Assembly: GCA_029558955.1 (NCBI GenBank)
Contig: JAKQCW010000253.1
Coordinates: 1-48,847 of the forward strand
Source of the DNA: Chloroflexota bacterium
Lineage (GTDB): Bacteria > Chloroflexota > Anaerolineae > JAAEKA01
Length of the DNA: 48,847 nt
Direction: 5' to 3'
Part shown: piece by piece, positions 1 through 48,847 of the stretch
Position numbering within the stretch: position 1 is the first letter of the stretch
How the letters are laid out: the number at the start of each line of letters is the position of its first letter
Notes under the pieces: generated by a model
Databases searched by the model: none
What the model was told of the DNA's origin: nothing
The model's input: the letters and a program-made list of their open reading frames with translations, nothing else
Position numbers and translations under genes: made by a program

Positions 1-5
1 GCCAG

Positions 6-30
6 ACCCGGCTGAAGCCTCGACTCCGGG
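6..30 (+). repeat. Single degenerate copy of the 29-bp repeat found as an array at 24874
   Basis: This segment matches the core of the tandem 29-bp unit at 24874-25199 (core ggctaaagcctcgactccg) with a few substitutions, in the same orientation. It lies just upstream of the dtxR-like promoter, so the unit is a dispersed family and not a purely local expansion. Confidence 0.75.
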
Positions 31-54
31 CCTGGGGACGACTGCGGCCCGGAT

Positions 55-82
55 TTGACAGCGTCATTGATCTGACTATAAT
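55..82 (+). promoter_or_regulatory. Consensus sigma70-type promoter of the iron locus
   Basis: TTGACA (55-60) and TATAAT (77-82) are both perfect consensus hexamers, separated by 16 bp. Transcription would start near 89, about 22 nt before the ATG at 111. It is the strongest-looking promoter in the window. Confidence 0.85.
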
Positions 83-99
83 TTAGCACATCCTAAATT
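80..99 (+). promoter_or_regulatory. Palindromic operator, probable DtxR/MntR binding site
   Basis: AATTTAG, six bases, then CTAAATT form a perfect 7-bp inverted repeat. It overlaps the last bases of the -10 box and the expected transcription start. DtxR/IdeR/MntR operators are AT-rich palindromes with TTAG/CTAA-like half-sites, and the next gene is a DtxR-family repressor. Metal-dependent autorepression is therefore the natural inference. Confidence 0.65.
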
Positions 100-110
100 T
101 GAGTTTAGCC

Positions 111-785
111 ATGTCAACACCAGAGATCACCTCGGCCCATCAGGATTACCTCAAGACCATCTACATGCTGCTCAGTCGCGGCCAGGAGGCGTCGAACTCA
201 GCCATCGCCCAGGCTTTGGGCGTGGCGCCGGCCTCGGCCACCAACATGGTCAAGCGGCTGGCCGAGGCCGGCTTGATCGAGCATGTTCCCTACCGCGGCG
301 TGCAACTGACCCCGGCCGGCCAGCAGGTGGCGCTGGAGATGGTGCGCCATCACCGGCTGATCGAGCTCTTCCTGCACGATGTGCTGGAGATGTCCTGGGA
401 CCAGGTGCATGTGGAGGCTGAACGGCTGGAGCACGCCATCAGCGAAGAGGTGGAGGAGGCCATCGCCCGCAAGCTGGGCTATCCCACCTTCGACCCGCAC
501 GGCGATCCCATCCCCGACCGCCACGGCCGGCTGGCCGCGGCCGATGCCGGGCTGCCGTTGACCGCGCTGGAGCCGGGCTGCCCGGCGCGGCTGGCGCGGG
601 TGCATGCCCAGGATGGGGAGCGGCTGCGCTACCTGGGGGAGCTGGGGCTCTACCCGGGCGCCCAGGTCACGGTGTTGGAGCGCGCACCCTTCCGGGGGCC
701 GCTGCTGGTGGCGGTGAACGGCATGTCGCACATGCTGGCCTTCGACCTGGCCGCCGAGCTTTCTGTGGAGATGAACCATGCCTGA
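111..785 (+). CDS. DtxR/MntR-family metal-dependent repressor with C-terminal FeoA-like domain
   Basis: A 224-aa cytoplasmic transcription factor that should repress the iron locus when metal is bound. It has an N-terminal winged helix (about 10-65), a dimerisation/metal domain (about 75-135) and a C-terminal SH3-like FeoA domain (about 150-222). Likely ligands by alignment to the family are D12, H81, E85, H100, E104, E107 and H108. Glutamate replaces the DtxR cysteine at the C102-equivalent position, as in MntR. A TTG twelve bases upstream is possible, but ATG 111 follows the promoter at a normal distance and gives the usual family N-terminus. It overlaps the next gene by 8 bp. Context suggests iron sensing, while the ligand set looks MntR-like, so the metal is uncertain. 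Confidence 0.88.
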   Translation: MSTPEITSAHQDYLKTIYMLLSRGQEASNSAIAQALGVAPASATNMVKRLAEAGLIEHVPYRGVQLTPAGQQVALEMVRHHRLIELFLHDVLEMSWDQVHVEAERLEHAISEEVEEAIARKLGYPTFDPHGDPIPDRHGRLAAADAGLPLTALEPGCPARLARVHAQDGERLRYLGELGLYPGAQVTVLERAPFRGPLLVAVNGMSHMLAFDLAAELSVEMNHA

Positions 786-1824
786 TCCCTTGTTGGCCCT
801 GTTGATCGGCGCGCTGTTGCTGGCGGCCGCTCTGGCGGTCTTTTGGCCCCAGCGCGGCCTGTTGGCCCGCTGGCAGACGCGCGCCCACGTCGATGACCGG
901 GTGCGCACCGAGGACGCCCTGAAGCACATCCACAAATGCCAGATGCGCGGCCGGCGTCCCACCCTGGAGAGCGTGGCCGGCGCGTTGGGCATCTCCACCG
1001 AGGCGGCCGCCCGCGTGCTGAGCGCCATGCAGGCCGCGGGCCTGGTCAATGTGGCCAGCGGCGACTATGCGCTGACCCCGCAGGGGCGCGCCGCGGCCTT
1101 GCACATCATCCGCGCCCACCGCCTCTGGGAGAGCTACCTGGCCGAGCGCACCGGCTATCACGAGCAGGAATGGCACCAGCAGGCCGAGCGGCTGGAGCAC
1201 GACCTGCAGCCGGCCGAGGTCGAGGCGCTGGCCGCGCAGTTGGGGCGGCCCACCCACGATCCCCACGGCGACCCCATCCCCGACGCCGATGGTCGCTTTG
1301 TCTATCACGGGGGCCAGCCCTTGCCCGCGCTGGCGCTGGACACCCCCGGCCGGATCGTACACATCGAGGATGAGCCGGAGACCGTCTACGCCCAACTGAT
1401 CGCCGAGGGGCTTTATCCCGGCATGGAGGTGCGGCTGACGGAGGTGTCGCCCACCCGGGTGCGCTTCTGGGCCGACGGGGATGAGCATCTGCTGGCCCCC
1501 TTGCTGGCGGCCAACATCTCGGTGCGGCCCTTGCCTGAGGCCGCGGCGCAGAGCGGGCCGGCCGGCGTGGAGAGCGCCGAGACCCTGGCCACGCTGCGGC
1601 CTGGCCAGCAGGGCCAGGTGGTGACCCTCTCCCCCCGCATCCGCGGGGCCGAGCGCCGCCGCATGATGGATCTGGGCATCCTGCCGGGCGCGGTGATTGC
1701 GGCTGAGCTGATCAGCCCCAGCGGCGATCCGACCGCCTACCGCATTCGCGGCGCGATGATCGCGCTGCGCCGTGAGCAAGCCCAGTTGATCAACATCCAA
1801 CGTTTGGCGGAGACGACCGCATGA
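778..1824 (+). CDS. Membrane-anchored DtxR-like protein with two FeoA domains
   Basis: A 348-aa protein of unusual architecture. A single N-terminal membrane helix (about 4-23) is followed by a DtxR-type winged helix (about 40-100) and a DtxR dimerisation segment that keeps family-type His/Glu positions ([15 protein letters not shown]). Two tandem FeoA-type SH3-like domains follow (about 185-240 and 260-345). FeoA is a small partner of the FeoB transporter. This protein may supply that function at the membrane, or sense iron there. It is translationally coupled at both ends, overlapping the regulator by 8 bp and the FeoB GTPase gene by 4 bp. No free FeoA gene is present in the locus, which supports a FeoA role. 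DNA binding by a tethered winged helix is untested. Confidence 0.8.
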
Positions 1825-2750
1825 ACGAGCATTCAGATCGCAACAATGGCCACCAGGCCGCGCCGGCCGCGAGCGACGGGAAGGAGTTGAACTTCTCCGA
1901 AGAAGTTCAACTTCTGTCGGGAGAGATGCCGGATGACGACCCCAACTTCACCCTGACCGTTCAGCCAGCGCCGGCCGGCCACAGCGCCGCGGGCTGCGCC
2001 ACTTGCCCATCGCACAACGCGGCCCACTTGCAACGGCTGGGCATCGACATGGCGAACTGGAACTATGTGGTTGCGCTGGCCGGCAACCCCAACGTGGGCA
2101 AGAGCACCGTCTTCAACGCGCTGACCGGGCTGCGCCAGCACACCGGCAACTGGCCGGGCAAGACGGTGGGCCGCGCCGAGGGAGGCTTCGAATTTGGCGC
2201 CAGCCGCTACAAGCTGGTGGATCTGCCCGGCACCTATTCGCTGCTGGCCACCAGCCTGGACGAGGAGGTGGCGCGCGATTTCATCCTCTTCGGCCGGCCT
2301 GACGTGACCATCGTGGTAGCCGACGCCACCCGGCTGGAGCGCAACCTGAACCTGGTCTTGCAGGTGTTGGAGATCACCGATCGCGTGGTGGTCTGTCTGA
2401 ACCTGATGGACGAGGCGCGGCGGCACGGGCTGGTGGTGGATGAACGCCGGCTGGCGCGCGACCTGGGCGTGCCGGTGGTTCCCACCGAGGCGCGCCAGCG
2501 CAAGGGGCTGGCCGAGCTGCTGCAAGCGGTGGACGACGTGGCCACCGGCCGCGTGGTCACCAAGCCGCACCGCATCAAGAGCGAGCCGCCCGCGCTGAAG
2601 CAGGCAGTCGGCCAGTTGACTGCCCAGTTGGAGCGCGCCTTCCCCACCCTGCCCAACGCCCGTTGGGTGGCGCTGCGGCTGCTGGACGGCGATCCGCGCA
2701 TCGTTGAGGCGGTGCAGCGCGGCGAGCTGGGCGAGCTGGACGCGGCGTGA
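1821..2750 (+). CDS. feoB: FeoB GTPase domain protein (soluble half of a split FeoB)
   Basis: A 309-aa protein carrying the G domain and following helical domain of the ferrous-iron transporter FeoB. G1 is GNPNVGKST (88-96), G3 is DLPG (134-137) and G4 is NLMD (194-197). An N-terminal extension of about 80 residues contains a CxxC (C59, C62) with a nearby histidine, which might bind metal. The reading frame ends before any membrane segment. The channel half is a separate gene starting 43 bp downstream. It overlaps the upstream gene by ATGA. Codons about 22-31 contain a perfect 11-bp hairpin in the DNA. Confidence 0.9.
   Translation: MNEHSDRNNGHQAAPAASDGKELNFSEEVQLLSGEMPDDDPNFTLTVQPAPAGHSAAGCATCPSHNAAHLQRLGIDMANWNYVVALAGNPNVGKSTVFNALTGLRQHTGNWPGKTVGRAEGGFEFGASRYKLVDLPGTYSLLATSLDEEVARDFILFGRPDVTIVVADATRLERNLNLVLQVLEITDRVVVCLNLMDEARRHGLVVDERRLARDLGVPVVPTEARQRKGLAELLQAVDDVATGRVVTKPHRIKSEPPALKQAVGQLTAQLERAFPTLPNARWVALRLLDGDPRIVEAVQRGELGELDAA
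1886..1911. repeat. Perfect 11-bp inverted repeat inside the 5' end of the feoB GTPase gene
   Basis: GTTGAACTTCT and AGAAGTTCAAC pair perfectly around a 4-nt loop (ccga). The hairpin lies about 65 nt after the start codon. Its AT content stands out from the GC-rich surroundings. It may be an inserted palindrome or may act on the mRNA. Confidence 0.7.
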
Positions 2751-2793
2751 GACGCGCTGGACGCCGCGTGTGAATCGGACTTGAGGTTGAGCT

Positions 2794-4272
2794 ATGACTG
2801 TAGGATTTGCACCCGGGCTGTCCCGGGGTCATGACCAGAACGACCCGCCGCCTGGCGTCGATGCCATCCTGGCCGAGGCGCAACGGCTGCGCTGGGAGAT
2901 CGGCGGCGATTTTCATCAGGCGCTGATGGAGGCCATCTACACCGACGCCTCCAACATCGCCGACCGTGCGGTGACCCGACCTGGGGAGCGGCCGCGTTTC
3001 GATCTGGATCGCAGCATCGACCGGCTGGTGACCAGCCGCGTCTGGGGCTTTCCGCTGATGCTGGCGATGCTGACGGCGGTTTTTTGGATCACCATCACCG
3101 GCGCCAACATTCCGTCGCAACTGCTGGCCGATCTGCTGATCGGCAAGGGCGTTCCCTTGCTGCACAGCATCGCCGCGGCGCTCAACCTGCCCTGGTGGCT
3201 GAGCGGGCTGCTGATCGACGGCATGTATCTGGCCACCGCCTGGGTGGTGAGCGTCATGCTGCCGCCCATGGCCATCTTCTTCCCCCTTTTCACCCTGCTG
3301 GAGGATTTCGGCTATCTGCCGCGCGTGGCCTTCAACCTGGACAACCTGTACAAGAAGGCCGGCGCGCATGGCAAGCAGTCGCTGAGCATGATGATGGGCT
3401 TTGGCTGCAACGCGGCCGGCGTGGTGGCGACCCGCATCATCGACAGCCCGCGCGAGCGGCTGATCGCCATCATCACCAACAACTTCGCCCTGTGCAATGG
3501 CCGCTGGCCGACGCAGATCCTGATCGCCTCCCTCTTCATCGGCGGGCTGGCGTCGGCGCAGTGGGCCGGTCTGATCTCCGCGCTCTCGGTGGTGGGGATC
3601 GCGCTGCTGGGGGTGCTGCTGAGCTTTCTGCTCTCCTTCAGCCTCTCGCGCACCGTGCTCAAGGGCCAAGTCTCCACCTTCAGCCTGGAGCTGCCCCCCT
3701 ACCGGCCGCCGCGCGTCCTGCAGACCATCTACACCTCGATCATCGACCGCACGCTGATCGTGTTGTGGCGGGCCGTTACCTTTGCCCTGCCGGCCGGCGC
3801 GGTCATCTGGCTGATCTCCAACATCCATGTCGGCGGCGTCAGCCTGGCTGAGTATCTGGTGAACTTCCTCAACCCGCTGGGGCTGCTGCTGGGCCTGAAC
3901 GGCGTGATCCTGGTGGCTTACATCGTGGCCATCCCGGCCAACGAAATCGTCATCCCCACGATCCTGATGCTGACGGTGCTGACCACCGGCGTAACCGGAC
4001 TGGGCGCGGGCGCGGGTGTGATGTTCGAGACCGACAACAGCGCCGACCTGATGACCCTCTTCACGGCCGGCGGCTGGACGCTGCTGACGGCCGTCAACCT
4101 GATGCTGTTCAGCCTGATCCACAACCCGTGCAGCACCACCATCTACACCATCTTCAAGGAGACGGGCAGCCGCAAGTGGACCGCGGTGGCCGCGCTGACG
4201 CCGCTGGCCATGGGTTTCATCGTGACCTTCTTCGTGGCGCAGATTTGGCGGCTGGTGGCAGGAGCGCTATGA
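2794..4272 (+). CDS. feoB: FeoB membrane channel protein (transport half of a split FeoB)
   Basis: A 492-aa polytopic inner-membrane protein equivalent to the C-terminal part of FeoB. After about 70 soluble residues it has roughly eight hydrophobic helices. Gate-type motifs are present: [17 protein letters not shown] with the conserved cysteine, and a second cysteine in ALCNGRWP. Its own ATG follows a gaggttgag-like ribosome site. The preceding gene ends cleanly 43 bp upstream, and the two proteins together (about 800 aa) equal a full-length FeoB. This looks like a stable gene split, not a decayed gene. It should form the Fe(II) pore operated by the upstream GTPase. Confidence 0.87.
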
Positions 4273-4286
4273 TCGATCTGTCCCCT

Positions 4287-4349
4287 GCTCGGGCCGGTCT
4301 CCTGACCGTGCCCGCCACGACCGGGCACGGTCAGGAGACCGGCCCGAGC
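4287..4349. terminator. Perfect 28-bp stem hairpin after feoB, built from two inverted repeat copies
   Basis: The arms 4287-4314 and 4322-4349 are perfectly complementary over 28 bp, with a 7-nt loop. Each arm contains the GGTCTCCTGACC core of the hairpin repeat seen at 40689-40980 and 45434-45494. It starts 14 bp after the feoB stop, so it could terminate the operon, although no T-tract follows. Confidence 0.7.
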
Positions 4350-4401
4350 TAAGCTAAGTGATCTGTGTGAAGTCACCGCACCCGTCTGTGGCGCCTTGCA
4401 G

Positions 4402-4430
4402 TTGACCTGGTCCCCTGGTTGGTCTACAAT
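4402..4430 (+). promoter_or_regulatory. Promoter upstream of the ubiD-like gene
   Basis: TTGACC (4402-4407) and TACAAT (4425-4430) are separated by 17 bp. Transcription would start near 4437, just before a short open frame with its own ribosome site. Confidence 0.7.
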
Positions 4431-4449
4431 TGCCGGTAGAGGTGCTCAC

Positions 4450-4506
4450 ATGACCACTACCGTTGATCCGGAAATTGCCCGCTACAACGTGGACATCATT
4501 TGGTGA
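4450..4506 (+). CDS. Possible 18-residue leader peptide
   Basis: ATG 4450 is preceded by a good ribosome site (gaggtg) and lies just downstream of a credible promoter. The frame reads MTTTVDPEIARYNVDIIW and stops at 4506, 39 nt before the likely start of the decarboxylase. It may be a translated leader that controls the downstream gene, or the remnant of a lost gene. The sequence shows no family resemblance that I recognise. Confidence 0.35.
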   Translation: MTTTVDPEIARYNVDIIW

Positions 4507-4545
4507 TTGACTCACTGTGATGCAGAAGGCTTGAGAGGCACACCC

Positions 4546-5892
4546 TTGAACCTGCGAACTTTCATCGATGCGGTCCGTGAGACTGGCGATCTGGCGACCA
4601 TCCGCCGGCCGGTCGATCCATATCTGGAGATGGCGCCGGTGATCGCGGCGCTGGATGGCCGGCCGGTGCTGTTCGAGTCGGTGGTCGGCAGTGAATTTCG
4701 CGTGCTGGCAGGTCAATGCTCCGACCGCCGCTACTTCGCGCTGACGCTGGACTGCCCGCAGGATCAGGTGATGTTGCGCCTGGCCGAGGCCTTCGCCAGC
4801 CCGCAAAAGCCGCCGGCGGTGGCCCGGGCCGATGCGCCCTGCCAGCAGGTGGAGATGGATCCGGCCGACCTGCGCCGGCTGCCCTTCCTGACTCACTACG
4901 CGGGGGACGCCGGCCCCTACGCCACCGCGGCCATCGCCATCATCAACGACCCGGACAGCGGCCCCAACGTCAGTTTTCACCGCTGTCTGCGGCTGGATGA
5001 CCGGCGTATGGCCGCGCGCATCGTGGAGCGCCGCGGCACGGACACCGCGCTGCAGAAGACGCCTGGCGATCTGCCCGTGGCGCTTTGCATCGGCCTGCCG
5101 CTGCACGTGCTGCTGGCGGCCAGCATGGCCCCTGAGCCGGGGGTGGATGAGCTGGCCATCGCCCATGCCCTGGCCCCCACGCCGGTGGTTCGCTGTCTGG
5201 GCAACGATCTGCTCGTCCCCGCCGAGGCTGAGTTTGTCCTGGAGGGGCGCATCACCCATCGCGCCGCGGCCGAGGGGCCCTTCGTGGACCTGACCGAGAC
5301 CTGGGACGGGATGCGCCAGCAGCCGGTGATCGAGATCGACCGCATCACCCACCGCCAGGATGCCATCTACCACGCCCTGCTGCCGGGGATGTTGGAGCAC
5401 AAGCTGCTGATGGGCATGCCCAAAGAGCCCAGCATCTACGCCGCGGTCAATCAGGTCGTGGCCTGCCGCAATGTCAGCATCACGCCGGGGGGTGCCTCCT
5501 GGCTGCACGCGGTGGTGCAGATCGACAAACGCCACGCCGACGACGGCCGGCGCGCGGCCGAGGCTGCCTTCCGCGGCCATCCCTCCCTCAAACATGTGGC
5601 GGTGGTGGATATGGACATCGACCTCTACGATGCGCACGACGTGGAGTGGGCCATCGCCACCCGCTTTCAGGCCGATCGCGACCTGATGATATGGGAGAAC
5701 CAGCCCTCGTCGTCGCTGGACCCCTCGGCCAGCCACACGCCGGGCCAGAAATCGCGCAGCGCCAAGATGGGACTGGACGCCACCATCCCCTGGGAGGGGC
5801 CGGAGCAGGGCCCGCGCCTGCACCAGTTCCAGCGGGTGGTCCTGCCCAAGGCCGAGCTGAGCCGCTATCTGCAAACCGGACAGGAGCCCTGA
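4546..5892 (+). CDS. UbiD-family prenylated-FMN decarboxylase
   Basis: About 448 aa of a UbiD/YclC-type (de)carboxylase. These enzymes use prenylated FMN made by a UbiX-type prenyltransferase to decarboxylate aromatic or unsaturated acids in the cytoplasm. Family-like segments include NVSFHRCLRLDDRRMAARI in the flavin-binding region, EGPFVDLTET, and the C-terminal KMGLDATIPW. I chose TTG 4546 because GAGAGG lies 8 nt upstream; TTG 4507 is an alternative start. No ubiX-like gene is in the window. The substrate cannot be read from the sequence. The methyltransferase gene starts 2 nt after the stop, so the two are co-transcribed. Confidence 0.85.
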   Translation: MNLRTFIDAVRETGDLATIRRPVDPYLEMAPVIAALDGRPVLFESVVGSEFRVLAGQCSDRRYFALTLDCPQDQVMLRLAEAFASPQKPPAVARADAPCQQVEMDPADLRRLPFLTHYAGDAGPYATAAIAIINDPDSGPNVSFHRCLRLDDRRMAARIVERRGTDTALQKTPGDLPVALCIGLPLHVLLAASMAPEPGVDELAIAHALAPTPVVRCLGNDLLVPAEAEFVLEGRITHRAAAEGPFVDLTETWDGMRQQPVIEIDRITHRQDAIYHALLPGMLEHKLLMGMPKEPSIYAAVNQVVACRNVSITPGGASWLHAVVQIDKRHADDGRRAAEAAFRGHPSLKHVAVVDMDIDLYDAHDVEWAIATRFQADRDLMIWENQPSSSLDPSASHTPGQKSRSAKMGLDATIPWEGPEQGPRLHQFQRVVLPKAELSRYLQTGQEP

Positions 5893-5894
5893 AT

Positions 5895-6704
5895 ATGCCC
5901 TCGATCACAGACCAGACGCATCTGCTGGGGGAGCAGTACAACACCTCAGCCAATCTGAGCGCGCGCAGCTCACTGCACGAACGTTTCAGCGTCAATCAAC
6001 AGGGCTGGCACCCGTGGGTCTTCGACCAGCTTGCCAGCCTGCCGGAGAGCAGCCGCATCCTGGAACTGGGCTGCGGCCCGGGCTGGCTGTGGGTTCACAA
6101 CTGGCAGCGCATCCCGCCGGGCTGGGAGATCACGCTGACCGACCTGTCGCCCGGCATGATCGCTCAGGCGCGCCAGAACTTGGCAGCAGAGGGCGAGGCG
6201 CGTTTTCGTTTCGACGTGATCGACGCGCAGGAGATCCCCTATCCCGATGCGGCCTTCGATGCCGTGGTGGCCAACCACATGCTCTACCACGTGCCTGACC
6301 GGCCGCGGGCGCTGGCTGAGATCAGGCGCGTGCTCAAGCCGGGGGGCCAGCTCTTGGCCGCCACCAATGGCCACAACCACATGGCCGAGCTCTGGGAGAT
6401 CGTGCTCCAGGTGACCGACGCGACGCGCGACGCCAATCGTTCCGAGTTTCACTTCGGCCTGGAAAGCGGCCGGGAGCAATTGCAGCCCTGGTTCGACGTC
6501 ATCGAGCGCCGTGACTACCCCGACGCCTTGCTGGTCACCGAGGCTGAGCCGTTGATCGCCTACGCCGCCAGCAGCGCGCTGTGGGGGGTGCAGGGGGACG
6601 CGGCCGCGACCGAACGGCTGGCCGCCCATGTTCGCCGCCAGCTTGCCAGCGAAGGGGTGATTCGCATCAACAAGAACTCGGGGATATTCGTGGCCCGCCG
6701 ATGA
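5895..6704 (+). CDS. Class I SAM-dependent methyltransferase
   Basis: A 269-aa cytoplasmic methyltransferase. Motif I is ILELGCGPG (about residues 55-63). An acidic strand end TDLSPGM is followed by the DAQEIPYPDAAFDAVVANH segment, typical of the Methyltransf_11/UbiE-like fold. ATG 5895 begins 2 nt after the decarboxylase stop and the gene overlaps the next one by ATGA, so it sits in the middle of a three-gene operon. Pairing with a UbiD enzyme is reminiscent of quinone or aromatic metabolism, but the substrate is not evident. Confidence 0.85.
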   Translation: MPSITDQTHLLGEQYNTSANLSARSSLHERFSVNQQGWHPWVFDQLASLPESSRILELGCGPGWLWVHNWQRIPPGWEITLTDLSPGMIAQARQNLAAEGEARFRFDVIDAQEIPYPDAAFDAVVANHMLYHVPDRPRALAEIRRVLKPGGQLLAATNGHNHMAELWEIVLQVTDATRDANRSEFHFGLESGREQLQPWFDVIERRDYPDALLVTEAEPLIAYAASSALWGVQGDAAATERLAAHVRRQLASEGVIRINKNSGIFVARR

Positions 6705-7450
6705 GCGAACCCCCGAAAAGGCGACCGGGGAGACTGGTTCTGCCGCTGCTGGCCTTGTTATTGGTCCTGTGCGGCGCGCTGATCCTGGTCGGCCTGGCCG
6801 TGCAGCCGCGCCTGGCCGTGGCCGCCGATCAACTGCTGCGCCTGCGGGCCTGGTTCAGCGACCCGGCGGCCAACCCGGAGTGGACGGTGCTGGGCGGCCA
6901 GCGCTGCCTGCCTGACGCGCCCATGCTGATGCCCACGCCCGGCTACATCGGCTTTGGCTGGGATGACAGCTTCCGTCCCGGCCACCGCCACAGCGGCTAC
7001 GACATCTTCACCCCGGACGGCGCAGTCAACGTCACGCCGGTCATTGCCGCCTACGACGGCTATCTGACGCGTGAGCCGGGCTGGCGCAGCGCGGTGATCA
7101 TCCGTCATCCTGACTTCCCCGCCATCGTCCCCGGCGCAGAGATATGGACCTACTATGCTCACATGGCCTCGGCCGACGGCAGCGAGTCCTTCATTGCGCC
7201 CCAGTTCCCGGCTGGCACGCGTGAGTTGTTCGTGCCGGCCGGCACGCTCTTGGGCTACCAGGGCAACTGGTCAGGCAACGCCGCCAACCCCACCGGCATC
7301 CACCTGCACTTCTCCATCGTCAGATCCACGCCCGGCGGCGGCTACGCCGACGAGACCGATATCGTCAACACCTACGATCCCGGCCCCTTCCTGGGAGTGA
7401 CGCGCAACGCGGCCGGGGTGTTGGTCTGCGCGGGGGCAATCACGCCGTAA
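6701..7450 (+). CDS. Membrane-anchored M23 (LytM-type) metallopeptidase
   Basis: A 249-aa protein with an N-terminal signal-anchor helix (about 13-35) and an extracytoplasmic peptidase M23 domain. Zinc-site residues are visible: H97 and D101 in HSGYD, and H201/H203 in HLH. M23 enzymes cut peptidoglycan cross-bridges or other glycine-rich peptides. The start is fixed by the ATGA overlap with the methyltransferase gene. Its link to the decarboxylase and methyltransferase is positional only. Confidence 0.85.
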   Translation: MSEPPKRRPGRLVLPLLALLLVLCGALILVGLAVQPRLAVAADQLLRLRAWFSDPAANPEWTVLGGQRCLPDAPMLMPTPGYIGFGWDDSFRPGHRHSGYDIFTPDGAVNVTPVIAAYDGYLTREPGWRSAVIIRHPDFPAIVPGAEIWTYYAHMASADGSESFIAPQFPAGTRELFVPAGTLLGYQGNWSGNAANPTGIHLHFSIVRSTPGGGYADETDIVNTYDPGPFLGVTRNAAGVLVCAGAITP

Positions 7451-7609
7451 CATTCCATCGGATGGCGCGAAACCGGGTCAGTTTTCGTTTAGCTCTGTGA
7501 GGGCCTGACAGGCGGGCGCAGATGACGCCGGGGCTGCACACCAATCTTATTCCCGCCTTTCGTAGGCAGGGAGTGGCCGTTCGTAGTCGACATCGATGCA
7601 GAGGCCAGC

Positions 7610-9298
7610 ATGGCAAGTCAATCGGCTTACCAGTTTGACGTCTATATCAGCCATAGCCCAGATGATGAAGAGTGGGTGGATGGCTGGCTGCTGCCGCGGC
7701 TGGAAGCGGCCGGGCTGCGGGTCTACGTGCACTACCGCGACTCCCAGCCGGGCGCGTCGCGCCAGAGCAACATCGAGCGAGGCATGAAGGGCAGCCGGCG
7801 CACCGTGGCCGTGGTGACGCCGGCATGGCTGGCCAGCGAGTGGAACCTGTTCGAAGACACGCTGGTGCGCAGCCTGGACCCGGCCGCCCTGCGCCGCCGG
7901 CTGATCCCCCTCAAGCTCAAGGAATGCGAGCTGCCCGAGTCGCTGGCTGCGCTGGAGAGCATCGATCTAACTGCCGAGCGGCGCTGGGAGCAGGGCATTA
8001 GCCGGCTGCGGCGCGATCTGGAGGACATAGTGCCCGTGCCGGCGCCGTGGCGGCAAGACCCCGGCGCGCCGCTCTGGACGCGCTGGCGGCGTTGGCTGCG
8101 GAGGTATCGGCGGGAGGTATTTTGGGGTGTTGCAGGTGCGGGTCTTGTCGGGGCCGTGTTGTTCTCGTTTCTGGGGTGGTGGCCGTTTCAGGATCGTCTG
8201 GTTTGGACAGCCGAAGCACTGGATGCGCCATTCGGATGGGTGGTCCACATCACGGGCGTCGCATTGATTGTCGGCGCGCGCAATCCACTGGAAGGCTGCG
8301 ATCACCCACACAAAGGCTTGTGGCAACGTCCCCTGGCCGATCCGGACGCCTGGCAGGACAGCGATGTGGGTGACTTGTTGTGTATTCCAAACCGCGACGC
8401 GTTGTCAGACATCCAGGCGATCACATCGCTGCCATCAGAGCCAACCAGGGTGTTTGTCTTGACCAGCCACTCTGGGGTGTTGGTCAGCGAAGACGACGGC
8501 GCACATTTCGAACACTATGCAGTTGGGCCGCCGGTGGAAACCGACAACGTCCCCAACTTGCTGGTGATCGACGGATCAGATGAATCGTCTGCGCTATGGG
8601 CCGCGGGTAGGGAGCGCGGCCTGTTTCGCTTTGCTGACGGTGAATGGAGCCGGCTGGACCAGCCGGGTGGCTGCGACGGCCTGCCGGGCGAGTTAGCTGT
8701 CACAGCTCTGGCAACGGACGGCAAGCGTTTGCTTGTGGGAACCAACCGCCGCGGGCTGTGGATCAGTGACGATGGTGGTCAAAGCTGTCGCCAGGTATTC
8801 GATCCCGCCGGTGATTACCAGTTTCGGGATCTTCTACCAGTTCCAGGCAGCGCCCGGCCGCGTTATCTGGCGCTCGTCCGGGATTGGCGGCTGGAGCCAG
8901 GTGGTTCTCTCGGAGCACATCAGTTGCTTGACCTGTGCCCGCGCGCCGACTCGTGCAATTCCGACCAGTGGCGCAGCGACAGCACCCCGGAGTGGGATGG
9001 CAGCAGCGCGGTGAGCGACGTGATAGTACAGGTGGGTCGATCCGGCGAGGCGGAATGGTACCTGTCCACCGCGTTGGGAGGCGTATGGCGCGGCGGCTTG
9101 AGCGGGGAACAGCCAGAACGACTGCCAGGCATCCCGCGCTGTGTCGTGATCTGCGAAGTGCGGCTGGCTTCAGTCGGGCCGGGATCTGCACCCTATTTGC
9201 TGGCGGCAGCGCAACGAGCGGGGCTGCCAACTGTCCTGGCGCCAGGACGTCACTACTCCCTGACCGATGGCCCCTGGTGGGCACGGATTTGGCCTTGA
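7610..9298 (+). CDS. TIR domain - transmembrane - Asp-box beta-propeller protein
   Basis: A 562-aa protein. Residues 8-145 form a TIR domain (FDVYISHSPDDEEW at the start; PAWLASEWNLFE near box 2/3). A single membrane helix (about 168-190) leads to an extracytoplasmic region of about 360 residues with Asp-box-like turns (VSEDDGAHF, ISDDGGQS), as in BNR/sialidase-type propellers. TIR domains either cleave NAD or act as adaptors. Helix C reads SNIERGM, with E56 its only acidic residue; whether this is the catalytic glutamate needs a structural alignment. ATG 7610 has agagg 6 nt upstream. It is the first gene of the operon, with the protease gene 18 bp downstream. GC content drops noticeably in the C-terminal half. 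Confidence 0.82.
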   Translation: MASQSAYQFDVYISHSPDDEEWVDGWLLPRLEAAGLRVYVHYRDSQPGASRQSNIERGMKGSRRTVAVVTPAWLASEWNLFEDTLVRSLDPAALRRRLIPLKLKECELPESLAALESIDLTAERRWEQGISRLRRDLEDIVPVPAPWRQDPGAPLWTRWRRWLRRYRREVFWGVAGAGLVGAVLFSFLGWWPFQDRLVWTAEALDAPFGWVVHITGVALIVGARNPLEGCDHPHKGLWQRPLADPDAWQDSDVGDLLCIPNRDALSDIQAITSLPSEPTRVFVLTSHSGVLVSEDDGAHFEHYAVGPPVETDNVPNLLVIDGSDESSALWAAGRERGLFRFADGEWSRLDQPGGCDGLPGELAVTALATDGKRLLVGTNRRGLWISDDGGQSCRQVFDPAGDYQFRDLLPVPGSARPRYLALVRDWRLEPGGSLGAHQLLDLCPRADSCNSDQWRSDSTPEWDGSSAVSDVIVQVGRSGEAEWYLSTALGGVWRGGLSGEQPERLPGIPRCVVICEVRLASVGPGSAPYLLAAAQRAGLPTVLAPGRHYSLTDGPWWARIWP

Positions 9299-9316
9299 AA
9301 CAATAGAGGTGTGAAC

Positions 9317-12300
9317 ATGGCAGCGTTAGATTTCCAGGAACCGATCTATCCGCCCTTGCGTTGGGAGCTACCCGAGCGCCGTTCGCCAGGCTTACCTGAG
9401 CGTGAACGATTTCCCGTCGATCCGGTGCGCTGGCGGCTCTCAAGCGAGGTGCTGCACGCGCTTCGCAGCAAACATCCAGAGCGTATCGCCGGCCAGTCGT
9501 TTTCTTGGCGTGCGAAACTATTTCGTGCCACTGGTCTGCCGGCATCCTTGCGCACGTGGGTGGATGCCCCATTCTCCCTTGACGACGAAAAAGCCCAAAG
9601 CGAAGCGCACAGGGTGTTGACGGCCAGCCAACTGTTCTTGGCGCTGTTTGGCGCGGCCAATGAAGACAACCCTGCGAATGATTTTGATCCGGCGCCGATC
9701 ATCAAGGTACAGACCAGCCCTGGTCAGGATGGCGGTGCAGTCATGCGCCATTTCTCCTGGCGCCAGATACATCGAGATGTGTCAGTGCTGGGCGGCAGCG
9801 TGCGCGTGCATGACGTGACCGGCGACCGTCGCGTCTGCGTCACCAGCAGCTATTTCCCCGTGTCCGACGCCCCACCCGATATGGAAAAGTATATCAGCGC
9901 CGTAGATTGCATGTGGTTCGCGCTGCTCTCCTTGCTTGAAACCAGAGCCATTTCTCCGGAAGCCATATTGGCAATCATGGTGCCGCGATTTTTTCGGGAG
10001 CGACGAGGACAAGAAGCCGCAAATTTCTTTCGTGTTCTGGAAGAGGCATTCTCACGTGGTAACTGGGGAGACGGTGGTGAGCTCTCCTGGCTCCTGACGG
10101 AGGCCTTCGCCAGGTGGCGTGAGCGTGGTGAGGGCAGTGATGTCGCAGCAGAGGAACTGGAGCTAATCAGAGACTGGCTGCGGATGCGCTACGACGGTGT
10201 CAAGTTTCGAGTCGAGGTAGCGCCCATTCAGGGTAGCAAACTTGCCATCGTGCCCTGGGCCGGAGCGTATGCATTGATGCAGCGCGTCCAGGTGACGCTG
10301 CCGAACCATTTACTGTGGTACGTCGATATCGATGCACACAACGGCAACGTCTTGGGCGCTCCGTGGCAGGCCGTGGCTGGAGCACCGACCTATTTTACGA
10401 CTTCGGGGGAGGCTGCTGCTGAGATGCCGGTCGGGGATGCAGCCAACGTTTCAACCAATGATCTGGCCGCCTATGTGACTGTGCTGGATGGCGGCACCGT
10501 GCAGTTGGGCGCAAACAGATCCTTGTCGGCTTCACTATCCGTCGACGCGGCAACGGTCGTGGTGCATGGTCAACAGCTCTTACAGCATTTGCAGAACCAC
10601 TGCGGCGCCAATCTCACCCCACCGCCTTCTCCCCTGACCGTCTATGCCCGTAGTACGCAGCATGACATCCAGGTTGCCGGATTCATTCCTGGCTCCCCCG
10701 GCGCGGTGCATTTCAAGAGCACCCCGGCGGCTGGCGCCATGGTGGGCGGCATGAGGGTCTTCCATCCTGCACGAGACCCTGAGGTTGTCATGCACGAGTT
10801 CGCCCACGCGTTTCTGTGGCTGATGAACCCCGATCCGTGGGATGTGCTCACGGGGCTGGCTCCGTTCAGCCGCGCCTTGCAAGAGGGCTACGCCATGTAC
10901 CTCTCGCGTTCCCTGGCTGCCAAGAACGGAGATAACCAAGATCAGCGCTGGGGTCGCGGCGCATATCGTCCTCAAAACGCCAATGGCACGGACAACTGGG
11001 CCGATCGTTGGCGGCTGGACCGCCCCACCCGCGTGGCGGGCGCGGATTTCTTGCCGGCCCTCAACGCCTATCCAGCGGGCGAGTACACCCTCCAACTCAC
11101 CCTGGAGGATTACGATGTAGGTATGGTATGGGCGCGGGCGCTGTGGGACCTGCGCACTGTGCTGGGTCCAGCGGTCGTCGACAAGCTGGCGGTGCGCGCT
11201 TATCCCTACCTACACGGCCACCTGACCAGTTTCGAGCTGGCGGCCGAGGCGTTAATCAACGCTGACGCTCAAGTGAGCGAGATGGACCTGGGCAACGGCA
11301 CCCAGCCTGTGTGGGCTGGTCGCGGCATCGCGGCCGGTCAGGGCATCTGCGGCTTCGCCGAGACACAGAACGGCACATTGACCGCTGCCGGCGAGGCAGG
11401 CATTCTGCGCTCCGACGACGGCGGCGCCAGTTGGGCGTCAGAGAGCGCCAACCTGGCCGGCGGAGGCACCCTCACAGGCGTCGTAGCAGTGGCAGCCGAT
11501 GGCAACCACCTGATCGCTATCGCCGAGTTGCCCCCGCCAACCGCCACTGGCAGCGATCCACAGTGGAACCCTGGCGTCTATTGGCGTGACCTGAGCCAGG
11601 CGGGCAGCCTGTGGCAGGAAGTCCCCAACTGGCCGAACGACATCACCCCGTTGTGTCTGCTACGCGTTGGAAATGGGCGAGTGCTGGTGGGCAGTAATCG
11701 CGGGGTATATGTGCTCGATCGAAGTGGGACAAACCAGTTTAGCTGGACGCCACCCACGGACACCAGCTTCCCCGCTCTGGCGTTGACGCAGGTAACGGCG
11801 CAAGGGCTCAACTTCGTCCAGGCCATGAGTCCCGGCAGGCTGCACAGAAGTATCCTGTCCAGTCAAGGAACGCTATCCTCAACGTGGACCGAATCGGGCG
11901 GACTCTTCGATGCGGCCAACAAGACGCGGGTCACAGCATTGGTTGGTCTGGGTTCCGATGTGTTCGTGGGAATCTTGCCATCTGCCTCTCAATCTAGCGC
12001 CGCGTCAGGGGCCGGAAGCAGGCTGAGGCAACTCAGCCAGAACTGGTCAGTCAATGCGCCGTTGGGCAACGTGACATCGGCGGTGTTGGCTCTTGCTGTC
12101 GGTGCGGGCGCGGTTTGGGCAGCCACGTCCGACGATATCCTGCGCTGGCAGAACTCGACATTGACCTCGTTTGGGTACCCTGCTCCACGGGCGCAAGTGA
12201 CGAGTCTGGCAATCACTGCTACTCACTTGTTGGCTGGAACGCTCGCCCACGGCATCTGGCGGCGCCCTCTGGTCGGCGGCTCTTGGCAATCAGTCTACTC

Positions 12301-12586
12301 TCCAACTCAACCAGGCAACCTATCGGTTCCGGCCAATGGTGCTGTCGTGCTGAGCGTGTTGCTGGACGCTGATCAGCCGGCCTTTACGTTCAATGTACCA
12401 GGTGGCACCCTTGCTGTGGATGCAGTTTTTCAGGTTGGATTTCCTCCAGCCTTGATTGCTCCGAACAATCTAGGTAACTACAATCTGGAGACAGGCGCTG
12501 TCGTTTTCACGTTGCGAAACCTGACAAACACAGAACAAGTCTTCCAAATGAATCGAGTCGCTTCCGATCAACTGATAGTGACGTGA
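9317..12586 (+). CDS. Giant HExxH (gluzincin-like) metalloprotease with Asp-box propeller C-terminus
   Basis: A 1089-aa protein. About residues 200-400 resemble a propeptide-like region. The zinc motif is H493-E494-F-A-H497, and E523 in LQEGYAMYLS is a plausible third ligand, as in thermolysin/fungalysin-type gluzincins. From about residue 670 to the end there are propeller-like repeats including a perfect Asp box, SDDGGASW (about 697-705), the same theme as in the upstream TIR protein. No signal peptide is visible at ATG 9317, which has AGAGG 7 nt upstream; it may therefore stay in the cytoplasm or leave by another route. The DNA is less GC-rich than the neighbourhood. It lies 23 bp before the next gene, in the operon. 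Confidence 0.78.
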   Translation: MAALDFQEPIYPPLRWELPERRSPGLPERERFPVDPVRWRLSSEVLHALRSKHPERIAGQSFSWRAKLFRATGLPASLRTWVDAPFSLDDEKAQSEAHRVLTASQLFLALFGAANEDNPANDFDPAPIIKVQTSPGQDGGAVMRHFSWRQIHRDVSVLGGSVRVHDVTGDRRVCVTSSYFPVSDAPPDMEKYISAVDCMWFALLSLLETRAISPEAILAIMVPRFFRERRGQEAANFFRVLEEAFSRGNWGDGGELSWLLTEAFARWRERGEGSDVAAEELELIRDWLRMRYDGVKFRVEVAPIQGSKLAIVPWAGAYALMQRVQVTLPNHLLWYVDIDAHNGNVLGAPWQAVAGAPTYFTTSGEAAAEMPVGDAANVSTNDLAAYVTVLDGGTVQLGANRSLSASLSVDAATVVVHGQQLLQHLQNHCGANLTPPPSPLTVYARSTQHDIQVAGFIPGSPGAVHFKSTPAAGAMVGGMRVFHPARDPEVVMHEFAHAFLWLMNPDPWDVLTGLAPFSRALQEGYAMYLSRSLAAKNGDNQDQRWGRGAYRPQNANGTDNWADRWRLDRPTRVAGADFLPALNAYPAGEYTLQLTLEDYDVGMVWARALWDLRTVLGPAVVDKLAVRAYPYLHGHLTSFELAAEALINADAQVSEMDLGNGTQPVWAGRGIAAGQGICGFAETQNGTLTAAGEAGILRSDDGGASWASESANLAGGGTLTGVVAVAADGNHLIAIAELPPPTATGSDPQWNPGVYWRDLSQAGSLWQEVPNWPNDITPLCLLRVGNGRVLVGSNRGVYVLDRSGTNQFSWTPPTDTSFPALALTQVTAQGLNFVQAMSPGRLHRSILSSQGTLSSTWTESGGLFDAANKTRVTALVGLGSDVFVGILPSASQSSAASGAGSRLRQLSQNWSVNAPLGNVTSAVLALAVGAGAVWAATSDDILRWQNSTLTSFGYPAPRAQVTSLAITATHLLAGTLAHGIWRRPLVGGSWQSVYSPTQPGNLSVPANGAVVLSVLLDADQPAFTFNVPGGTLAVDAVFQVGFPPALIAPNNLGNYNLETGAVVFTLRNLTNTEQVFQMNRVASDQLIVT

Positions 12587-12609
12587 ACATTCGTCGGAGG
12601 AGGTACAAG

Positions 12610-13482
12610 ATGCAACGTCCAAGCATTCTGCTGCTCGCTATCGTTCTCACGATGGCATCACTCGGAGCGTCTTTGCGTTTGGCCACACAAGCCACACAAG
12701 GCGTCGATTCCTCTGCCGGCCAAGACATGGCCTCAACACGACCTGTTTCTGGCTCAATGCCAGGTGCGCCACATGCCAGTCTCGACCTCGTTGCTGAGTA
12801 TGCTTTTGATCAGACCGATCAGGAAGCTGCCCTTTGGACCCTGGGCAGGGATGGTCGAGCTGGAAAACGGCTCAGTTTTCTGCTAACTGGCAGCAGAATC
12901 AAGACCTATGCTGAGCCATCGCTCGTGAAAACCGCTGTCAATCATCGCCGTCCGATGATATGGTTGAATCGCAATGAGGACAAGGAACCCAATACCTACA
13001 CCTTGGTCGCCATCAGCGATCCAGAGCTGTTACTGAGACTCCAGATGGACCGTGTCCATTCATTGTCGACGATCATGCCCAATCTGCCCTCGGAAGAACT
13101 CCGGAAGACAGCCAAAGACGTCGGACTTTGTCCGCGCGATCTCGGGGAAGACAGCCGCGTCCCGGTGGAGGAGCTTGCCATTGGGCGAGCCCTGAGCGCC
13201 ACACTGCAAGGCGAGTTGGTCGCGCCAGATGGCACGTTCGTACCGATCACCATCAGCCACGTCGATTTCCAGCACGACGCAGAGTTGGCCCAACTCTGCT
13301 ACAACACGCCTGGTTTTGTTCTGCTTGCGCCCTCCTTTCCTGGCTGGCAAGACTACCAACTACACATGGTCTTGAAGAACAATGTCGCCGGGCCGCCGGG
13401 CGAAGGATGGGTGCCTCTGTGCAGTAGCTGGCAGGCAGGCAACTGGTGGAATCGTTTTCTAGCGACCCTCTATGGTTGCTGA
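12610..13482 (+). CDS. Exported protein of unknown function
   Basis: 290 aa, not recognised. It starts with a typical Sec signal sequence (MQRPSILLLAIVLTMASLGA), so the mature protein should be extracytoplasmic. ATG 12610 follows a very strong ribosome site (GGAGGAGG) at ideal distance; an in-frame GTG at 12583 would spoil the signal peptide. The mature part has few cysteines, the last residue is cysteine, and no catalytic motif stands out. Base composition is visibly less GC-rich than its neighbours. The protease and caspase-TIR genes lie 23 bp before and 18 bp after, so it belongs to the same transcript and probably the same system. Confidence 0.7.
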   Translation: MQRPSILLLAIVLTMASLGASLRLATQATQGVDSSAGQDMASTRPVSGSMPGAPHASLDLVAEYAFDQTDQEAALWTLGRDGRAGKRLSFLLTGSRIKTYAEPSLVKTAVNHRRPMIWLNRNEDKEPNTYTLVAISDPELLLRLQMDRVHSLSTIMPNLPSEELRKTAKDVGLCPRDLGEDSRVPVEELAIGRALSATLQGELVAPDGTFVPITISHVDFQHDAELAQLCYNTPGFVLLAPSFPGWQDYQLHMVLKNNVAGPPGEGWVPLCSSWQAGNWWNRFLATLYGC

Positions 13483-13500
13483 TTTCGAGGAAGGTTTAAT

Positions 13501-14769
13501 GTGACGCCTCTCCCTTCCGCCCACGCCCTCCTCGCCGGCATCGCCGCCTACCAGCACGTCTCCCCGCTGCCGGCGACGGTGCTGAACGATGCGCGCGCGG
13601 TGTATGATGTGCTGGCGGCTCCGGAGCGGGGCGGCTATGCCCGCGACCACGTCACATTGTTGTTGGACGGCGCAGCCACGACGGCAGCGCTGCGCCAGGC
13701 GCTGGCTGACCTGGCGCAGCGCTGCGACGCCGACGCCACGGCGCTGATCTATCTCTCCTGCCACGGCGCACGTATCGAGCAGGGGCCGCAGGCCGGCCAG
13801 TACCTGCTGCCGGTGGACGCGGATGCCAGCTCGCCGCAGGCCCTGGCCGCCACGGCCATCTCCGGCGCCGAGTTCACCGATGCGCTGCGGGCCATTCCGG
13901 CGCGCAAGGTGGTGGTCATTTTCGACTGCTGCCACGCCGGCGGCATCGGTCAGCCCAAGGACGCGTTGGCCCCGGCGCTTCAAGCCGGCCTGACCGAGCG
14001 CTACTACGAGGCGCTGCTGGCCGGCCGGGGCCGCGTCATCCTGGCCTCCTCGCGCAGCGATGAATTTTCCTATGCCTTGGCTGGCGCCCCCAACAGCGTC
14101 TTCACCACGCATCTGCTGGCCGGCCTGCGCGGCGACGTCGCCGCCGATGACGGCCTGATCCGCATCTTCGACCTGTTCGAATACCTCCAGCCGCGCGTCA
14201 CCGCTGCCATGAACGGCCGCCAGCATCCGGTCTTCAAGGCTGAGATCGAGGAGAACTTCCCGGTGGCGCTGCGTCTGGGCGGCCAGGCCAAGGCCGTGGC
14301 CCGCGCAGCGGATGGCTACCTGTACGACGCCTATCTCATCTACGCCGAGAAGAGCGAGCGCGACCGGGAGTGGGTCTGGCGCAACCTGATCCCGCCGCTG
14401 GAGGACGCTGGCCTGCGGGTGGCCATCTCAGCCGATGTCTTGCAGGCCGGCGTGGCGCGCGTCGCCACGGTCCAGCGCGGCATGCAGCAGGCCCGGCGCA
14501 CGGTGGTCGTCCTGTCGCAGGCCTTCCTCTCCGACGCCATGGCCACGTTCGAGGCCGTTCTGGCCCAGACCATCGGCATCGACCTGGAAAACGCCTGGCG
14601 CGTGGTCCCGGTGCTGACCGAGGCAATCGATCAGAGTCGACTGCCCTACACCCTGGCCAGCCCTATGGCTGAGCCGATTGACCTGGTCGCACCGCTGCGA
14701 CCGGCCTATGGCCTGCCCCGCCTGGTTCGCGCCCTGCAAGGGCCGCCGCCCGCGATTCTGCCCCGCTGA
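13501..14769 (+). CDS. Caspase-like protease fused to a TIR domain
   Basis: 422 aa. Residues 5-250 form a C14 caspase/metacaspase-like p20 domain with the catalytic dyad: H88 in SCHGA and C144 in DCCHAG. Residues about 272-412 form a TIR domain (DAYLIYAEKSERDREWVW). Its helix C reads TVQRGM, so Q325 stands where the upstream TIR protein has E56, which suggests an adaptor or sensor TIR, not an NADase. There is no signal peptide, so it should be cytoplasmic. GTG 13501 has AGGAAGG 6 nt upstream; the overlapping ATG at 13499 is followed at once by TGA. It is the fourth gene of the TIR/protease operon. Bacterial caspase-like proteins are known effectors of TIR signalling in antiphage defence (type IV Thoeris), which makes the pairing meaningful. 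Confidence 0.85.
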   Translation: MTPLPSAHALLAGIAAYQHVSPLPATVLNDARAVYDVLAAPERGGYARDHVTLLLDGAATTAALRQALADLAQRCDADATALIYLSCHGARIEQGPQAGQYLLPVDADASSPQALAATAISGAEFTDALRAIPARKVVVIFDCCHAGGIGQPKDALAPALQAGLTERYYEALLAGRGRVILASSRSDEFSYALAGAPNSVFTTHLLAGLRGDVAADDGLIRIFDLFEYLQPRVTAAMNGRQHPVFKAEIEENFPVALRLGGQAKAVARAADGYLYDAYLIYAEKSERDREWVWRNLIPPLEDAGLRVAISADVLQAGVARVATVQRGMQQARRTVVVLSQAFLSDAMATFEAVLAQTIGIDLENAWRVVPVLTEAIDQSRLPYTLASPMAEPIDLVAPLRPAYGLPRLVRALQGPPPAILPR

Positions 14770-14807
14770 AGCGCGCACCTGGCCTCGAAAGGGCTGGATC
14801 TGCTGTG

Positions 14808-15980
14808 ATGACCATGAGAACGAAACGCTGGCTGTGGCTTGTTCCGCTGTTGCTGGCGGCCGCCGGCGCGCTGCTGCTCTGGCGGGGACGCAGCGAGCCG
14901 CAGGTGGAGGCGCGCGTGCAGGGCATGGCCCCGGCGGCCGACGCCGGCGGCTTTGCCCGTGTGACCGGCCCCAGCCCGCTCAGCTTTCCGGCCGACTATG
15001 GCCCGCACCCCGATTTCCAGACCGAGTGGTGGTATTACACCGGCAACCTCGCGGCCGAGGATGGCCGCCATTTCGGCTACCAGTTCACCATCTTTCGCCG
15101 GGCCATGCAGCCGCCGGACGAACGCGCCGCGCGCGCCTCGGACTGGGGCGCCGACCAGGTCTATATGGGCCATTTCGCGCTGACCGATGTCCAGAACGGC
15201 CGCTTTCACGCCTTCGAACGGCTGGCGCGCGGCGCGGCCGGCCTGGCCGGCGCCCAGGCCGAGCCCTACGCGGTCTGGCTGGAGGATTGGCGGGTGGAGG
15301 ATCTGCCGGGCCAGCCGGGGGTGACCCGCATGCAGGCCGCGGCCGGCGAGGTGGCCATCGACCTGCTGTTGACCGATGTCACGGGGCCGGTGCTGCAAGG
15401 GGACCGGGGCTACAGCCAAAAAGGCCCCGATCCCGGCAACGCCTCCACCTACTTCAGCCTCCCCCGGCTGGCCAGCGAGGGCACGGTGACGCTGGGCGAC
15501 GCGACCGTTCCGGTGGCCGGCCTGAGCTGGCAGGATCATGAGTACAGCACCAGCGCGCTGGCCGCCGACCAGGTGGGCTGGGATTGGTTCGCCCTGCAAC
15601 TGGACGACGGGAGCGAGCTCAAGGTTTTCCAAATCCGCCAGGCCGACGGCGGCATCTCCCCCTTCTCGGCCGGCAGCTTTGTGGACGCCGATGGCGCTGT
15701 GACCCCGCTCAGCCAGGCCGATTTTCAGATCGAGGTGCACGACGCCTGGCGCAGCCCGCGCAGCGGCGCAACATACCCCGCCCGCTGGACTATCACCGTG
15801 CCCAGCCTGGACCTGACGCTGGCGCTGAAGCCGTGGCTGGCAGACCAGGAGCTGAACGTTTCCTACAGCTACTGGGAGGGCGCGGTGCAGGTCAACGGCC
15901 AGCGCGCCGGCCAGCCGGTGGCCGGCAACGGCTATGTGGAGATGACCGGCTACGCCGGCTCCATGCAGCGGCAGTTCTGA
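14808..15980 (+). CDS. CrtC/AttH-like lipocalin-fold protein (carotenoid 1,2-hydratase family)
   Basis: About 390 aa with an N-terminal signal-anchor (about 7-25). The mature part carries the hallmarks of the CrtC/AttH family: EWWYYTGNL, GYQFTIFRRAM, YFSLPRL and GLSWQDHEYSTS followed by WDWFALQL. In phototrophs CrtC hydrates the end double bond of carotenoids. Most homologues outside phototrophs are secreted or membrane-bound proteins of unknown substrate, so hydratase activity is only one option. ATG 14808 and ATG 14814 are both possible starts. It lies 38 bp after the caspase-TIR gene and may be its last co-transcribed member or an independent gene. Confidence 0.75.
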   Translation: MTMRTKRWLWLVPLLLAAAGALLLWRGRSEPQVEARVQGMAPAADAGGFARVTGPSPLSFPADYGPHPDFQTEWWYYTGNLAAEDGRHFGYQFTIFRRAMQPPDERAARASDWGADQVYMGHFALTDVQNGRFHAFERLARGAAGLAGAQAEPYAVWLEDWRVEDLPGQPGVTRMQAAAGEVAIDLLLTDVTGPVLQGDRGYSQKGPDPGNASTYFSLPRLASEGTVTLGDATVPVAGLSWQDHEYSTSALAADQVGWDWFALQLDDGSELKVFQIRQADGGISPFSAGSFVDADGAVTPLSQADFQIEVHDAWRSPRSGATYPARWTITVPSLDLTLALKPWLADQELNVSYSYWEGAVQVNGQRAGQPVAGNGYVEMTGYAGSMQRQF

Positions 15981-16046
15981 TCGGGCTTCGGCGCGACCAA
16001 GGCCGCGCACCCCGCGCCGCCAAGCCGCCAAGGCGGGGCAGAGGGC

Positions 16047-18293
16047 TCAGGGACCAGCCGCCCAGGCCACGGTCAAGACGTGCAACGCCAGGATCGGGTA
16101 CTCCATGCGCTGCATGCCGAACTCCTGCATGCGACCGGCCGCCTCCTGCAAGATCGCGGCCACGTGGGGGGCCTGGCGTTCGACCGGCAGGCGGCTGAGC
16201 AGGCTGGCCAACTGCGCCACCCCTTCTTCCAGCTCATGCCGGGCCAAGGTTCGGGCGCATTCCTCGATCTCGCCGCTGAGCTCGTTCATCTCCTGGCTGC
16301 CCTTTTCCATCTGTTTGCGCAGCGTCAGCAGGGTCTGGGCCATGGCGGTGCCAGCCTCCTGATCGCACTGGCGCAGCAGCGTCACGAAGTTGTTTTCATC
16401 CCCTGCCAGCCGGGCCACGCTCAGCGCCATCTCGCGGCGGGAGCTGCGGCTGGGGCTGCTGGCCAGCAGTTCCAGCAGGCGGCCGGTGGCCTCGATTATC
16501 TGCATGCGGCCCAACATGGAGGCGTAGGCCAGTTGCATGCCCACGTCGCTTTCTTCGGCGATGCCGGCCAACGCCAGCGCCGCGCTCTCTTGATCGCCCA
16601 ACACCCCCAGCGAGCGGAGGCTGTGGGCCCGCACCGAACGGTATTTGGAGCCGGCCGCGGCCTGGCGCAGCAGCTCCCGGGCGCGCAGATCGCCTGAACG
16701 CCCCAGCGCCCAGGCAGCCACAGTGCTCAGCGCGGGCTCGGGGCCGTTCAGCACCTCGCCTAGCGCGTCGATCAGCCGCGGGTCAGGCCCATGGCGCGCC
16801 ACGGCGACCACCGCCTCGAAGCGCACGTTGAAGCGCGGGTCATCCAGCGCGTCCAGCAGCTCTTCCACTGTCAGCGGGCTTTTGGAGGCGCCCAGGCGTT
16901 CGGTGACCCGGACGGCCGAGTCCTCGTCTTTGGCCAGATGAAAACGCACCATGGCCTCCAGCGCCAGGAAGGGGTTGCCGCGCAGGAAGATGCCGGCAAA
17001 GCCGCCCATGCCGATGGTGGTGTCATCGCGGATGCGCCGCAGGACGAAGATGGCCGCGATGGGCAGCACGATGCCCAGCACAAACAAGGGGGTGTAGGGG
17101 TCGATCGGGATGCCGCCCATGCCGGTGGAGAGATTCCCGGCCGCGGTCAGCAGCCAGCCGCCGAAGAGCTGGCTCAAACCGCTGATCAGCCCCACCCAGG
17201 CCCAATAGACCGCCATGTAGTCATCGCGTTTGGCCGCGGGCACGATGCTGACGTAGAGCAGCCGGGTCGCGCCCACCTGCCAGCCCACGTCGGCGAAGCC
17301 CTGGAAGACCGCGCTGGCCATGGCGGCCGGCAGGGCAGCGCCAGACAGGCCGGGCAGCATCATCCAGAAAAGGGGCAGCAGGGCGCGAAAGGCCAGGCCG
17401 TAGAGGGTCACCGGCCGGCCGCCGTAGCGGTCGGAGGCCCAGCCCCAGAAGTAGCTGGAGATCAACGCGCCGACCATGACGCCGGTCTGCAACAGCACCA
17501 CCTGGGAATCGGGCAGGCCCACCTGGTCCTGCATGAACAGCGGCAGAAAGGCGCTCAGCGGCACGGTGGCCAAGGTGAAGAGTCCCACGCCGGCGAGATA
17601 GCGCATCATGTGGCTGTCGCGCAGTGCGTCTTTGATGTCGCGCTGCGGCGCGGGCTTGCTCTTGTCTGGCTTGCGCGGCGCACCGCCAGGGATGCGAATG
17701 GCCAGCGCCACCGAGATGAAGCCGAAGACCACGCCGACCGCGATCAGCACCATGTAGCCGGTGATACCGACGGTGCGCGCCAGCACCAGGCTGGCCAGGG
17801 TGACCGCGGCGAAGCCGGCGATGGTGGAGTAGAAGTTGTTGCTGGCGGTGTACTTGCCCCGCACCGAGTTGGGGACATATTCCTGGATCCAGGGGAAGCC
17901 GGCCGACACGCCCACCGTGCGCACCAGGGCATAGACCAGAACCACGGCCGTCATGAAGCCCATGGCGGCATCGGGGCCAAAGCGCGTCACCACCAGCGGG
18001 GTCAACAGCAGAAAGGCGGTGATGAAGGTGCGCAGGCCGAAGAAGCCCAGCCAGGTGCGCTTGTAGCCCCAGCGGGCGATGGCCGGCGCCAGCGCCAACG
18101 CCAGGATGCCGGTGAAGGGCAGCAGCGACAGCAAAAAGCCGATCTGCACGGTGTCCAACCCCAAGCTGCTGAGGAAGAGCACGAAGATCGAGCCAAAGAA
18201 GGTCAGTTGCAGATAGACAGCCTGCGCGGCGTTGGACGCGATGCTCCAGGGCAGCGCGCGCAGCTTGTCGACGTTGGTAGGTTCGCTGTGCAT
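16047..18293 (-). CDS. MFS transporter fused to C-terminal HEAT-like repeats
   Basis: 748 aa. About 430 residues form a 12-helix major facilitator domain (SLGLDTVQIGFLLSLLPF; SDRYGGRPVTLYG as the second motif A). A cytoplasmic tail of about 300 residues follows, made of HEAT/PBS-like alpha repeats (LLDALDDPRFNVRFEAVVAV, ALGRSGDLRARELLRQA). Substrate is unknown. The tail may dock a partner or regulate transport. I chose the ATG at 18293 because a good promoter places transcription start only about 3 nt upstream, implying a leaderless mRNA. An in-frame upstream extension to 18362 would begin before the promoter. It is convergent with the CrtC-like gene. Confidence 0.8.
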   Translation of the reverse strand: MHSEPTNVDKLRALPWSIASNAAQAVYLQLTFFGSIFVLFLSSLGLDTVQIGFLLSLLPFTGILALALAPAIARWGYKRTWLGFFGLRTFITAFLLLTPLVVTRFGPDAAMGFMTAVVLVYALVRTVGVSAGFPWIQEYVPNSVRGKYTASNNFYSTIAGFAAVTLASLVLARTVGITGYMVLIAVGVVFGFISVALAIRIPGGAPRKPDKSKPAPQRDIKDALRDSHMMRYLAGVGLFTLATVPLSAFLPLFMQDQVGLPDSQVVLLQTGVMVGALISSYFWGWASDRYGGRPVTLYGLAFRALLPLFWMMLPGLSGAALPAAMASAVFQGFADVGWQVGATRLLYVSIVPAAKRDDYMAVYWAWVGLISGLSQLFGGWLLTAAGNLSTGMGGIPIDPYTPLFVLGIVLPIAAIFVLRRIRDDTTIGMGGFAGIFLRGNPFLALEAMVRFHLAKDEDSAVRVTERLGASKSPLTVEELLDALDDPRFNVRFEAVVAVARHGPDPRLIDALGEVLNGPEPALSTVAAWALGRSGDLRARELLRQAAAGSKYRSVRAHSLRSLGVLGDQESAALALAGIAEESDVGMQLAYASMLGRMQIIEATGRLLELLASSPSRSSRREMALSVARLAGDENNFVTLLRQCDQEAGTAMAQTLLTLRKQMEKGSQEMNELSGEIEECARTLARHELEEGVAQLASLLSRLPVERQAPHVAAILQEAAGRMQEFGMQRMEYPILALHVLTVAWAAGP

Positions 18294-18302
18294 GGTTGCG
18301 CC

Positions 18303-18331
18303 ATTGTACTCCCGCGGCGGTGTGCTGACAA
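18303..18331 (-). promoter_or_regulatory. Promoter of the MFS-HEAT gene (leaderless)
   Basis: On the minus strand, TTGTCA (18331-18326) and TACAAT (18308-18303) are separated by 17 bp. Transcription should start near 18296, practically at the ATG at 18293, so the message would have little or no 5' leader. Confidence 0.7.
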
Positions 18332-18355
18332 CTGGACCGGGGGCGGCGCGCCGCT

Positions 18356-18384
18356 TTGGCAAGAAGCCCGACCTGGCGTATCAT
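18356..18384 (+). promoter_or_regulatory. Promoter of the selenoprotein/formate dehydrogenase operon
   Basis: TTGGCA (18356-18361) and TATCAT (18379-18384) have a 17-bp spacer. It is divergent from the MFS-HEAT promoter, and start ATG 18423 follows with an aaagga ribosome site. Confidence 0.65.
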
Positions 18385-18422
18385 AGCGGCCAGGAAAACC
18401 CGGCGTCTGAAAGGAATCCCCC

Positions 18423-18896
18423 ATGCCCCGCATCATCGCCGCCGCCGCCCCCGATTTCACACTGCCAGATCCGCAGGGTCAGCCGGTGAGCCTGGCCGAT
18501 TTCAAGGGCCAGAAAAACGTCGTGCTGGTCTTTACCCGCGGCTTCACCTGACCGCACTGCCGCAGGCATCTGGCGCAGTTGCGCCAAGACTATCAGCAGT
18601 TCGTGCAGCGTGACGCACAGATCGTGGTCATCGGCCCGGAAGGGCATGACTTCTTCGCCAGCCAGTGGGCCAAGGGGCAGTACCCTTTCATCGGCCTGGC
18701 CGACCCTGAGCACACCGTGGCCGACCGCTACGGCCAGGAGGTCAAGCTGCTGAAGTTTGGCCGCATGCCCGCCATCCTGGTCATCGACAAGCAGGGCCAG
18801 GTCATTCAGAGCTACTACGCCGGCAATATGCGCGACTATCCACCCAACAGCGAGCTGCTGACGGCCATCGACGCCGCAAATGCCCCCGCCAGCTAA
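18423..18896 (+). CDS. Peroxiredoxin-like selenoprotein (in-frame TGA = Sec43)
   Basis: 157 aa if the TGA at 18549-18551 is read as selenocysteine. The frame is open from ATG 18423 to the TGA and continues in the same frame to TAA 18896 with clear thioredoxin-fold/AhpC-TSA sequence on both sides: APDFTLPDPQGQPVSLADF before; DRYGQEVKLLKFGRMPAILV after. The TGA sits exactly at the redox position of the motif FTRGFT-U-PHC, which is CPxC-like in homologues. A hairpin of the right size follows. It would be a thiol/selenol peroxidase or oxidoreductase. Its stop codon overlaps the ribosome site of the NuoEF-like gene, so it heads the formate dehydrogenase operon. Alternatives are a sequencing error or a nonsense mutation, but either would be unlikely to hit precisely this codon. 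Confidence 0.8.
18571..18586 (+). promoter_or_regulatory. Candidate bacterial SECIS hairpin
   Basis: TGGCGC and GCGCCA form a perfect 6-bp stem with a 4-nt loop AGTT. The stem begins 19 nt after the TGA and the loop 25 nt after it. Bacterial SECIS elements lie inside the coding region just after the UGA, with a small apical loop carrying a G near its start, which this fits. A fold prediction was not run. Confidence 0.5.
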
Positions 18897-18906
18897 GGAG
18901 TCCGCC

Positions 18907-21054
18907 ATGCACCCCGATCTGAGCGCTGCTCTTCTCCGCTTTGAGGCTGACCTGCGCGCCGGCGACCTGGACCGGGCCGCGCTTTTCTGGCTGAAAACCT
19001 TCGTCGGGCAGGCCTTGGCCGGCGACGGCGTGACGCGCTCCGACCGCTGGGTCGAGGCTGGCCTGACCGCTGCCCAGGAGACCCCCGGTCTCTCGGCCAC
19101 CAGCCTGGAGCCGCGGCAGCGTCTGGTGGCAGACTACGGGCTTTTCCGCTTCGTGCGCCTGAAGGATGAGGCCGAGTTCAGCGGCGGGGCTTTGGCGACT
19201 CTGGACTGGCAGCGCAAATATCGCGTCAGCCTGCTGGCCATTTTCGCCGCCGATCTGCCCGCGCTGGCCGCTTGGGTCGAGGCGCGCTGGAGCCTCTGGG
19301 GCGGGGTCGATCCGCAGATGGCCGCGTTGGAGAGGGTGTTGGCGCGTCTGGGCGGCGCTGCGCCGGCTGCCCCCGACGCCCGCTCCTACCTCATCGAGAT
19401 TCTCCATGAGGCGCAGGAGATCTTCGGCGGCTGGCTGCCGCGGCCGGCCGTGGAGCGCATCGCGGCTGCGTTGGGTCTGCCCCAGGCCGAAGTCTACGGC
19501 GTCACCGAGTTCTACGACATGTTCCACACCGAGCCGGTGGGGCGCAAGATGATTCGCGTCTGCCAGGATGCCTCCTGCGCCGTGGCCGGCGGCGACGCGC
19601 TGCTGGCTGGGCTCTGCCGCCATCTGGGGGTGCAGCCGGGCGAGACCACGCCAGACGGCCGCTATACCGTGGAGCCGGTGCGCTGCCTGGGGCTGTGCGA
19701 CCGGGCGCCGGCCGCGCTGGTCAACCGGGCCCGCTACGCGCCCGCCTGGCCCGATGCGGCCGGCGCGATGTTGATGGGGCCGCCCGCCGCGCCCCCTTTG
19801 CGCATCGGCGGCCTGGTCAAGATCGCGCTGGCCAACGTGGGGGTGGTCGATCCCACCAGCCTGGATGACTACCGCGCCCAGGGCGGGCTGGCCGCGCTGC
19901 GCAAGGCGGTGCATCAGATGAGCCCGGCCGAGGTGTTGCAGGCGGTCAAGGAGAGCAAGCTGGTGGGCCGCGGCGGCGCGGCTTATCCGACCGGCCTGAA
20001 GTGGCAGCACGCGCTGGACAACCCCGCGCCCCGCTACGTGATCTGCAACGCCGACGAGAGCGAGCCGGGTGCGTTCAAGGATCGGGTGCTGATGGACGGC
20101 GACCCCTTCCGCGTGGTGGAGGGGCTGATGCTGGCCTGCTATGCGGTGGGCGCGGAACATGGCTTCATCTACGTGCGCGGCGAGCATCGCCTGGGCTACG
20201 AGCGTTTCAGCCATGCGGTGCGGCAGTTGGAGGCCGCCGGCTGGCTGGGCGAACAGATCCGGGGACGCCCCTGGAACCTGCGCATCGAGGTGCGCCGCGG
20301 CGCGGGCGCCTACGTCTGCGGCGAGGAGACCGCGCTGATGGAGAGCATCGAGGGCAAGCGCGGCTTTCCGCGGCTGCGCCCCCCCTTCCCCACCACGGCC
20401 GGCCTGTGGGGCTGCCCTACGGTGATCAACAACGTGGAAACGCTGGCCAAGGTGCCCTCCATCGTCATGCACGGCCCGCGCTGGTATGGCGACCTGGGCA
20501 CGGCCGACTCGGCCGGCACCAAGCTTTTTGCGGTCAGCGGCTCGGTGGTGCGGCCCGGGGTCTACGAGACCCCCTTTGGCGTGCCGCTGCGCCATCTGAT
20601 CTTCGACCTGGCCGGCGGCCTGCGGCCGGGGCGCAGCGTGCAGGCGGTGTTGACCGGCGGCGCGGCCGGCACCTTTCTCACGGCCGAGCACCTGGATACC
20701 CCGCTGAGCTTCGCGGCCTTCAAGCAGGTGGGCGGCACCATCGGCGCGGGCACGGTGATGGTCTTCGACGACAGGGTGGATCTGCTCGACGTGCTGGTTC
20801 GCATCGGCGCCTTCTTTGCCCATGAGAGCTGCGGCAAGTGCTATCCCTGCCAGATAGGCACGGCGCGCCAGGCCGAGATTCTGGCCCGCATCGCGGCCGG
20901 CGACGCCCGCCCCGACGACGCGGCGACGCTGGTCGAGCTGGGCCGGGTGATGACCGACGCCAGCATCTGCGGGCTGGGCCAGGCCGCCTCGTGGGCCATC
21001 GTCGACGCCCACCGGCGCTGGCCGGCGTTGTTGACCAGAAAGCAGCAAAGGTGA
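18907..21054 (+). CDS. NuoE-NuoF fusion: diaphorase subunit of NAD-dependent formate dehydrogenase
   Basis: 715 aa. The first 150 residues or so form an unrecognised domain. Next comes a NuoE-type thioredoxin-fold [2Fe-2S] domain (CQDASC and CLGLC). A NuoF-type region follows, with the FMN loop (GRGGAAYPTGLKW), NADH-binding segment (CNADESEPGAFKDR), SLBB-like part and [4Fe-4S] motif (CGKCYPC and a later cysteine in SICGLG). It should pass electrons between NAD(H) and the formate dehydrogenase iron-sulfur chain. ATG 18907 has AAGGAG 6 nt upstream, which excludes the in-frame ATG at 18880. The molybdopterin and HoxU-like partners are encoded nearby on the other strand. Confidence 0.9.
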   Translation: MHPDLSAALLRFEADLRAGDLDRAALFWLKTFVGQALAGDGVTRSDRWVEAGLTAAQETPGLSATSLEPRQRLVADYGLFRFVRLKDEAEFSGGALATLDWQRKYRVSLLAIFAADLPALAAWVEARWSLWGGVDPQMAALERVLARLGGAAPAAPDARSYLIEILHEAQEIFGGWLPRPAVERIAAALGLPQAEVYGVTEFYDMFHTEPVGRKMIRVCQDASCAVAGGDALLAGLCRHLGVQPGETTPDGRYTVEPVRCLGLCDRAPAALVNRARYAPAWPDAAGAMLMGPPAAPPLRIGGLVKIALANVGVVDPTSLDDYRAQGGLAALRKAVHQMSPAEVLQAVKESKLVGRGGAAYPTGLKWQHALDNPAPRYVICNADESEPGAFKDRVLMDGDPFRVVEGLMLACYAVGAEHGFIYVRGEHRLGYERFSHAVRQLEAAGWLGEQIRGRPWNLRIEVRRGAGAYVCGEETALMESIEGKRGFPRLRPPFPTTAGLWGCPTVINNVETLAKVPSIVMHGPRWYGDLGTADSAGTKLFAVSGSVVRPGVYETPFGVPLRHLIFDLAGGLRPGRSVQAVLTGGAAGTFLTAEHLDTPLSFAAFKQVGGTIGAGTVMVFDDRVDLLDVLVRIGAFFAHESCGKCYPCQIGTARQAEILARIAAGDARPDDAATLVELGRVMTDASICGLGQAASWAIVDAHRRWPALLTRKQQR

Positions 21055-21064
21055 CGAGTTTGTG

Positions 21065-21730
21065 ATGGGTGAGCAAACGACAATTGCTGCCGTCCTCTTC
21101 GACATGGACGGCCTGATGTTCGACACGGAGCGGCTGATTCTTCGCTCGTGGCAGCGCGCGCTGGCCGATTTCGGCTACGAGGCATCGGAAGAGGTCTTCA
21201 TGCGCAGCGTGGGGCGCACCGTCGCGGCGACCAACCAGATTCTGCGCGCGGCCTACGGGCCGGATTTCCCCCTGGAGACCACGAACAGCCGCACGGGCGA
21301 CTATGTCTGGCAGGAGGTGGACGCAAACGGCGCGCCGCTCAAGCCGGGCCTGCTGGCGTTGTTGGACTTCCTGGAGATGCGCGGCCTGCCCAAGGCGGTG
21401 GCCAGCTCCTCCGAGCGCGCGTCCATCGAGCGGCTGTTGCGTTCCGTGGCCATCCAGCCGCGCTTTGCCGTCATCGCAGCCGGCGACGAGGTGGTCCAGG
21501 GCAAGCCCGCGCCTGATATCTTTTTGCTGGCGGCCAGCCGGCTGGGGGTCGATCCGGCCCGCTGCCTGGTGCTGGAGGATTCCGAGGCGGGCGCGTGCGC
21601 CGCTCACGCCGCGGGCATGACCGCGATCATCGTCCCCGATCTCAAGCCCCCGTCGGGCGAGGTGGCCCGGCTGGCGGCCGCCGTGCTGCCCGATCTGCAC
21701 GCGGTGCGGGCGTGGTTGGCGGGGCGGTGA
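21065..21730 (+). CDS. HAD-family hydrolase (beta-phosphoglucomutase/phosphatase-like)
   Basis: 221 aa. Motif I is FDMDGLMFDTE with the nucleophilic aspartate, motif II is in KAVASSS, motif III is GKPAPDIF, and motif IV is LEDSEAG. The alpha-helical cap after motif I places it in subclass I, with sugar-phosphate phosphatases and mutases. It starts 10 bp after the NuoEF-like gene and ends 5 bp from the convergent fdhA gene. The true substrate is unknown, and a role in formate metabolism is not implied. Confidence 0.85.
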   Translation: MGEQTTIAAVLFDMDGLMFDTERLILRSWQRALADFGYEASEEVFMRSVGRTVAATNQILRAAYGPDFPLETTNSRTGDYVWQEVDANGAPLKPGLLALLDFLEMRGLPKAVASSSERASIERLLRSVAIQPRFAVIAAGDEVVQGKPAPDIFLLAASRLGVDPARCLVLEDSEAGACAAHAAGMTAIIVPDLKPPSGEVARLAAAVLPDLHAVRAWLAGR

Positions 21731-21735
21731 ATGGA

Positions 21736-23970
21736 CTACGCCACCACAGGATCCTTGATCGCCCCCCGTGCGGTCAGCGCCAGCCCGGCGTCTTGCGCGG
21801 CCGGCGGTGCAACAGCCCGTTCGACCCGCACGCTGCATACCTTGTAGTCGGGAATCTTGGCGCGCGCGTCCAGGCGGTTGTCGGTCAGCACATTGGCCGC
21901 GGCCTCGGCGAAATGGAAGGGAATGAAGACCGTGCCCTCCGGCGAGCGGCCGGTGACCAGCAGGCGGGCGGTGATCGCCCCGCGACGGCTGGCCACTTCC
22001 ACCCAGTCGCCCATTTCCAGCCCCAGCCGGGCCGCGTCGTGCGGGTGCAGTTCCACCGTACACTCCGGCCAGATGGCATCCAGCACCGAAACGCGCGTCA
22101 TGGTGCCTCCATGCCAGTGATAGAGCACGCGGCCGGTGCTGAGGGTGAAGGGGTAGGCCGTATCGGGCAGCTCGCTCTCGGTGCCAAATTCCACCGGCCA
22201 GAAGCGGCCGCGGCCGCTGGGGAACTCTTCGACAAAGAGATAGGGGGTGCCTGGATGATCCACCTGCGGGCAGGGCCAGTGGACGCCCCCCTCCCGTTCC
22301 AGCCGCTGATAGGTGATGCCCCAGAACTCAGGCGTCACCCGCCGCATCTCCTCCCAGACCTCCTCGGGGCGCCCATAGCTCCACTGCGCCAGCAAGGCGT
22401 CGCCATGCGCGCCGTGGAACGGATTGGGACGTCCATCTGCCGCCGCCGCAGCGCCCATGCGGCGGATCAGCCGCCGCGCCAGATCGCTGATGATCTCCCA
22501 GTCGGCCCGCGCCTGGCCAGGCGGCGCCAGCGCCACGCGCCCGCGCTGCACCCGCCGGTCAGAGTTGGTGTAGGTGCCATCCTTTTCGGCGAAACCCGCG
22601 GCCGGCAGAATCACGTCGGCGTAGACGTTGCTCTCGTTGAAGAAGATGTCCTGGGCCACGAAAAAGTCCAACTGTTCCACCGCGTGCTGGGCGTGGCGCA
22701 GGTTGGGCTCGCTCATCAGCGGGTTCTCCCCCATCACATACCAACCCTTGACCTGGCCGGTCAGGATGCCATCGACCATCTCGGTGGTGGTCAGGCCGGG
22801 TCGGCCGGGCAGCGGCACGCGCCAGGCCTCCTCGAACCCGCGCCGCACAGCCTCATCGGTCACCGGCTGATAGGCGGTGTAGAAGCCGGGCAGGCCGCCG
22901 GCGTCCGAACAACCCTGGACATTGTTCTGGCCGCGCAGCGGGTTCAGCCCCGTGCCCGGCCGCCCCACCTGGCCGCAGAGCAGCGCCAGGTTGGTCAGCG
23001 TCAGCGTGTTGTCGGTGCCGTGGGTGCTCTGGCTGATGCCCATGCCCCAGTACATGGCGGCCGCGCTGGCCGTGGCATAGAGCCGCGCCGCGCGGCGGAT
23101 CTTCTCAGCCGGCACGCCGGTGATTCCCTCGGCCCATTCGGGGGTCTTGCCGGCCAGGCTTTCGACGTAGTGCTCGAAGCCCTCCGTGCGGCGGGCGACG
23201 AAATCGGTGTTGACCAACTGCTCCTGCACCACCACCTGGGCCATGGCGTTGAAGAGCGCCGTGTCGGTTCCCGGCTTCTGGCGCAGCCAGAGCGCGGCGT
23301 GGCGGGTCATCTCTGTCTGGCGGGGGTCGACCACGATCAGGGTGGCGTGGTTCTTGTGTACTGCCTGTTTGAGGAAGGTGGCGATCACCGGGTGGGTCTC
23401 GGCCGTGTTGGAGCCGATGACCATGAAGCACTCCAGCGCCTTCATCTCGGCGATGCTGTTGCTCATGGCGCTGGAACCGATGGCCAACTGCAGGCCGGCC
23501 ACGCTGCCGGCATGGCAGAGGCGCGCGCAGTGATCGATGTTGTTGGTGCCGATAAGCTGGCGCAGAAGCTTTTGCAGCAGGTAGTTATCCTCGTTGGTGG
23601 CCTTGGCGCAGGCGTTGGCGGTGATGCTGTCTGGCCCATAGGCTGCCCGCAGCGCCAGCAGCCGGTCAGCCACCAGATCCAGCGCCTCCTCCCAGCTTGC
23701 CGCGCGCCAATCCTCCGGCCCGGTCGCGGCGACCCGTCGGCCAGGCCGCGGCGCGGTCAGGTTCCGGCGGATCAACGGCGTGGTCAATCGGTCGGGATGA
23801 TGCACGTAGTCCGTCCCGAACCGCCCTTTGACGCAGAGCCGGCCATAGTTGGGCGCGGCGTCGAAGGGCGCGTCGATGCGCATGATGCGCTCATCCTTGA
23901 CGTAGAGCAGCACCTGACAGCCGACGCCGCAGTAGGGGCAGGTGGAACGAACGACAGAATCTGGTTTCAT
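21736..23970 (-). CDS. fdhA: Formate dehydrogenase catalytic (molybdopterin) subunit
   Basis: 744 aa, molybdopterin oxidoreductase of the formate dehydrogenase alpha type. An N-terminal [4Fe-4S] site is formed by C11, C14, C18 and C46. The Mo/W ligand position is C152 in ARLCHAGSVAGL, where many homologues carry selenocysteine. The bis-MGD binding regions follow, ending with the C-terminal domain (LSTGRVLYHWH). ATG 23970 has GAGGCG directly upstream; longer in-frame starts lack a ribosome site. The [2Fe-2S]/ferredoxin part that is fused in some enzymes is a separate gene 119 bp upstream. The complex should interconvert formate plus NAD+ with CO2 plus NADH. Confidence 0.9.
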   Translation of the reverse strand: MKPDSVVRSTCPYCGVGCQVLLYVKDERIMRIDAPFDAAPNYGRLCVKGRFGTDYVHHPDRLTTPLIRRNLTAPRPGRRVAATGPEDWRAASWEEALDLVADRLLALRAAYGPDSITANACAKATNEDNYLLQKLLRQLIGTNNIDHCARLCHAGSVAGLQLAIGSSAMSNSIAEMKALECFMVIGSNTAETHPVIATFLKQAVHKNHATLIVVDPRQTEMTRHAALWLRQKPGTDTALFNAMAQVVVQEQLVNTDFVARRTEGFEHYVESLAGKTPEWAEGITGVPAEKIRRAARLYATASAAAMYWGMGISQSTHGTDNTLTLTNLALLCGQVGRPGTGLNPLRGQNNVQGCSDAGGLPGFYTAYQPVTDEAVRRGFEEAWRVPLPGRPGLTTTEMVDGILTGQVKGWYVMGENPLMSEPNLRHAQHAVEQLDFFVAQDIFFNESNVYADVILPAAGFAEKDGTYTNSDRRVQRGRVALAPPGQARADWEIISDLARRLIRRMGAAAAADGRPNPFHGAHGDALLAQWSYGRPEEVWEEMRRVTPEFWGITYQRLEREGGVHWPCPQVDHPGTPYLFVEEFPSGRGRFWPVEFGTESELPDTAYPFTLSTGRVLYHWHGGTMTRVSVLDAIWPECTVELHPHDAARLGLEMGDWVEVASRRGAITARLLVTGRSPEGTVFIPFHFAEAAANVLTDNRLDARAKIPDYKVCSVRVERAVAPPAAQDAGLALTARGAIKDPVVA

Positions 23971-24089
23971 AGGACGCCTCACAAAGCTGGCGGAGCGCTG
24001 GGCCAAAATCACTGTATCGCTCTGGCCGGTCTTTGCGCTACACCCCGCAGGGGCCGACCGAGCCAATCAGGGTTACGTGCTGACAGCCG

Positions 24090-24752
24090 TCACACCAGCC
24101 CCTCTTCCATCGCGAACTCCACCTTGCCCTTCAGCGCGCCCGTCGGGCAGACGGCCACGCAGTTGCCGCAGAAGACGCAGGTGGTGTCGGGCAGATCCTC
24201 TTCGAAGAAGGTGGTCACATGGCTGCCCAGGCCGCGGCCGCCCCAGGTCAGCGCAAAGGTGTACTGCACATCCTCGGCGCAGACCTGGATGCAGCGCCAG
24301 CACATGACGCACTGAGCATAGTCGCGCACGTAGAAGGGGTTGTCATCCATCAGGTCGAAGGCGCGCCGCCGGCCGCCGGCGAAACGATCGACGTCGGCGC
24401 CGCTGCGCTCCACCTGTTCCAAAATCTCCGGCGCGTCGTGCAGGTCCACGGTGGAGGCCAGCAGTTCCAGAATCACCCGCCGCGCCGTGTTGACCCGTTC
24501 GCTCGCCGTCTCCACCGTCATCCCTGGCTGCACCATGGCCACGCAGGCCGGCTGGAGGGTGCGCGCGCCGGCCACCTCCACCACGCACAGGCGGCAGACG
24601 GCGTTGGCGGTCAGGTTGGGGTGGTAGCAGAGGGTGGGCACCTCGACGCCAGCCGCGCGCGCCGCATCAAGGATCGTGCTGCCGGCCGGTGCGTCAACCG
24701 CCTGGCCATCGAGGGTGAAGCTGACCGTCGCGAGGGGGGTGGGGTTCTGCAT
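24090..24752 (-). CDS. HoxU/NuoG-N-like iron-sulfur subunit of formate dehydrogenase
   Basis: 220 aa. An N-terminal [2Fe-2S] ferredoxin domain (CYHPNLTANAVCRLC plus a further cysteine) is followed by a His-Cys-type linker. Two [4Fe-4S] motifs come last (CVMCWRCIQVC and CVFCGNCVAVC). It would wire the molybdopterin subunit to the NuoEF-like diaphorase, as HoxU does in bidirectional hydrogenases. ATG 24752 is preceded by ggag at 6 nt and by a good promoter. It is transcribed first, ahead of fdhA. Confidence 0.88.
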   Translation of the reverse strand: MQNPTPLATVSFTLDGQAVDAPAGSTILDAARAAGVEVPTLCYHPNLTANAVCRLCVVEVAGARTLQPACVAMVQPGMTVETASERVNTARRVILELLASTVDLHDAPEILEQVERSGADVDRFAGGRRRAFDLMDDNPFYVRDYAQCVMCWRCIQVCAEDVQYTFALTWGGRGLGSHVTTFFEEDLPDTTCVFCGNCVAVCPTGALKGKVEFAMEEGLV

Positions 24753-24810
24753 GGCGACTCCATTGCCTGGCGCAGCAGGCTTGCGCGGAAAAAGTACGGT
24801 GGTAGTGGCC

Positions 24811-24839
24811 AGTATACCGCAGCTTGCCGCGCGGGGCAA
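24811..24839 (-). promoter_or_regulatory. Promoter of the hoxU-like/fdhA operon
   Basis: On the minus strand, TTGCCC (24839-24834) and TATACT (24816-24811) are 17 bp apart. The expected start near 24804 leaves a leader of about 50 nt before the ATG at 24752. Confidence 0.65.
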
Positions 24840-24873
24840 ACGTTCACCGCCGCGGCAGCCTTCGGCGTGGCCG

Positions 24874-25199
24874 AAACCGGCTAAAGCCTCGACTCCGCGC
24901 TGAAACCGGCTAAAGCCTCGACTCCGCGCTAAAACCGGCTAAAGCCTCGACTCCGCGCTAAAACCGGCTAAAGCCTCGACTCCGCGCCGAAACCGGCTAA
25001 AGCCTCGACTCCGCGCCGAAACCGGCTAAAGCCTCGACTCCGCGTCGAAACCGGCTAAAGCCTCGACTCCGCGCCGAAACCGGCTAAAGCCTCGACTCCG
25101 CGCTGAAACCGGCTAAAGCCTCGACTCCGCGCCGAAACCGGCTAAAGCCTCGACTCCGCGCTAAAACCGGCTAAAGCCTCGACTCCGCGCTGAAACCGG
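24874..25199 (+). repeat. Tandem array of eleven 29-bp repeats plus a partial unit
   Basis: Units begin at 24874, 24903, 24932, 24961, 24990, 25019, 25048, 25077, 25106, 25135 and 25164, with a partial unit at 25193-25199. The core accggctaaagcctcgactc is invariant; variation is confined to the last few bases (ctg, cta, ccg, tcg). There are no unique spacers, so it is not a CRISPR. Each unit contains a small palindrome (GGCT-AA-AGCC). It fills the space between the fdh promoter and the MFS promoter. Confidence 0.95.
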
Positions 25200-25220
25200 G
25201 AACGTACACCACGCCAGACT

Positions 25221-25249
25221 TTGATCGATCGGTGCTTCGTGCGTATAAT
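25221..25249 (+). promoter_or_regulatory. Promoter of the MFS exporter gene
   Basis: TTGATC (25221-25226) and TATAAT (25244-25249) have a 17-bp spacer. The leader that follows contains three cattacg units in tandem (25271-25291), then cattact. Confidence 0.75.
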
Positions 25250-25313
25250 CACCATCCGACGCTGATCACACATTACGCATTACGCATTACGCATTACTCA
25301 TTCCTTCCTTCCC

Positions 25314-26729
25314 ATGACCATCCCCGACACCCGTACCCGCAACCGTTTGCTCTTGGTGCTCTTCCTCGGCGTGCTGATGGGCGCGCTGGATATCGCCATC
25401 GTCGGCCCGGCCCTGCCGGCCATCCAGGCTGGCTTCGGCGTGGATGACCGGGCGCTGACCTGGGTCTTCACCATCTACGTTCTGGCCAACCTGGTGGGCA
25501 CGCCGCTGATGGCCAAGCTCTCCGACAGGGCCGGCCGGCGCAGCATCTATGTGATGGATGTCGCCCTCTTCGCGGCCGGCTCGCTGATCGTGGCCCTGTC
25601 GCCGACCTTTGGCGTGCTGCTGCTGGGCCGCGCGATCCAGGGCCTGGGCGCGGGCGGCATCTTCCCCGTGGCCTCCGCCGTGATCGGCGACACCTTCCCG
25701 GTGGAAAAGCGCGGCAGTGCGCTGGGGTTGATCGGCGCGGTCTTCGGCATCGCCTTTCTGGTCGGGCCGATCCTGGGCGGCGTGATCCTGCTGGCGCTCA
25801 ACTGGCACTGGCTCTTCCTGATCAACCTGCCCATCGCGGCCGTGCTGATCGTAGGGGCCCTGCGTCTGCTGCCCACCACCCGCCCCCAACAGCCGCGCCC
25901 CTTCGACTGGGCCGGCATGATCGTGCTGACCGTGCTGTTGACGGCCATGACCTACGGCATGAACCAACTGGACACGGCCGACATTCGGACCAGCCTGGCC
26001 ACCCCCCAGGTATGGGGCTTCCTGCTGCTGACCGTGGCGCTGGTTCCGGTTTTCGTGCTGGTGGAGCGACGCGCCGTTGATCCGGTGCTGCACCTGAGCC
26101 TGTTCACCCGACGCCAGGCGGCCCTGGTCAACCTGTTTGCCGGGCTGGCTGGCTTTGCCGAGGCGGCGCTGGTCTTCGTGCCCGCCCTGCTGGTGGCTGC
26201 CTTTGCCGTCTCCAACTCCACCGCCAGCTTCATGCTCCTGCCGGTGGTGCTGGTGATGGCGGTCGGTTCGCCGCTGGCCGGCCGCACGTTGGACCGCACC
26301 GGCTCGCGCACGGTGGTGATGATTGGCACAAGCGTGCTGGCGGTGGGCATGTTGATGGTCGGCCTGCTGTCGCTCAGCATCGTTTTGTTCTACGCGGCCG
26401 GCGTGCTGGTCGGGTTGGGGCTCTCGTGGCTGCTGGGCGCGCCGCTGCGCTACATCATGCTCAACGAAGCGCCCCGCTCCCAGCGCGCCGCCTCCCAGGC
26501 CGCGCTGGCCCTGTCGACGCGCGTCGGGCAACTGGCCGGCGGCGCGCTGGTGGGCGCGGTGGCAGCCTCCATGGGCGGCGGCGTCCCCGGCTACCAGAGC
26601 GCCTTCGCCATCATCGGCGGCGTGACGCTGGCCTTTGCCGCGCTGGCGCTGGCCCTGAAAAGCCACAGCGAGGAAATGGCCACCGTGCAGCGCAACGAAC
26701 AGGCCGAGAGCAAGCTGTCGCCGACATGA
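25314..26729 (+). CDS. MFS drug/proton antiporter, DHA2 (EmrB/QacA)-like
   Basis: 471 aa with about fourteen hydrophobic helices, the size expected for DHA2 exporters. Motif A appears as KLSDRAGRR after helix 2, and a motif-C-like glycine-rich stretch (GLIGAVFGIAFLVGPILGG) lies in helix 5. It should be an inner-membrane multidrug or metabolite exporter; the substrate is not readable. No convincing Shine-Dalgarno precedes ATG 25314, but a consensus promoter lies 65 bp upstream. It is followed by a 204-bp spacer. Confidence 0.85.
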   Translation: MTIPDTRTRNRLLLVLFLGVLMGALDIAIVGPALPAIQAGFGVDDRALTWVFTIYVLANLVGTPLMAKLSDRAGRRSIYVMDVALFAAGSLIVALSPTFGVLLLGRAIQGLGAGGIFPVASAVIGDTFPVEKRGSALGLIGAVFGIAFLVGPILGGVILLALNWHWLFLINLPIAAVLIVGALRLLPTTRPQQPRPFDWAGMIVLTVLLTAMTYGMNQLDTADIRTSLATPQVWGFLLLTVALVPVFVLVERRAVDPVLHLSLFTRRQAALVNLFAGLAGFAEAALVFVPALLVAAFAVSNSTASFMLLPVVLVMAVGSPLAGRTLDRTGSRTVVMIGTSVLAVGMLMVGLLSLSIVLFYAAGVLVGLGLSWLLGAPLRYIMLNEAPRSQRAASQAALALSTRVGQLAGGALVGAVAASMGGGVPGYQSAFAIIGGVTLAFAALALALKSHSEEMATVQRNEQAESKLSPT

Positions 26730-26853
26730 GCTGGCCAGCACGGGCAGCGCCGAAGAACGCTCGACAGCCTTCGCCGCGCCGCGGATCTGGCCGCCAGGTC
26801 AGCAGCTTCAGCGACCGATGCCCTCCGGCCCAGCAAGCTCTTGCCCGCTCATG

Positions 26854-26871
26854 ACCGCTGATCTGAGCGGT
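26854..26871. terminator. Weak hairpin in the MFS/cytochrome-B-like spacer
   Basis: ACCGCT and AGCGGT pair around a 6-nt loop; no T-tract follows. A GAGCTC palindrome pair lies further downstream. The rest of 26730-26933 shows no gene. Confidence 0.3.
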
Positions 26872-26933
26872 TAGCAGATGTTATCGATCCACTGAGCTCC
26901 CTCGAGCTCTGCCATCAAGACAAGGAGTCAACC

Positions 26934-27395
26934 ATGTATCCTCTCGTTCTCACCCTTCATTCCGTGGTCCGTTGGGCCATTGTCATCTTTGGCATCGTCG
27001 CCGCAGTGCGCGCGTGGATGGGCTCGCGCGGCGGCAAGCCGTGGACAGCGCTGGATAACAGCCTGGGGCTGGGCTTTACCATCTCCTTGGACGTGAACCT
27101 GCTGCTGGGACTGCTGCTCTACCTGGTGTTCAGCCCCATCACCAAGAGCGCGTTCAGCAACTTCGGCGCGGCCATGGGCAACGGCAGCGTCCGCTTCTTC
27201 CTGGTCGAGCACCTGCTGCTCATGATCGTTGCCGTGGTTGTGGCCCACATCGGCCGCGCCCGCGCCAAGAAGGCGACCACAGACGCCGGCAAGTTCACAC
27301 AAACCGGCATCTTCTTCACCGCGGCCCTGGTGTTGGTGCTGCTGGCCATTCCCTGGCCCTTCCTGGCAACCGGCGCTGGCCGCGGCTGGTTCTAG
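26934..27395 (+). CDS. Small four-helix membrane protein, cytochrome-B-like family
   Basis: 153 aa with four predicted membrane helices. It resembles a family often labelled 'cytochrome B' in Bacteroidetes: an N-terminal LTLHSVVRW, a WTALDNSLGLGF segment, the central RFFLVEHLLLM with a membrane histidine, and the C-terminal IPWPF...GWF. H9 and the histidine of VEH are candidate haem or metal ligands, but haem binding is not shown. A strong AAGGAG precedes ATG 26934. The next gene starts 5 bp after the stop. Confidence 0.65.
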   Translation: MYPLVLTLHSVVRWAIVIFGIVAAVRAWMGSRGGKPWTALDNSLGLGFTISLDVNLLLGLLLYLVFSPITKSAFSNFGAAMGNGSVRFFLVEHLLLMIVAVVVAHIGRARAKKATTDAGKFTQTGIFFTAALVLVLLAIPWPFLATGAGRGWF

Positions 27396-27400
27396 ACGCC

Positions 27401-28789
27401 ATGTCCGTCCAGGATGCAAGCCTGCGGGAGACGCCGGGCGCCGCTCGCCCCAGCTTCAGCGCCCTCCGTTCTTTCAAGCTCGGTTCCTTCCACATCGGCT
27501 CGTCGATGACCGACGTGCTGCTGAGCGGCATCTGGAACCGGGTGATGATCACCGATCTGGGCCTGGCCGCCTGGCCGGTCAGCCTGCTGCTGGCCGCGCG
27601 CTACTTCCTGGCGCCGCTGGCCATCTGGGCCGGCCACGAGTCCGACACGCACCCGCTTTTCGGCAGCCGGCGCACCGCCTACATCTGGCTGGGCCGGCTG
27701 ATCATGCTGCTGGCGCTGCCGCTGCTGCCGCTGTCGGTGGGGCTGATCGCCGAAGGAGATGCCCGGCTGGGCTGGGCGCTGGCCGTGGTCGCGCTGCTGC
27801 TCTACGGCACGGGCACCTCGTTCTCCGGTGCGCCCTTCCTAGCGCTGGTGCATGACAGCGCGCCCTACGAACGCCGCGGCCAGGCCGTCAGCATCGTCCA
27901 GTTCATGCTGGTGGTCAGCTTCGCCTTTATTCCGGTGATCTTTGCCCGCATCATGCCCGCCTATGACCAGGCGCTTTTCTGGCGGCTGGTGATCCTGACC
28001 ATGATCGGCGCGACCTTCTTCTGGCTGGTGTCGGTGCTGGGAGAGGAGCGGCGGGCGCGGCGCAGCGGCGCCCTGCCCCCGGTGGCGGCGTCAGACAGCA
28101 GGCCGCCCTCGCTGCGCGCCACTCTCTCCGCCATCTGGTCCGATCAGCACAGCCGGCGCTACGCGCTCTTCCTGGCCGTGTCGGCCTTCTTCGCCTTCAT
28201 GCAGGATGCCGTGCTGGAGCCGTTCGGCGGCGATGTCTTCGGGCTGACGGTGGGAGAGACCACCCGCTTCAACGCCTACTGGGGCGCCGGCGTCCTGCTC
28301 AGCATGATCGTGACCTATGGCCTGACGCGCCGACGCCGGCCTGATCAGCAGGTGAGCGTCACCGCCTGGGGCCTCCTGCTGCTGGCGCTGCCCATCTTGC
28401 TGCTGGGCGTGGCCGCCTGGCGCGAGTCGCTGGCCATGGTGATTCCGACGCTGCTCTTCTTCGGCGTCGGCTTTGGCGTGTTCACCGTGGGCGGCATGAG
28501 CCTGCTGATGGCGGTCAACCGCGCCGAGCGGGCCGCCAGCTATCTGGCGCTCTGGTCGGTGATTCAACTGGTCAACCGCGGCCTGGGCATCGCGGCCGGC
28601 GGCCTGATCCGCGACCTGGTCAACAGCCTGAGCGACCAGATCGCCCTGGCCTACGCCGCAGTCTTCGTGGTCGAGGCCATCGGACTGCTGGGCTGCATCT
28701 GGCTGCTGCGGCGGGTCGATATCCGCGGCTTCGCGGCGGAATCCCACCCGGATACGCTGGCGCAGCCAATCATTCCGTCTCTGGAGTAG
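27401..28789 (+). CDS. PucC/LhaA-family MFS carrier (BCH transporter family)
   Basis: 462 aa, twelve-helix MFS protein of the PucC type. The N-terminal block is diagnostic: FKLGSFHIGSSMTDVLLSG followed by WNRVMITDLG and RYFLAPLAIWAGHESD. PucC proteins assist assembly of light-harvesting complexes in phototrophs and may carry bacteriochlorophyll. Homologues also occur in genomes where phototrophy is unproven. It is flanked by two small membrane proteins in a tight operon (5-bp gaps). No other photosynthesis gene is certain in this window, so the role remains open. Confidence 0.8.
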   Translation: MSVQDASLRETPGAARPSFSALRSFKLGSFHIGSSMTDVLLSGIWNRVMITDLGLAAWPVSLLLAARYFLAPLAIWAGHESDTHPLFGSRRTAYIWLGRLIMLLALPLLPLSVGLIAEGDARLGWALAVVALLLYGTGTSFSGAPFLALVHDSAPYERRGQAVSIVQFMLVVSFAFIPVIFARIMPAYDQALFWRLVILTMIGATFFWLVSVLGEERRARRSGALPPVAASDSRPPSLRATLSAIWSDQHSRRYALFLAVSAFFAFMQDAVLEPFGGDVFGLTVGETTRFNAYWGAGVLLSMIVTYGLTRRRRPDQQVSVTAWGLLLLALPILLLGVAAWRESLAMVIPTLLFFGVGFGVFTVGGMSLLMAVNRAERAASYLALWSVIQLVNRGLGIAAGGLIRDLVNSLSDQIALAYAAVFVVEAIGLLGCIWLLRRVDIRGFAAESHPDTLAQPIIPSLE

Positions 28790-28794
28790 CGCAG

Positions 28795-29187
28795 ATGATT
28801 GACACGATTGTACTTCCCCCAGCCGTTCATATCGCGCTGGGCGTTCTGGTGATGATTGCCACCCTGGCAGCGATGGCGGTGACTGGCCTGCTGGCCTGGC
28901 GGCGCAAAGGCATGACTGCCGCGGGCCATTGGGTGATGGTCGCGGCACAGATGGCGCTGGCGCTTCAGATCCTTGTCGGCGTCAAGCTGTTGGACCAGGG
29001 TCTGGGCGTCATGCAGCTCTACATTCACTATCTGGGCGGCCTGGGCGCGTTCTTCTTCTTTCTGGTCTACTACTGGTTCCGGCCGAAGACGACCATCCGC
29101 CAAAGCTGGCTGGCCTTTGCCATGAGCCTGCTGGCATTTCTCTTCGCCGTTCAGTCCTACTTCATCGGCCAGGCCTACGTCGCCTGA
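28795..29187 (+). CDS. Small four-helix membrane protein of unknown function
   Basis: 130 aa with four hydrophobic helices. Histidines lie in or near membrane segments (PPAVHIALG, AAGHWVM, LYIHYLGG) and could bind haem or metal. Size and layout echo the 153-aa protein at the start of the operon. I do not recognise a named family. It starts 5 bp after the PucC-like gene and ends the operon. Confidence 0.6.
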   Translation: MIDTIVLPPAVHIALGVLVMIATLAAMAVTGLLAWRRKGMTAAGHWVMVAAQMALALQILVGVKLLDQGLGVMQLYIHYLGGLGAFFFFLVYYWFRPKTTIRQSWLAFAMSLLAFLFAVQSYFIGQAYVA

Positions 29188-29458
29188 CAGGGATGGGGCG
29201 AGCGGGCTGGGGGGCGGGGTGATCCTGGGCAAGCGGCCGGCGGGCCGCTCTGTGCGCAGCATCCCGGTCGGAAATCTTCTCCGATTCCTGCGCTAGGTCA
29301 TATTCAGCCGGGGGAAAGTGTGCTATGCTGATGCTGGCGCGTCGGCGCTGGGACGGACCGGGCAGGCGATGGCAGCTCGGTCCGGTCGCAGGGCCCACGC
29401 AGTAGCGCCCTGGCATGAGACGAATGCCGGGAAGCACGCATCCATCTGGAGAACCACC
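29188..29458 (+). other. Spacer/leader upstream of the TrxR-like gene
   Basis: 271 bp without a convincing gene. A TATGCT that could be a -10 box occurs near 29323, but no good -35 is seen. The stretch 29351-29387 can fold (GGACCG 29355-29360 with CGGTCC 29378-29383). I could not match it to a known riboswitch. Confidence 0.35.
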
Positions 29459-30400
29459 ATGTATGACCTGATCATCATCGGCGGCGGGCCGGCCGGGCTG
29501 ACGGCCACGGTCTACGCCATTCACAAGCGACTGGAGACGCTGCTGATCACCGAGGACCTGGGGGGCAAGGCGAATTACCGCATGCACATCCGCGGGCTGG
29601 AGGGCTACGAGGCCATCAACGGCGAAGAGGTGGTGCGCAAGTTCCGGAGCCAGATGGAATATCTGGACTTCGCCCGCCTGATGGACAAGGTCGTCGCCGT
29701 GGAGGCGCTGCAGACCAAGGCCGGCCAGGAGGTGTTTCAGGTGACCACCGAAAGCGGCGCTTCCTTGGTGGCCCGCGCCCTGATCGTGGCCACCGGCGCC
29801 CGTCCTCAGATGCTCAACATCCCTGGCGAGCGCCGCCTGCTGGGCTTGGGCATCAGCTACTCGGCTATCAGCCATGCGCCGCTCTTCTGGGGCAAGGACA
29901 CGGCCGTGGTCGGCAGCGACGCCCTGGCCATGCGCGCGGCGGCGGAGCTGGCCACGCTGGCCAACCGGGTCTACCTGGTGGCTGCCGAGCCCCTTCCGCA
30001 GCACTCCCCCTGGCAAGAGAAGCTGGCCGATTTCGACAACGTGACGATTCTGGAGGGCCATACCGTTGTCGACGTGGCAGGCTCCCCCTATCTGGAGGCC
30101 ATGACCGTGGCCGCGCCCGACGGCGCGCTACGCGAGGTCGCCATCAAAGGGCTCTTCGTCGAGCTGGGGTTGATCCCCAACACCGGCCTGGTGCAGGAGC
30201 TGGTGGAGCTGGACACCATGGGCCGCATCGTGGTCAACTGCCGGGGCGAAACCAGCCGGCCCGGCATCTACGCAGCCGGCGACGTGACCGACAGCTACGC
30301 CGAACAGGTGTTGATTGCCGTGGGCGACGGCGCCAAAGCGGTGCTGTCAGCCTATGAATATTTGCTGCGCCGCCATCAGGCGGCGCACACCCGGCGATGA
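29459..30400 (+). CDS. Thioredoxin-reductase-like flavoprotein lacking the CxxC motif
   Basis: 313 aa with a TrxB-type fold. The FAD-binding motif is IIGGGPAGLTA (residues 6-16), the central part keeps the ATGARP motif, and the C-terminal FAD segment is GIYAAGDVTD. Where thioredoxin reductases have C-x-x-C, this protein has SYSAISHA, so both redox cysteines are serine. The NADPH-binding glycine motif is also degenerate (VVGSDALAM instead of VGGGDSA). It may be a ferredoxin/flavodoxin reductase-like or NAD(P)H-oxidising enzyme, not a dithiol reductase. ATG 29459 has ggaga upstream; the longer in-frame frame is not supported. Confidence 0.8.
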   Translation: MYDLIIIGGGPAGLTATVYAIHKRLETLLITEDLGGKANYRMHIRGLEGYEAINGEEVVRKFRSQMEYLDFARLMDKVVAVEALQTKAGQEVFQVTTESGASLVARALIVATGARPQMLNIPGERRLLGLGISYSAISHAPLFWGKDTAVVGSDALAMRAAAELATLANRVYLVAAEPLPQHSPWQEKLADFDNVTILEGHTVVDVAGSPYLEAMTVAAPDGALREVAIKGLFVELGLIPNTGLVQELVELDTMGRIVVNCRGETSRPGIYAAGDVTDSYAEQVLIAVGDGAKAVLSAYEYLLRRHQAAHTRR

Positions 30401-30528
30401 GGCGTAACCCGCACCGCGTAACCCGCAATGCGTCACCCGGAATTGCGCACGCGCACTCTGAATTCTGAGTTGCGCGGCGCGCGGCGCGTTTCACGCCTCA
30501 CATTTCATTCATCACACTGGAGATACCG

Positions 30529-31404
30529 ATGACCGCAACACTGATTGATGGCTCTGCCATCGCTGCCGACATTCGCGCGGAGATCAAGACGCGCGTGGAT
30601 GCCTTGTTTGAAGCCACCGGCCGCCGGCCGGGATTGGCCACGGTGCTGGTGGGCGAAGACCCTGCCTCCCAGGCCTACGTCCGCATGAAGGGCAAGAACA
30701 GCGTCGAGGTAGGCATGGAGAGCTTCAGCTACAAGCTCCCGGCCACCGCCTCGCAGGAGGAAGTGGAAGAGCTGGTGCGCGAGTTGAACGCCAACCCGGC
30801 CGTCAACGGCATTCTGGTGCAACTGCCGCTGCCCAAACATCTGAACGAAGAGGCGATTCTGGGCGCGATCAGCCTGGAAAAGGATGTGGATGGCTTTCAT
30901 CCGGTCAACATCGGCCGGTTGGTGATGAAGGGCCGCCAGCCGCTCTTCATCCCCTGCACCCCCAAGGGCTGCATGGAGCTGCTGCGCCGCAGCGGCGTGC
31001 AGTTGGAGGGCGCCAACGCGGTGGTGCTGGGCCGCAGCAACATCGTGGGTATGCCGGTGGCCGCGCTGCTCCTGCACGCCAACGCCACTGTCACCACCTG
31101 CCATTCGCGCAGCAAGGATCTGCCCGGCATCTGCCGCGCGGCTGATGTGCTGGTGGCGGCCGTGGGCCGGGCCGAGATGGTCAAGGCCGATTGGATCAAG
31201 CCGGGCGCGGTGGTGATCGATGTGGGCGTCAACCGCGTCGATGATCCCAGCAAGAAGAGCGGCTACCGGCTGGTGGGCGACGTGGCCTTCGAGGAGGCCA
31301 GGGAAGTCGCCGGCGCCATCACCCCCGTCCCCGGCGGCGTTGGCCCCATGACCATCGCCATGCTGCTGCAAAACACGCTGGATGGCTTTGAACGGACGGT
31401 GTAA
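30529..31404 (+). CDS. folD: Methylenetetrahydrofolate dehydrogenase/cyclohydrolase
   Basis: 291 aa. Bifunctional cytoplasmic enzyme that interconverts 5,10-methylene-, methenyl- and 10-formyl-THF with NADP(H). The active-site Y50-x3-K54 lies in QAYVRMKGK; typical blocks include VQLPLPKHL, KDVDGFHP, VLGRSNIVGMP and the C-terminal TPVPGGVGPMT. Full family length. ATG 30529 has a ggaga ribosome site. It is followed after 1 bp by the fumarase alpha gene. Confidence 0.95.
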   Translation: MTATLIDGSAIAADIRAEIKTRVDALFEATGRRPGLATVLVGEDPASQAYVRMKGKNSVEVGMESFSYKLPATASQEEVEELVRELNANPAVNGILVQLPLPKHLNEEAILGAISLEKDVDGFHPVNIGRLVMKGRQPLFIPCTPKGCMELLRRSGVQLEGANAVVLGRSNIVGMPVAALLLHANATVTTCHSRSKDLPGICRAADVLVAAVGRAEMVKADWIKPGAVVIDVGVNRVDDPSKKSGYRLVGDVAFEEAREVAGAITPVPGGVGPMTIAMLLQNTLDGFERTV

Positions 31405-31405
31405 C

Positions 31406-32275
31406 ATGCAAGACCTTACTCAGGCACTCGTCGAACTGATCCGCCGCACCTCCACCGACCTGCCGGCCGATATGGAGCTGGCCCTGCGGGAGGCGCGGGA
31501 GCGCGAGGCGGCTGGCTCGGCCGCGCAGGGCGCGCTGGATACCATGCTGGTCAACACCGAGATGTCGCGGGCCAAGTCGCGGCCCATCTGCCAGGACACG
31601 GGCACGCCGATCTTCGAGGTACACTATCCCGTGGGCTGGTCCACCCGCAAGCTGGCCGCCCAGATCAAGCAGGCTGTGACCATTGCCACCGAGAAGTCCT
31701 ATCTGCGCCCCAACGCGGTGGATGCCATCAGCGGCGACAACAGCGGCGACAACAGCGGCGTCGAATTTCCCACCATCCACTTCCACGAGTGGGACGAGGA
31801 CGCGGTCAAGGTGGATCTGATGCTCAAAGGGGGCGGCTGCGAGAACGTGGGCGCGCAGTACTCCCTGCCCAACGCGCCGCTCAAGGCCGGCCGCGACCTG
31901 GAAGGGGTGCGGCGGGTGGCGCTGGACGCGGTGACCAGGGCCCAGGGCCAGGGCTGTGCGCCGGGCGTGCTGGGCATCGCGGTGGGCGGCGACCGCGGCG
32001 CATCCTATGCCTTCAGCAAGCAGCAGCTCTTCCGGCCGTTGGGCGACCGCAACCCTGACCCGGAGCTGGCCGCGCTGGAGGAGACCATCAAGGCCCAGGC
32101 CAACGAGCTGGGCATCGGCCCCATGGGCTTTGGCGGCGAAACCACCGTGCTGGATGTGCAGATGGACACCATGCACCGCCTGCCGGCCAGCTTCTTCGTC
32201 TCGGTCAGCTACATGTGCTGGGCCAACCGGCGGCGCAGCATGACCGTGCGCGGCGATGAGGTGACGTACTCATGA
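31406..32275 (+). CDS. Class I fumarase (Fe-S hydro-lyase) alpha subunit
   Basis: 289 aa, N-terminal half of an oxygen-sensitive [4Fe-4S] fumarase/tartrate dehydratase. Cluster cysteines are expected in PICQDTGTP, GGGCENVG and QGCAPGVLG. It needs the beta subunit encoded immediately downstream (ATGA overlap). ATG 31406 begins 1 bp after folD, so translation is likely coupled. A 12-bp coding duplication (31730-31753) gives SGDNSGDN in a normally short loop. Fumarate hydration fits the TCA cycle; tartrate dehydration is the main alternative. Confidence 0.88.
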   Translation: MQDLTQALVELIRRTSTDLPADMELALREAREREAAGSAAQGALDTMLVNTEMSRAKSRPICQDTGTPIFEVHYPVGWSTRKLAAQIKQAVTIATEKSYLRPNAVDAISGDNSGDNSGVEFPTIHFHEWDEDAVKVDLMLKGGGCENVGAQYSLPNAPLKAGRDLEGVRRVALDAVTRAQGQGCAPGVLGIAVGGDRGASYAFSKQQLFRPLGDRNPDPELAALEETIKAQANELGIGPMGFGGETTVLDVQMDTMHRLPASFFVSVSYMCWANRRRSMTVRGDEVTYS

Positions 32276-32895
32276 TCCACAAACTCACTGTGCCCATCCC
32301 GGACGAGGCCATCGAAGCCCTGCACGTGGGCGATCAGGTGGAGATCAGCGGCGTCATCTTCACCGCCCGCGACGCGGCCCACAAGTACATGGTCGAGCAG
32401 TTCATCAAAACCGACGGCAACCCACAGGAGTCGGAGTGGCCGCTGTATGAGCTCTTGCAGGACAAGCTGAACGGCGGCGTGATCTATCACTGCGGCCCGG
32501 TGGTGGCCAAGGACGCCGGCCAATGGCGCTTCGTGGCCGCCGGCCCCACCACCAGCATCCGCGAGGAGGTCTATCAGGACCTGGTGATCGAGCACTTCAA
32601 CCTGAAGGCGGTGATCGGCAAAGGGGGCATGGGGCCGCGGACGCTGGCCGCCTGCCAGAAGTTCAAGGCGGTCTACCTGCACGCGGTGGGCGGCGCCGGC
32701 ACGCTGATCGCCGAGCGGGTGGTGGAGGTGGAAGACGTACACAAGCTAAAGGAATTCGGCGTGCCCGAGGCCTTCTGGCAGATCCGCGTCGAGGGCTTTC
32801 CCGCCGTGGTCACCATGGACAGCCACGGCCAGTCGGTCCACGCCGACGTCGCGGCCCAGTCGGAGGCGAAGCTCAAAGAGCTGGTGGCGGCCTGA
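32272..32895 (+). CDS. Class I fumarase beta subunit
   Basis: 207 aa, the C-terminal domain counterpart of the two-subunit fumarase. Family signatures include VIYHCGPVV, GKGGMGPRT and LHAVGGAGTL. It overlaps the alpha gene by 4 bp, as usual for this pair. The downstream spacer carries a 16-bp inverted repeat. Confidence 0.88.
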   Translation: MIHKLTVPIPDEAIEALHVGDQVEISGVIFTARDAAHKYMVEQFIKTDGNPQESEWPLYELLQDKLNGGVIYHCGPVVAKDAGQWRFVAAGPTTSIREEVYQDLVIEHFNLKAVIGKGGMGPRTLAACQKFKAVYLHAVGGAGTLIAERVVEVEDVHKLKEFGVPEAFWQIRVEGFPAVVTMDSHGQSVHADVAAQSEAKLKELVAA

Positions 32896-32901
32896 ACAGG
32901 G

Positions 32902-32997
32902 GGCGCAGTTGCCAACTTATGCGATTATACTGTAGAATCGAGCGCCCGGCGCCGATGGTTGAGCAGTAACCTCTTCCGCCCAGTTGGCAACTGCGCC
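32902..32997. repeat. 16-bp perfect inverted repeat pair flanking 64 bp
   Basis: The sequence 32902-32917 (GGCGCAGTTGCCAACT) is the exact reverse complement of 32982-32997. The enclosed 64 bp are AT-richer and include TATACT (32926-32931), a possible -10 without an obvious -35. It may be a small non-autonomous element or a terminator/antiterminator structure before the acyl-CoA synthetase gene. Confidence 0.75.
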
Positions 32998-33027
32998 GAC
33001 GACGCAATCGACCGATCAGGAGCGCGC

Positions 33028-35235
33028 ATGTTCGATCCGCTTCCCGCTACCCGCAGCACACTCACCCCCTTCTTCAACCCCAGCGGCGTGGCCGTCATCG
33101 GCGCGTCGGCTGACCCGCGCAAGCTGAGCCACGGCGTGCTGCGCAACTGCCTGAGCCACGGCTACCGCGGCGCGGTCTACCCGGTCAACCCGCGCGCCGG
33201 CGAGATCCTGGGCCTGCCCTGCTATCCCGACATCGAGGCGACGCCCGACCCGGTGGAGCTGGCCGTGCTGATGGTCCCGGCCGCAGCTTGTCCCGCCGTG
33301 TTGGAAGCCTGCGGCCGGCGCGGGCTGAAGGGGGCCATCGTCATCTCCGGCGGCTTTCGCGAGGTGGGCGCCGAGGGGCTGGCGCTGGAGCAGGAGCTGC
33401 TGCGCATCGCCGGCCAGTACAGCATGCGGCTGATCGGCCCCAACTGCGTCGGCACGCTGGACGCCCACACCGGCCTCAACACCACCTTCATCCGCTCCAT
33501 GCCCAAGCCGGGCCCCATCGCCTTCGTCAGCCAGTCGGGCGCGATCTGCGGCGGCATTCTGGAGTGGACGGCCGGCAAGGGGATCGGCTTCAGCCGCTTC
33601 GCCACCCTGGGCAACGCGGCCGATGTCACCGAGACCGACCTGCTGGAAGAGCTGGCCGAGGACCCCAACACGCGCGTCATCGTGGCCTATGTCGAGGCCA
33701 TCCGCGCTGGCCGGCGCTTCATCGACGTGGCTCGGCGGATCACCCCCCACAAGCCGATCCTGGTGATCAAAGCCGGTCGCACGCAGGCTGGCACGCGCGC
33801 CGTCTCCTCCCACACCGGCAGCCTGGCCGGCGAGATGGCGGCCTACGACGCGGCTTTCACCCAGGCCGGCGTCCTGCGCGTGGACACGGTGGAGGAGCTC
33901 TTCGATCATGCGCTGGCCCTGGCCTATGGGCCGCTGCCGAGGGGCAAGCGGGTGGCCGTGGTGACCAACGCCGGCGGGCCGGCCAGCCTGGCCGCCGATG
34001 CGCTGGAGCAGGCCGGCATGGCCATGCCGCCGACGCCGCAGGAGACGCAGGCGCTGCTGGCGACGTTTACCCACCCGGAGGCGCAGCTTTCCAACCCGGT
34101 GGACATGCTGGGCGGGGCCGAGCCGGCGCAGTTCGAGCAGGCTGTGGCCGCGCTGCTGGCCAGCGACGCCTTCGACGCGGTGCTGCCCATCCTGGTGCCG
34201 CAGGCCCTGGTCGATCCGCTGGCGGTTGCAGAGGCTATCGCGCGCGCGGCGGGGTCTCGATACGGCGCCGACGCCTACTCGACCAGCGGGAAGCCGGGGT
34301 CTCGATACGGCGCCGACGCCTACTCGACCAGCGGGAAGCCGGTTGTTGCCTGCTTCATGGGCGACGAGGTGGTGCGCCAGCCGATGGCGCTGCTGCACCA
34401 GCAGCGAATCGCCAGTTTCATCTTCCCCGAACAGGCCGCGCGGGCCATGGGCGCGCTGGGGCGCTATGCCGAGGTGAAGGGCAAACTGGGAGATTGGGCA
34501 ATCGGTGAACTGGCGACCGACTCCGCCCGCCGCGCCCCGGTCACCGATGACCGTTCACCGTTCACCCTTCCCCCCGGTCCCGCGCAGCTTGGCGAGGCCG
34601 AGGCGCGGCCGGTTTTGGCGGCCTATGGCATTGCCCAGCCGGCCGCCGCGCTGGCCCGGTCAGCCGCAGAGGCCGGCCGGCTGGCCGCGCAGATCGGCTT
34701 CCCCGTGGCGCTGAAGATCGTCTCGCCCGACATCTTCCACAAGTCGGAGGTGGGGGGCATCGCGCTCAGGCTGGAGGATGAGGCGGCCGTGCAGGCGGCT
34801 TTCGACGCGATGATCTCCCGTGTGCAGCAGCGTCGGCCTGGCGCGGCCATCGCCGGCGCGCTGGTGACGCAGATGGCCCCGCCCGGCCATGAGCTGATCG
34901 TGGGCATGCGCCGCGACCCGCAGTTCGGCCCGCTCTTGATGGCCGGCCTGGGCGGCATCTATGTGGAGCTCTTTAAGGAGGTGGCCTTCCGCGTCGCGCC
35001 CTTCGGGCGGGCCGAGACCTTGGCCATGCTGGACGAAACCCACGCCGGCCGGCTGTTGGCAGGGCTGCGCGGCCAGCCGCCGGCCGACGTCGACGCCGTG
35101 GCCGATGTCATCGAGCGCGTGGCGCAACTGGCGTTGGACCATCCCCAGGTCCAGGAGATCGACGTCAACCCGCTGGTCGTCTATCCGGCCGGCCAGGGCG
35201 CGCTGGCGGTGGATGTGCGCATGGTGTTGGGCTGA
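33028..35235 (+). CDS. ADP-forming acyl/acetyl-CoA synthetase
   Basis: 735 aa. A CoA-binding domain (VAVIGASADPRKLSHGVLRN) is followed by succinyl-CoA-synthetase-like domains with the catalytic histidine loop SHTGSLAG. A C-terminal ATP-grasp domain completes it (FPVALKIVSPDIFHKSEVGG). It interconverts acyl-CoA, ADP and Pi with acid, CoA and ATP, often for energy conservation. ATG 33028 has AGGAG 5 nt upstream; the upstream TTG lies inside the inverted repeat region. Between the middle domain and the ATP-grasp domain two copies of a 15-residue repeat (GSRYGADAYSTSGKP) are inserted in frame. Confidence 0.88.
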   Translation: MFDPLPATRSTLTPFFNPSGVAVIGASADPRKLSHGVLRNCLSHGYRGAVYPVNPRAGEILGLPCYPDIEATPDPVELAVLMVPAAACPAVLEACGRRGLKGAIVISGGFREVGAEGLALEQELLRIAGQYSMRLIGPNCVGTLDAHTGLNTTFIRSMPKPGPIAFVSQSGAICGGILEWTAGKGIGFSRFATLGNAADVTETDLLEELAEDPNTRVIVAYVEAIRAGRRFIDVARRITPHKPILVIKAGRTQAGTRAVSSHTGSLAGEMAAYDAAFTQAGVLRVDTVEELFDHALALAYGPLPRGKRVAVVTNAGGPASLAADALEQAGMAMPPTPQETQALLATFTHPEAQLSNPVDMLGGAEPAQFEQAVAALLASDAFDAVLPILVPQALVDPLAVAEAIARAAGSRYGADAYSTSGKPGSRYGADAYSTSGKPVVACFMGDEVVRQPMALLHQQRIASFIFPEQAARAMGALGRYAEVKGKLGDWAIGELATDSARRAPVTDDRSPFTLPPGPAQLGEAEARPVLAAYGIAQPAAALARSAAEAGRLAAQIGFPVALKIVSPDIFHKSEVGGIALRLEDEAAVQAAFDAMISRVQQRRPGAAIAGALVTQMAPPGHELIVGMRRDPQFGPLLMAGLGGIYVELFKEVAFRVAPFGRAETLAMLDETHAGRLLAGLRGQPPADVDAVADVIERVAQLALDHPQVQEIDVNPLVVYPAGQGALAVDVRMVLG
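34252..34341 (+). repeat. Two in-frame copies of a 45-bp repeat inside the acyl-CoA synthetase gene
   Basis: 34252-34296 and 34297-34341 are identical 45-bp units. They contain GTCTCGATACG and CTACTCGACCA, the end motifs of the spacer repeats at 42531-42871. They add 30 residues without breaking the frame. Confidence 0.9.
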
Positions 35236-35245
35236 GCGCGGCAGG

Positions 35246-35274
35246 TTGGGGGATTGGCGTTGTGACGGTATAAT
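35246..35274 (+). promoter_or_regulatory. Promoter of the Nudix gene, leaderless
   Basis: TTGGGG (35246-35251) and a perfect TATAAT (35269-35274) are 17 bp apart. The ATG at 35281 is 6 bp after the -10, so transcription and translation should begin at about the same base. Confidence 0.65.
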
Positions 35275-35280
35275 CACGCC

Positions 35281-35904
35281 ATGGTGACCATCGATCAAAT
35301 CGAAACTGCCCTGCGCCGGCCGCTGCCCGGTCTGGCGGCCATGGTGCGCATGGCGCCCATCCCGCGGCCGCTGGCCCCACCCACGCCCGAGCACCGGCCG
35401 CGCGAGGGGGCCGTCTTGGCGCTGCTCTATCCTGCCGGGCCTGGCGGCGAGCTGCACCTGGTGCTCACCCGTCGCACCGACACCGTGGGCAATCACCGCG
35501 GCCAGATCAGCTTCCCCGGCGGCAGCGTGGATCCCGACGATCTGTCCACCGCGCACACGGCGCTGCGCGAGGCCTGCGAGGAGATCGGCGTCTGCGAGAC
35601 CGACCTGCGCTTGCTGGGCGACCTCACCCCGCTCTACATTCCCCCCAGCGATTTCCGCATCTATCCCCACGTGGCCTGCCTGCCCCGCCGGCCGGACTTC
35701 CATGTCCAGCCCGATGAGGTGGCCGAGCTGCTGGAGCCGCCGCTCAGCCATTTCCTGGACGAGGCCAACACCGGCCTGGAGACCTGGCTGGTTCAGGGCG
35801 AGTCGCGCCAGGTGCCCTTCTACCGGGTCAACGGCCACAAAGTCTGGGGCGCCACAGCCATGGTGCTGGCCGAATTGGCCGCGGTCGTCGTTGGTCTGAA
35901 CTGA
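35281..35904 (+). CDS. CoA pyrophosphatase-type Nudix hydrolase
   Basis: 207 aa. The Nudix box lies at about 80-104 (GGSVDPDD...REACEEIGV). The preceding RGQISFPGG matches the CoA/acyl-CoA diphosphatase subgroup (NUDT7/8, YeaB-like), which cuts CoA to phosphopantetheine and 3',5'-ADP. The metal-binding glutamates E100 and E101 are present. The neighbouring acyl-CoA synthetase makes a role in CoA pool control plausible. It appears to be expressed from a leaderless transcript. Confidence 0.87.
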   Translation: MVTIDQIETALRRPLPGLAAMVRMAPIPRPLAPPTPEHRPREGAVLALLYPAGPGGELHLVLTRRTDTVGNHRGQISFPGGSVDPDDLSTAHTALREACEEIGVCETDLRLLGDLTPLYIPPSDFRIYPHVACLPRRPDFHVQPDEVAELLEPPLSHFLDEANTGLETWLVQGESRQVPFYRVNGHKVWGATAMVLAELAAVVVGLN

Positions 35905-35928
35905 CCCCCCCTCTTTTGCCTTGCATAG

Positions 35929-37536
35929 CTACGGCTGCGGCGGCGGGCCCGCGCCGGGTGGGATCGTTTCGCCGTCAGGCACGACGCGCAGCTCGCTGCA
36001 CGCCACGTATTGCACGTCGTTCCAGCGATAGCCCTGCGCCTCGAAGGTGGGGATGTCCCGCACCCAGCGCTTCGTGCCCTCCTCCAGCAGGTAGATGTGC
36101 GGGCTGTTGTAGCACTTGAGCAGGATCGGATCAGCCCGCTCATAGGCCAGCGCCTGAATGCGCAGCGGCAGGTTGGCCACCTGGGCCGGGTCGCCGCGGA
36201 AAAGCCAGGGCAGCGCCAGCAGGCCGATCAGCGACCAGGCGATGTAGAGCAGCGCGCCGGCGGCAAAGGCCTTGTGTACCGCGTGCAGCCAGCCAGCCCG
36301 GCCGGCCCGCGCCTGCTGCGCCAGAATCAGCGCCAGGATGGCGATGTTGATCACGTTCCAGCCGATAAAGACCAGCCGGTTGGGGGTCAGACGGTCGATG
36401 GAGGTGCGGTAGAGGATGGCTGCCAGGGCGTAGAGGCTGACCAGCAGCGCCAGCGCGGCCAGCGCGATCACCCCGCGGCGCAGCCAGGTCTGGCCTTGCT
36501 CGCTCAAATCGCCGCCATGAACCGGGGTCGCGCCCATCAGCAGGGCGATGACGGCGAAGAGCATGGCGTTGAAGATGATCAGCACCTCGCGGTTCTCGAA
36601 GGGCTCGCGCCAGTTGAAGGGGATGAAGGCCAGGTAGACCAGCAGCACCCCGATGGTCAGCGGCAGCAGCAGGCGCATCAACAGCGCCACCAGTTTGCTC
36701 AGCCCCTCGTCGAAGGATTGCTGCGCGGGCTCGCTTTTCGGGTCATAGACCAGCGCCACGGCCACCAGGACGATCAGCCCGCCGCCGCCGGCGATGAACA
36801 GCCGCACCACCCAGTCAGGCGGCTGGATGCCCAGGGCGTTGAACAGGCCAAAGGTGATGGCGGTGAAGATGCCGCCGGCGATGGCCAGCAGTCCGCCCAC
36901 CACGAAAGCCTCCAGCGACTTGACCAGGAAGGCGAAACGGTTTGCGGCGTCGGCGCGGCGGGCCAGGGCGACGATGCCCACGCCGGCCCAGGCCAGCAGG
37001 CCCAGGTGCAGCACCATCAATCCCAGGTACTGCTCCTGAAAGACGCGCGGCCAGATGCTGGGAAAGAGCAGCAGCACATAGGCCGCGCTGGCGGCCAGGC
37101 CGAGGATGACGGCCAGCGCCCGCGGCCAGCGTTTCTCGCCCGCTGCGGTCAGGAAAAGCGTGATCACCATGGCGCTGATGGGCGCAGCCAGCAGGGCAAC
37201 CAGCGGGATCAAGGTGACCATCTGCCCGGTCAGGGGATTCGCGACCTGGAGGTCGAAGCGCTGTTCGTCGGACAGCAGCCAGAGCAGCAGGCCGTTGAGC
37301 AGACCCAGGGGCAGCGCCCAGCCCCAGGCGATGACGCGGCCCTTGACCTTGGCAGCGGCGTAGGCCAGGCGGTAGTGCCAGGCCGCCAGCAGCAGGTTGT
37401 CGCCGGTCTGGGCGTAGCCGCTTTCGATGGCCGCGGCGAAATCGGCCTCGGCCCCGGCCTTGACGGCCTGTTGGTAGGAAAGCTCTAGTTCTTCGGGGTT
37501 CGAGGCGTGTTGCAGAACCGTGGAGAGGTAAGTCAT
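35929..37536 (-). CDS. Polytopic membrane protein with C-terminal soluble IYLLE-type domain
   Basis: 535 aa. A short helical N-terminal part (about 60 residues) is followed by about a dozen hydrophobic helices in a DUF4153-like arrangement. A C-terminal stretch of about 55 residues reads PHIYLLEEGTKRWVRDIPTF and beyond; similar small domains recur in Chloroflexota surface proteins. The orientation of this tail is not determined. ATG 37536 is preceded by aggaga at about 10 nt. Function unknown. It is convergent with the Nudix gene and lies downstream of the esterase gene. Confidence 0.65.
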   Translation of the reverse strand: MTYLSTVLQHASNPEELELSYQQAVKAGAEADFAAAIESGYAQTGDNLLLAAWHYRLAYAAAKVKGRVIAWGWALPLGLLNGLLLWLLSDEQRFDLQVANPLTGQMVTLIPLVALLAAPISAMVITLFLTAAGEKRWPRALAVILGLAASAAYVLLLFPSIWPRVFQEQYLGLMVLHLGLLAWAGVGIVALARRADAANRFAFLVKSLEAFVVGGLLAIAGGIFTAITFGLFNALGIQPPDWVVRLFIAGGGGLIVLVAVALVYDPKSEPAQQSFDEGLSKLVALLMRLLLPLTIGVLLVYLAFIPFNWREPFENREVLIIFNAMLFAVIALLMGATPVHGGDLSEQGQTWLRRGVIALAALALLVSLYALAAILYRTSIDRLTPNRLVFIGWNVINIAILALILAQQARAGRAGWLHAVHKAFAAGALLYIAWSLIGLLALPWLFRGDPAQVANLPLRIQALAYERADPILLKCYNSPHIYLLEEGTKRWVRDIPTFEAQGYRWNDVQYVACSELRVVPDGETIPPGAGPPPQP

Positions 37537-37569
37537 AGCGCAGTCTCCTGGCGCCAAGGGAGGGATGTG

Positions 37570-37587
37570 AGGGAGCACGCGCTCCCT
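37570..37587. terminator. Hairpin between the esterase gene and the membrane-protein gene
   Basis: AGGGAGC and GCTCCCT pair over 7 bp with loop acgc. On the minus strand it lies after the esterase stop codon and before the next start. No T-tract is seen, so termination is uncertain. Confidence 0.4.
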
Positions 37588-37691
37588 GGCCTTGGACGTC
37601 CTGATGGTCTCAGGCGTTCCAGCCCCCCACTTCTGGCCCGCTGCTCAGCCCCCAGATCTGCCGCGAGACCCTGACCGCGTGACGAAAGAGG

Positions 37692-38408
37692 TCAGTTCCC
37701 TCCGGACAGGTACAGGTTGATCATCTGCTTCCAGTAGGGCCAGTCGTGGGCCCAGCCGTTCCAGATGCGCAGCGCGTGCCAGATGTTCTTGTCCCACAGG
37801 ATCTGCGAGAAATATTCGGTGGCCCCGCGCAGCGGCTCGGTCTCGCTGGTGGTCAGAATGATGTCCATGTGGCGCATCTGTTCCAGCCGGCCAGGGTCAT
37901 GTTCGTTCTTGACGAACTCCACCGGGTTGTTGAAGTAGACGTTGTCGTCGTGGTGCCCGTCGGTCCAGTCGCTGATGTCGTACAGGCCGTTCATGGCCAG
38001 CACGCGGCCCACCAGGTCGGGGTGGCGAAAGGCGAAGTTGACGGCCTGATAGGCGCCGAAGCTGGCGCCCAGCACGATCAGGAAGGGGTTGGGGTTGCGC
38101 TGGGTGAAAGGGATCACCTCGCGGCTGATGTAGTTGTCGTACTGCGTCTGACGCCAGGCCCGGTCGCCCGGCCACTTCCAGCGCGCATACCAGCTCTCGG
38201 CGTCGACGCTGTCCACGCAGTAGAGCTGGATGTCGCCGCGCTGGATGGAATCGGCCATGGAGTCGACCATGCCCTGGTTTTCCCAGTCGAAAAAGCGTCC
38301 CTGCGAGGTGGGAAAGACGATGACGCGCGCGCCGCTGTAGCCGTAGACCATCAGCTCCATGTCGCGACCCAGGTTTGGGCTGTACCAGCGTTGATATTCT
38401 CGGTTCAT
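37692..38408 (-). CDS. Putative esterase, alpha/beta hydrolase (esterase D-like)
   Basis: 238 aa, no signal peptide. The nucleophile elbow is GASFGAY (G-x-S-x-G) and a late histidine lies in WNGWAHDWPYWK. The fold order resembles the putative esterase family that includes esterase D/FrmB and mycolyltransferase-like proteins. ATG 38408 has GAGAGGTG upstream. A consensus promoter lies about 140 bp upstream, giving a fairly long leader. Substrate unknown. Confidence 0.8.
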   Translation of the reverse strand: MNREYQRWYSPNLGRDMELMVYGYSGARVIVFPTSQGRFFDWENQGMVDSMADSIQRGDIQLYCVDSVDAESWYARWKWPGDRAWRQTQYDNYISREVIPFTQRNPNPFLIVLGASFGAYQAVNFAFRHPDLVGRVLAMNGLYDISDWTDGHHDDNVYFNNPVEFVKNEHDPGRLEQMRHMDIILTTSETEPLRGATEYFSQILWDKNIWHALRIWNGWAHDWPYWKQMINLYLSGGN

Positions 38409-38548
38409 GGGTTCACCTCTCTGTCTGATCGTGTCGAAGATGCCTGCTGAAAGGAGTCGCTCAGGTCGGTCTTGGCACAGCGCCGAGCCTGTTGGGTTCA
38501 TCCACGGTCTGGGTCAGGCGCAACACCGTCCGTGGCTTGGGAGAGCGG

Positions 38549-38577
38549 AGTGTAACATGCTCTGCCCCCGCCGTCAA
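38549..38577 (-). promoter_or_regulatory. Promoter of the esterase gene
   Basis: On the minus strand, TTGACG (38577-38572) and TACACT (38554-38549) are 17 bp apart. The -35 overlaps the stop codon of the maf gene. The predicted leader is about 130 nt. Confidence 0.65.
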
Positions 38578-39224
38578 TCTTGCAAGGCCTGGCAACAGCG
38601 GCCGATCTGCGGCCGGCAGGCGCTGGCCGCCTGGCCGGGGACGGCGACCCCGATCGCCCGCAGCGCCTGCACCACGTCGCCCAAGGGAAGGCCCATCACC
38701 CCGCTGTGGCAGCCCTCGATGCGCTCGACCGGCGCAAAGGCGGGATGCTGGATGGCATAGGCGCCGGCCTTGTCCAGCGGGTCGCCGCTGGCCACATAGG
38801 CCGCGATCTCGTCGTCGCTGTAGGCGCGCATCCACACATCGGAGCGGTTGAGCGCGGCCGCGGCGCTGGCCGTGGCCGGCTGCCAGGCATAGAGCGCGCT
38901 CCAGACGGTGTGCGACCGGCCGCGCAGACGTCGCAACATGGCCGCAGCCTCGAACGCGTCCACCGGCTTGCCCAGCACCTCTTCCTCCAGCACCACGATG
39001 GTGTCGGCGGCCAGCACAGCGCGCCCGGGCCGGCGCGCGGCCACGGCCAGCGCCTTCTCCTGGGCCAGCCGCTGCACCAGGGCAACCGGCGGCTCACCTG
39101 GCCGCTGGCTCTCGTCGATGTCAGCCGAGGCGACCTCGAAGCGCACGCCCAGGCGCGTCAGAAGCTCCTGACGGCGGGGCGAGCTGGAGGCAAGGATCAA
39201 GGGGTGGGTCAGCGGTGCATTCAT
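38574..39224 (-). CDS. maf: Maf-family nucleotide pyrophosphatase
   Basis: 216 aa. The N-terminal ILASSSPRRQELL is the Maf signature. VLAADTIVVLEEEVLGKP and the RGRSHTVWSA segment complete the substrate pocket. Maf proteins hydrolyse non-canonical or canonical nucleoside triphosphates and have been linked to septum inhibition. ATG 39224 gives the normal family N-terminus. The frame stays open far upstream through the repeat array, but that extension is not coding. Confidence 0.92.
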   Translation of the reverse strand: MNAPLTHPLILASSSPRRQELLTRLGVRFEVASADIDESQRPGEPPVALVQRLAQEKALAVAARRPGRAVLAADTIVVLEEEVLGKPVDAFEAAAMLRRLRGRSHTVWSALYAWQPATASAAAALNRSDVWMRAYSDDEIAAYVASGDPLDKAGAYAIQHPAFAPVERIEGCHSGVMGLPLGDVVQALRAIGVAVPGQAASACRPQIGRCCQALQD

Positions 39225-39285
39225 CTCAGTATCTTCTGCCCTTGGCGGGCTTTGCGGCTTGGCGTGAGACATCAGATCATATGGC

Positions 39286-39313
39286 ATTGTACCCAGACGC
39301 GCCAAAGCGACAA
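39286..39313 (-). promoter_or_regulatory. Promoter of maf
   Basis: On the minus strand, TTGTCG (39313-39308) and TACAAT (39291-39286) are 16 bp apart, with a leader of about 55 nt. A weaker divergent candidate for the amidase (TTGGCG, 17 bp, CATGAT) lies further right. Confidence 0.5.
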
Positions 39314-39404
39314 TTGCATCCGGGCAGTTTGGCGGCCAGCCGTTTTGATGGCATGATGGCCCCGTGGCGCTGCCACGCATCTCACCGACAAGCGAGAAAG
39401 CCCC

Positions 39405-40709
39405 ATGACCACCTCCCTGCTCCATTCCGCCCCCCTGGGCCAGACCGTGGCTGCTCTGCGCAGCGGCCAGCTTGACCTGCACGCCGCCATCGACGCCGCC
39501 TGCGACCGCATCGAACAGGTCGATGGGCAGGTGCAGGCGCTGTTGCCAGAGCCGGGCCGCCGCGACCGGCTGCAGCGGGCGGCCGATGCGCTGCTGGCCC
39601 TCTACCCCACGCCGGCCGACCGGCCGGCGCTCTTCGGCGCGCTGCTGGCCGTCAAGGACATCTTCCGCGTCGACGGCTTTGCCACCCGCGCCGGATCGGC
39701 CCTGCCAGCGGAGCTGTTCGCCGGGCCAGAGGCCGCCAGCGTCGCGCGGCTGCGGGCGGCCGGCGCGCTGGTGCTGGGCAAGGCCGTCACCACCGAGTTC
39801 GCCTATTTCGAGCCCGGCCCCACGGGCAACCCGCACGCCCTGGATCATACCCCTGGCGGCTCCAGCAGCGGCTCGGCCGCGGCCGTGGCGGCCGGGCTGG
39901 CGCCGCTGGCCCTGGGCACGCAGACCATCGGCTCCATCATTCGGCCGGCCGCCTTCTGCGGCGTGATCGGCTTCAAGCCCAGCCTGGGCCGCGTCGACTC
40001 CGCCGGCCTGGTCTATTTCTCCCCGACCCTCGATCAAGTTGGCCTCTTCACGCAGGACATGGCCGGTATGACGCTGGCGGCCGCGGCCCTCTGCCGCGAC
40101 TGGCGCGGCCTGCCCGCGGCCGCCAGCCGGCCTGTGCTGGGCGTGCCGGTTGGCCCCTACCTGGAGCAGGCAGAGCCGGCCGCGCTGCGCGCCTTCTGGC
40201 AGCAACTGGGACGTCTGGCCGCGGCCGGCGTGGCGGTGCAGGAGGTCCCCGTTCTGGCCGATATCGCGGCGCTCACTGCGCTGCACCGGCGGCTGGTCTT
40301 TGCCGAGCTGGCCCAGGAACACGCCGCCATGAGTGTGCAGCACCGCGGGCTCTACCGGCCGCGCACCATGGAGGTCATCGAGATCGGCCGTACCGTGCCG
40401 GCCGAGGAGCTGGCGGCCGGCCGGGCCAACATCGCCCGGCTGCGCGCCGAGCTGGAGGCCGCCATGGACGCCGCGGGGATCGACCTGTGGGTTTGCCCGG
40501 CCGCGTGCGGCCCGGCGCCGGCCGGCTTGCATGCCACCGGCGACCCGGCCATGAACCTGCCCTGGACCCACGCCGGGCTGCCGGCGCTGACCCTGCCGGC
40601 CGGCGCGGCTGACAATGGCCTGCCGCTGGGTTTGCAGTTGGTCGGTCGCTTCGGCGCCGATGAGGCGCTGCTGGCCTGGGCAGCCCCACCGCTCTGGCCG
40701 GTCTCCTGA
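39405..40709 (+). CDS. Amidase-signature family hydrolase with repeat-derived C-terminus
   Basis: 434 aa. The Ser-cisSer-Lys triad is visible: K84 in AVKDIF, S153 in GGSSSGSAAA, and S177 in TIGSIIRPA. The family includes GatA and many acylamide hydrolases; the substrate is unclear, and no gatB or gatC is adjacent. The gene runs into the hairpin-repeat array: the last few residues (PPLWPVS) and the TGA stop come from the first repeat copy. The native C-terminus has probably been replaced or slightly truncated. The catalytic region is intact. Confidence 0.87.
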   Translation: MTTSLLHSAPLGQTVAALRSGQLDLHAAIDAACDRIEQVDGQVQALLPEPGRRDRLQRAADALLALYPTPADRPALFGALLAVKDIFRVDGFATRAGSALPAELFAGPEAASVARLRAAGALVLGKAVTTEFAYFEPGPTGNPHALDHTPGGSSSGSAAAVAAGLAPLALGTQTIGSIIRPAAFCGVIGFKPSLGRVDSAGLVYFSPTLDQVGLFTQDMAGMTLAAAALCRDWRGLPAAASRPVLGVPVGPYLEQAEPAALRAFWQQLGRLAAAGVAVQEVPVLADIAALTALHRRLVFAELAQEHAAMSVQHRGLYRPRTMEVIEIGRTVPAEELAAGRANIARLRAELEAAMDAAGIDLWVCPAACGPAPAGLHATGDPAMNLPWTHAGLPALTLPAGAADNGLPLGLQLVGRFGADEALLAWAAPPLWPVS

Positions 40710-41000
40710 CCGAGCCAGCCCGCCGCTCTGGCCGGTCTCCTGACCGAGCCAGCCCATCTGTGAAAATATGATCCGCCGCTCTGGCCGGTCTCCTGACCGA
40801 GCCAGCCCACCGCTCTGGCCGGTCTCCTGACCGAGCCAGCCCGCCGCTCTGGCCGGTCTCCTGACCGAGCCAGCCCCGCCGCTCTGGCCGGTCTCCTGAC
40901 CGAGCCAGCCCCGCCGCTCTGGCCGGTCTCCTGACCGAGCCAGCCCACCGCTCTGGCCGGTCTCCCGACCGAGCCAGCCCATCTGTGAAAATATGATCCA
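40689..41000 (+). repeat. Array of eight 34/35-bp hairpin repeats with two copies of an AT-rich tag
   Basis: Copies start at 40689, 40723, 40776, 40810, 40844, 40879, 40914 and 40948. Each carries CTGGC-CGGTC-TCCT-GACCG-A-GCCAG, a 10-bp hairpin with one bulged A. The AT-rich tag atctgtgaaaatatgatcc occurs after copy 2 (40756) and after copy 8 (40981), suggesting block duplication. The array begins inside the amidase gene and ends just before the DksA-like promoter. Confidence 0.93.
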
Positions 41001-41005
41001 GATCA

Positions 41006-41035
41006 TTGACTCCAGCATGAGACCTGTGGTATAAA
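41006..41035 (+). promoter_or_regulatory. Promoter of the DksA/TraR-like gene
   Basis: TTGACT (41006-41011) and TATAAA (41030-41035) have an 18-bp spacer, immediately after the repeat array. Confidence 0.65.
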
Positions 41036-41085
41036 CGGCCAACGAATTCGTAGAACCGGTTTACGGCGCCGCGAGAGGTCATTCC

Positions 41086-41535
41086 ATGTGTCGTCAGACC
41101 CCCTCTCGCCCTGAAACTGGAGAAACGAGCATTACCACACGGAAAGGATGCGGGGCCAATCTTATGCGAGCAAAGAAAACCGAAACTGAATTGAAGACTC
41201 TGACCGCCGAGCGCATCGCCATCCTGGATGACATCGAACATCTCAGGGAATGGCTTCTGGGTGAGGTGGATGCGGACGCCGACGAAGGCGACCCTGACCT
41301 GGCTGAACGTGAGAAGAATCTGGCGCTGTTGACCGTCATGGAACGCAAACTGGAATCGGTCAACTCAGCCCTGCGCGCCATCGAAAAGGGAAGTTACGGC
41401 ATCTGCGAACGCTGCGAGAATCCCATCGATCCCGCCCGGCTGGAGGTGCGACCCGATGCCACCCTCTGCCTGGACTGCCAGCGCGAGGTGGAGCGGATCG
41501 CCAAGAAGGCCGCGCTGCGCTACATGGAAGAATGA
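41086..41535 (+). CDS. DksA/TraR-family zinc-finger protein
   Basis: 149 aa. A coiled-coil-like helical region ([17 protein letters not shown]) is followed by a C4 zinc finger: CERC at about 110 and CLDC 17 residues later. DksA/TraR proteins enter the RNA polymerase secondary channel and tune initiation; many short relatives are uncharacterised. ATG 41086 has GAGAGG 7 nt upstream; ATG 41164 ([10 protein letters not shown]) would give the more typical N-terminus, so the first 26 residues are uncertain. It lies 77 bp before upp. Confidence 0.85.
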
Positions 41536-41612
41536 CCCGAGTCGGGCGCTGGCTGGCTGCGCTTTCAGCCGCCAGCGCCCGGCGACTCTCCGCAAACATT
41601 GGAGGCCCACCC

Positions 41613-42239
41613 GTGCCTGATGTCCATGTCTCGAATCACCCGCTGATTCAACACAAGCTCACCCTGCTGCGCGATCGGGAGACGGAGCCCAAGAAGTTCC
41701 GGGCGCTGGTGCGTGAAATGGCCATATTGCTGGCCTACGAGGCAACCCAGGACCTCTCCGTGGAGCCGGTTTCGGTCCAAACGCCGCTGGCCGCTGCCCA
41801 GGGCTACGATCTGCGCGATCCCATCGGGCTGGTGCCGATCCTGCGCGCCGGCCTGGGCATGGTCGAAGGCATCTGGGAGATGATGCCCTCAGCCGAGGTC
41901 TGGCACATCGGCCTCTACCGCGATGAACGCACCCTGCGGCCGGTGGAGTACTACAACAAGCTGCCCGTCGCGCCCACCGTGCATGTCTGCCTGATCCTCG
42001 ATCCCATGCTGGCGACGGGCGGATCCGCCGTGGCCACGGTAGACATCCTCAAGCGCTGGGGCGCGCAGCGCATCAAATTCGTCGGCCTGATCGCCGCGCC
42101 CGAGGGGATCGAGCGGCTGAGCAGCGCCCACCCTGATGTGCCCATCCACGTGGCGGCCGTGGACGAATGCCTCAACAACATCGGCTACATCGTCCCTGGC
42201 CTGGGCGACGCCGGCGACCGCCAGTTCGGCACCGGCTGA
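41613..42239 (+). CDS. upp: Uracil phosphoribosyltransferase
   Basis: 208 aa. Makes UMP from uracil and PRPP in pyrimidine salvage. The N-terminal [14 protein letters not shown], the central [12 protein letters not shown] and the PRPP loop [11 protein letters not shown] are typical, as is the C-terminal [19 protein letters not shown] 41613 is the start: GGAGG lies 7 nt upstream and it gives the family N-terminus. An in-frame ATG at 41532 overlaps the DksA-like stop but lacks these features. Confidence 0.95.
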
Positions 42240-42303
42240 TTGGGCGTGAGGCCCAGCACACGTTTCTCTGGATTCATCACGCATCCAGCTACCCAACCGT
42301 TTC

Positions 42304-42452
42304 TGTGAGCGCGCCGTGCCCGTGGGTCGAGTGCTGCGCACGTGCTCCGGCAGCAGCCGCCACATGTGAGTGCGCCGTGTGCGTGGGTCGAGTGCTGCGC
42401 ACGTGCTCCGGCAGCAGCCGCCACATGCGAGCGCGCTGTGTGCGTGGGTCGA
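42304..42452 (+). repeat. 61-bp tandem repeat, two full units and a partial
   Basis: Units begin at 42304, 42365 and 42426 (partial, ending at the gggtcgagt motif). Each holds the palindromic gtgctgcgcac and the cagcagccgccacat stretch. It is part of the 646-bp gene-free spacer 42240-42885. Confidence 0.9.
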
Positions 42453-42455
42453 GTA

Positions 42456-42560
42456 GGTTCTGGCGGCGTCTGCCAGCGATCCCCGCAGCGCGCAAGGGGC
42501 TTACATGGGCCGAGAGTAGCCGCCAGAACCGTATCGAGACCCGCTGGCTGGTCTCGATAC
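42456..42560. repeat. Nested inverted repeats in the upp-thioesterase spacer
   Basis: GGTTCTGGCGG (42456-42466) is inverted at 42520-42530. Immediately after, GTATCGAGACC and GGTCTCGATAC form an 11-bp stem with an 8-nt loop (42531-42560). Confidence 0.8.
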
Positions 42561-42649
42561 GCTGGAAGCGCATGACCTCATGTGATTGGGCTGCCCTCAA
42601 CCCGCTACTCGACCAACGTTCGACTGGATTCGTTGCAAGAGTGTCAGGT
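42546..42649 (+). repeat. About 104-bp direct repeat, copy 1
   Basis: Runs from ggctggtctcgatacgctgg to gtgtcaggt. Copy 2 lies at 42769-42871 with few differences. The ends GTCTCGATACG and CTACTCGACCA recur in the coding repeat at 34252-34341. Confidence 0.9.
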
Positions 42650-42693
42650 AGTTAGTTCACGTCGGCCTAAATCGGTCTTCACTCACTGCTCAA

Positions 42694-42754
42694 GCCGGTT
42701 CCGTGAACCGGCGGCGTTGTGGGCGCAAACCCGGCGGATCGCGGATCCGCCGGG
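42694..42754. repeat. Two hairpins between the direct repeats
   Basis: GCCGGTTC/GAACCGGC (42694-42712, loop cgt) is an 8-bp stem. CCCGGCGGATC/GATCCGCCGGG (42730-42754, loop gcg) is an 11-bp stem. The first shares its core with the hairpin at 44417-44441. Confidence 0.8.
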
Positions 42755-42768
42755 AGCAGGTAAAGTTC

Positions 42769-42871
42769 GGCTGGTCTCGATACGCTGGAAGCGCATGACC
42801 TCATGGGATTGGGCTGCCCTCAACCCGCTACTCGACCAACGTTCGCGGGATTCGTTCCAACAGTGTCAGGT
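42769..42871 (+). repeat. About 104-bp direct repeat, copy 2
   Basis: Second copy of the element at 42546, offset by 223 bp, with a few substitutions and one indel. It ends 15 bp before the thioesterase stop codon. Confidence 0.9.
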
Positions 42872-42885
42872 GGCCAGATCACGCA

Positions 42886-43380
42886 TCACCCTCCCTGCTC
42901 GCTATCGCGCATGCGCCGTCGCTCCAGCCGCCAGACGCGGCGCTGCTCGGCTTGCTGATAGCGCCGCTGTTCATCGTCGCTTTCCGGCGTCAGCGGCGGC
43001 ACAGGCACGCGCTGGCCATCGGCCGCCAGGGCTACGAAGGTCAGATAGGCGGTGGCTGTGTGCCGGCGCTGGCCGGTCAGCGGATTCTCCGCCTCGACCC
43101 GCACCCCCACCTCCATCGAAGTGCCAAAGGCCCGGTTGACGTGGGCCTTGAGGATCACGACTTCGCCCACATGCACCGGCGCCATGTAGTGGAGGTCATC
43201 CATGGAGGCCGTGACGGCGACGCGCCGGGCGTGACGCATGGCGGCCACCCCCGCGGCAATGTCGATCCAGGCCGCCACCTGGCCGCCGAAGACGGTGCCC
43301 AGCGCGTTGGCATGCGAGGGCAGCACGATTTCGGTCATTTCGACCGCCGAAGCGGCGGCCGGCTTAGCTGTGTTTGACAT
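42886..43380 (-). CDS. Acyl-CoA thioesterase, hotdog fold (YciA/BFIT-like)
   Basis: 164 aa. Hotdog signatures are present: LPSHANALGTVFGGQVAAWI with the conserved N/H-G-x-V-x-G-G-x-x-x-x region, and YMAPVHVGEVVILKAHVNR. It should hydrolyse acyl-CoA esters in the cytoplasm. ATG 43380 leaves only 26 bp to the divergent FtcD start. The charged C-terminal tail (about 25 residues, rich in R/E/Q) is longer than usual. Confidence 0.87.
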   Translation of the reverse strand: MSNTAKPAAASAVEMTEIVLPSHANALGTVFGGQVAAWIDIAAGVAAMRHARRVAVTASMDDLHYMAPVHVGEVVILKAHVNRAFGTSMEVGVRVEAENPLTGQRRHTATAYLTFVALAADGQRVPVPPLTPESDDEQRRYQQAEQRRVWRLERRRMRDSEQGG

Positions 43381-43406
43381 CGATCTTAACTTCCAAGGAG
43401 TACAAC

Positions 43407-44300
43407 ATGCAGCAGATCGTCGAATGTGTGCCCAATTTCAGCGAAGGCCGGCGGCAGGAGGTGATCGACGCCATCGTGGCGGCCATCGTCGCCGTGCCGG
43501 GAACCAAGATGCTGGACGTGCAGTCGGACGCGGATCACAACCGCACGGTGGTGACCTTTGTGGGCGAGCCGGAGGCCGCGCTGGAGGGGGCCTTTCAGGG
43601 GGCCCGCCAGGCCGCGGCGCTGATCGACCTCAACGTGCATCGGGGCGAGCACCCGCGCATGGGTGCGACGGACGTGATTCCCTTCATTCCGGTGCGCGGG
43701 GTCAGCATGGAGGAGTGCGTGGCGCTGGCCCGCCGGCTGGGGCAGCGCATCGGCGAAGAGCTGGCGATTCCGGTCTATCTCTACGCCAAGGCGGCCACCC
43801 GCCCGGAGCGGGAGAGCCTGCCGGCGGTGCGCAAGGGGGAGTTCGAGGGCCTGCGTGAGCTGATCGGCAGCGATCCGGGACGTGTACCCGATTTCGGGCC
43901 GTCCCAGATGGGGCCGGCCGGCGCCACAGCCGTGGGCGCACGACCGTTCCTGATCGCCTTCAACGTCTACCTCAACACCGCCGATGTGGAGATCGCCAAG
44001 AAGATCGCCAAGACGCTGCGCTTTTCCAGCGGCGGCCTGCGCTACGTCCAGGCCATGGGTGTGCTGGTGGAGGGCCAGGCGCAGGTGTCCATGAACCTGA
44101 CCGATTATCGCCAGACGGCCATGCCCACCGTGCTGGAGATGGTGCGCCGCGAGGCGGCCCGTTACGGCGCGCTGGTGGTCCGTAGCGAGCTGGTGGGCAT
44201 GTTGCCGCAGCAGGCGCTGGTGGACGCCGCCTGCTGGTATTTGCAACTGGACGGCTTCACGCCCGACCAGGTGCTGGAGAACCGGCTGGCCGGCGCGTAG
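43407..44300 (+). CDS. ftcD: Glutamate formimidoyltransferase
   Basis: 297 aa. Transfers a formimino group from formiminoglutamate to tetrahydrofolate in histidine degradation. The N-terminal CVPNFSEGRR, DADHNRTVVTF and NVHRGEHPRMGATDVIPF with the catalytic histidine are characteristic. ATG 43407 has AAGGAG 6 nt upstream. The cyclodeaminase domain of bifunctional versions is absent. With FolD it feeds the folate one-carbon pool. Confidence 0.93.
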   Translation: MQQIVECVPNFSEGRRQEVIDAIVAAIVAVPGTKMLDVQSDADHNRTVVTFVGEPEAALEGAFQGARQAAALIDLNVHRGEHPRMGATDVIPFIPVRGVSMEECVALARRLGQRIGEELAIPVYLYAKAATRPERESLPAVRKGEFEGLRELIGSDPGRVPDFGPSQMGPAGATAVGARPFLIAFNVYLNTADVEIAKKIAKTLRFSSGGLRYVQAMGVLVEGQAQVSMNLTDYRQTAMPTVLEMVRREAARYGALVVRSELVGMLPQQALVDAACWYLQLDGFTPDQVLENRLAGA

Positions 44301-44403
44301 CTCCGGCTATCGGCATGGCGACGCCTCGTCAGCGGGGCCGAAACTGCGCACGGCGCAAGCCAGAGACGGGCGGCGCAAGTGGGACCCTGGCCAATGCCCC
44401 CAA

Positions 44404-44505
44404 TGCTCTCAGTGCCCCAGCCGGTTCACGGAACCGGCTGGAGCATTGAGAGCACGGAACCGGCTGGAGCATTGGGACCGGGTGGAGCATTGGGAGCCCG
44501 GTGGG
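44404..44505. repeat. Hairpin and short tandem repeat between ftcD and the CBS gene
   Basis: CCAGCCGGTTC/GAACCGGCTGG (44417-44441, loop acg) is an 11-bp stem that can extend through TGCTCTCA/TGAGAGCA. The phrase ccggctggagcattg (or near copies) occurs three times in a row. It separates two convergent genes and could terminate both. Confidence 0.75.
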
Positions 44506-44508
44506 CGG

Positions 44509-45000
44509 CTACGACGTGGTTTCCGGAGCGGCCTCTTCTTCCAGATGCAGCTCCATCTCTTCGATCACGCGCAGAATGTCGGTGCGTGAGACGATGCCGA
44601 CCATTCGTCCGGCGGCATCGACCACCGGCAGCGGGTTGGAGCGGTTGCTGACCATCACCGTGGCCGCGTCTTCGATGCTGGCGTCGGGGCCGATGGTGTT
44701 GACCGGGGTGGTCATGATGTCCTCGGCCGTCACACCGGTGATGCGCCGCAGGCTTTCCTTGTAATCCTTAGTTCCCAGCGGCAGGTAGGCGCCCAGCAGG
44801 GGGAGAAAGGCTGGCATCTGGGGCCGGGCGTGACGCTTGACCATGTCCAGCTCGGTGATGACGCCCACCAGCTCGCCGTCCAGGTCGACCACCGGCAGCC
44901 CGCTCAGTTGATGCTGGCGAAAGACGCGTGCGATCTGACCAACCCGCATGTCAGTGCGCACACTGATCACCTCGCGGGTCATGATATCTTTGACCTTCAT
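44509..45000 (-). CDS. Tandem CBS-domain protein
   Basis: 163 aa made of two CBS motifs: KVKDIMTREVISVRTDM to about residue 60, and AEDIMTTPVNTIGPDA to about 150, ending in an acidic tail. Such stand-alone CBS pairs bind adenosine nucleotides and act as energy or nucleotide sensors. ATG 45000 has ggagg just upstream. It lies 137 bp downstream of the tRNA cluster on the same strand and may be partly read from it. Confidence 0.9.
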   Translation of the reverse strand: MKVKDIMTREVISVRTDMRVGQIARVFRQHQLSGLPVVDLDGELVGVITELDMVKRHARPQMPAFLPLLGAYLPLGTKDYKESLRRITGVTAEDIMTTPVNTIGPDASIEDAATVMVSNRSNPLPVVDAAGRMVGIVSRTDILRVIEEMELHLEEEAAPETTS

Positions 45001-45110
45001 CGGACCTCCATGACAACATTTCTGCTGGCAACAGCCCAGCGCCGGCCCGGAAAGCGGGTCCTGGCTTCTGATGCGCTGCCGAGCGGTGATTCGGCTGATA
45101 AACAACGGCC

Positions 45111-45125
45111 CCAGCCAAACGCTGG
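45111..45125. terminator. Possible weak terminator after the tRNA cluster
   Basis: CCAGC/GCTGG with a 5-nt loop, in the spacer between the last tRNA and the CBS gene. On the minus strand a gttgttt stretch follows. Weak. No gene is seen in 45001-45137. Confidence 0.3.
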
Positions 45126-45137
45126 AGCCTTCGGAGG

Positions 45138-45210
45138 TGGGCCCCCCCGGATTCGAACCGAGGACCAACCGGTTATGAGCCGGCCGCTCTAACCGCTGAG
45201 CTAGGGGCCC
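45138..45210 (-). tRNA. tRNA with CAT anticodon (probably Ile2, or elongator Met)
   Basis: A complete cloverleaf on the minus strand: acceptor GGGCCCC/GGGGCCC, D-stem GCTC/GAGC, anticodon loop CTCATAA, T-loop TTCGAAT. CCA is not encoded. The GGxCCC-type acceptor and TTGGTC variable region resemble tRNA-Ile2, whose CAT is modified to lysidine, but elongator Met cannot be excluded. Confidence 0.92.
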
Positions 45211-45214
45211 GCTG

Positions 45215-45285
45215 AGCGGGCGAAGGGGATCGAACCCTCACGACCAGCTTGGAAGGCTGGGGCTCTACCATTGAGCTACGCCCGC
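45215..45285 (-). tRNA. tRNA-Gly (TCC)
   Basis: A complete cloverleaf on the minus strand with acceptor GCGGGCG/CGCCCGC, anticodon loop CTTCCAA (TCC) and T-loop TTCGATC. CCA is not encoded. It lies 4 bp from the neighbouring CAT tRNA. Confidence 0.95.
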
Positions 45286-45293
45286 ATACGAGG

Positions 45294-45366
45294 TCGGGGC
45301 GAAAGGACTTGAACCTTCGACCTCATGGTCCCAAACCATGCGCGCTACCACCTGCGCTACGCCCCG
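45294..45366 (-). tRNA. tRNA-Pro (TGG)
   Basis: A complete cloverleaf on the minus strand with acceptor CGGGGCG/CGCCCCG, anticodon loop TTTGGGA (TGG) and T-loop TTCAAGT. CCA is not encoded. First tRNA of the cluster, just after the promoter. Confidence 0.95.
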
Positions 45367-45378
45367 AGACTGGCTGGC

Positions 45379-45407
45379 ATTGTACCGCATCCCGCCGCAG
45401 GCGTCAA
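45379..45407 (-). promoter_or_regulatory. Promoter of the tRNA cluster
   Basis: On the minus strand, TTGACG (45407-45402) and TACAAT (45384-45379) are 17 bp apart. It lies 12 bp upstream of the mature tRNA-Pro 5' end. Confidence 0.8.
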
Positions 45408-45433
45408 ACTGCCTGCCGCCTGAACGCTCGGGG

Positions 45434-45494
45434 CTGGCACGGTCAGGAGACCGGCCAGAGCGGCGAAGGCTGGCTCGGTCGGGAGACCGGCCAG
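45434..45494 (-). repeat. Two copies of the CTGGCCGGTC hairpin repeat, inverted relative to the main array
   Basis: Copies at 45434-45458 and 45470-45494 read CTGGC-x-CGGTC-4nt-GACCG-GCCAG on the plus strand. They are the reverse complement of the 40689 array unit. The second has loop gggA instead of agga. They lie between the tRNA promoter and the TPR-PD40 gene; the rest of 45367-45587 shows no gene. Confidence 0.9.
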
Positions 45495-45587
45495 AGCGGT
45501 TTGGCCGAGAAAGTGCTCCTTGGCGGTCTTTGCGTCTTTGTGTGCGACAAAAACCGTGAAGCTCCACAACGCGGGGTTGATCGGTGG

Positions 45588-47399
45588 CTACCGGCCCCAG
45601 TCCAGTTGCGCCTCGTACCAGTCGGGCACAGTGCCCGGCAGGGCCAGCGCCAGCCGACTCTGCCGGCTGGCCATGTCCACGATGTAGATGCCCCAATAGC
45701 CGTCGCGGTTGGACAGATAGGCCACCTGCTGGCCGTCAGGCGACCAGACGGGGTGAACATCGACGCCGGCGCTGGCGGCCAGCGTGGCGACATTGCCGGT
45801 GGCCAGCTCCAGCACGAAGATGTCCCAACTGCCCCCCCGCTCGGCCGAGGCAAAGGCGACGCGCGTGCCGTCGGGGGACCAGGAAGGCATGGCGTCGCCC
45901 GTCACGTTGGTGATCTGGCGCGAGTCGCCGCCGCCCGCGTTGATCATCAACAGCCCGCAGTTCCCTGTGGCCGCGCCGCAGCCCTGGTAGACGATCAGCC
46001 CGCTGCGCGGCGACCACGCCGGCCAGCGCCCGTAGTCCAGAACGCGCTCGTCGCCGCCGCCCGCGCCCACGGTATAGACGCGCCAGCGCCGGTCTCCCTC
46101 GCGGTTGGACTCGAAGGTGAGCTGGCTGCCGTCGCCCGACCAACGCGGATGGGCGTCTTCCGAGTAGGTGGTCAGGCGTCGTCGGTCAGCGCCGTTGGCC
46201 GACATGACCACGAGGCCTGTCTGGTCGCCGCGCTCGGAGCGGGCGCCGATGAAGTTGCCATCGGGCGTGTAAGCTGGCTGCGAGGCCCCCTCAGCGACCG
46301 CCTGCGGCTGGCGCTGCCCCTGCAAGGGGAGGCGGTAGACCGTCCAGCGGTCGAACTGGGGATCGAAGGTGCTGAAGATCAGCCGGCCAGCGCCGGTCGC
46401 GGCCGGCGCTGTGTCGCCGCCAGGCTGCGCGGTCTCCTCCTCCAGGGCCACTGGCGGCTGCTCGCACCAGGCCTGCGCCTGCTGGCGCTTGGCGCTGAGC
46501 TCGTCGCTGCTGCCGCCGGCCAGCGCGGCGTCGTAGCGTTCGACGGCCGCGCACCAATCGTTCTCACTGACCAGCGAGTCGCCCCACGCTTCGTAGGCCG
46601 AATGCAGGCGCCGTTTGACATCCAGAAAGCCCGGCTGGCTTTTCTCGATGGTCTGCAGGTTGCTGACCACCCCCGGCCAGTCCAGCCGCCAGCGCCCCAG
46701 GGCATCGACATAGAGCGCGATCAGCTCGCGCGTGGTCTTGAGCTCCTGGTCGTCCGGCCGAATCACCAGCGCCTGGTCGAAGGAGCGCAGCGCCTCCTCG
46801 AAGCGTTCGTCGTTGACGAAGGCGCGGCCTTGCTCCACGTAGGCGCTGAAGCGCAGGGCGCGCACCTGTTCCGGTCGATAGGCGGCATCCAGCGCGGTCA
46901 ATTGGTTCAGCAGCGCGATGGCATGCGGCCAATCTTTGCCGGCCAGCGCGGCCTCGGCCTGTTCGAAAAGGCTGTCGGTGGGCAGGGCCAGAAGCTCGAC
47001 GGTGGGCAGGGGGGTTGTCCCGGCCGGCGGCACCAACTGCAACGGGGCCACCGAGGGGGTGGGCTGCGGCGTGGCGTTGGCTTGCAGCTCCTGCAAATAG
47101 CCTTGCGCGGCGCTGTTGCCGGGGTCAAGCTGCAAGACCAGGCCAAATTCGGCCGCGGCCTGCTCCAGTTGGCCGGCCTCCATCTGGGCGATGCCCGCGC
47201 TGAGCCGCTGGCTGATCTGGGCCTGCACGGCAGCTTGCCGGTCGGCCAGGCCGCGGCTAAAACCAGCCAGCGCGACCGCTAGCAGGCCAACCAGCGCCAG
47301 AATGATCATCAAAGAGGCGATGGCCAGCCAGCGAGCGCCTGGCCCGCGCCAGGTTCGTTGGCGCCAGCCGCGCCGGGGGGAGGGTGTGGGTGTGGTCAT
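45588..47399 (-). CDS. Membrane-anchored TPR - TolB/PD40 beta-propeller protein
   Basis: 603 aa. A basic N-terminus and one membrane helix (about 25-48) are followed by TPR-like helical repeats (about 60-330: GIAQMEAGQLEQAAAEFGLV, RFEEALRSFDQALVI). A Pro/Thr-rich linker separates parts of this region. A C-terminal six-blade-like PD40/WD40 propeller (about 340-600) has repeats such as PSWSPDGTRVAFAS and PVWSPDGQQVAYLS. It is probably extracytoplasmic and structural or sensory. ATG 47399 overlaps the stop of the upstream gene by ATGA, so the two form an operon. Confidence 0.82.
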   Translation of the reverse strand: MTTPTPSPRRGWRQRTWRGPGARWLAIASLMIILALVGLLAVALAGFSRGLADRQAAVQAQISQRLSAGIAQMEAGQLEQAAAEFGLVLQLDPGNSAAQGYLQELQANATPQPTPSVAPLQLVPPAGTTPLPTVELLALPTDSLFEQAEAALAGKDWPHAIALLNQLTALDAAYRPEQVRALRFSAYVEQGRAFVNDERFEEALRSFDQALVIRPDDQELKTTRELIALYVDALGRWRLDWPGVVSNLQTIEKSQPGFLDVKRRLHSAYEAWGDSLVSENDWCAAVERYDAALAGGSSDELSAKRQQAQAWCEQPPVALEEETAQPGGDTAPAATGAGRLIFSTFDPQFDRWTVYRLPLQGQRQPQAVAEGASQPAYTPDGNFIGARSERGDQTGLVVMSANGADRRRLTTYSEDAHPRWSGDGSQLTFESNREGDRRWRVYTVGAGGGDERVLDYGRWPAWSPRSGLIVYQGCGAATGNCGLLMINAGGGDSRQITNVTGDAMPSWSPDGTRVAFASAERGGSWDIFVLELATGNVATLAASAGVDVHPVWSPDGQQVAYLSNRDGYWGIYIVDMASRQSRLALALPGTVPDWYEAQLDWGR

Positions 47400-48847
47400 A
47401 GGCGTTGCTCGAAGTGTAACACCACCGCGCCGGACTGGTCAAAAAAGCGCACCACGACGCGGCTGGCCCCCGCGGCCGCGGGCAGTTCCCGTCGCCAGGG
47501 CTGCGCCGGGCTGATGGACGCGGCTTCATCCCCGACGGTCTGGCCATCCACGATCACCTCGATGCGACCGTGCAGCGCCTGCACCGGGAAGAGGCCCACC
47601 GTCAGCCCCCCATCGGTCGGGCTGACATACAGCGCGCCGTTGCCGTCGGCGCTGCTGACGCCGCCGATGCCGGCCACCGGGAACCAGGTTTCCCGCCAGG
47701 TGTAGCTGTCGCCGGCCGCCAGCGTTGCCTCCTCATCGTAGGTGGCCGTCACGCCCCCTTGCAGCTCCACATAGGCCGACCCGTCGTCGGTGTAGACGGC
47801 GGGATCGATGGGCGCGGCATAGCCCATGGCGAAGATCTTGCTGCCGGGGGTGGCCGCGGGCGGAAAGACGCGCACCATCCCCTCGTCCACGTCGGGATCG
47901 TAGACTCCGGCGAAGGGGCCGTGGGCGGCCGGCCGCTCGAATACCCCCAGCCAGTCGTTCCAGTTGCCCAGCCGGCTGACGTCCACGCCGTCATGCACCG
48001 CCCAGTCCATGGCCTCCCCAGCCGCGGGCAGGAAATCATCCCCGCGGCTGTGCACCGTCACCTGGTCGGTGGGCAGGATGAAGCGCAGGTTGGGGCCGGG
48101 CCGGTTGGCGGGGCCTGGGGCCAGCATGGCATCCAGCCAGAACTGATAGGAGGCGGCCTGTCCGCTGGGGTTGACGATGCGCGGCTGGATGGTGAAGGCC
48201 GCCTCGCCGGCGCGCAGGATCACATCCACATCGGCGCGCAGGTGTCCGGCATCGGGCATGAAGAGGGTGACGCCGGCCGCATCAGGCCCCAAGGTGGTGG
48301 TGATATGTCCCCAGGAATCGCCCCAGGCGTAGCCATGCTCAGCCACCGGCAGTCCCCATTCGATGCCGCCGGCCGCCAGCCAGCCGCCCTGCTCGGCCGG
48401 CCCCCAGGGCGAGGGCTTGAGCACCGGGTTCTGATAGAGTTGATTGCTGCCCGTGGGCTTGAAGATCACCTGGTAGATGCGCCCGCCCAGTTCCGGCAGC
48501 AGGATGAGCTTGAGGTACTCGTTCTCCAGCACCACTGCCCGATAGACGACGGGGGCGGGCTGGGGGTTGCTGGCCTCGTAGGCCTCGCGGTCGAAACGGC
48601 GATAGCTCCAGCCGGTGGCGGGATCGACGAGCTCCGTGGTGAAGGCGGCATACGGGTAGGTCGGAATGGTGAGGGTGGTCTCGTAGACCTGGACGGCGGC
48701 GGCTGGCGCTGCTGCGGGTTCAACCGGGGTCGGCGCCGGCAGCGCGGCCGCGTCCCCTTCGATGGCGGCCAGGCTGGCGCTGACCCAGGCCGGCAGGCCG
48801 TTGGCGTCGATCTGCCACCAGTCGCCGGCCGCGCTGCGCGCCAGCGC
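47396..48847 (-). CDS. SH3b - DUF5107 domain protein (5' end beyond window)
   Basis: At least 483 residues, open to the window edge. The visible N-terminal part (SAAGDWWQIDANGLPAWVSA) is the end of a bacterial SH3 domain, followed by a Pro/Ala-rich linker of about 35 residues. The rest is a DUF5107-like beta-sandwich/galactose-mutarotase-like region (ENEYLKLILLPELGGRIYQV). SH3b domains often bind cell-wall peptides, so a surface location is likely. It overlaps the TPR-PD40 gene by 4 bp. The start codon and any signal peptide are not in the window. Confidence 0.8.
   Translation of the reverse strand, partial: ALARSAAGDWWQIDANGLPAWVSASLAAIEGDAAALPAPTPVEPAAAPAAAVQVYETTLTIPTYPYAAFTTELVDPATGWSYRRFDREAYEASNPQPAPVVYRAVVLENEYLKLILLPELGGRIYQVIFKPTGSNQLYQNPVLKPSPWGPAEQGGWLAAGGIEWGLPVAEHGYAWGDSWGHITTTLGPDAAGVTLFMPDAGHLRADVDVILRAGEAAFTIQPRIVNPSGQAASYQFWLDAMLAPGPANRPGPNLRFILPTDQVTVHSRGDDFLPAAGEAMDWAVHDGVDVSRLGNWNDWLGVFERPAAHGPFAGVYDPDVDEGMVRVFPPAATPGSKIFAMGYAAPIDPAVYTDDGSAYVELQGGVTATYDEEATLAAGDSYTWRETWFPVAGIGGVSSADGNGALYVSPTDGGLTVGLFPVQALHGRIEVIVDGQTVGDEAASISPAQPWRRELPAAAGASRVVVRFFDQSGAVVLHFEQRL

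What the first reader, a model, noticed from the sequence alone, without database searches (positions are those of the whole stretch)
7610..9298. TIR domain linked through one membrane helix to an extracytoplasmic beta-propeller
Bacterial TIR proteins are usually soluble. An inside TIR with an outside Asp-box propeller has receptor topology, like animal Toll receptors but with a different ectodomain.
Basis: inference. Interest (0 to 1): 0.58.

Follow-up and report, generated by a model that had tools for sequence, protein, structure and literature searches.

The report
Bacterial TIR receptor paired with caspase-TIR
A bacterium carries a membrane receptor with an immune-type TIR domain inside and a propeller-shaped sensor outside, and the same gene cluster encodes a cell-death-type protease (caspase) bearing a matching TIR domain, which looks like a simple counterpart of Toll-type immune signalling.

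Summary
ORF 7610-9298 has an N-terminal TIR (Pfam 1.6e-23), an arginine-rich juxtamembrane stretch, one hydrophobic helix (170-188) and a C-terminal beta-propeller of the Asp-box/BNR class. The topology is N-in/C-out. The propeller is well supported on orthologues and only weakly on the window protein alone.

The topology itself is ordinary in this phylum: 29 of 60 sampled TIR proteins have one helix after the TIR and an outer domain, and 11 of the 20 of these that I scanned carry WD40 propellers.

Three things around it are not ordinary. (1) The gene heads a four-gene cassette that ends in a caspase-TIR fusion. These are the only two TIRs detected in the genome, and their TIRs fall in one clade of a 71-TIR tree. 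(2) The same caspase-TIR sits beside a different membrane TIR-propeller receptor in another family of the phylum, and a third pair shows the same logic. (3) Against two genus-mates, the block from the transmembrane helix to just before the caspase has been exchanged: almost no nucleotide similarity, 30-33% protein identity, lower GC3. Both ends stay conserved.

Best reading: an extracellular sensor coupled by TIR-TIR contact to a caspase effector, with an exchangeable sensing module. All function is inferred.

The parts
7640..8008 (+). TIR domain of the receptor (residues 11-133)
   Evidence: PF13676 E=1.6e-23; Glu of the catalytic position present at residue 82
8030..8116 (+). Arginine-rich juxtamembrane segment (residues 141-169), 86-97% identical to the two orthologues
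8117..8173 (+). Single transmembrane helix (residues 170-188), N-terminus inside
   Evidence: hydropathy and charge bias, conserved in 3 of 3 orthologues; shuffle control; helix 155-188 in the model
8180..9295 (+). Extracytoplasmic Asp-box/BNR-class beta-propeller (residues 191-562)
   Evidence: profile match to GH74 propellers 1.7e-17; fold match of the orthologue's ectodomain; weak on the window sequence alone
9311..12586 (+). Metallopeptidase-like protein, 1091 aa: HEFAH at residues 495-499 and E525, C-terminal propeller-like region (11315-12361), no signal peptide; relative L010 carries FTP and, below cut-off, PepSY propeptide matches
   Evidence: no Pfam match for the window copy itself
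12583..13482 (+). Secreted or membrane-anchored protein of unknown fold (N-terminal hydrophobic segment); the relative L010 has an added LysM domain
13522..14259 (+). Caspase (Peptidase_C14) domain, His88 and Cys143/Cys144 conserved
   Evidence: PF00656 E=9.6e-17; alignment A5
14353..14646 (+). TIR domain of the caspase-TIR fusion
   Evidence: PF13676 E=3.4e-10; own-genome match of the receptor TIR, 37% identity, E=2.2e-14
8118..13516 (+). Exchanged block: no blastn similarity to L010 or L009 and only two short matches (55-63 bp) to L032; flanks 78-92% identical

Best explanation
The cassette encodes an outside-in danger or non-self sensor coupled to a caspase. The propeller of the single-pass receptor binds something outside the membrane (a ligand, a protease, or the co-encoded LysM-type surface protein). 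Binding clusters the receptor, so its inner TIR domains form a seed. That seed recruits the TIR domain of the co-encoded caspase-TIR by like-with-like contact, and proximity turns the caspase on. The caspase then damages the cell directly, or activates the co-encoded metallopeptidase zymogen. Shown by computation: domain order, topology signature, conserved cassette, private kinship of the two TIRs, and exchange of the block between TIR and caspase. Inferred: ligand binding, clustering, TIR-TIR contact, caspase activation and any death or immunity outcome.
For: Four same-strand genes with gaps of 12, -4 and 18 bp. TIR_2 search of all 6 genomes of the order: exactly two TIRs in each of G000, G302 and G303, always these two, and none in the other 3. 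Tree of 71 TIRs: 4 receptor TIRs and 4 caspase TIRs form one clade (99/88); a second pair from G011 also falls together, with one other TIR (100/99). In G011, another family of the phylum, the same caspase-TIR (62% identical) lies directly downstream of a TIR-nSTAND-TM-WD40 protein. In a second G011 locus a TIR-caspase lies about 30 bp downstream of another TIR-nSTAND-TM-WD40 protein. Sensor parts differ while the caspase-TIR stays: 86% identity to G302 against 32% for the ectodomain. The catalytic Glu is lost in one member of each of the two G011 pairs, but kept in 59 of 59 background TIRs, which fits a contact role for at least those TIRs. Caspase His and Cys are conserved in 3 of 3.
Against: No experiment. 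Both TIRs of the window keep the catalytic Glu, so an enzymatic role is not excluded. The four-gene cassette is known from 3 genomes of one genus; a fourth member (G301, 72% complete) lacks it. The metallopeptidase has no signal peptide although it is exchanged together with the ectodomain, so its place in the pathway is unclear. Joint exchange can be explained by linkage alone. The background TIRs of the tree were picked by high TIR_2 score and long frame, and few columns were available.
Confidence: 0.5

Rival explanations
1. Second-messenger version: the receptor TIR is an NADase that makes a cyclic ADP-ribose-type signal on ligand binding, and the TIR on the caspase reads it or amplifies it, as in type IV Thoeris where a TIR product activates a caspase-like protease.
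For: Catalytic Glu kept in all 6 TIRs of the three genus genomes; type IV Thoeris precedent (passages of PMC12847820).
Against: Glu is lost in the receptor TIR of one G011 pair and in the caspase TIR of the other; the caspase carries a TIR, where a ligand-binding domain would be expected; nearest solved relatives of both TIRs are Toll/MyD88 type, although a TIR of another Chloroflexota TIR-TM-WD40 protein also finds Hydra TRR-2 first.
Confidence: 0.22
2. Protease-sensing loop: the propeller, like the Streptomyces propeller DAIP that acts on thermolysin-type metallopeptidases, senses the co-encoded or a foreign metallopeptidase, and the secreted LysM-type protein is its partner or substrate; the cassette is a Toll/Spatzle-like protease-to-receptor circuit.
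For: Orthologue ectodomain model matches DAIP (5fzp, and 6fhp with a thermolysin fragment) at about 1e-9; FTP and PepSY matches in the relative of the co-encoded peptidase; ectodomain, peptidase and g3 are exchanged as one block.
Against: DAIP does not stand out from GH74 and Ycf48 propellers; no sequence match to DAIP listed; the peptidase has no signal peptide in the window or L010, while a paralogue does.
Confidence: 0.12
3. Not immunity: a surface sensor for polysaccharide or cell-wall state that controls a developmental or lysis programme.
For: Ectodomain relatives are xyloglucanases; LysM in the relative of g3; neighbours look like housekeeping genes (UbiD-like and methyltransferase by reading; CrtC; M23 below cut-off).
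Against: The exchanged block with saturated dS between conserved ends looks like diversifying recognition rather than a housekeeping sensor.
Confidence: 0.14

Closest known systems
Metazoan Toll/TLR - MyD88 - caspase-type signalling
   Same: Single-pass receptor with an outer sensor and an inner TIR, a second TIR protein carrying the downstream module, and TIRs whose nearest solved relatives are TRR-2, TLR1, TLR6 and MyD88.
   Different: Reverse orientation (TIR at the N-terminus), propeller instead of leucine-rich repeats, caspase fused directly to the TIR with no death domain or kinase.
TIR-TM-WD40 and TIR-TM-FGE proteins of Chloroflexota
   Same: N-terminal TIR, one helix, C-terminal outer domain; 29 of 60 sampled, 11 of 20 scanned with WD40 propellers.
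   Different: Asp-box propeller, not WD40; of the 60 survey loci (12.5 kb or less each) only L109 and L079 held a relative of the window caspase, and only L109's carries a TIR (L079's by reading its sequence).
Effector-associated-domain (EAD) conflict systems and EACC1-caspase system (Kaur et al. 2020, 2021)
   Same: The same adaptor domain on sensor and on effector (caspases among them), predicted like-with-like recruitment, filamentous or multicellular hosts (passages of PMC8195603 and PMC7159879).
   Different: The shared domain is a TIR, not one of the small non-catalytic EADs; no EACC1 gene recognised; no STAND NTPase in this cassette.
Type IV Thoeris
   Same: TIR upstream of a caspase-like protease, in one operon (PMC12847820 passages).
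   Different: Here the TIR is membrane-bound with an outer domain, and the caspase carries its own TIR.
GH74 xyloglucanases, Ycf48, sortilin Vps10, DAIP
   Same: Asp-box propeller fold and sequence profile (DAIP by fold only).
   Different: One propeller of about 370 aa on a membrane TIR; catalytic residues of GH74 were not examined.

Membership tests
Toll-like receptors | Leucine-rich-repeat ectodomain at the N-terminus, TIR at the C-terminus (type I) | tested here: not met
   TIR at residues 11-133, helix 170-188, propeller at the C-terminus; no LRR match
Toll-like receptors | Single membrane helix with the TIR inside | tested here: met
   Helix 170-188 with 7 K/R on its N side, conserved in orthologues; prediction, not shown by experiment
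TIR domain | TIR_2/TIR profile above the curated cut-off | tested here: met
   84 bits against 28
NADase TIR | Catalytic glutamate in helix alphaC | tested here: met
   E82 in the window; E in 8 of 10 partner TIRs and 59 of 59 background TIRs
NADase TIR | NAD hydrolysis or cyclisation | not testable with these tools
   needs an enzyme assay
Asp-box/BNR beta-propeller | Asp-box repeats and propeller fold | tested here: met
   Met on orthologues (BNR, Sortilin over cut-off; fold) and on the joint profile; window alone below cut-off
Caspase (C14) | C14 profile and His/Cys dyad | tested here: met
   PF00656 9.6e-17; H88 and C143/C144 invariant in 3 of 3 (motif recalled)
Type IV Thoeris | TIR making N7-cADPR and a caspase-like effector that binds it | not testable with these tools
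   PADLOC 2023 gave no Thoeris call beyond weak ThsB TIR matches
EAD systems | Small non-catalytic adaptor shared by sensor and effector | tested here: not met
   The shared domain is a TIR
EACC1-caspase system | EACC1 gene 5' of the caspase gene | tested here: inconclusive
   Upstream gene 12583-13482 has an N-terminal hydrophobic segment but no Pfam match; whether Pfam holds an EACC1 model was not checked
Gluzincin metallopeptidase (M4/M36-like) | HExxH and a downstream Glu, FTP/PepSY propeptide | tested here: met
   H495 E496 H499 E525 invariant in 3 rows; FTP 3.3e-6 over cut-off and PepSY below cut-off in L010; no Pfam match in the window copy

The most novel reading that the evidence does not exclude
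A bacterial Toll-MyD88-caspase analogue in two proteins: a surface propeller receptor and a caspase joined by matched TIR domains. The outer sensing module (transmembrane helix, propeller, metallopeptidase, secreted LysM-type protein) is exchanged between species as one block, while TIR and caspase-TIR stay fixed. This would be an allele-swapping non-self or kin-recognition locus.
Probability: 0.3. Interest if true: 0.85.

Novelty: new variant of a known kind. Interest (0 to 1): 0.62.

Why it matters
It offers a minimal bacterial system in which an extracellular sensor and a caspase could be wired by TIR-TIR contact alone. That would bear directly on how Toll-type signalling arose, and on whether bacterial TIRs can be scaffolds rather than NAD-consuming enzymes. 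The block exchange gives a natural experiment on which parts form the specificity unit.

Tried and rejected
Rejected: 'no propeller' and 'soluble TIR'. Rejected: a misassembled contig as the cause of the block difference. The ectodomain is in frame with the TIR, is homologous to the orthologues (32%), and the gene order is unchanged. Also rejected: fast mutation of an otherwise vertical block. dS is 1.4-2.5 between the window's block and the relatives, against 0.2-0.7 in nearly all conserved parts, and lower GC3 in the block is shared by both alleles.

Led nowhere: first AlphaFold2 job on the full receptor (pLDDT 46.7); PDB profile search with the metallopeptidase (0 matches); Rfam (0 matches); promoter/terminator scan (1 promoter-like site, none on the + strand, against 1.4 expected; 5 terminator-like against 5.0); repeats at the block edges (none found at 20 nt); metallopeptidase profile in 400 phylum genomes (only the own genome), so the source of the block is unknown.

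Literature: searches gave no paper on a bacterial TIR-TM-propeller paired with a caspase-TIR, judged by listings and by the passages that I read. One search (TIR-WD40, TIR-TM, WD40-TIR, caspase-TIR, TIR-caspase, TIR-FGE) listed 2 papers, neither about this by title and abstract. The library holds open-licence PMC papers only, so absence there is weak. One search was for DAIP.

Full report
What is there. The ORF at 7610-9298 (+) encodes 562 aa. Residues 11-133 are a TIR domain (PF13676 1.6e-23). Residues 141-169 are arginine-rich and nearly invariant among orthologues (86-97% identity to the window). Residues 170-188 are the strongest hydrophobic helix (KD 2.04) and have 7 K/R in the preceding 15 residues; the same peak occurs in both orthologues. 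In 2000 shuffles, 114 reached that hydropathy and none also had the basic flank. The rule that positive charges stay inside (established knowledge) puts the TIR inside and the C-terminal 372 residues outside.

The ectodomain. Evidence on the window sequence alone is weak: Pfam Sortilin-Vps10 20.4 bits against a cut-off of 33, no PDB match by phmmer, and an AlphaFold2 model with pLDDT 46.7. With orthologues it is strong. BNR passes its cut-off in both L010 and L009, and Sortilin-Vps10 in both. The three-row profile finds GH74 propellers at 1.7e-17 and, below that, Ycf48 and sortilin. The L010 ectodomain model (pLDDT 58.0, pTM 0.66; low confidence above all after residue 265) matches propellers with Foldseek E to 1.1e-10 and Z 15-17. 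Z values of WD40 and GH74 propellers are tied, so the fold class is safe and the subfamily rests on the sequence profile.

How ordinary is the topology? TIR_2 was found in 133 of 400 sampled genomes of the phylum. From the listed matches I took 60 with an open frame of about 350 aa or more (47 genomes, plus a second match in some), so the sample leans to long, high-scoring proteins. 29 of 60 have exactly one predicted helix, lying after the TIR and followed by 177-1101 residues. Of these 29 I scanned 20 with Pfam: 11 have WD40 propellers (one of them with an nSTAND domain before the helix), 5 an FGE-sulfatase domain, 4 no other domain.

The cassette. Downstream, on the same strand and with gaps of 12, -4 and 18 bp, lie a 1091-aa metallopeptidase-like protein (HEFAH...E; propeller-like C-terminus, profile comparison with the receptor ectodomain E 1.6e-4 but probability 50), a 299-aa protein with an N-terminal hydrophobic segment, and a 422-aa caspase-TIR fusion (C14 9.6e-17, TIR_2 3.4e-10). 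In the relative L010 the second protein carries an FTP propeptide match and the third a LysM domain. The metallopeptidase has no signal peptide in the window or in L010, whereas a paralogue elsewhere in the genome does (by reading the sequence). Full-length or nearly full-length receptor orthologues exist in G302 (record JACSRL010000433, submitted as Anaerolinea sp. CH3) and G303 (JAJTXO010000364, Caldilineales bacterium DTUCFX11; cut by the contig end), 2 of the 3 other members of the genus (that the G handles and these records are the same contigs follows from equal lengths and positions). A search of 301 phylum genomes with the receptor found only TIR-region matches outside the own genome.

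The two TIRs belong together. TIR_2 in all 6 genomes of the order gave 6 matches: the receptor and the caspase-TIR in each of three genomes, and nothing in the other three, of which one is 72% complete. In a tree of 71 TIRs (140 columns; many forks unresolved) the three genus receptors, one G011 receptor and four caspase TIRs form one clade (99/88), nearest to a TIR of G246. In G011 (another family of the phylum) the caspase-TIR of the same architecture, 62% identical to the window's, follows a TIR-nSTAND-TM-WD40 protein. At a second G011 locus a TIR-caspase in the opposite domain order follows a TIR-nSTAND-TM-WD40 protein, and those two TIRs also fall together, with one further TIR (100/99). 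Thus partner TIRs are kin while the sensor parts differ. Across 400 phylum genomes the caspase-TIR profile aligned over its whole length only in G000 and G011; 33 other genomes matched mostly over the caspase part.

Enzyme or scaffold? The Glu at the catalytic position is present in 59 of 59 background TIRs and in 8 of 10 partner TIRs. It is Thr in one G011 receptor and Gln in the other G011 locus's caspase partner. All six TIRs of the three genus genomes keep it. Nearest solved relatives are Hydra TRR-2, TLR1 and MyD88 types for the receptor and TLR6, TLR1 and MyD88 for the TIR part of the caspase-TIR. One control TIR of the phylum found bacterial TIR proteins first and another found TRR-2 first. 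The balance favours contact, but does not decide.

The exchanged block. Between window and L010, blastn gives 92% and 85% identity left of the cassette and 78% over 7581-8118. It then finds nothing until 13517, and 85% after that. L009 also ends at 8118, and L032 (the G303 contig that covers the middle) resumes at 13516, with two short matches of 55-63 bp inside the block. L010 against the G303 contigs is similar through the block where contigs cover it (69-76%). Protein identity window-G302: UbiD-like 91, methyltransferase 84, TIR 70, juxtamembrane 96, ectodomain 32, metallopeptidase 33, g3 30, caspase-TIR 86, CrtC 88. For G302-G303, the more distant pair by methyltransferase (69) and CrtC (82), ectodomain, metallopeptidase and g3 are 73, 62 and 66. 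dS window-G302 is 0.20-0.69 outside the block and 1.9-2.1 inside; GC3 falls from 0.84-0.89 to 0.61-0.67. Along the receptor the fall begins between residues 121 and 180. The step is present in both alleles but milder in L010 (0.73-0.76 against 0.83-0.88). The simplest account is exchange by recombination in the conserved ends. Whether the three proteins form a functional unit or are only linked is open.

Mechanism and rivals. I commit to ligand-driven clustering of the receptor and recruitment of the caspase-TIR by TIR-TIR contact (0.5). The second-messenger rival is modelled on type IV Thoeris, which I know here from passages of PMC12847820; the original paper was not read. The protease-sensing rival rests on the fold match to DAIP, which triggers autolysis of thermolysin-type proteases (passages of PMC4757070). 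Kaur et al. describe the same like-with-like logic with small adaptor domains (passages of PMC8195603 and PMC7159879). The survey of prokaryotic caspases PMC3501461 (passages) mentions TIR once, at a place that was not shown to me. The TIR survey PMC7075850 (passages) describes single-span TIR receptors only for animals in what I saw. PMC10907252 (passages) reports hypermutated sensors with caspase-like and TIR domains in multicellular bacteria, a related theme with another sensor.

Verdict. Observation confirmed. New variant of a known kind.

Noticed in passing
L032 1-4668 (G303:C441): In G303 the metallopeptidase frame begins only in mid-protein, and a DDE_3 transposase reading frame lies just upstream on the same contig (4143-4667), so that copy seems to be interrupted.
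   Followed up: partly
L109 and L134 (G011): One genome holds two loci with TIR-nSTAND-TM-WD40 followed directly by a caspase joined to a TIR, once as TIR-caspase and once as caspase-TIR.
   Followed up: partly
window 6581-7450: An M23-like peptidase (below the Pfam cut-off) with an N-terminal membrane segment lies just upstream of the receptor in the window and in L009, but is absent at that place in L010.
   Followed up: partly
window 12583-13482 against L010 7722-8744: The secreted third protein lacks the N-terminal LysM domain seen in L010 and, by alignment, in L032.
   Followed up: partly
L099, L117, L122, L092, L105: TIR, one helix and an outer FGE-sulfatase (formylglycine-enzyme-like) domain recur in this phylum: 5 of 20 scanned single-helix TIR proteins.
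   Followed up: no
L135 7710-8366 (G246): A small protein with two N-terminal hydrophobic segments and a C-terminal TIR, the nearest neighbour of the receptor/caspase TIR clade, next to a larger protein that looks like TIR plus ATPase plus helical repeats (by reading only).
   Followed up: no

Follow-up and report, generated by a model that had tools for sequence, protein, structure and literature searches.

The window analysed here, a stretch of 48,847 nucleotides from a Chloroflexota bacterium, contains a peroxiredoxin (Prx)-like gene with a single in-frame TGA, and comparison with its relatives leaves hardly any doubt that this UGA, codon 43, encodes selenocysteine (Sec). Judged from sequence, the explanation as a whole is very probable, namely a peroxiredoxin-fold selenoprotein whose UGA would be translated as Sec by means of SelA, SelB, tRNA-Sec and a bacterial SECIS (bSECIS) hairpin, with redox chemistry at Sec43 and Cys46. 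Translated with TGA as U, the gene encodes 157 residues, in which the only TGA lies in the active-site stretch FTRGFT-U-PHC and the frame then stays open to a TAA, as the original prediction had it; the promoter and ribosome site that it also claimed are located in Table 1, and the scan returned two sigma-70-like sites against 0.1 expected from shuffles. When the TGA is read through, PF00578 (AhpC-TSA; cut-off 26) aligns to residues 6-128 with a score of 90.5 bits and PF08534 (Redoxin) scores 84 bits, and homology therefore extends over both flanks of the TGA. In a profile search of the whole source genome, this gene is the only PF00578 match with an internal stop.

Table 1. Coordinates of the selenoprotein gene, its signals and its downstream neighbour in the window
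Feature	Position	Strand	Basis
Putative sigma-70-like promoter, TTGGCA-17-TATCAT	18356..18384	+	consensus scan, 10/12 matches
Ribosome-binding site, AAGGA	18411..18415	+	read in sequence; ATG 7 nt downstream
Prx-like selenoprotein gene	18423..18896	+	translation, PF00578, orthologous loci, AlphaFold2
In-frame TGA as probable selenocysteine, U43 of UPHC	18549..18551	+	orthologue conservation, Cys/TGA in paralogues, selA + selB + tRNA-Sec present
Candidate bacterial SECIS hairpin, TGGCGC-AGTT-GCGCCA	18571..18586	+	pairing conservation, covariation, synonymous constraint
nuoE-nuoF fusion	18907..21054	+	Pfam, NCBIfam

The TGA codon is conserved without exception among the orthologues read. We searched 199 genomes, mostly of the same class (Anaerolineae) together with nearer kin, using a query in which Cys replaces the TGA, so that the search is unbiased towards TGA. 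Orthologues with an in-frame TGA at 96 bits or more are found in 57 of the 199 genomes, at identities of roughly 40-86%. Specifically, 58 orthologous loci (56 genomes and two public records) were read base by base; TGA stands exactly at codon 43 in all 58, and none carries Cys there despite the Cys-carrying query. The motif R-[GST]-x-x-U-[PM]-x-C is present in all but a few of these loci, conserved residues flank codon 43 on each side, and the invariant residues include R39, residue 43 (Sec), C46, R47, R114 and P116, with C46 replaced by Ala in one locus (L119). This orthologue, which reads FRUPFARA and keeps both the TGA and the hairpin, is a possible single-Sec form, and the resolving Cys is accordingly not universal. 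Outside the class but within the phylum, an orthologue with TGA occurs in two further genomes (L176 and L178). When exact peptide patterns were run against about 85,000 GTDB species genomes, three close relatives emerged. All three carry TGA and belong to Chloroflexota, and one (L048) is identical in sequence to a same-genus locus (L019); the more distant matches consist of ordinary or TxxU Prx and of TlpA-like proteins. Because an exact-pattern scan is insensitive, the limit to Chloroflexota is provisional.

These data bear directly on the reading of the TGA as a true stop, by which the locus would be a pseudogene, a sequencing error, or a 42-residue N-terminal fragment followed by a separate product from TTG 18579. 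TGA is indeed the usual stop codon within the window and the open frame does restart at 18579, but a restart there loses C46, 58 loci, which come from independent assemblies and reach as low as about 40% identity, keep the TGA and the conserved active-site flanks, and the genome has Sec machinery and the gene a conserved hairpin. The original prediction would have fallen had resequencing given TGC or TGT; the independent assemblies are uniformly TGA, which excludes sequencing error, and the 58 independent loci rule out a pseudogene as well. We therefore regard a true stop as very improbable.

The source genome encodes most of the selenocysteine machinery. It contains a tRNA-Sec (69.7 bits, with anticodon TCA by ARAGORN), SelA (555 bits) and SelB (343 bits, pieces joined). 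No selD over the cut-off of 125 is found in the source assembly; its best match, at 86.8 bits, is closer to HypE and was rejected as selD. The missing selD is probably an assembly gap, as the assembly is 94.3% complete. SelD over the cut-off is present in 11 of 12 relatives tested (328-372 bits), and 10 of these 11, including both same-genus genomes among them, carry one in-frame TGA in SelD, which in the three relatives where its position was read is the U of a U-x-x-K motif. The TGA-bearing selD genes of the relatives provide an internal control, indicating at the level of codons that this lineage reads UGA as Sec. Among the four sel genes that the original prediction named, selA, selB and that for tRNA-Sec are thus found, while selD is absent here and present in two same-genus genomes.

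Across the 199 genomes, a strong tRNA-Sec (E below 1e-10) occurs in 48 of 57 carriers of the gene and 99 of 142 non-carriers (one-sided Fisher test, p = 0.024, relatedness not corrected for). This association is modest and, given how widespread tRNA-Sec is in the class, carries little weight. Of the nine carriers without a strong tRNA-Sec, seven have SelB over the cut-off; also among the nine, one genome (G001) has SelD with an in-frame TGA and one shows a partial SelB-like match only.

UGA could alternatively be read as another amino acid, by Trp insertion or near-cognate read-through, and leaky read-through of UGA does occur in bacteria. Against this, the genome encodes tRNA-Sec, SelA and SelB, the hairpin conforms to the bSECIS model, the nearest paralogous groups show Cys and never Trp at the position of residue 43, and most other genes in the window end in TGA. 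Specifically, TGA terminates 11 of the 13 window ORFs checked, on which ground a general stop reassignment was rejected; since TGA is a common normal stop, codon 43 is a case of recoding. Insertion of another amino acid is thus even less probable than a true stop.

In line with recoding as Sec, a hairpin with a 6-bp stem and an AGUU loop lies downstream of the TGA, spanning bases 23-38 counted from its T, with the loop starting 25 nt past the TGA. The published bSECIS model specifies a loop of 3-9 nt, a stem of 4-16 bp, a spacing of 16-37 nt, a G within the first two loop positions and a minimum free energy (MFE) of at most -7.5 kcal/mol (PMC13188914). The hairpin lies within these constraints, with an MFE of -11.3 kcal/mol. 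Over 51 distinct sequences, whose relatedness is not fully corrected for, 99.3% of cells form standard pairs, compared with 17-65% when the hairpin is slid by 1-3 bases as a control. Both sides of a pair change in five cells over the 51 sequences; pair 24-37 switches from G-C to C-G in four sequences, pair 25-36 appears as GC, GU and AU variants, and a 19-sequence subset gives two covarying pairs (relatedness again not fully corrected for). The AGUU loop is kept in 49 of the 51. Additionally, the hairpin sits where synonymous constraint is strongest in the gene, at codons +8, +9 and +10, whose observed synonymous identities are 1.00, 1.00 and 0.93 against expected values of 0.43, 0.64 and 0.36. 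Single-sequence folding energy is not unusual, either against shuffles (z -0.6) or against synonymous recoding (p = 0.09; median 0.087 over 58 loci), and was rejected as proof of a SECIS; support for the hairpin therefore rests on conservation and covariation. At the gathering threshold, Rfam finds only tRNAs in the window, so the hairpin belongs to no curated family. Taken together, the conserved TGA, the presence of selA, selB and tRNA-Sec, and the hairpin strongly support the original claim that the TGA is decoded as Sec.

Seven loci, all from a single bacterial family (L102, L111, L112 and L114-L117), have the hairpin nine bases closer to the TGA. It reads GCGCGC-AGTTG-GCGCGC in five of them and has a GTT loop in two, the GUU loop core being kept.

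Cys homologues of the gene exist among its paralogues. Within the same class, the paralogous groups VFYR..[UC]G.C and FF[IV]RE..[UC].QC each include Cys as well as TGA forms at the position of residue 43; the Cys forms read VFYR..CG.C and FFIRE.[TS]C.QC, and paralogues L123-L129 carry both C43 and C46. In a tree of 123 rows, the selenoprotein clade groups with FF[IV]RE at 98 SH-aLRT, VFYR lies nearby, and the U/C states require three changes. Inside the orthologous clade Sec is uniform and no Cys form was found. The Cys counterparts that the original prediction proposed to align thus occur in the paralogous groups and not among the orthologues read. Four further Prx-like paralogues (L154, L155, L156 and L159) have the motif QRCGUGPD, with an in-frame TGA, Asp in place of the second Cys and a stable hairpin downstream of the TGA.

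An AlphaFold2 model built with 26 orthologues (mean pLDDT 92.9, pTM 0.89) predicts a Bcp/AhpE fold in which residue 43 stands at the head of the active-site helix, which spans residues 44-55 and begins directly after it. The best PDB folds are Bcp4, AhpE and ResA, with TM scores of about 0.74-0.86. In the alignment with Mycobacterium tuberculosis AhpE, the peroxidatic Cys corresponds to C46, and the Thr of PxxxTxxC lies close to Sec43, so that UxxC (UPHC) stands in place of the TxxU/TxxC of Prx. The PxxxTxxC/U signature of true Prx is not retained in R-G-F-T-U-P-H-C, where Sec replaces Thr and the Pro is absent. By alignment, Sec43 occupies the thioredoxin/glutaredoxin-type nucleophile position, and the placement of Sec near the Thr together with C46 at the peroxidatic Cys suggests a two-centre redox enzyme. 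The earlier placement of Sec at the redox-active site consequently holds for the active site as such and not for the peroxidatic position of true peroxiredoxins, with which Cys46 aligns.

We propose that UGA codon 43 would be decoded as Sec by SelA, SelB and tRNA-Sec(UCA), for which the comparative evidence is strong, and that the in-frame bSECIS hairpin would direct this decoding. From its place at the head of the active-site helix, the selenolate of Sec43 would then attack a disulfide or peroxide, Cys46 would resolve the intermediate into a Sec-Cys selenylsulfide, and the selenylsulfide would in turn be reduced by cellular thiols or thioredoxin. We lean slightly towards this Sec43/Cys46 chemistry. 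Retention of Sec without the second Cys in L119 (A46) and in the QRCGUGPD group (D46) points to Sec as the nucleophile. The likeness of U-P-[FYH]-C to glutaredoxin (CPYC) and DsbA (CPHC) sites, set on a Bcp/AhpE-like scaffold, indicates that the protein is probably a cytosolic thiol:disulfide oxidoreductase or thiol peroxidase.

On the other hand, a true peroxidase with Prx or glutathione peroxidase chemistry, in which Sec43 reduces H2O2 or organic peroxides and Cys46 resolves, shares the Sec reading and differs in function; it is a serious alternative, with somewhat less than an even chance. The closest structural matches are the Bcp and AhpE peroxidases, the invariant Arg114 may correspond in the alignment to the active-site Arg of AhpE, and the loss of the second Cys in L119 and the QRCGUGPD paralogues resembles one-residue selenium peroxidases. 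However, the PxxxTxxC motif is broken, with Sec for Thr and no Pro, the invariant GRxPA appears to resemble the cis-Pro loop of ResA/TlpA, and the Prx-like UxxC family is classed in the literature among the thiol:disulfide oxidoreductases (PMC13188914).

Prx-like UxxC selenoproteins within PF00578 have been described since 2005 (PMC1088965, PMC13188914). The original label of a new selenoprotein hence applies to the orthologous group and not to its kind. The Prx-like UxxC/UxxU thiol:disulfide oxidoreductase selenoprotein, represented by WP_010940744.1 from Geobacter, likewise has PF00578, Sec as the first residue of UxxC and a downstream bSECIS; relative to its family, compared by description, the present group differs in its U-P-[FYH]-C motif and in having no Cys orthologue found. 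The Prx selenoprotein (PF00578, TxxU), of which two homologues occur within the same class (L157 and L167), has the same fold with Sec at the active-site helix, but there Sec takes the peroxidatic Cys position, whereas here it takes the Thr position and the Cys is kept. AhpE (Rv2238c) and Bcp, the closest solved relatives in sequence and fold at 21-27% identity, have T-x-x-C with a peroxidatic Cys and no Sec. ResA/TlpA proteins share the thioredoxin fold (TM about 0.74) and carry CxxC at the same helix, with Cys rather than Sec; known ResA is membrane-anchored and extracytoplasmic, whereas no N-terminal anchor is visible in the present protein. No NCBIfam model reaches its cut-off for the gene product, the best match being the SelL-related NF040769 over residues 8-103 at 62.2 bits, far under the cut-off of 120.

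A 2006 survey counts three Chloroflexi selenoproteins, which its passages on the count do not name (PMC1794560). A term search of the 2022 and 2026 selenoprotein reviews returns no mention of Chloroflexi or Anaerolineae, and no description of the orthologous group was found in openly licensed papers; the group is apparently undescribed. A broader picture is tentative and, in our view, somewhat doubtful: an obligate-Sec group confined to Chloroflexota as far as searched, with a glutaredoxin/DsbA-type U-P-x-C on a Bcp/AhpE scaffold, a chemistry unlike that of both Prx and glutaredoxin, and a SECIS shifted by nine bases in one family with its GUU core kept.

The putative selenoenzyme gene occurs in over a quarter of the searched genomes, almost all of which belong to a single large class with few cultured members, and gene callers that treat TGA as a stop would split it, so that a widespread enzyme has probably been missed. 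Because the search turned up no Cys form inside the group and its paralogues have both forms, it offers a natural test of why Sec is retained. Additionally, the near-invariant AGUU loop and its shifted version in one family make up a compact SECIS set for studying recognition by SelB in Chloroflexota.

Downstream of the selenoprotein gene, the nuoE-nuoF fusion starts at ATG 18907, and an AAGGAG at 18895-18900 overlaps the TAA of the selenoprotein gene; the two may be co-transcribed. This adjacency is conserved within the genus only, so a function inferred from nuoEF was rejected as a general one and left out of the account above. Convergent with the fusion, 21736-24839 (-) encodes a formate dehydrogenase-like molybdopterin oxidoreductase whose apparent catalytic residue is Cys rather than Sec (LCHAG) and which has a separate 2Fe-2S/4Fe-4S subunit. 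Divergent from the selenoprotein gene, 16047-18293 (-) encodes a fusion of an MFS transporter with HEAT repeats. Further upstream, a 562-residue TIR-domain protein (7610-9298, +; PF13676, 84 bits) precedes two ORFs without a Pfam match (9311-12586 and 12583-13482), followed at 13501-14769 (+) by a fusion of a caspase (Peptidase_C14, 61.9 bits) and a TIR domain (40.9 bits), which matches a PADLOC caspase model and is a possible cell-suicide or defence effector.
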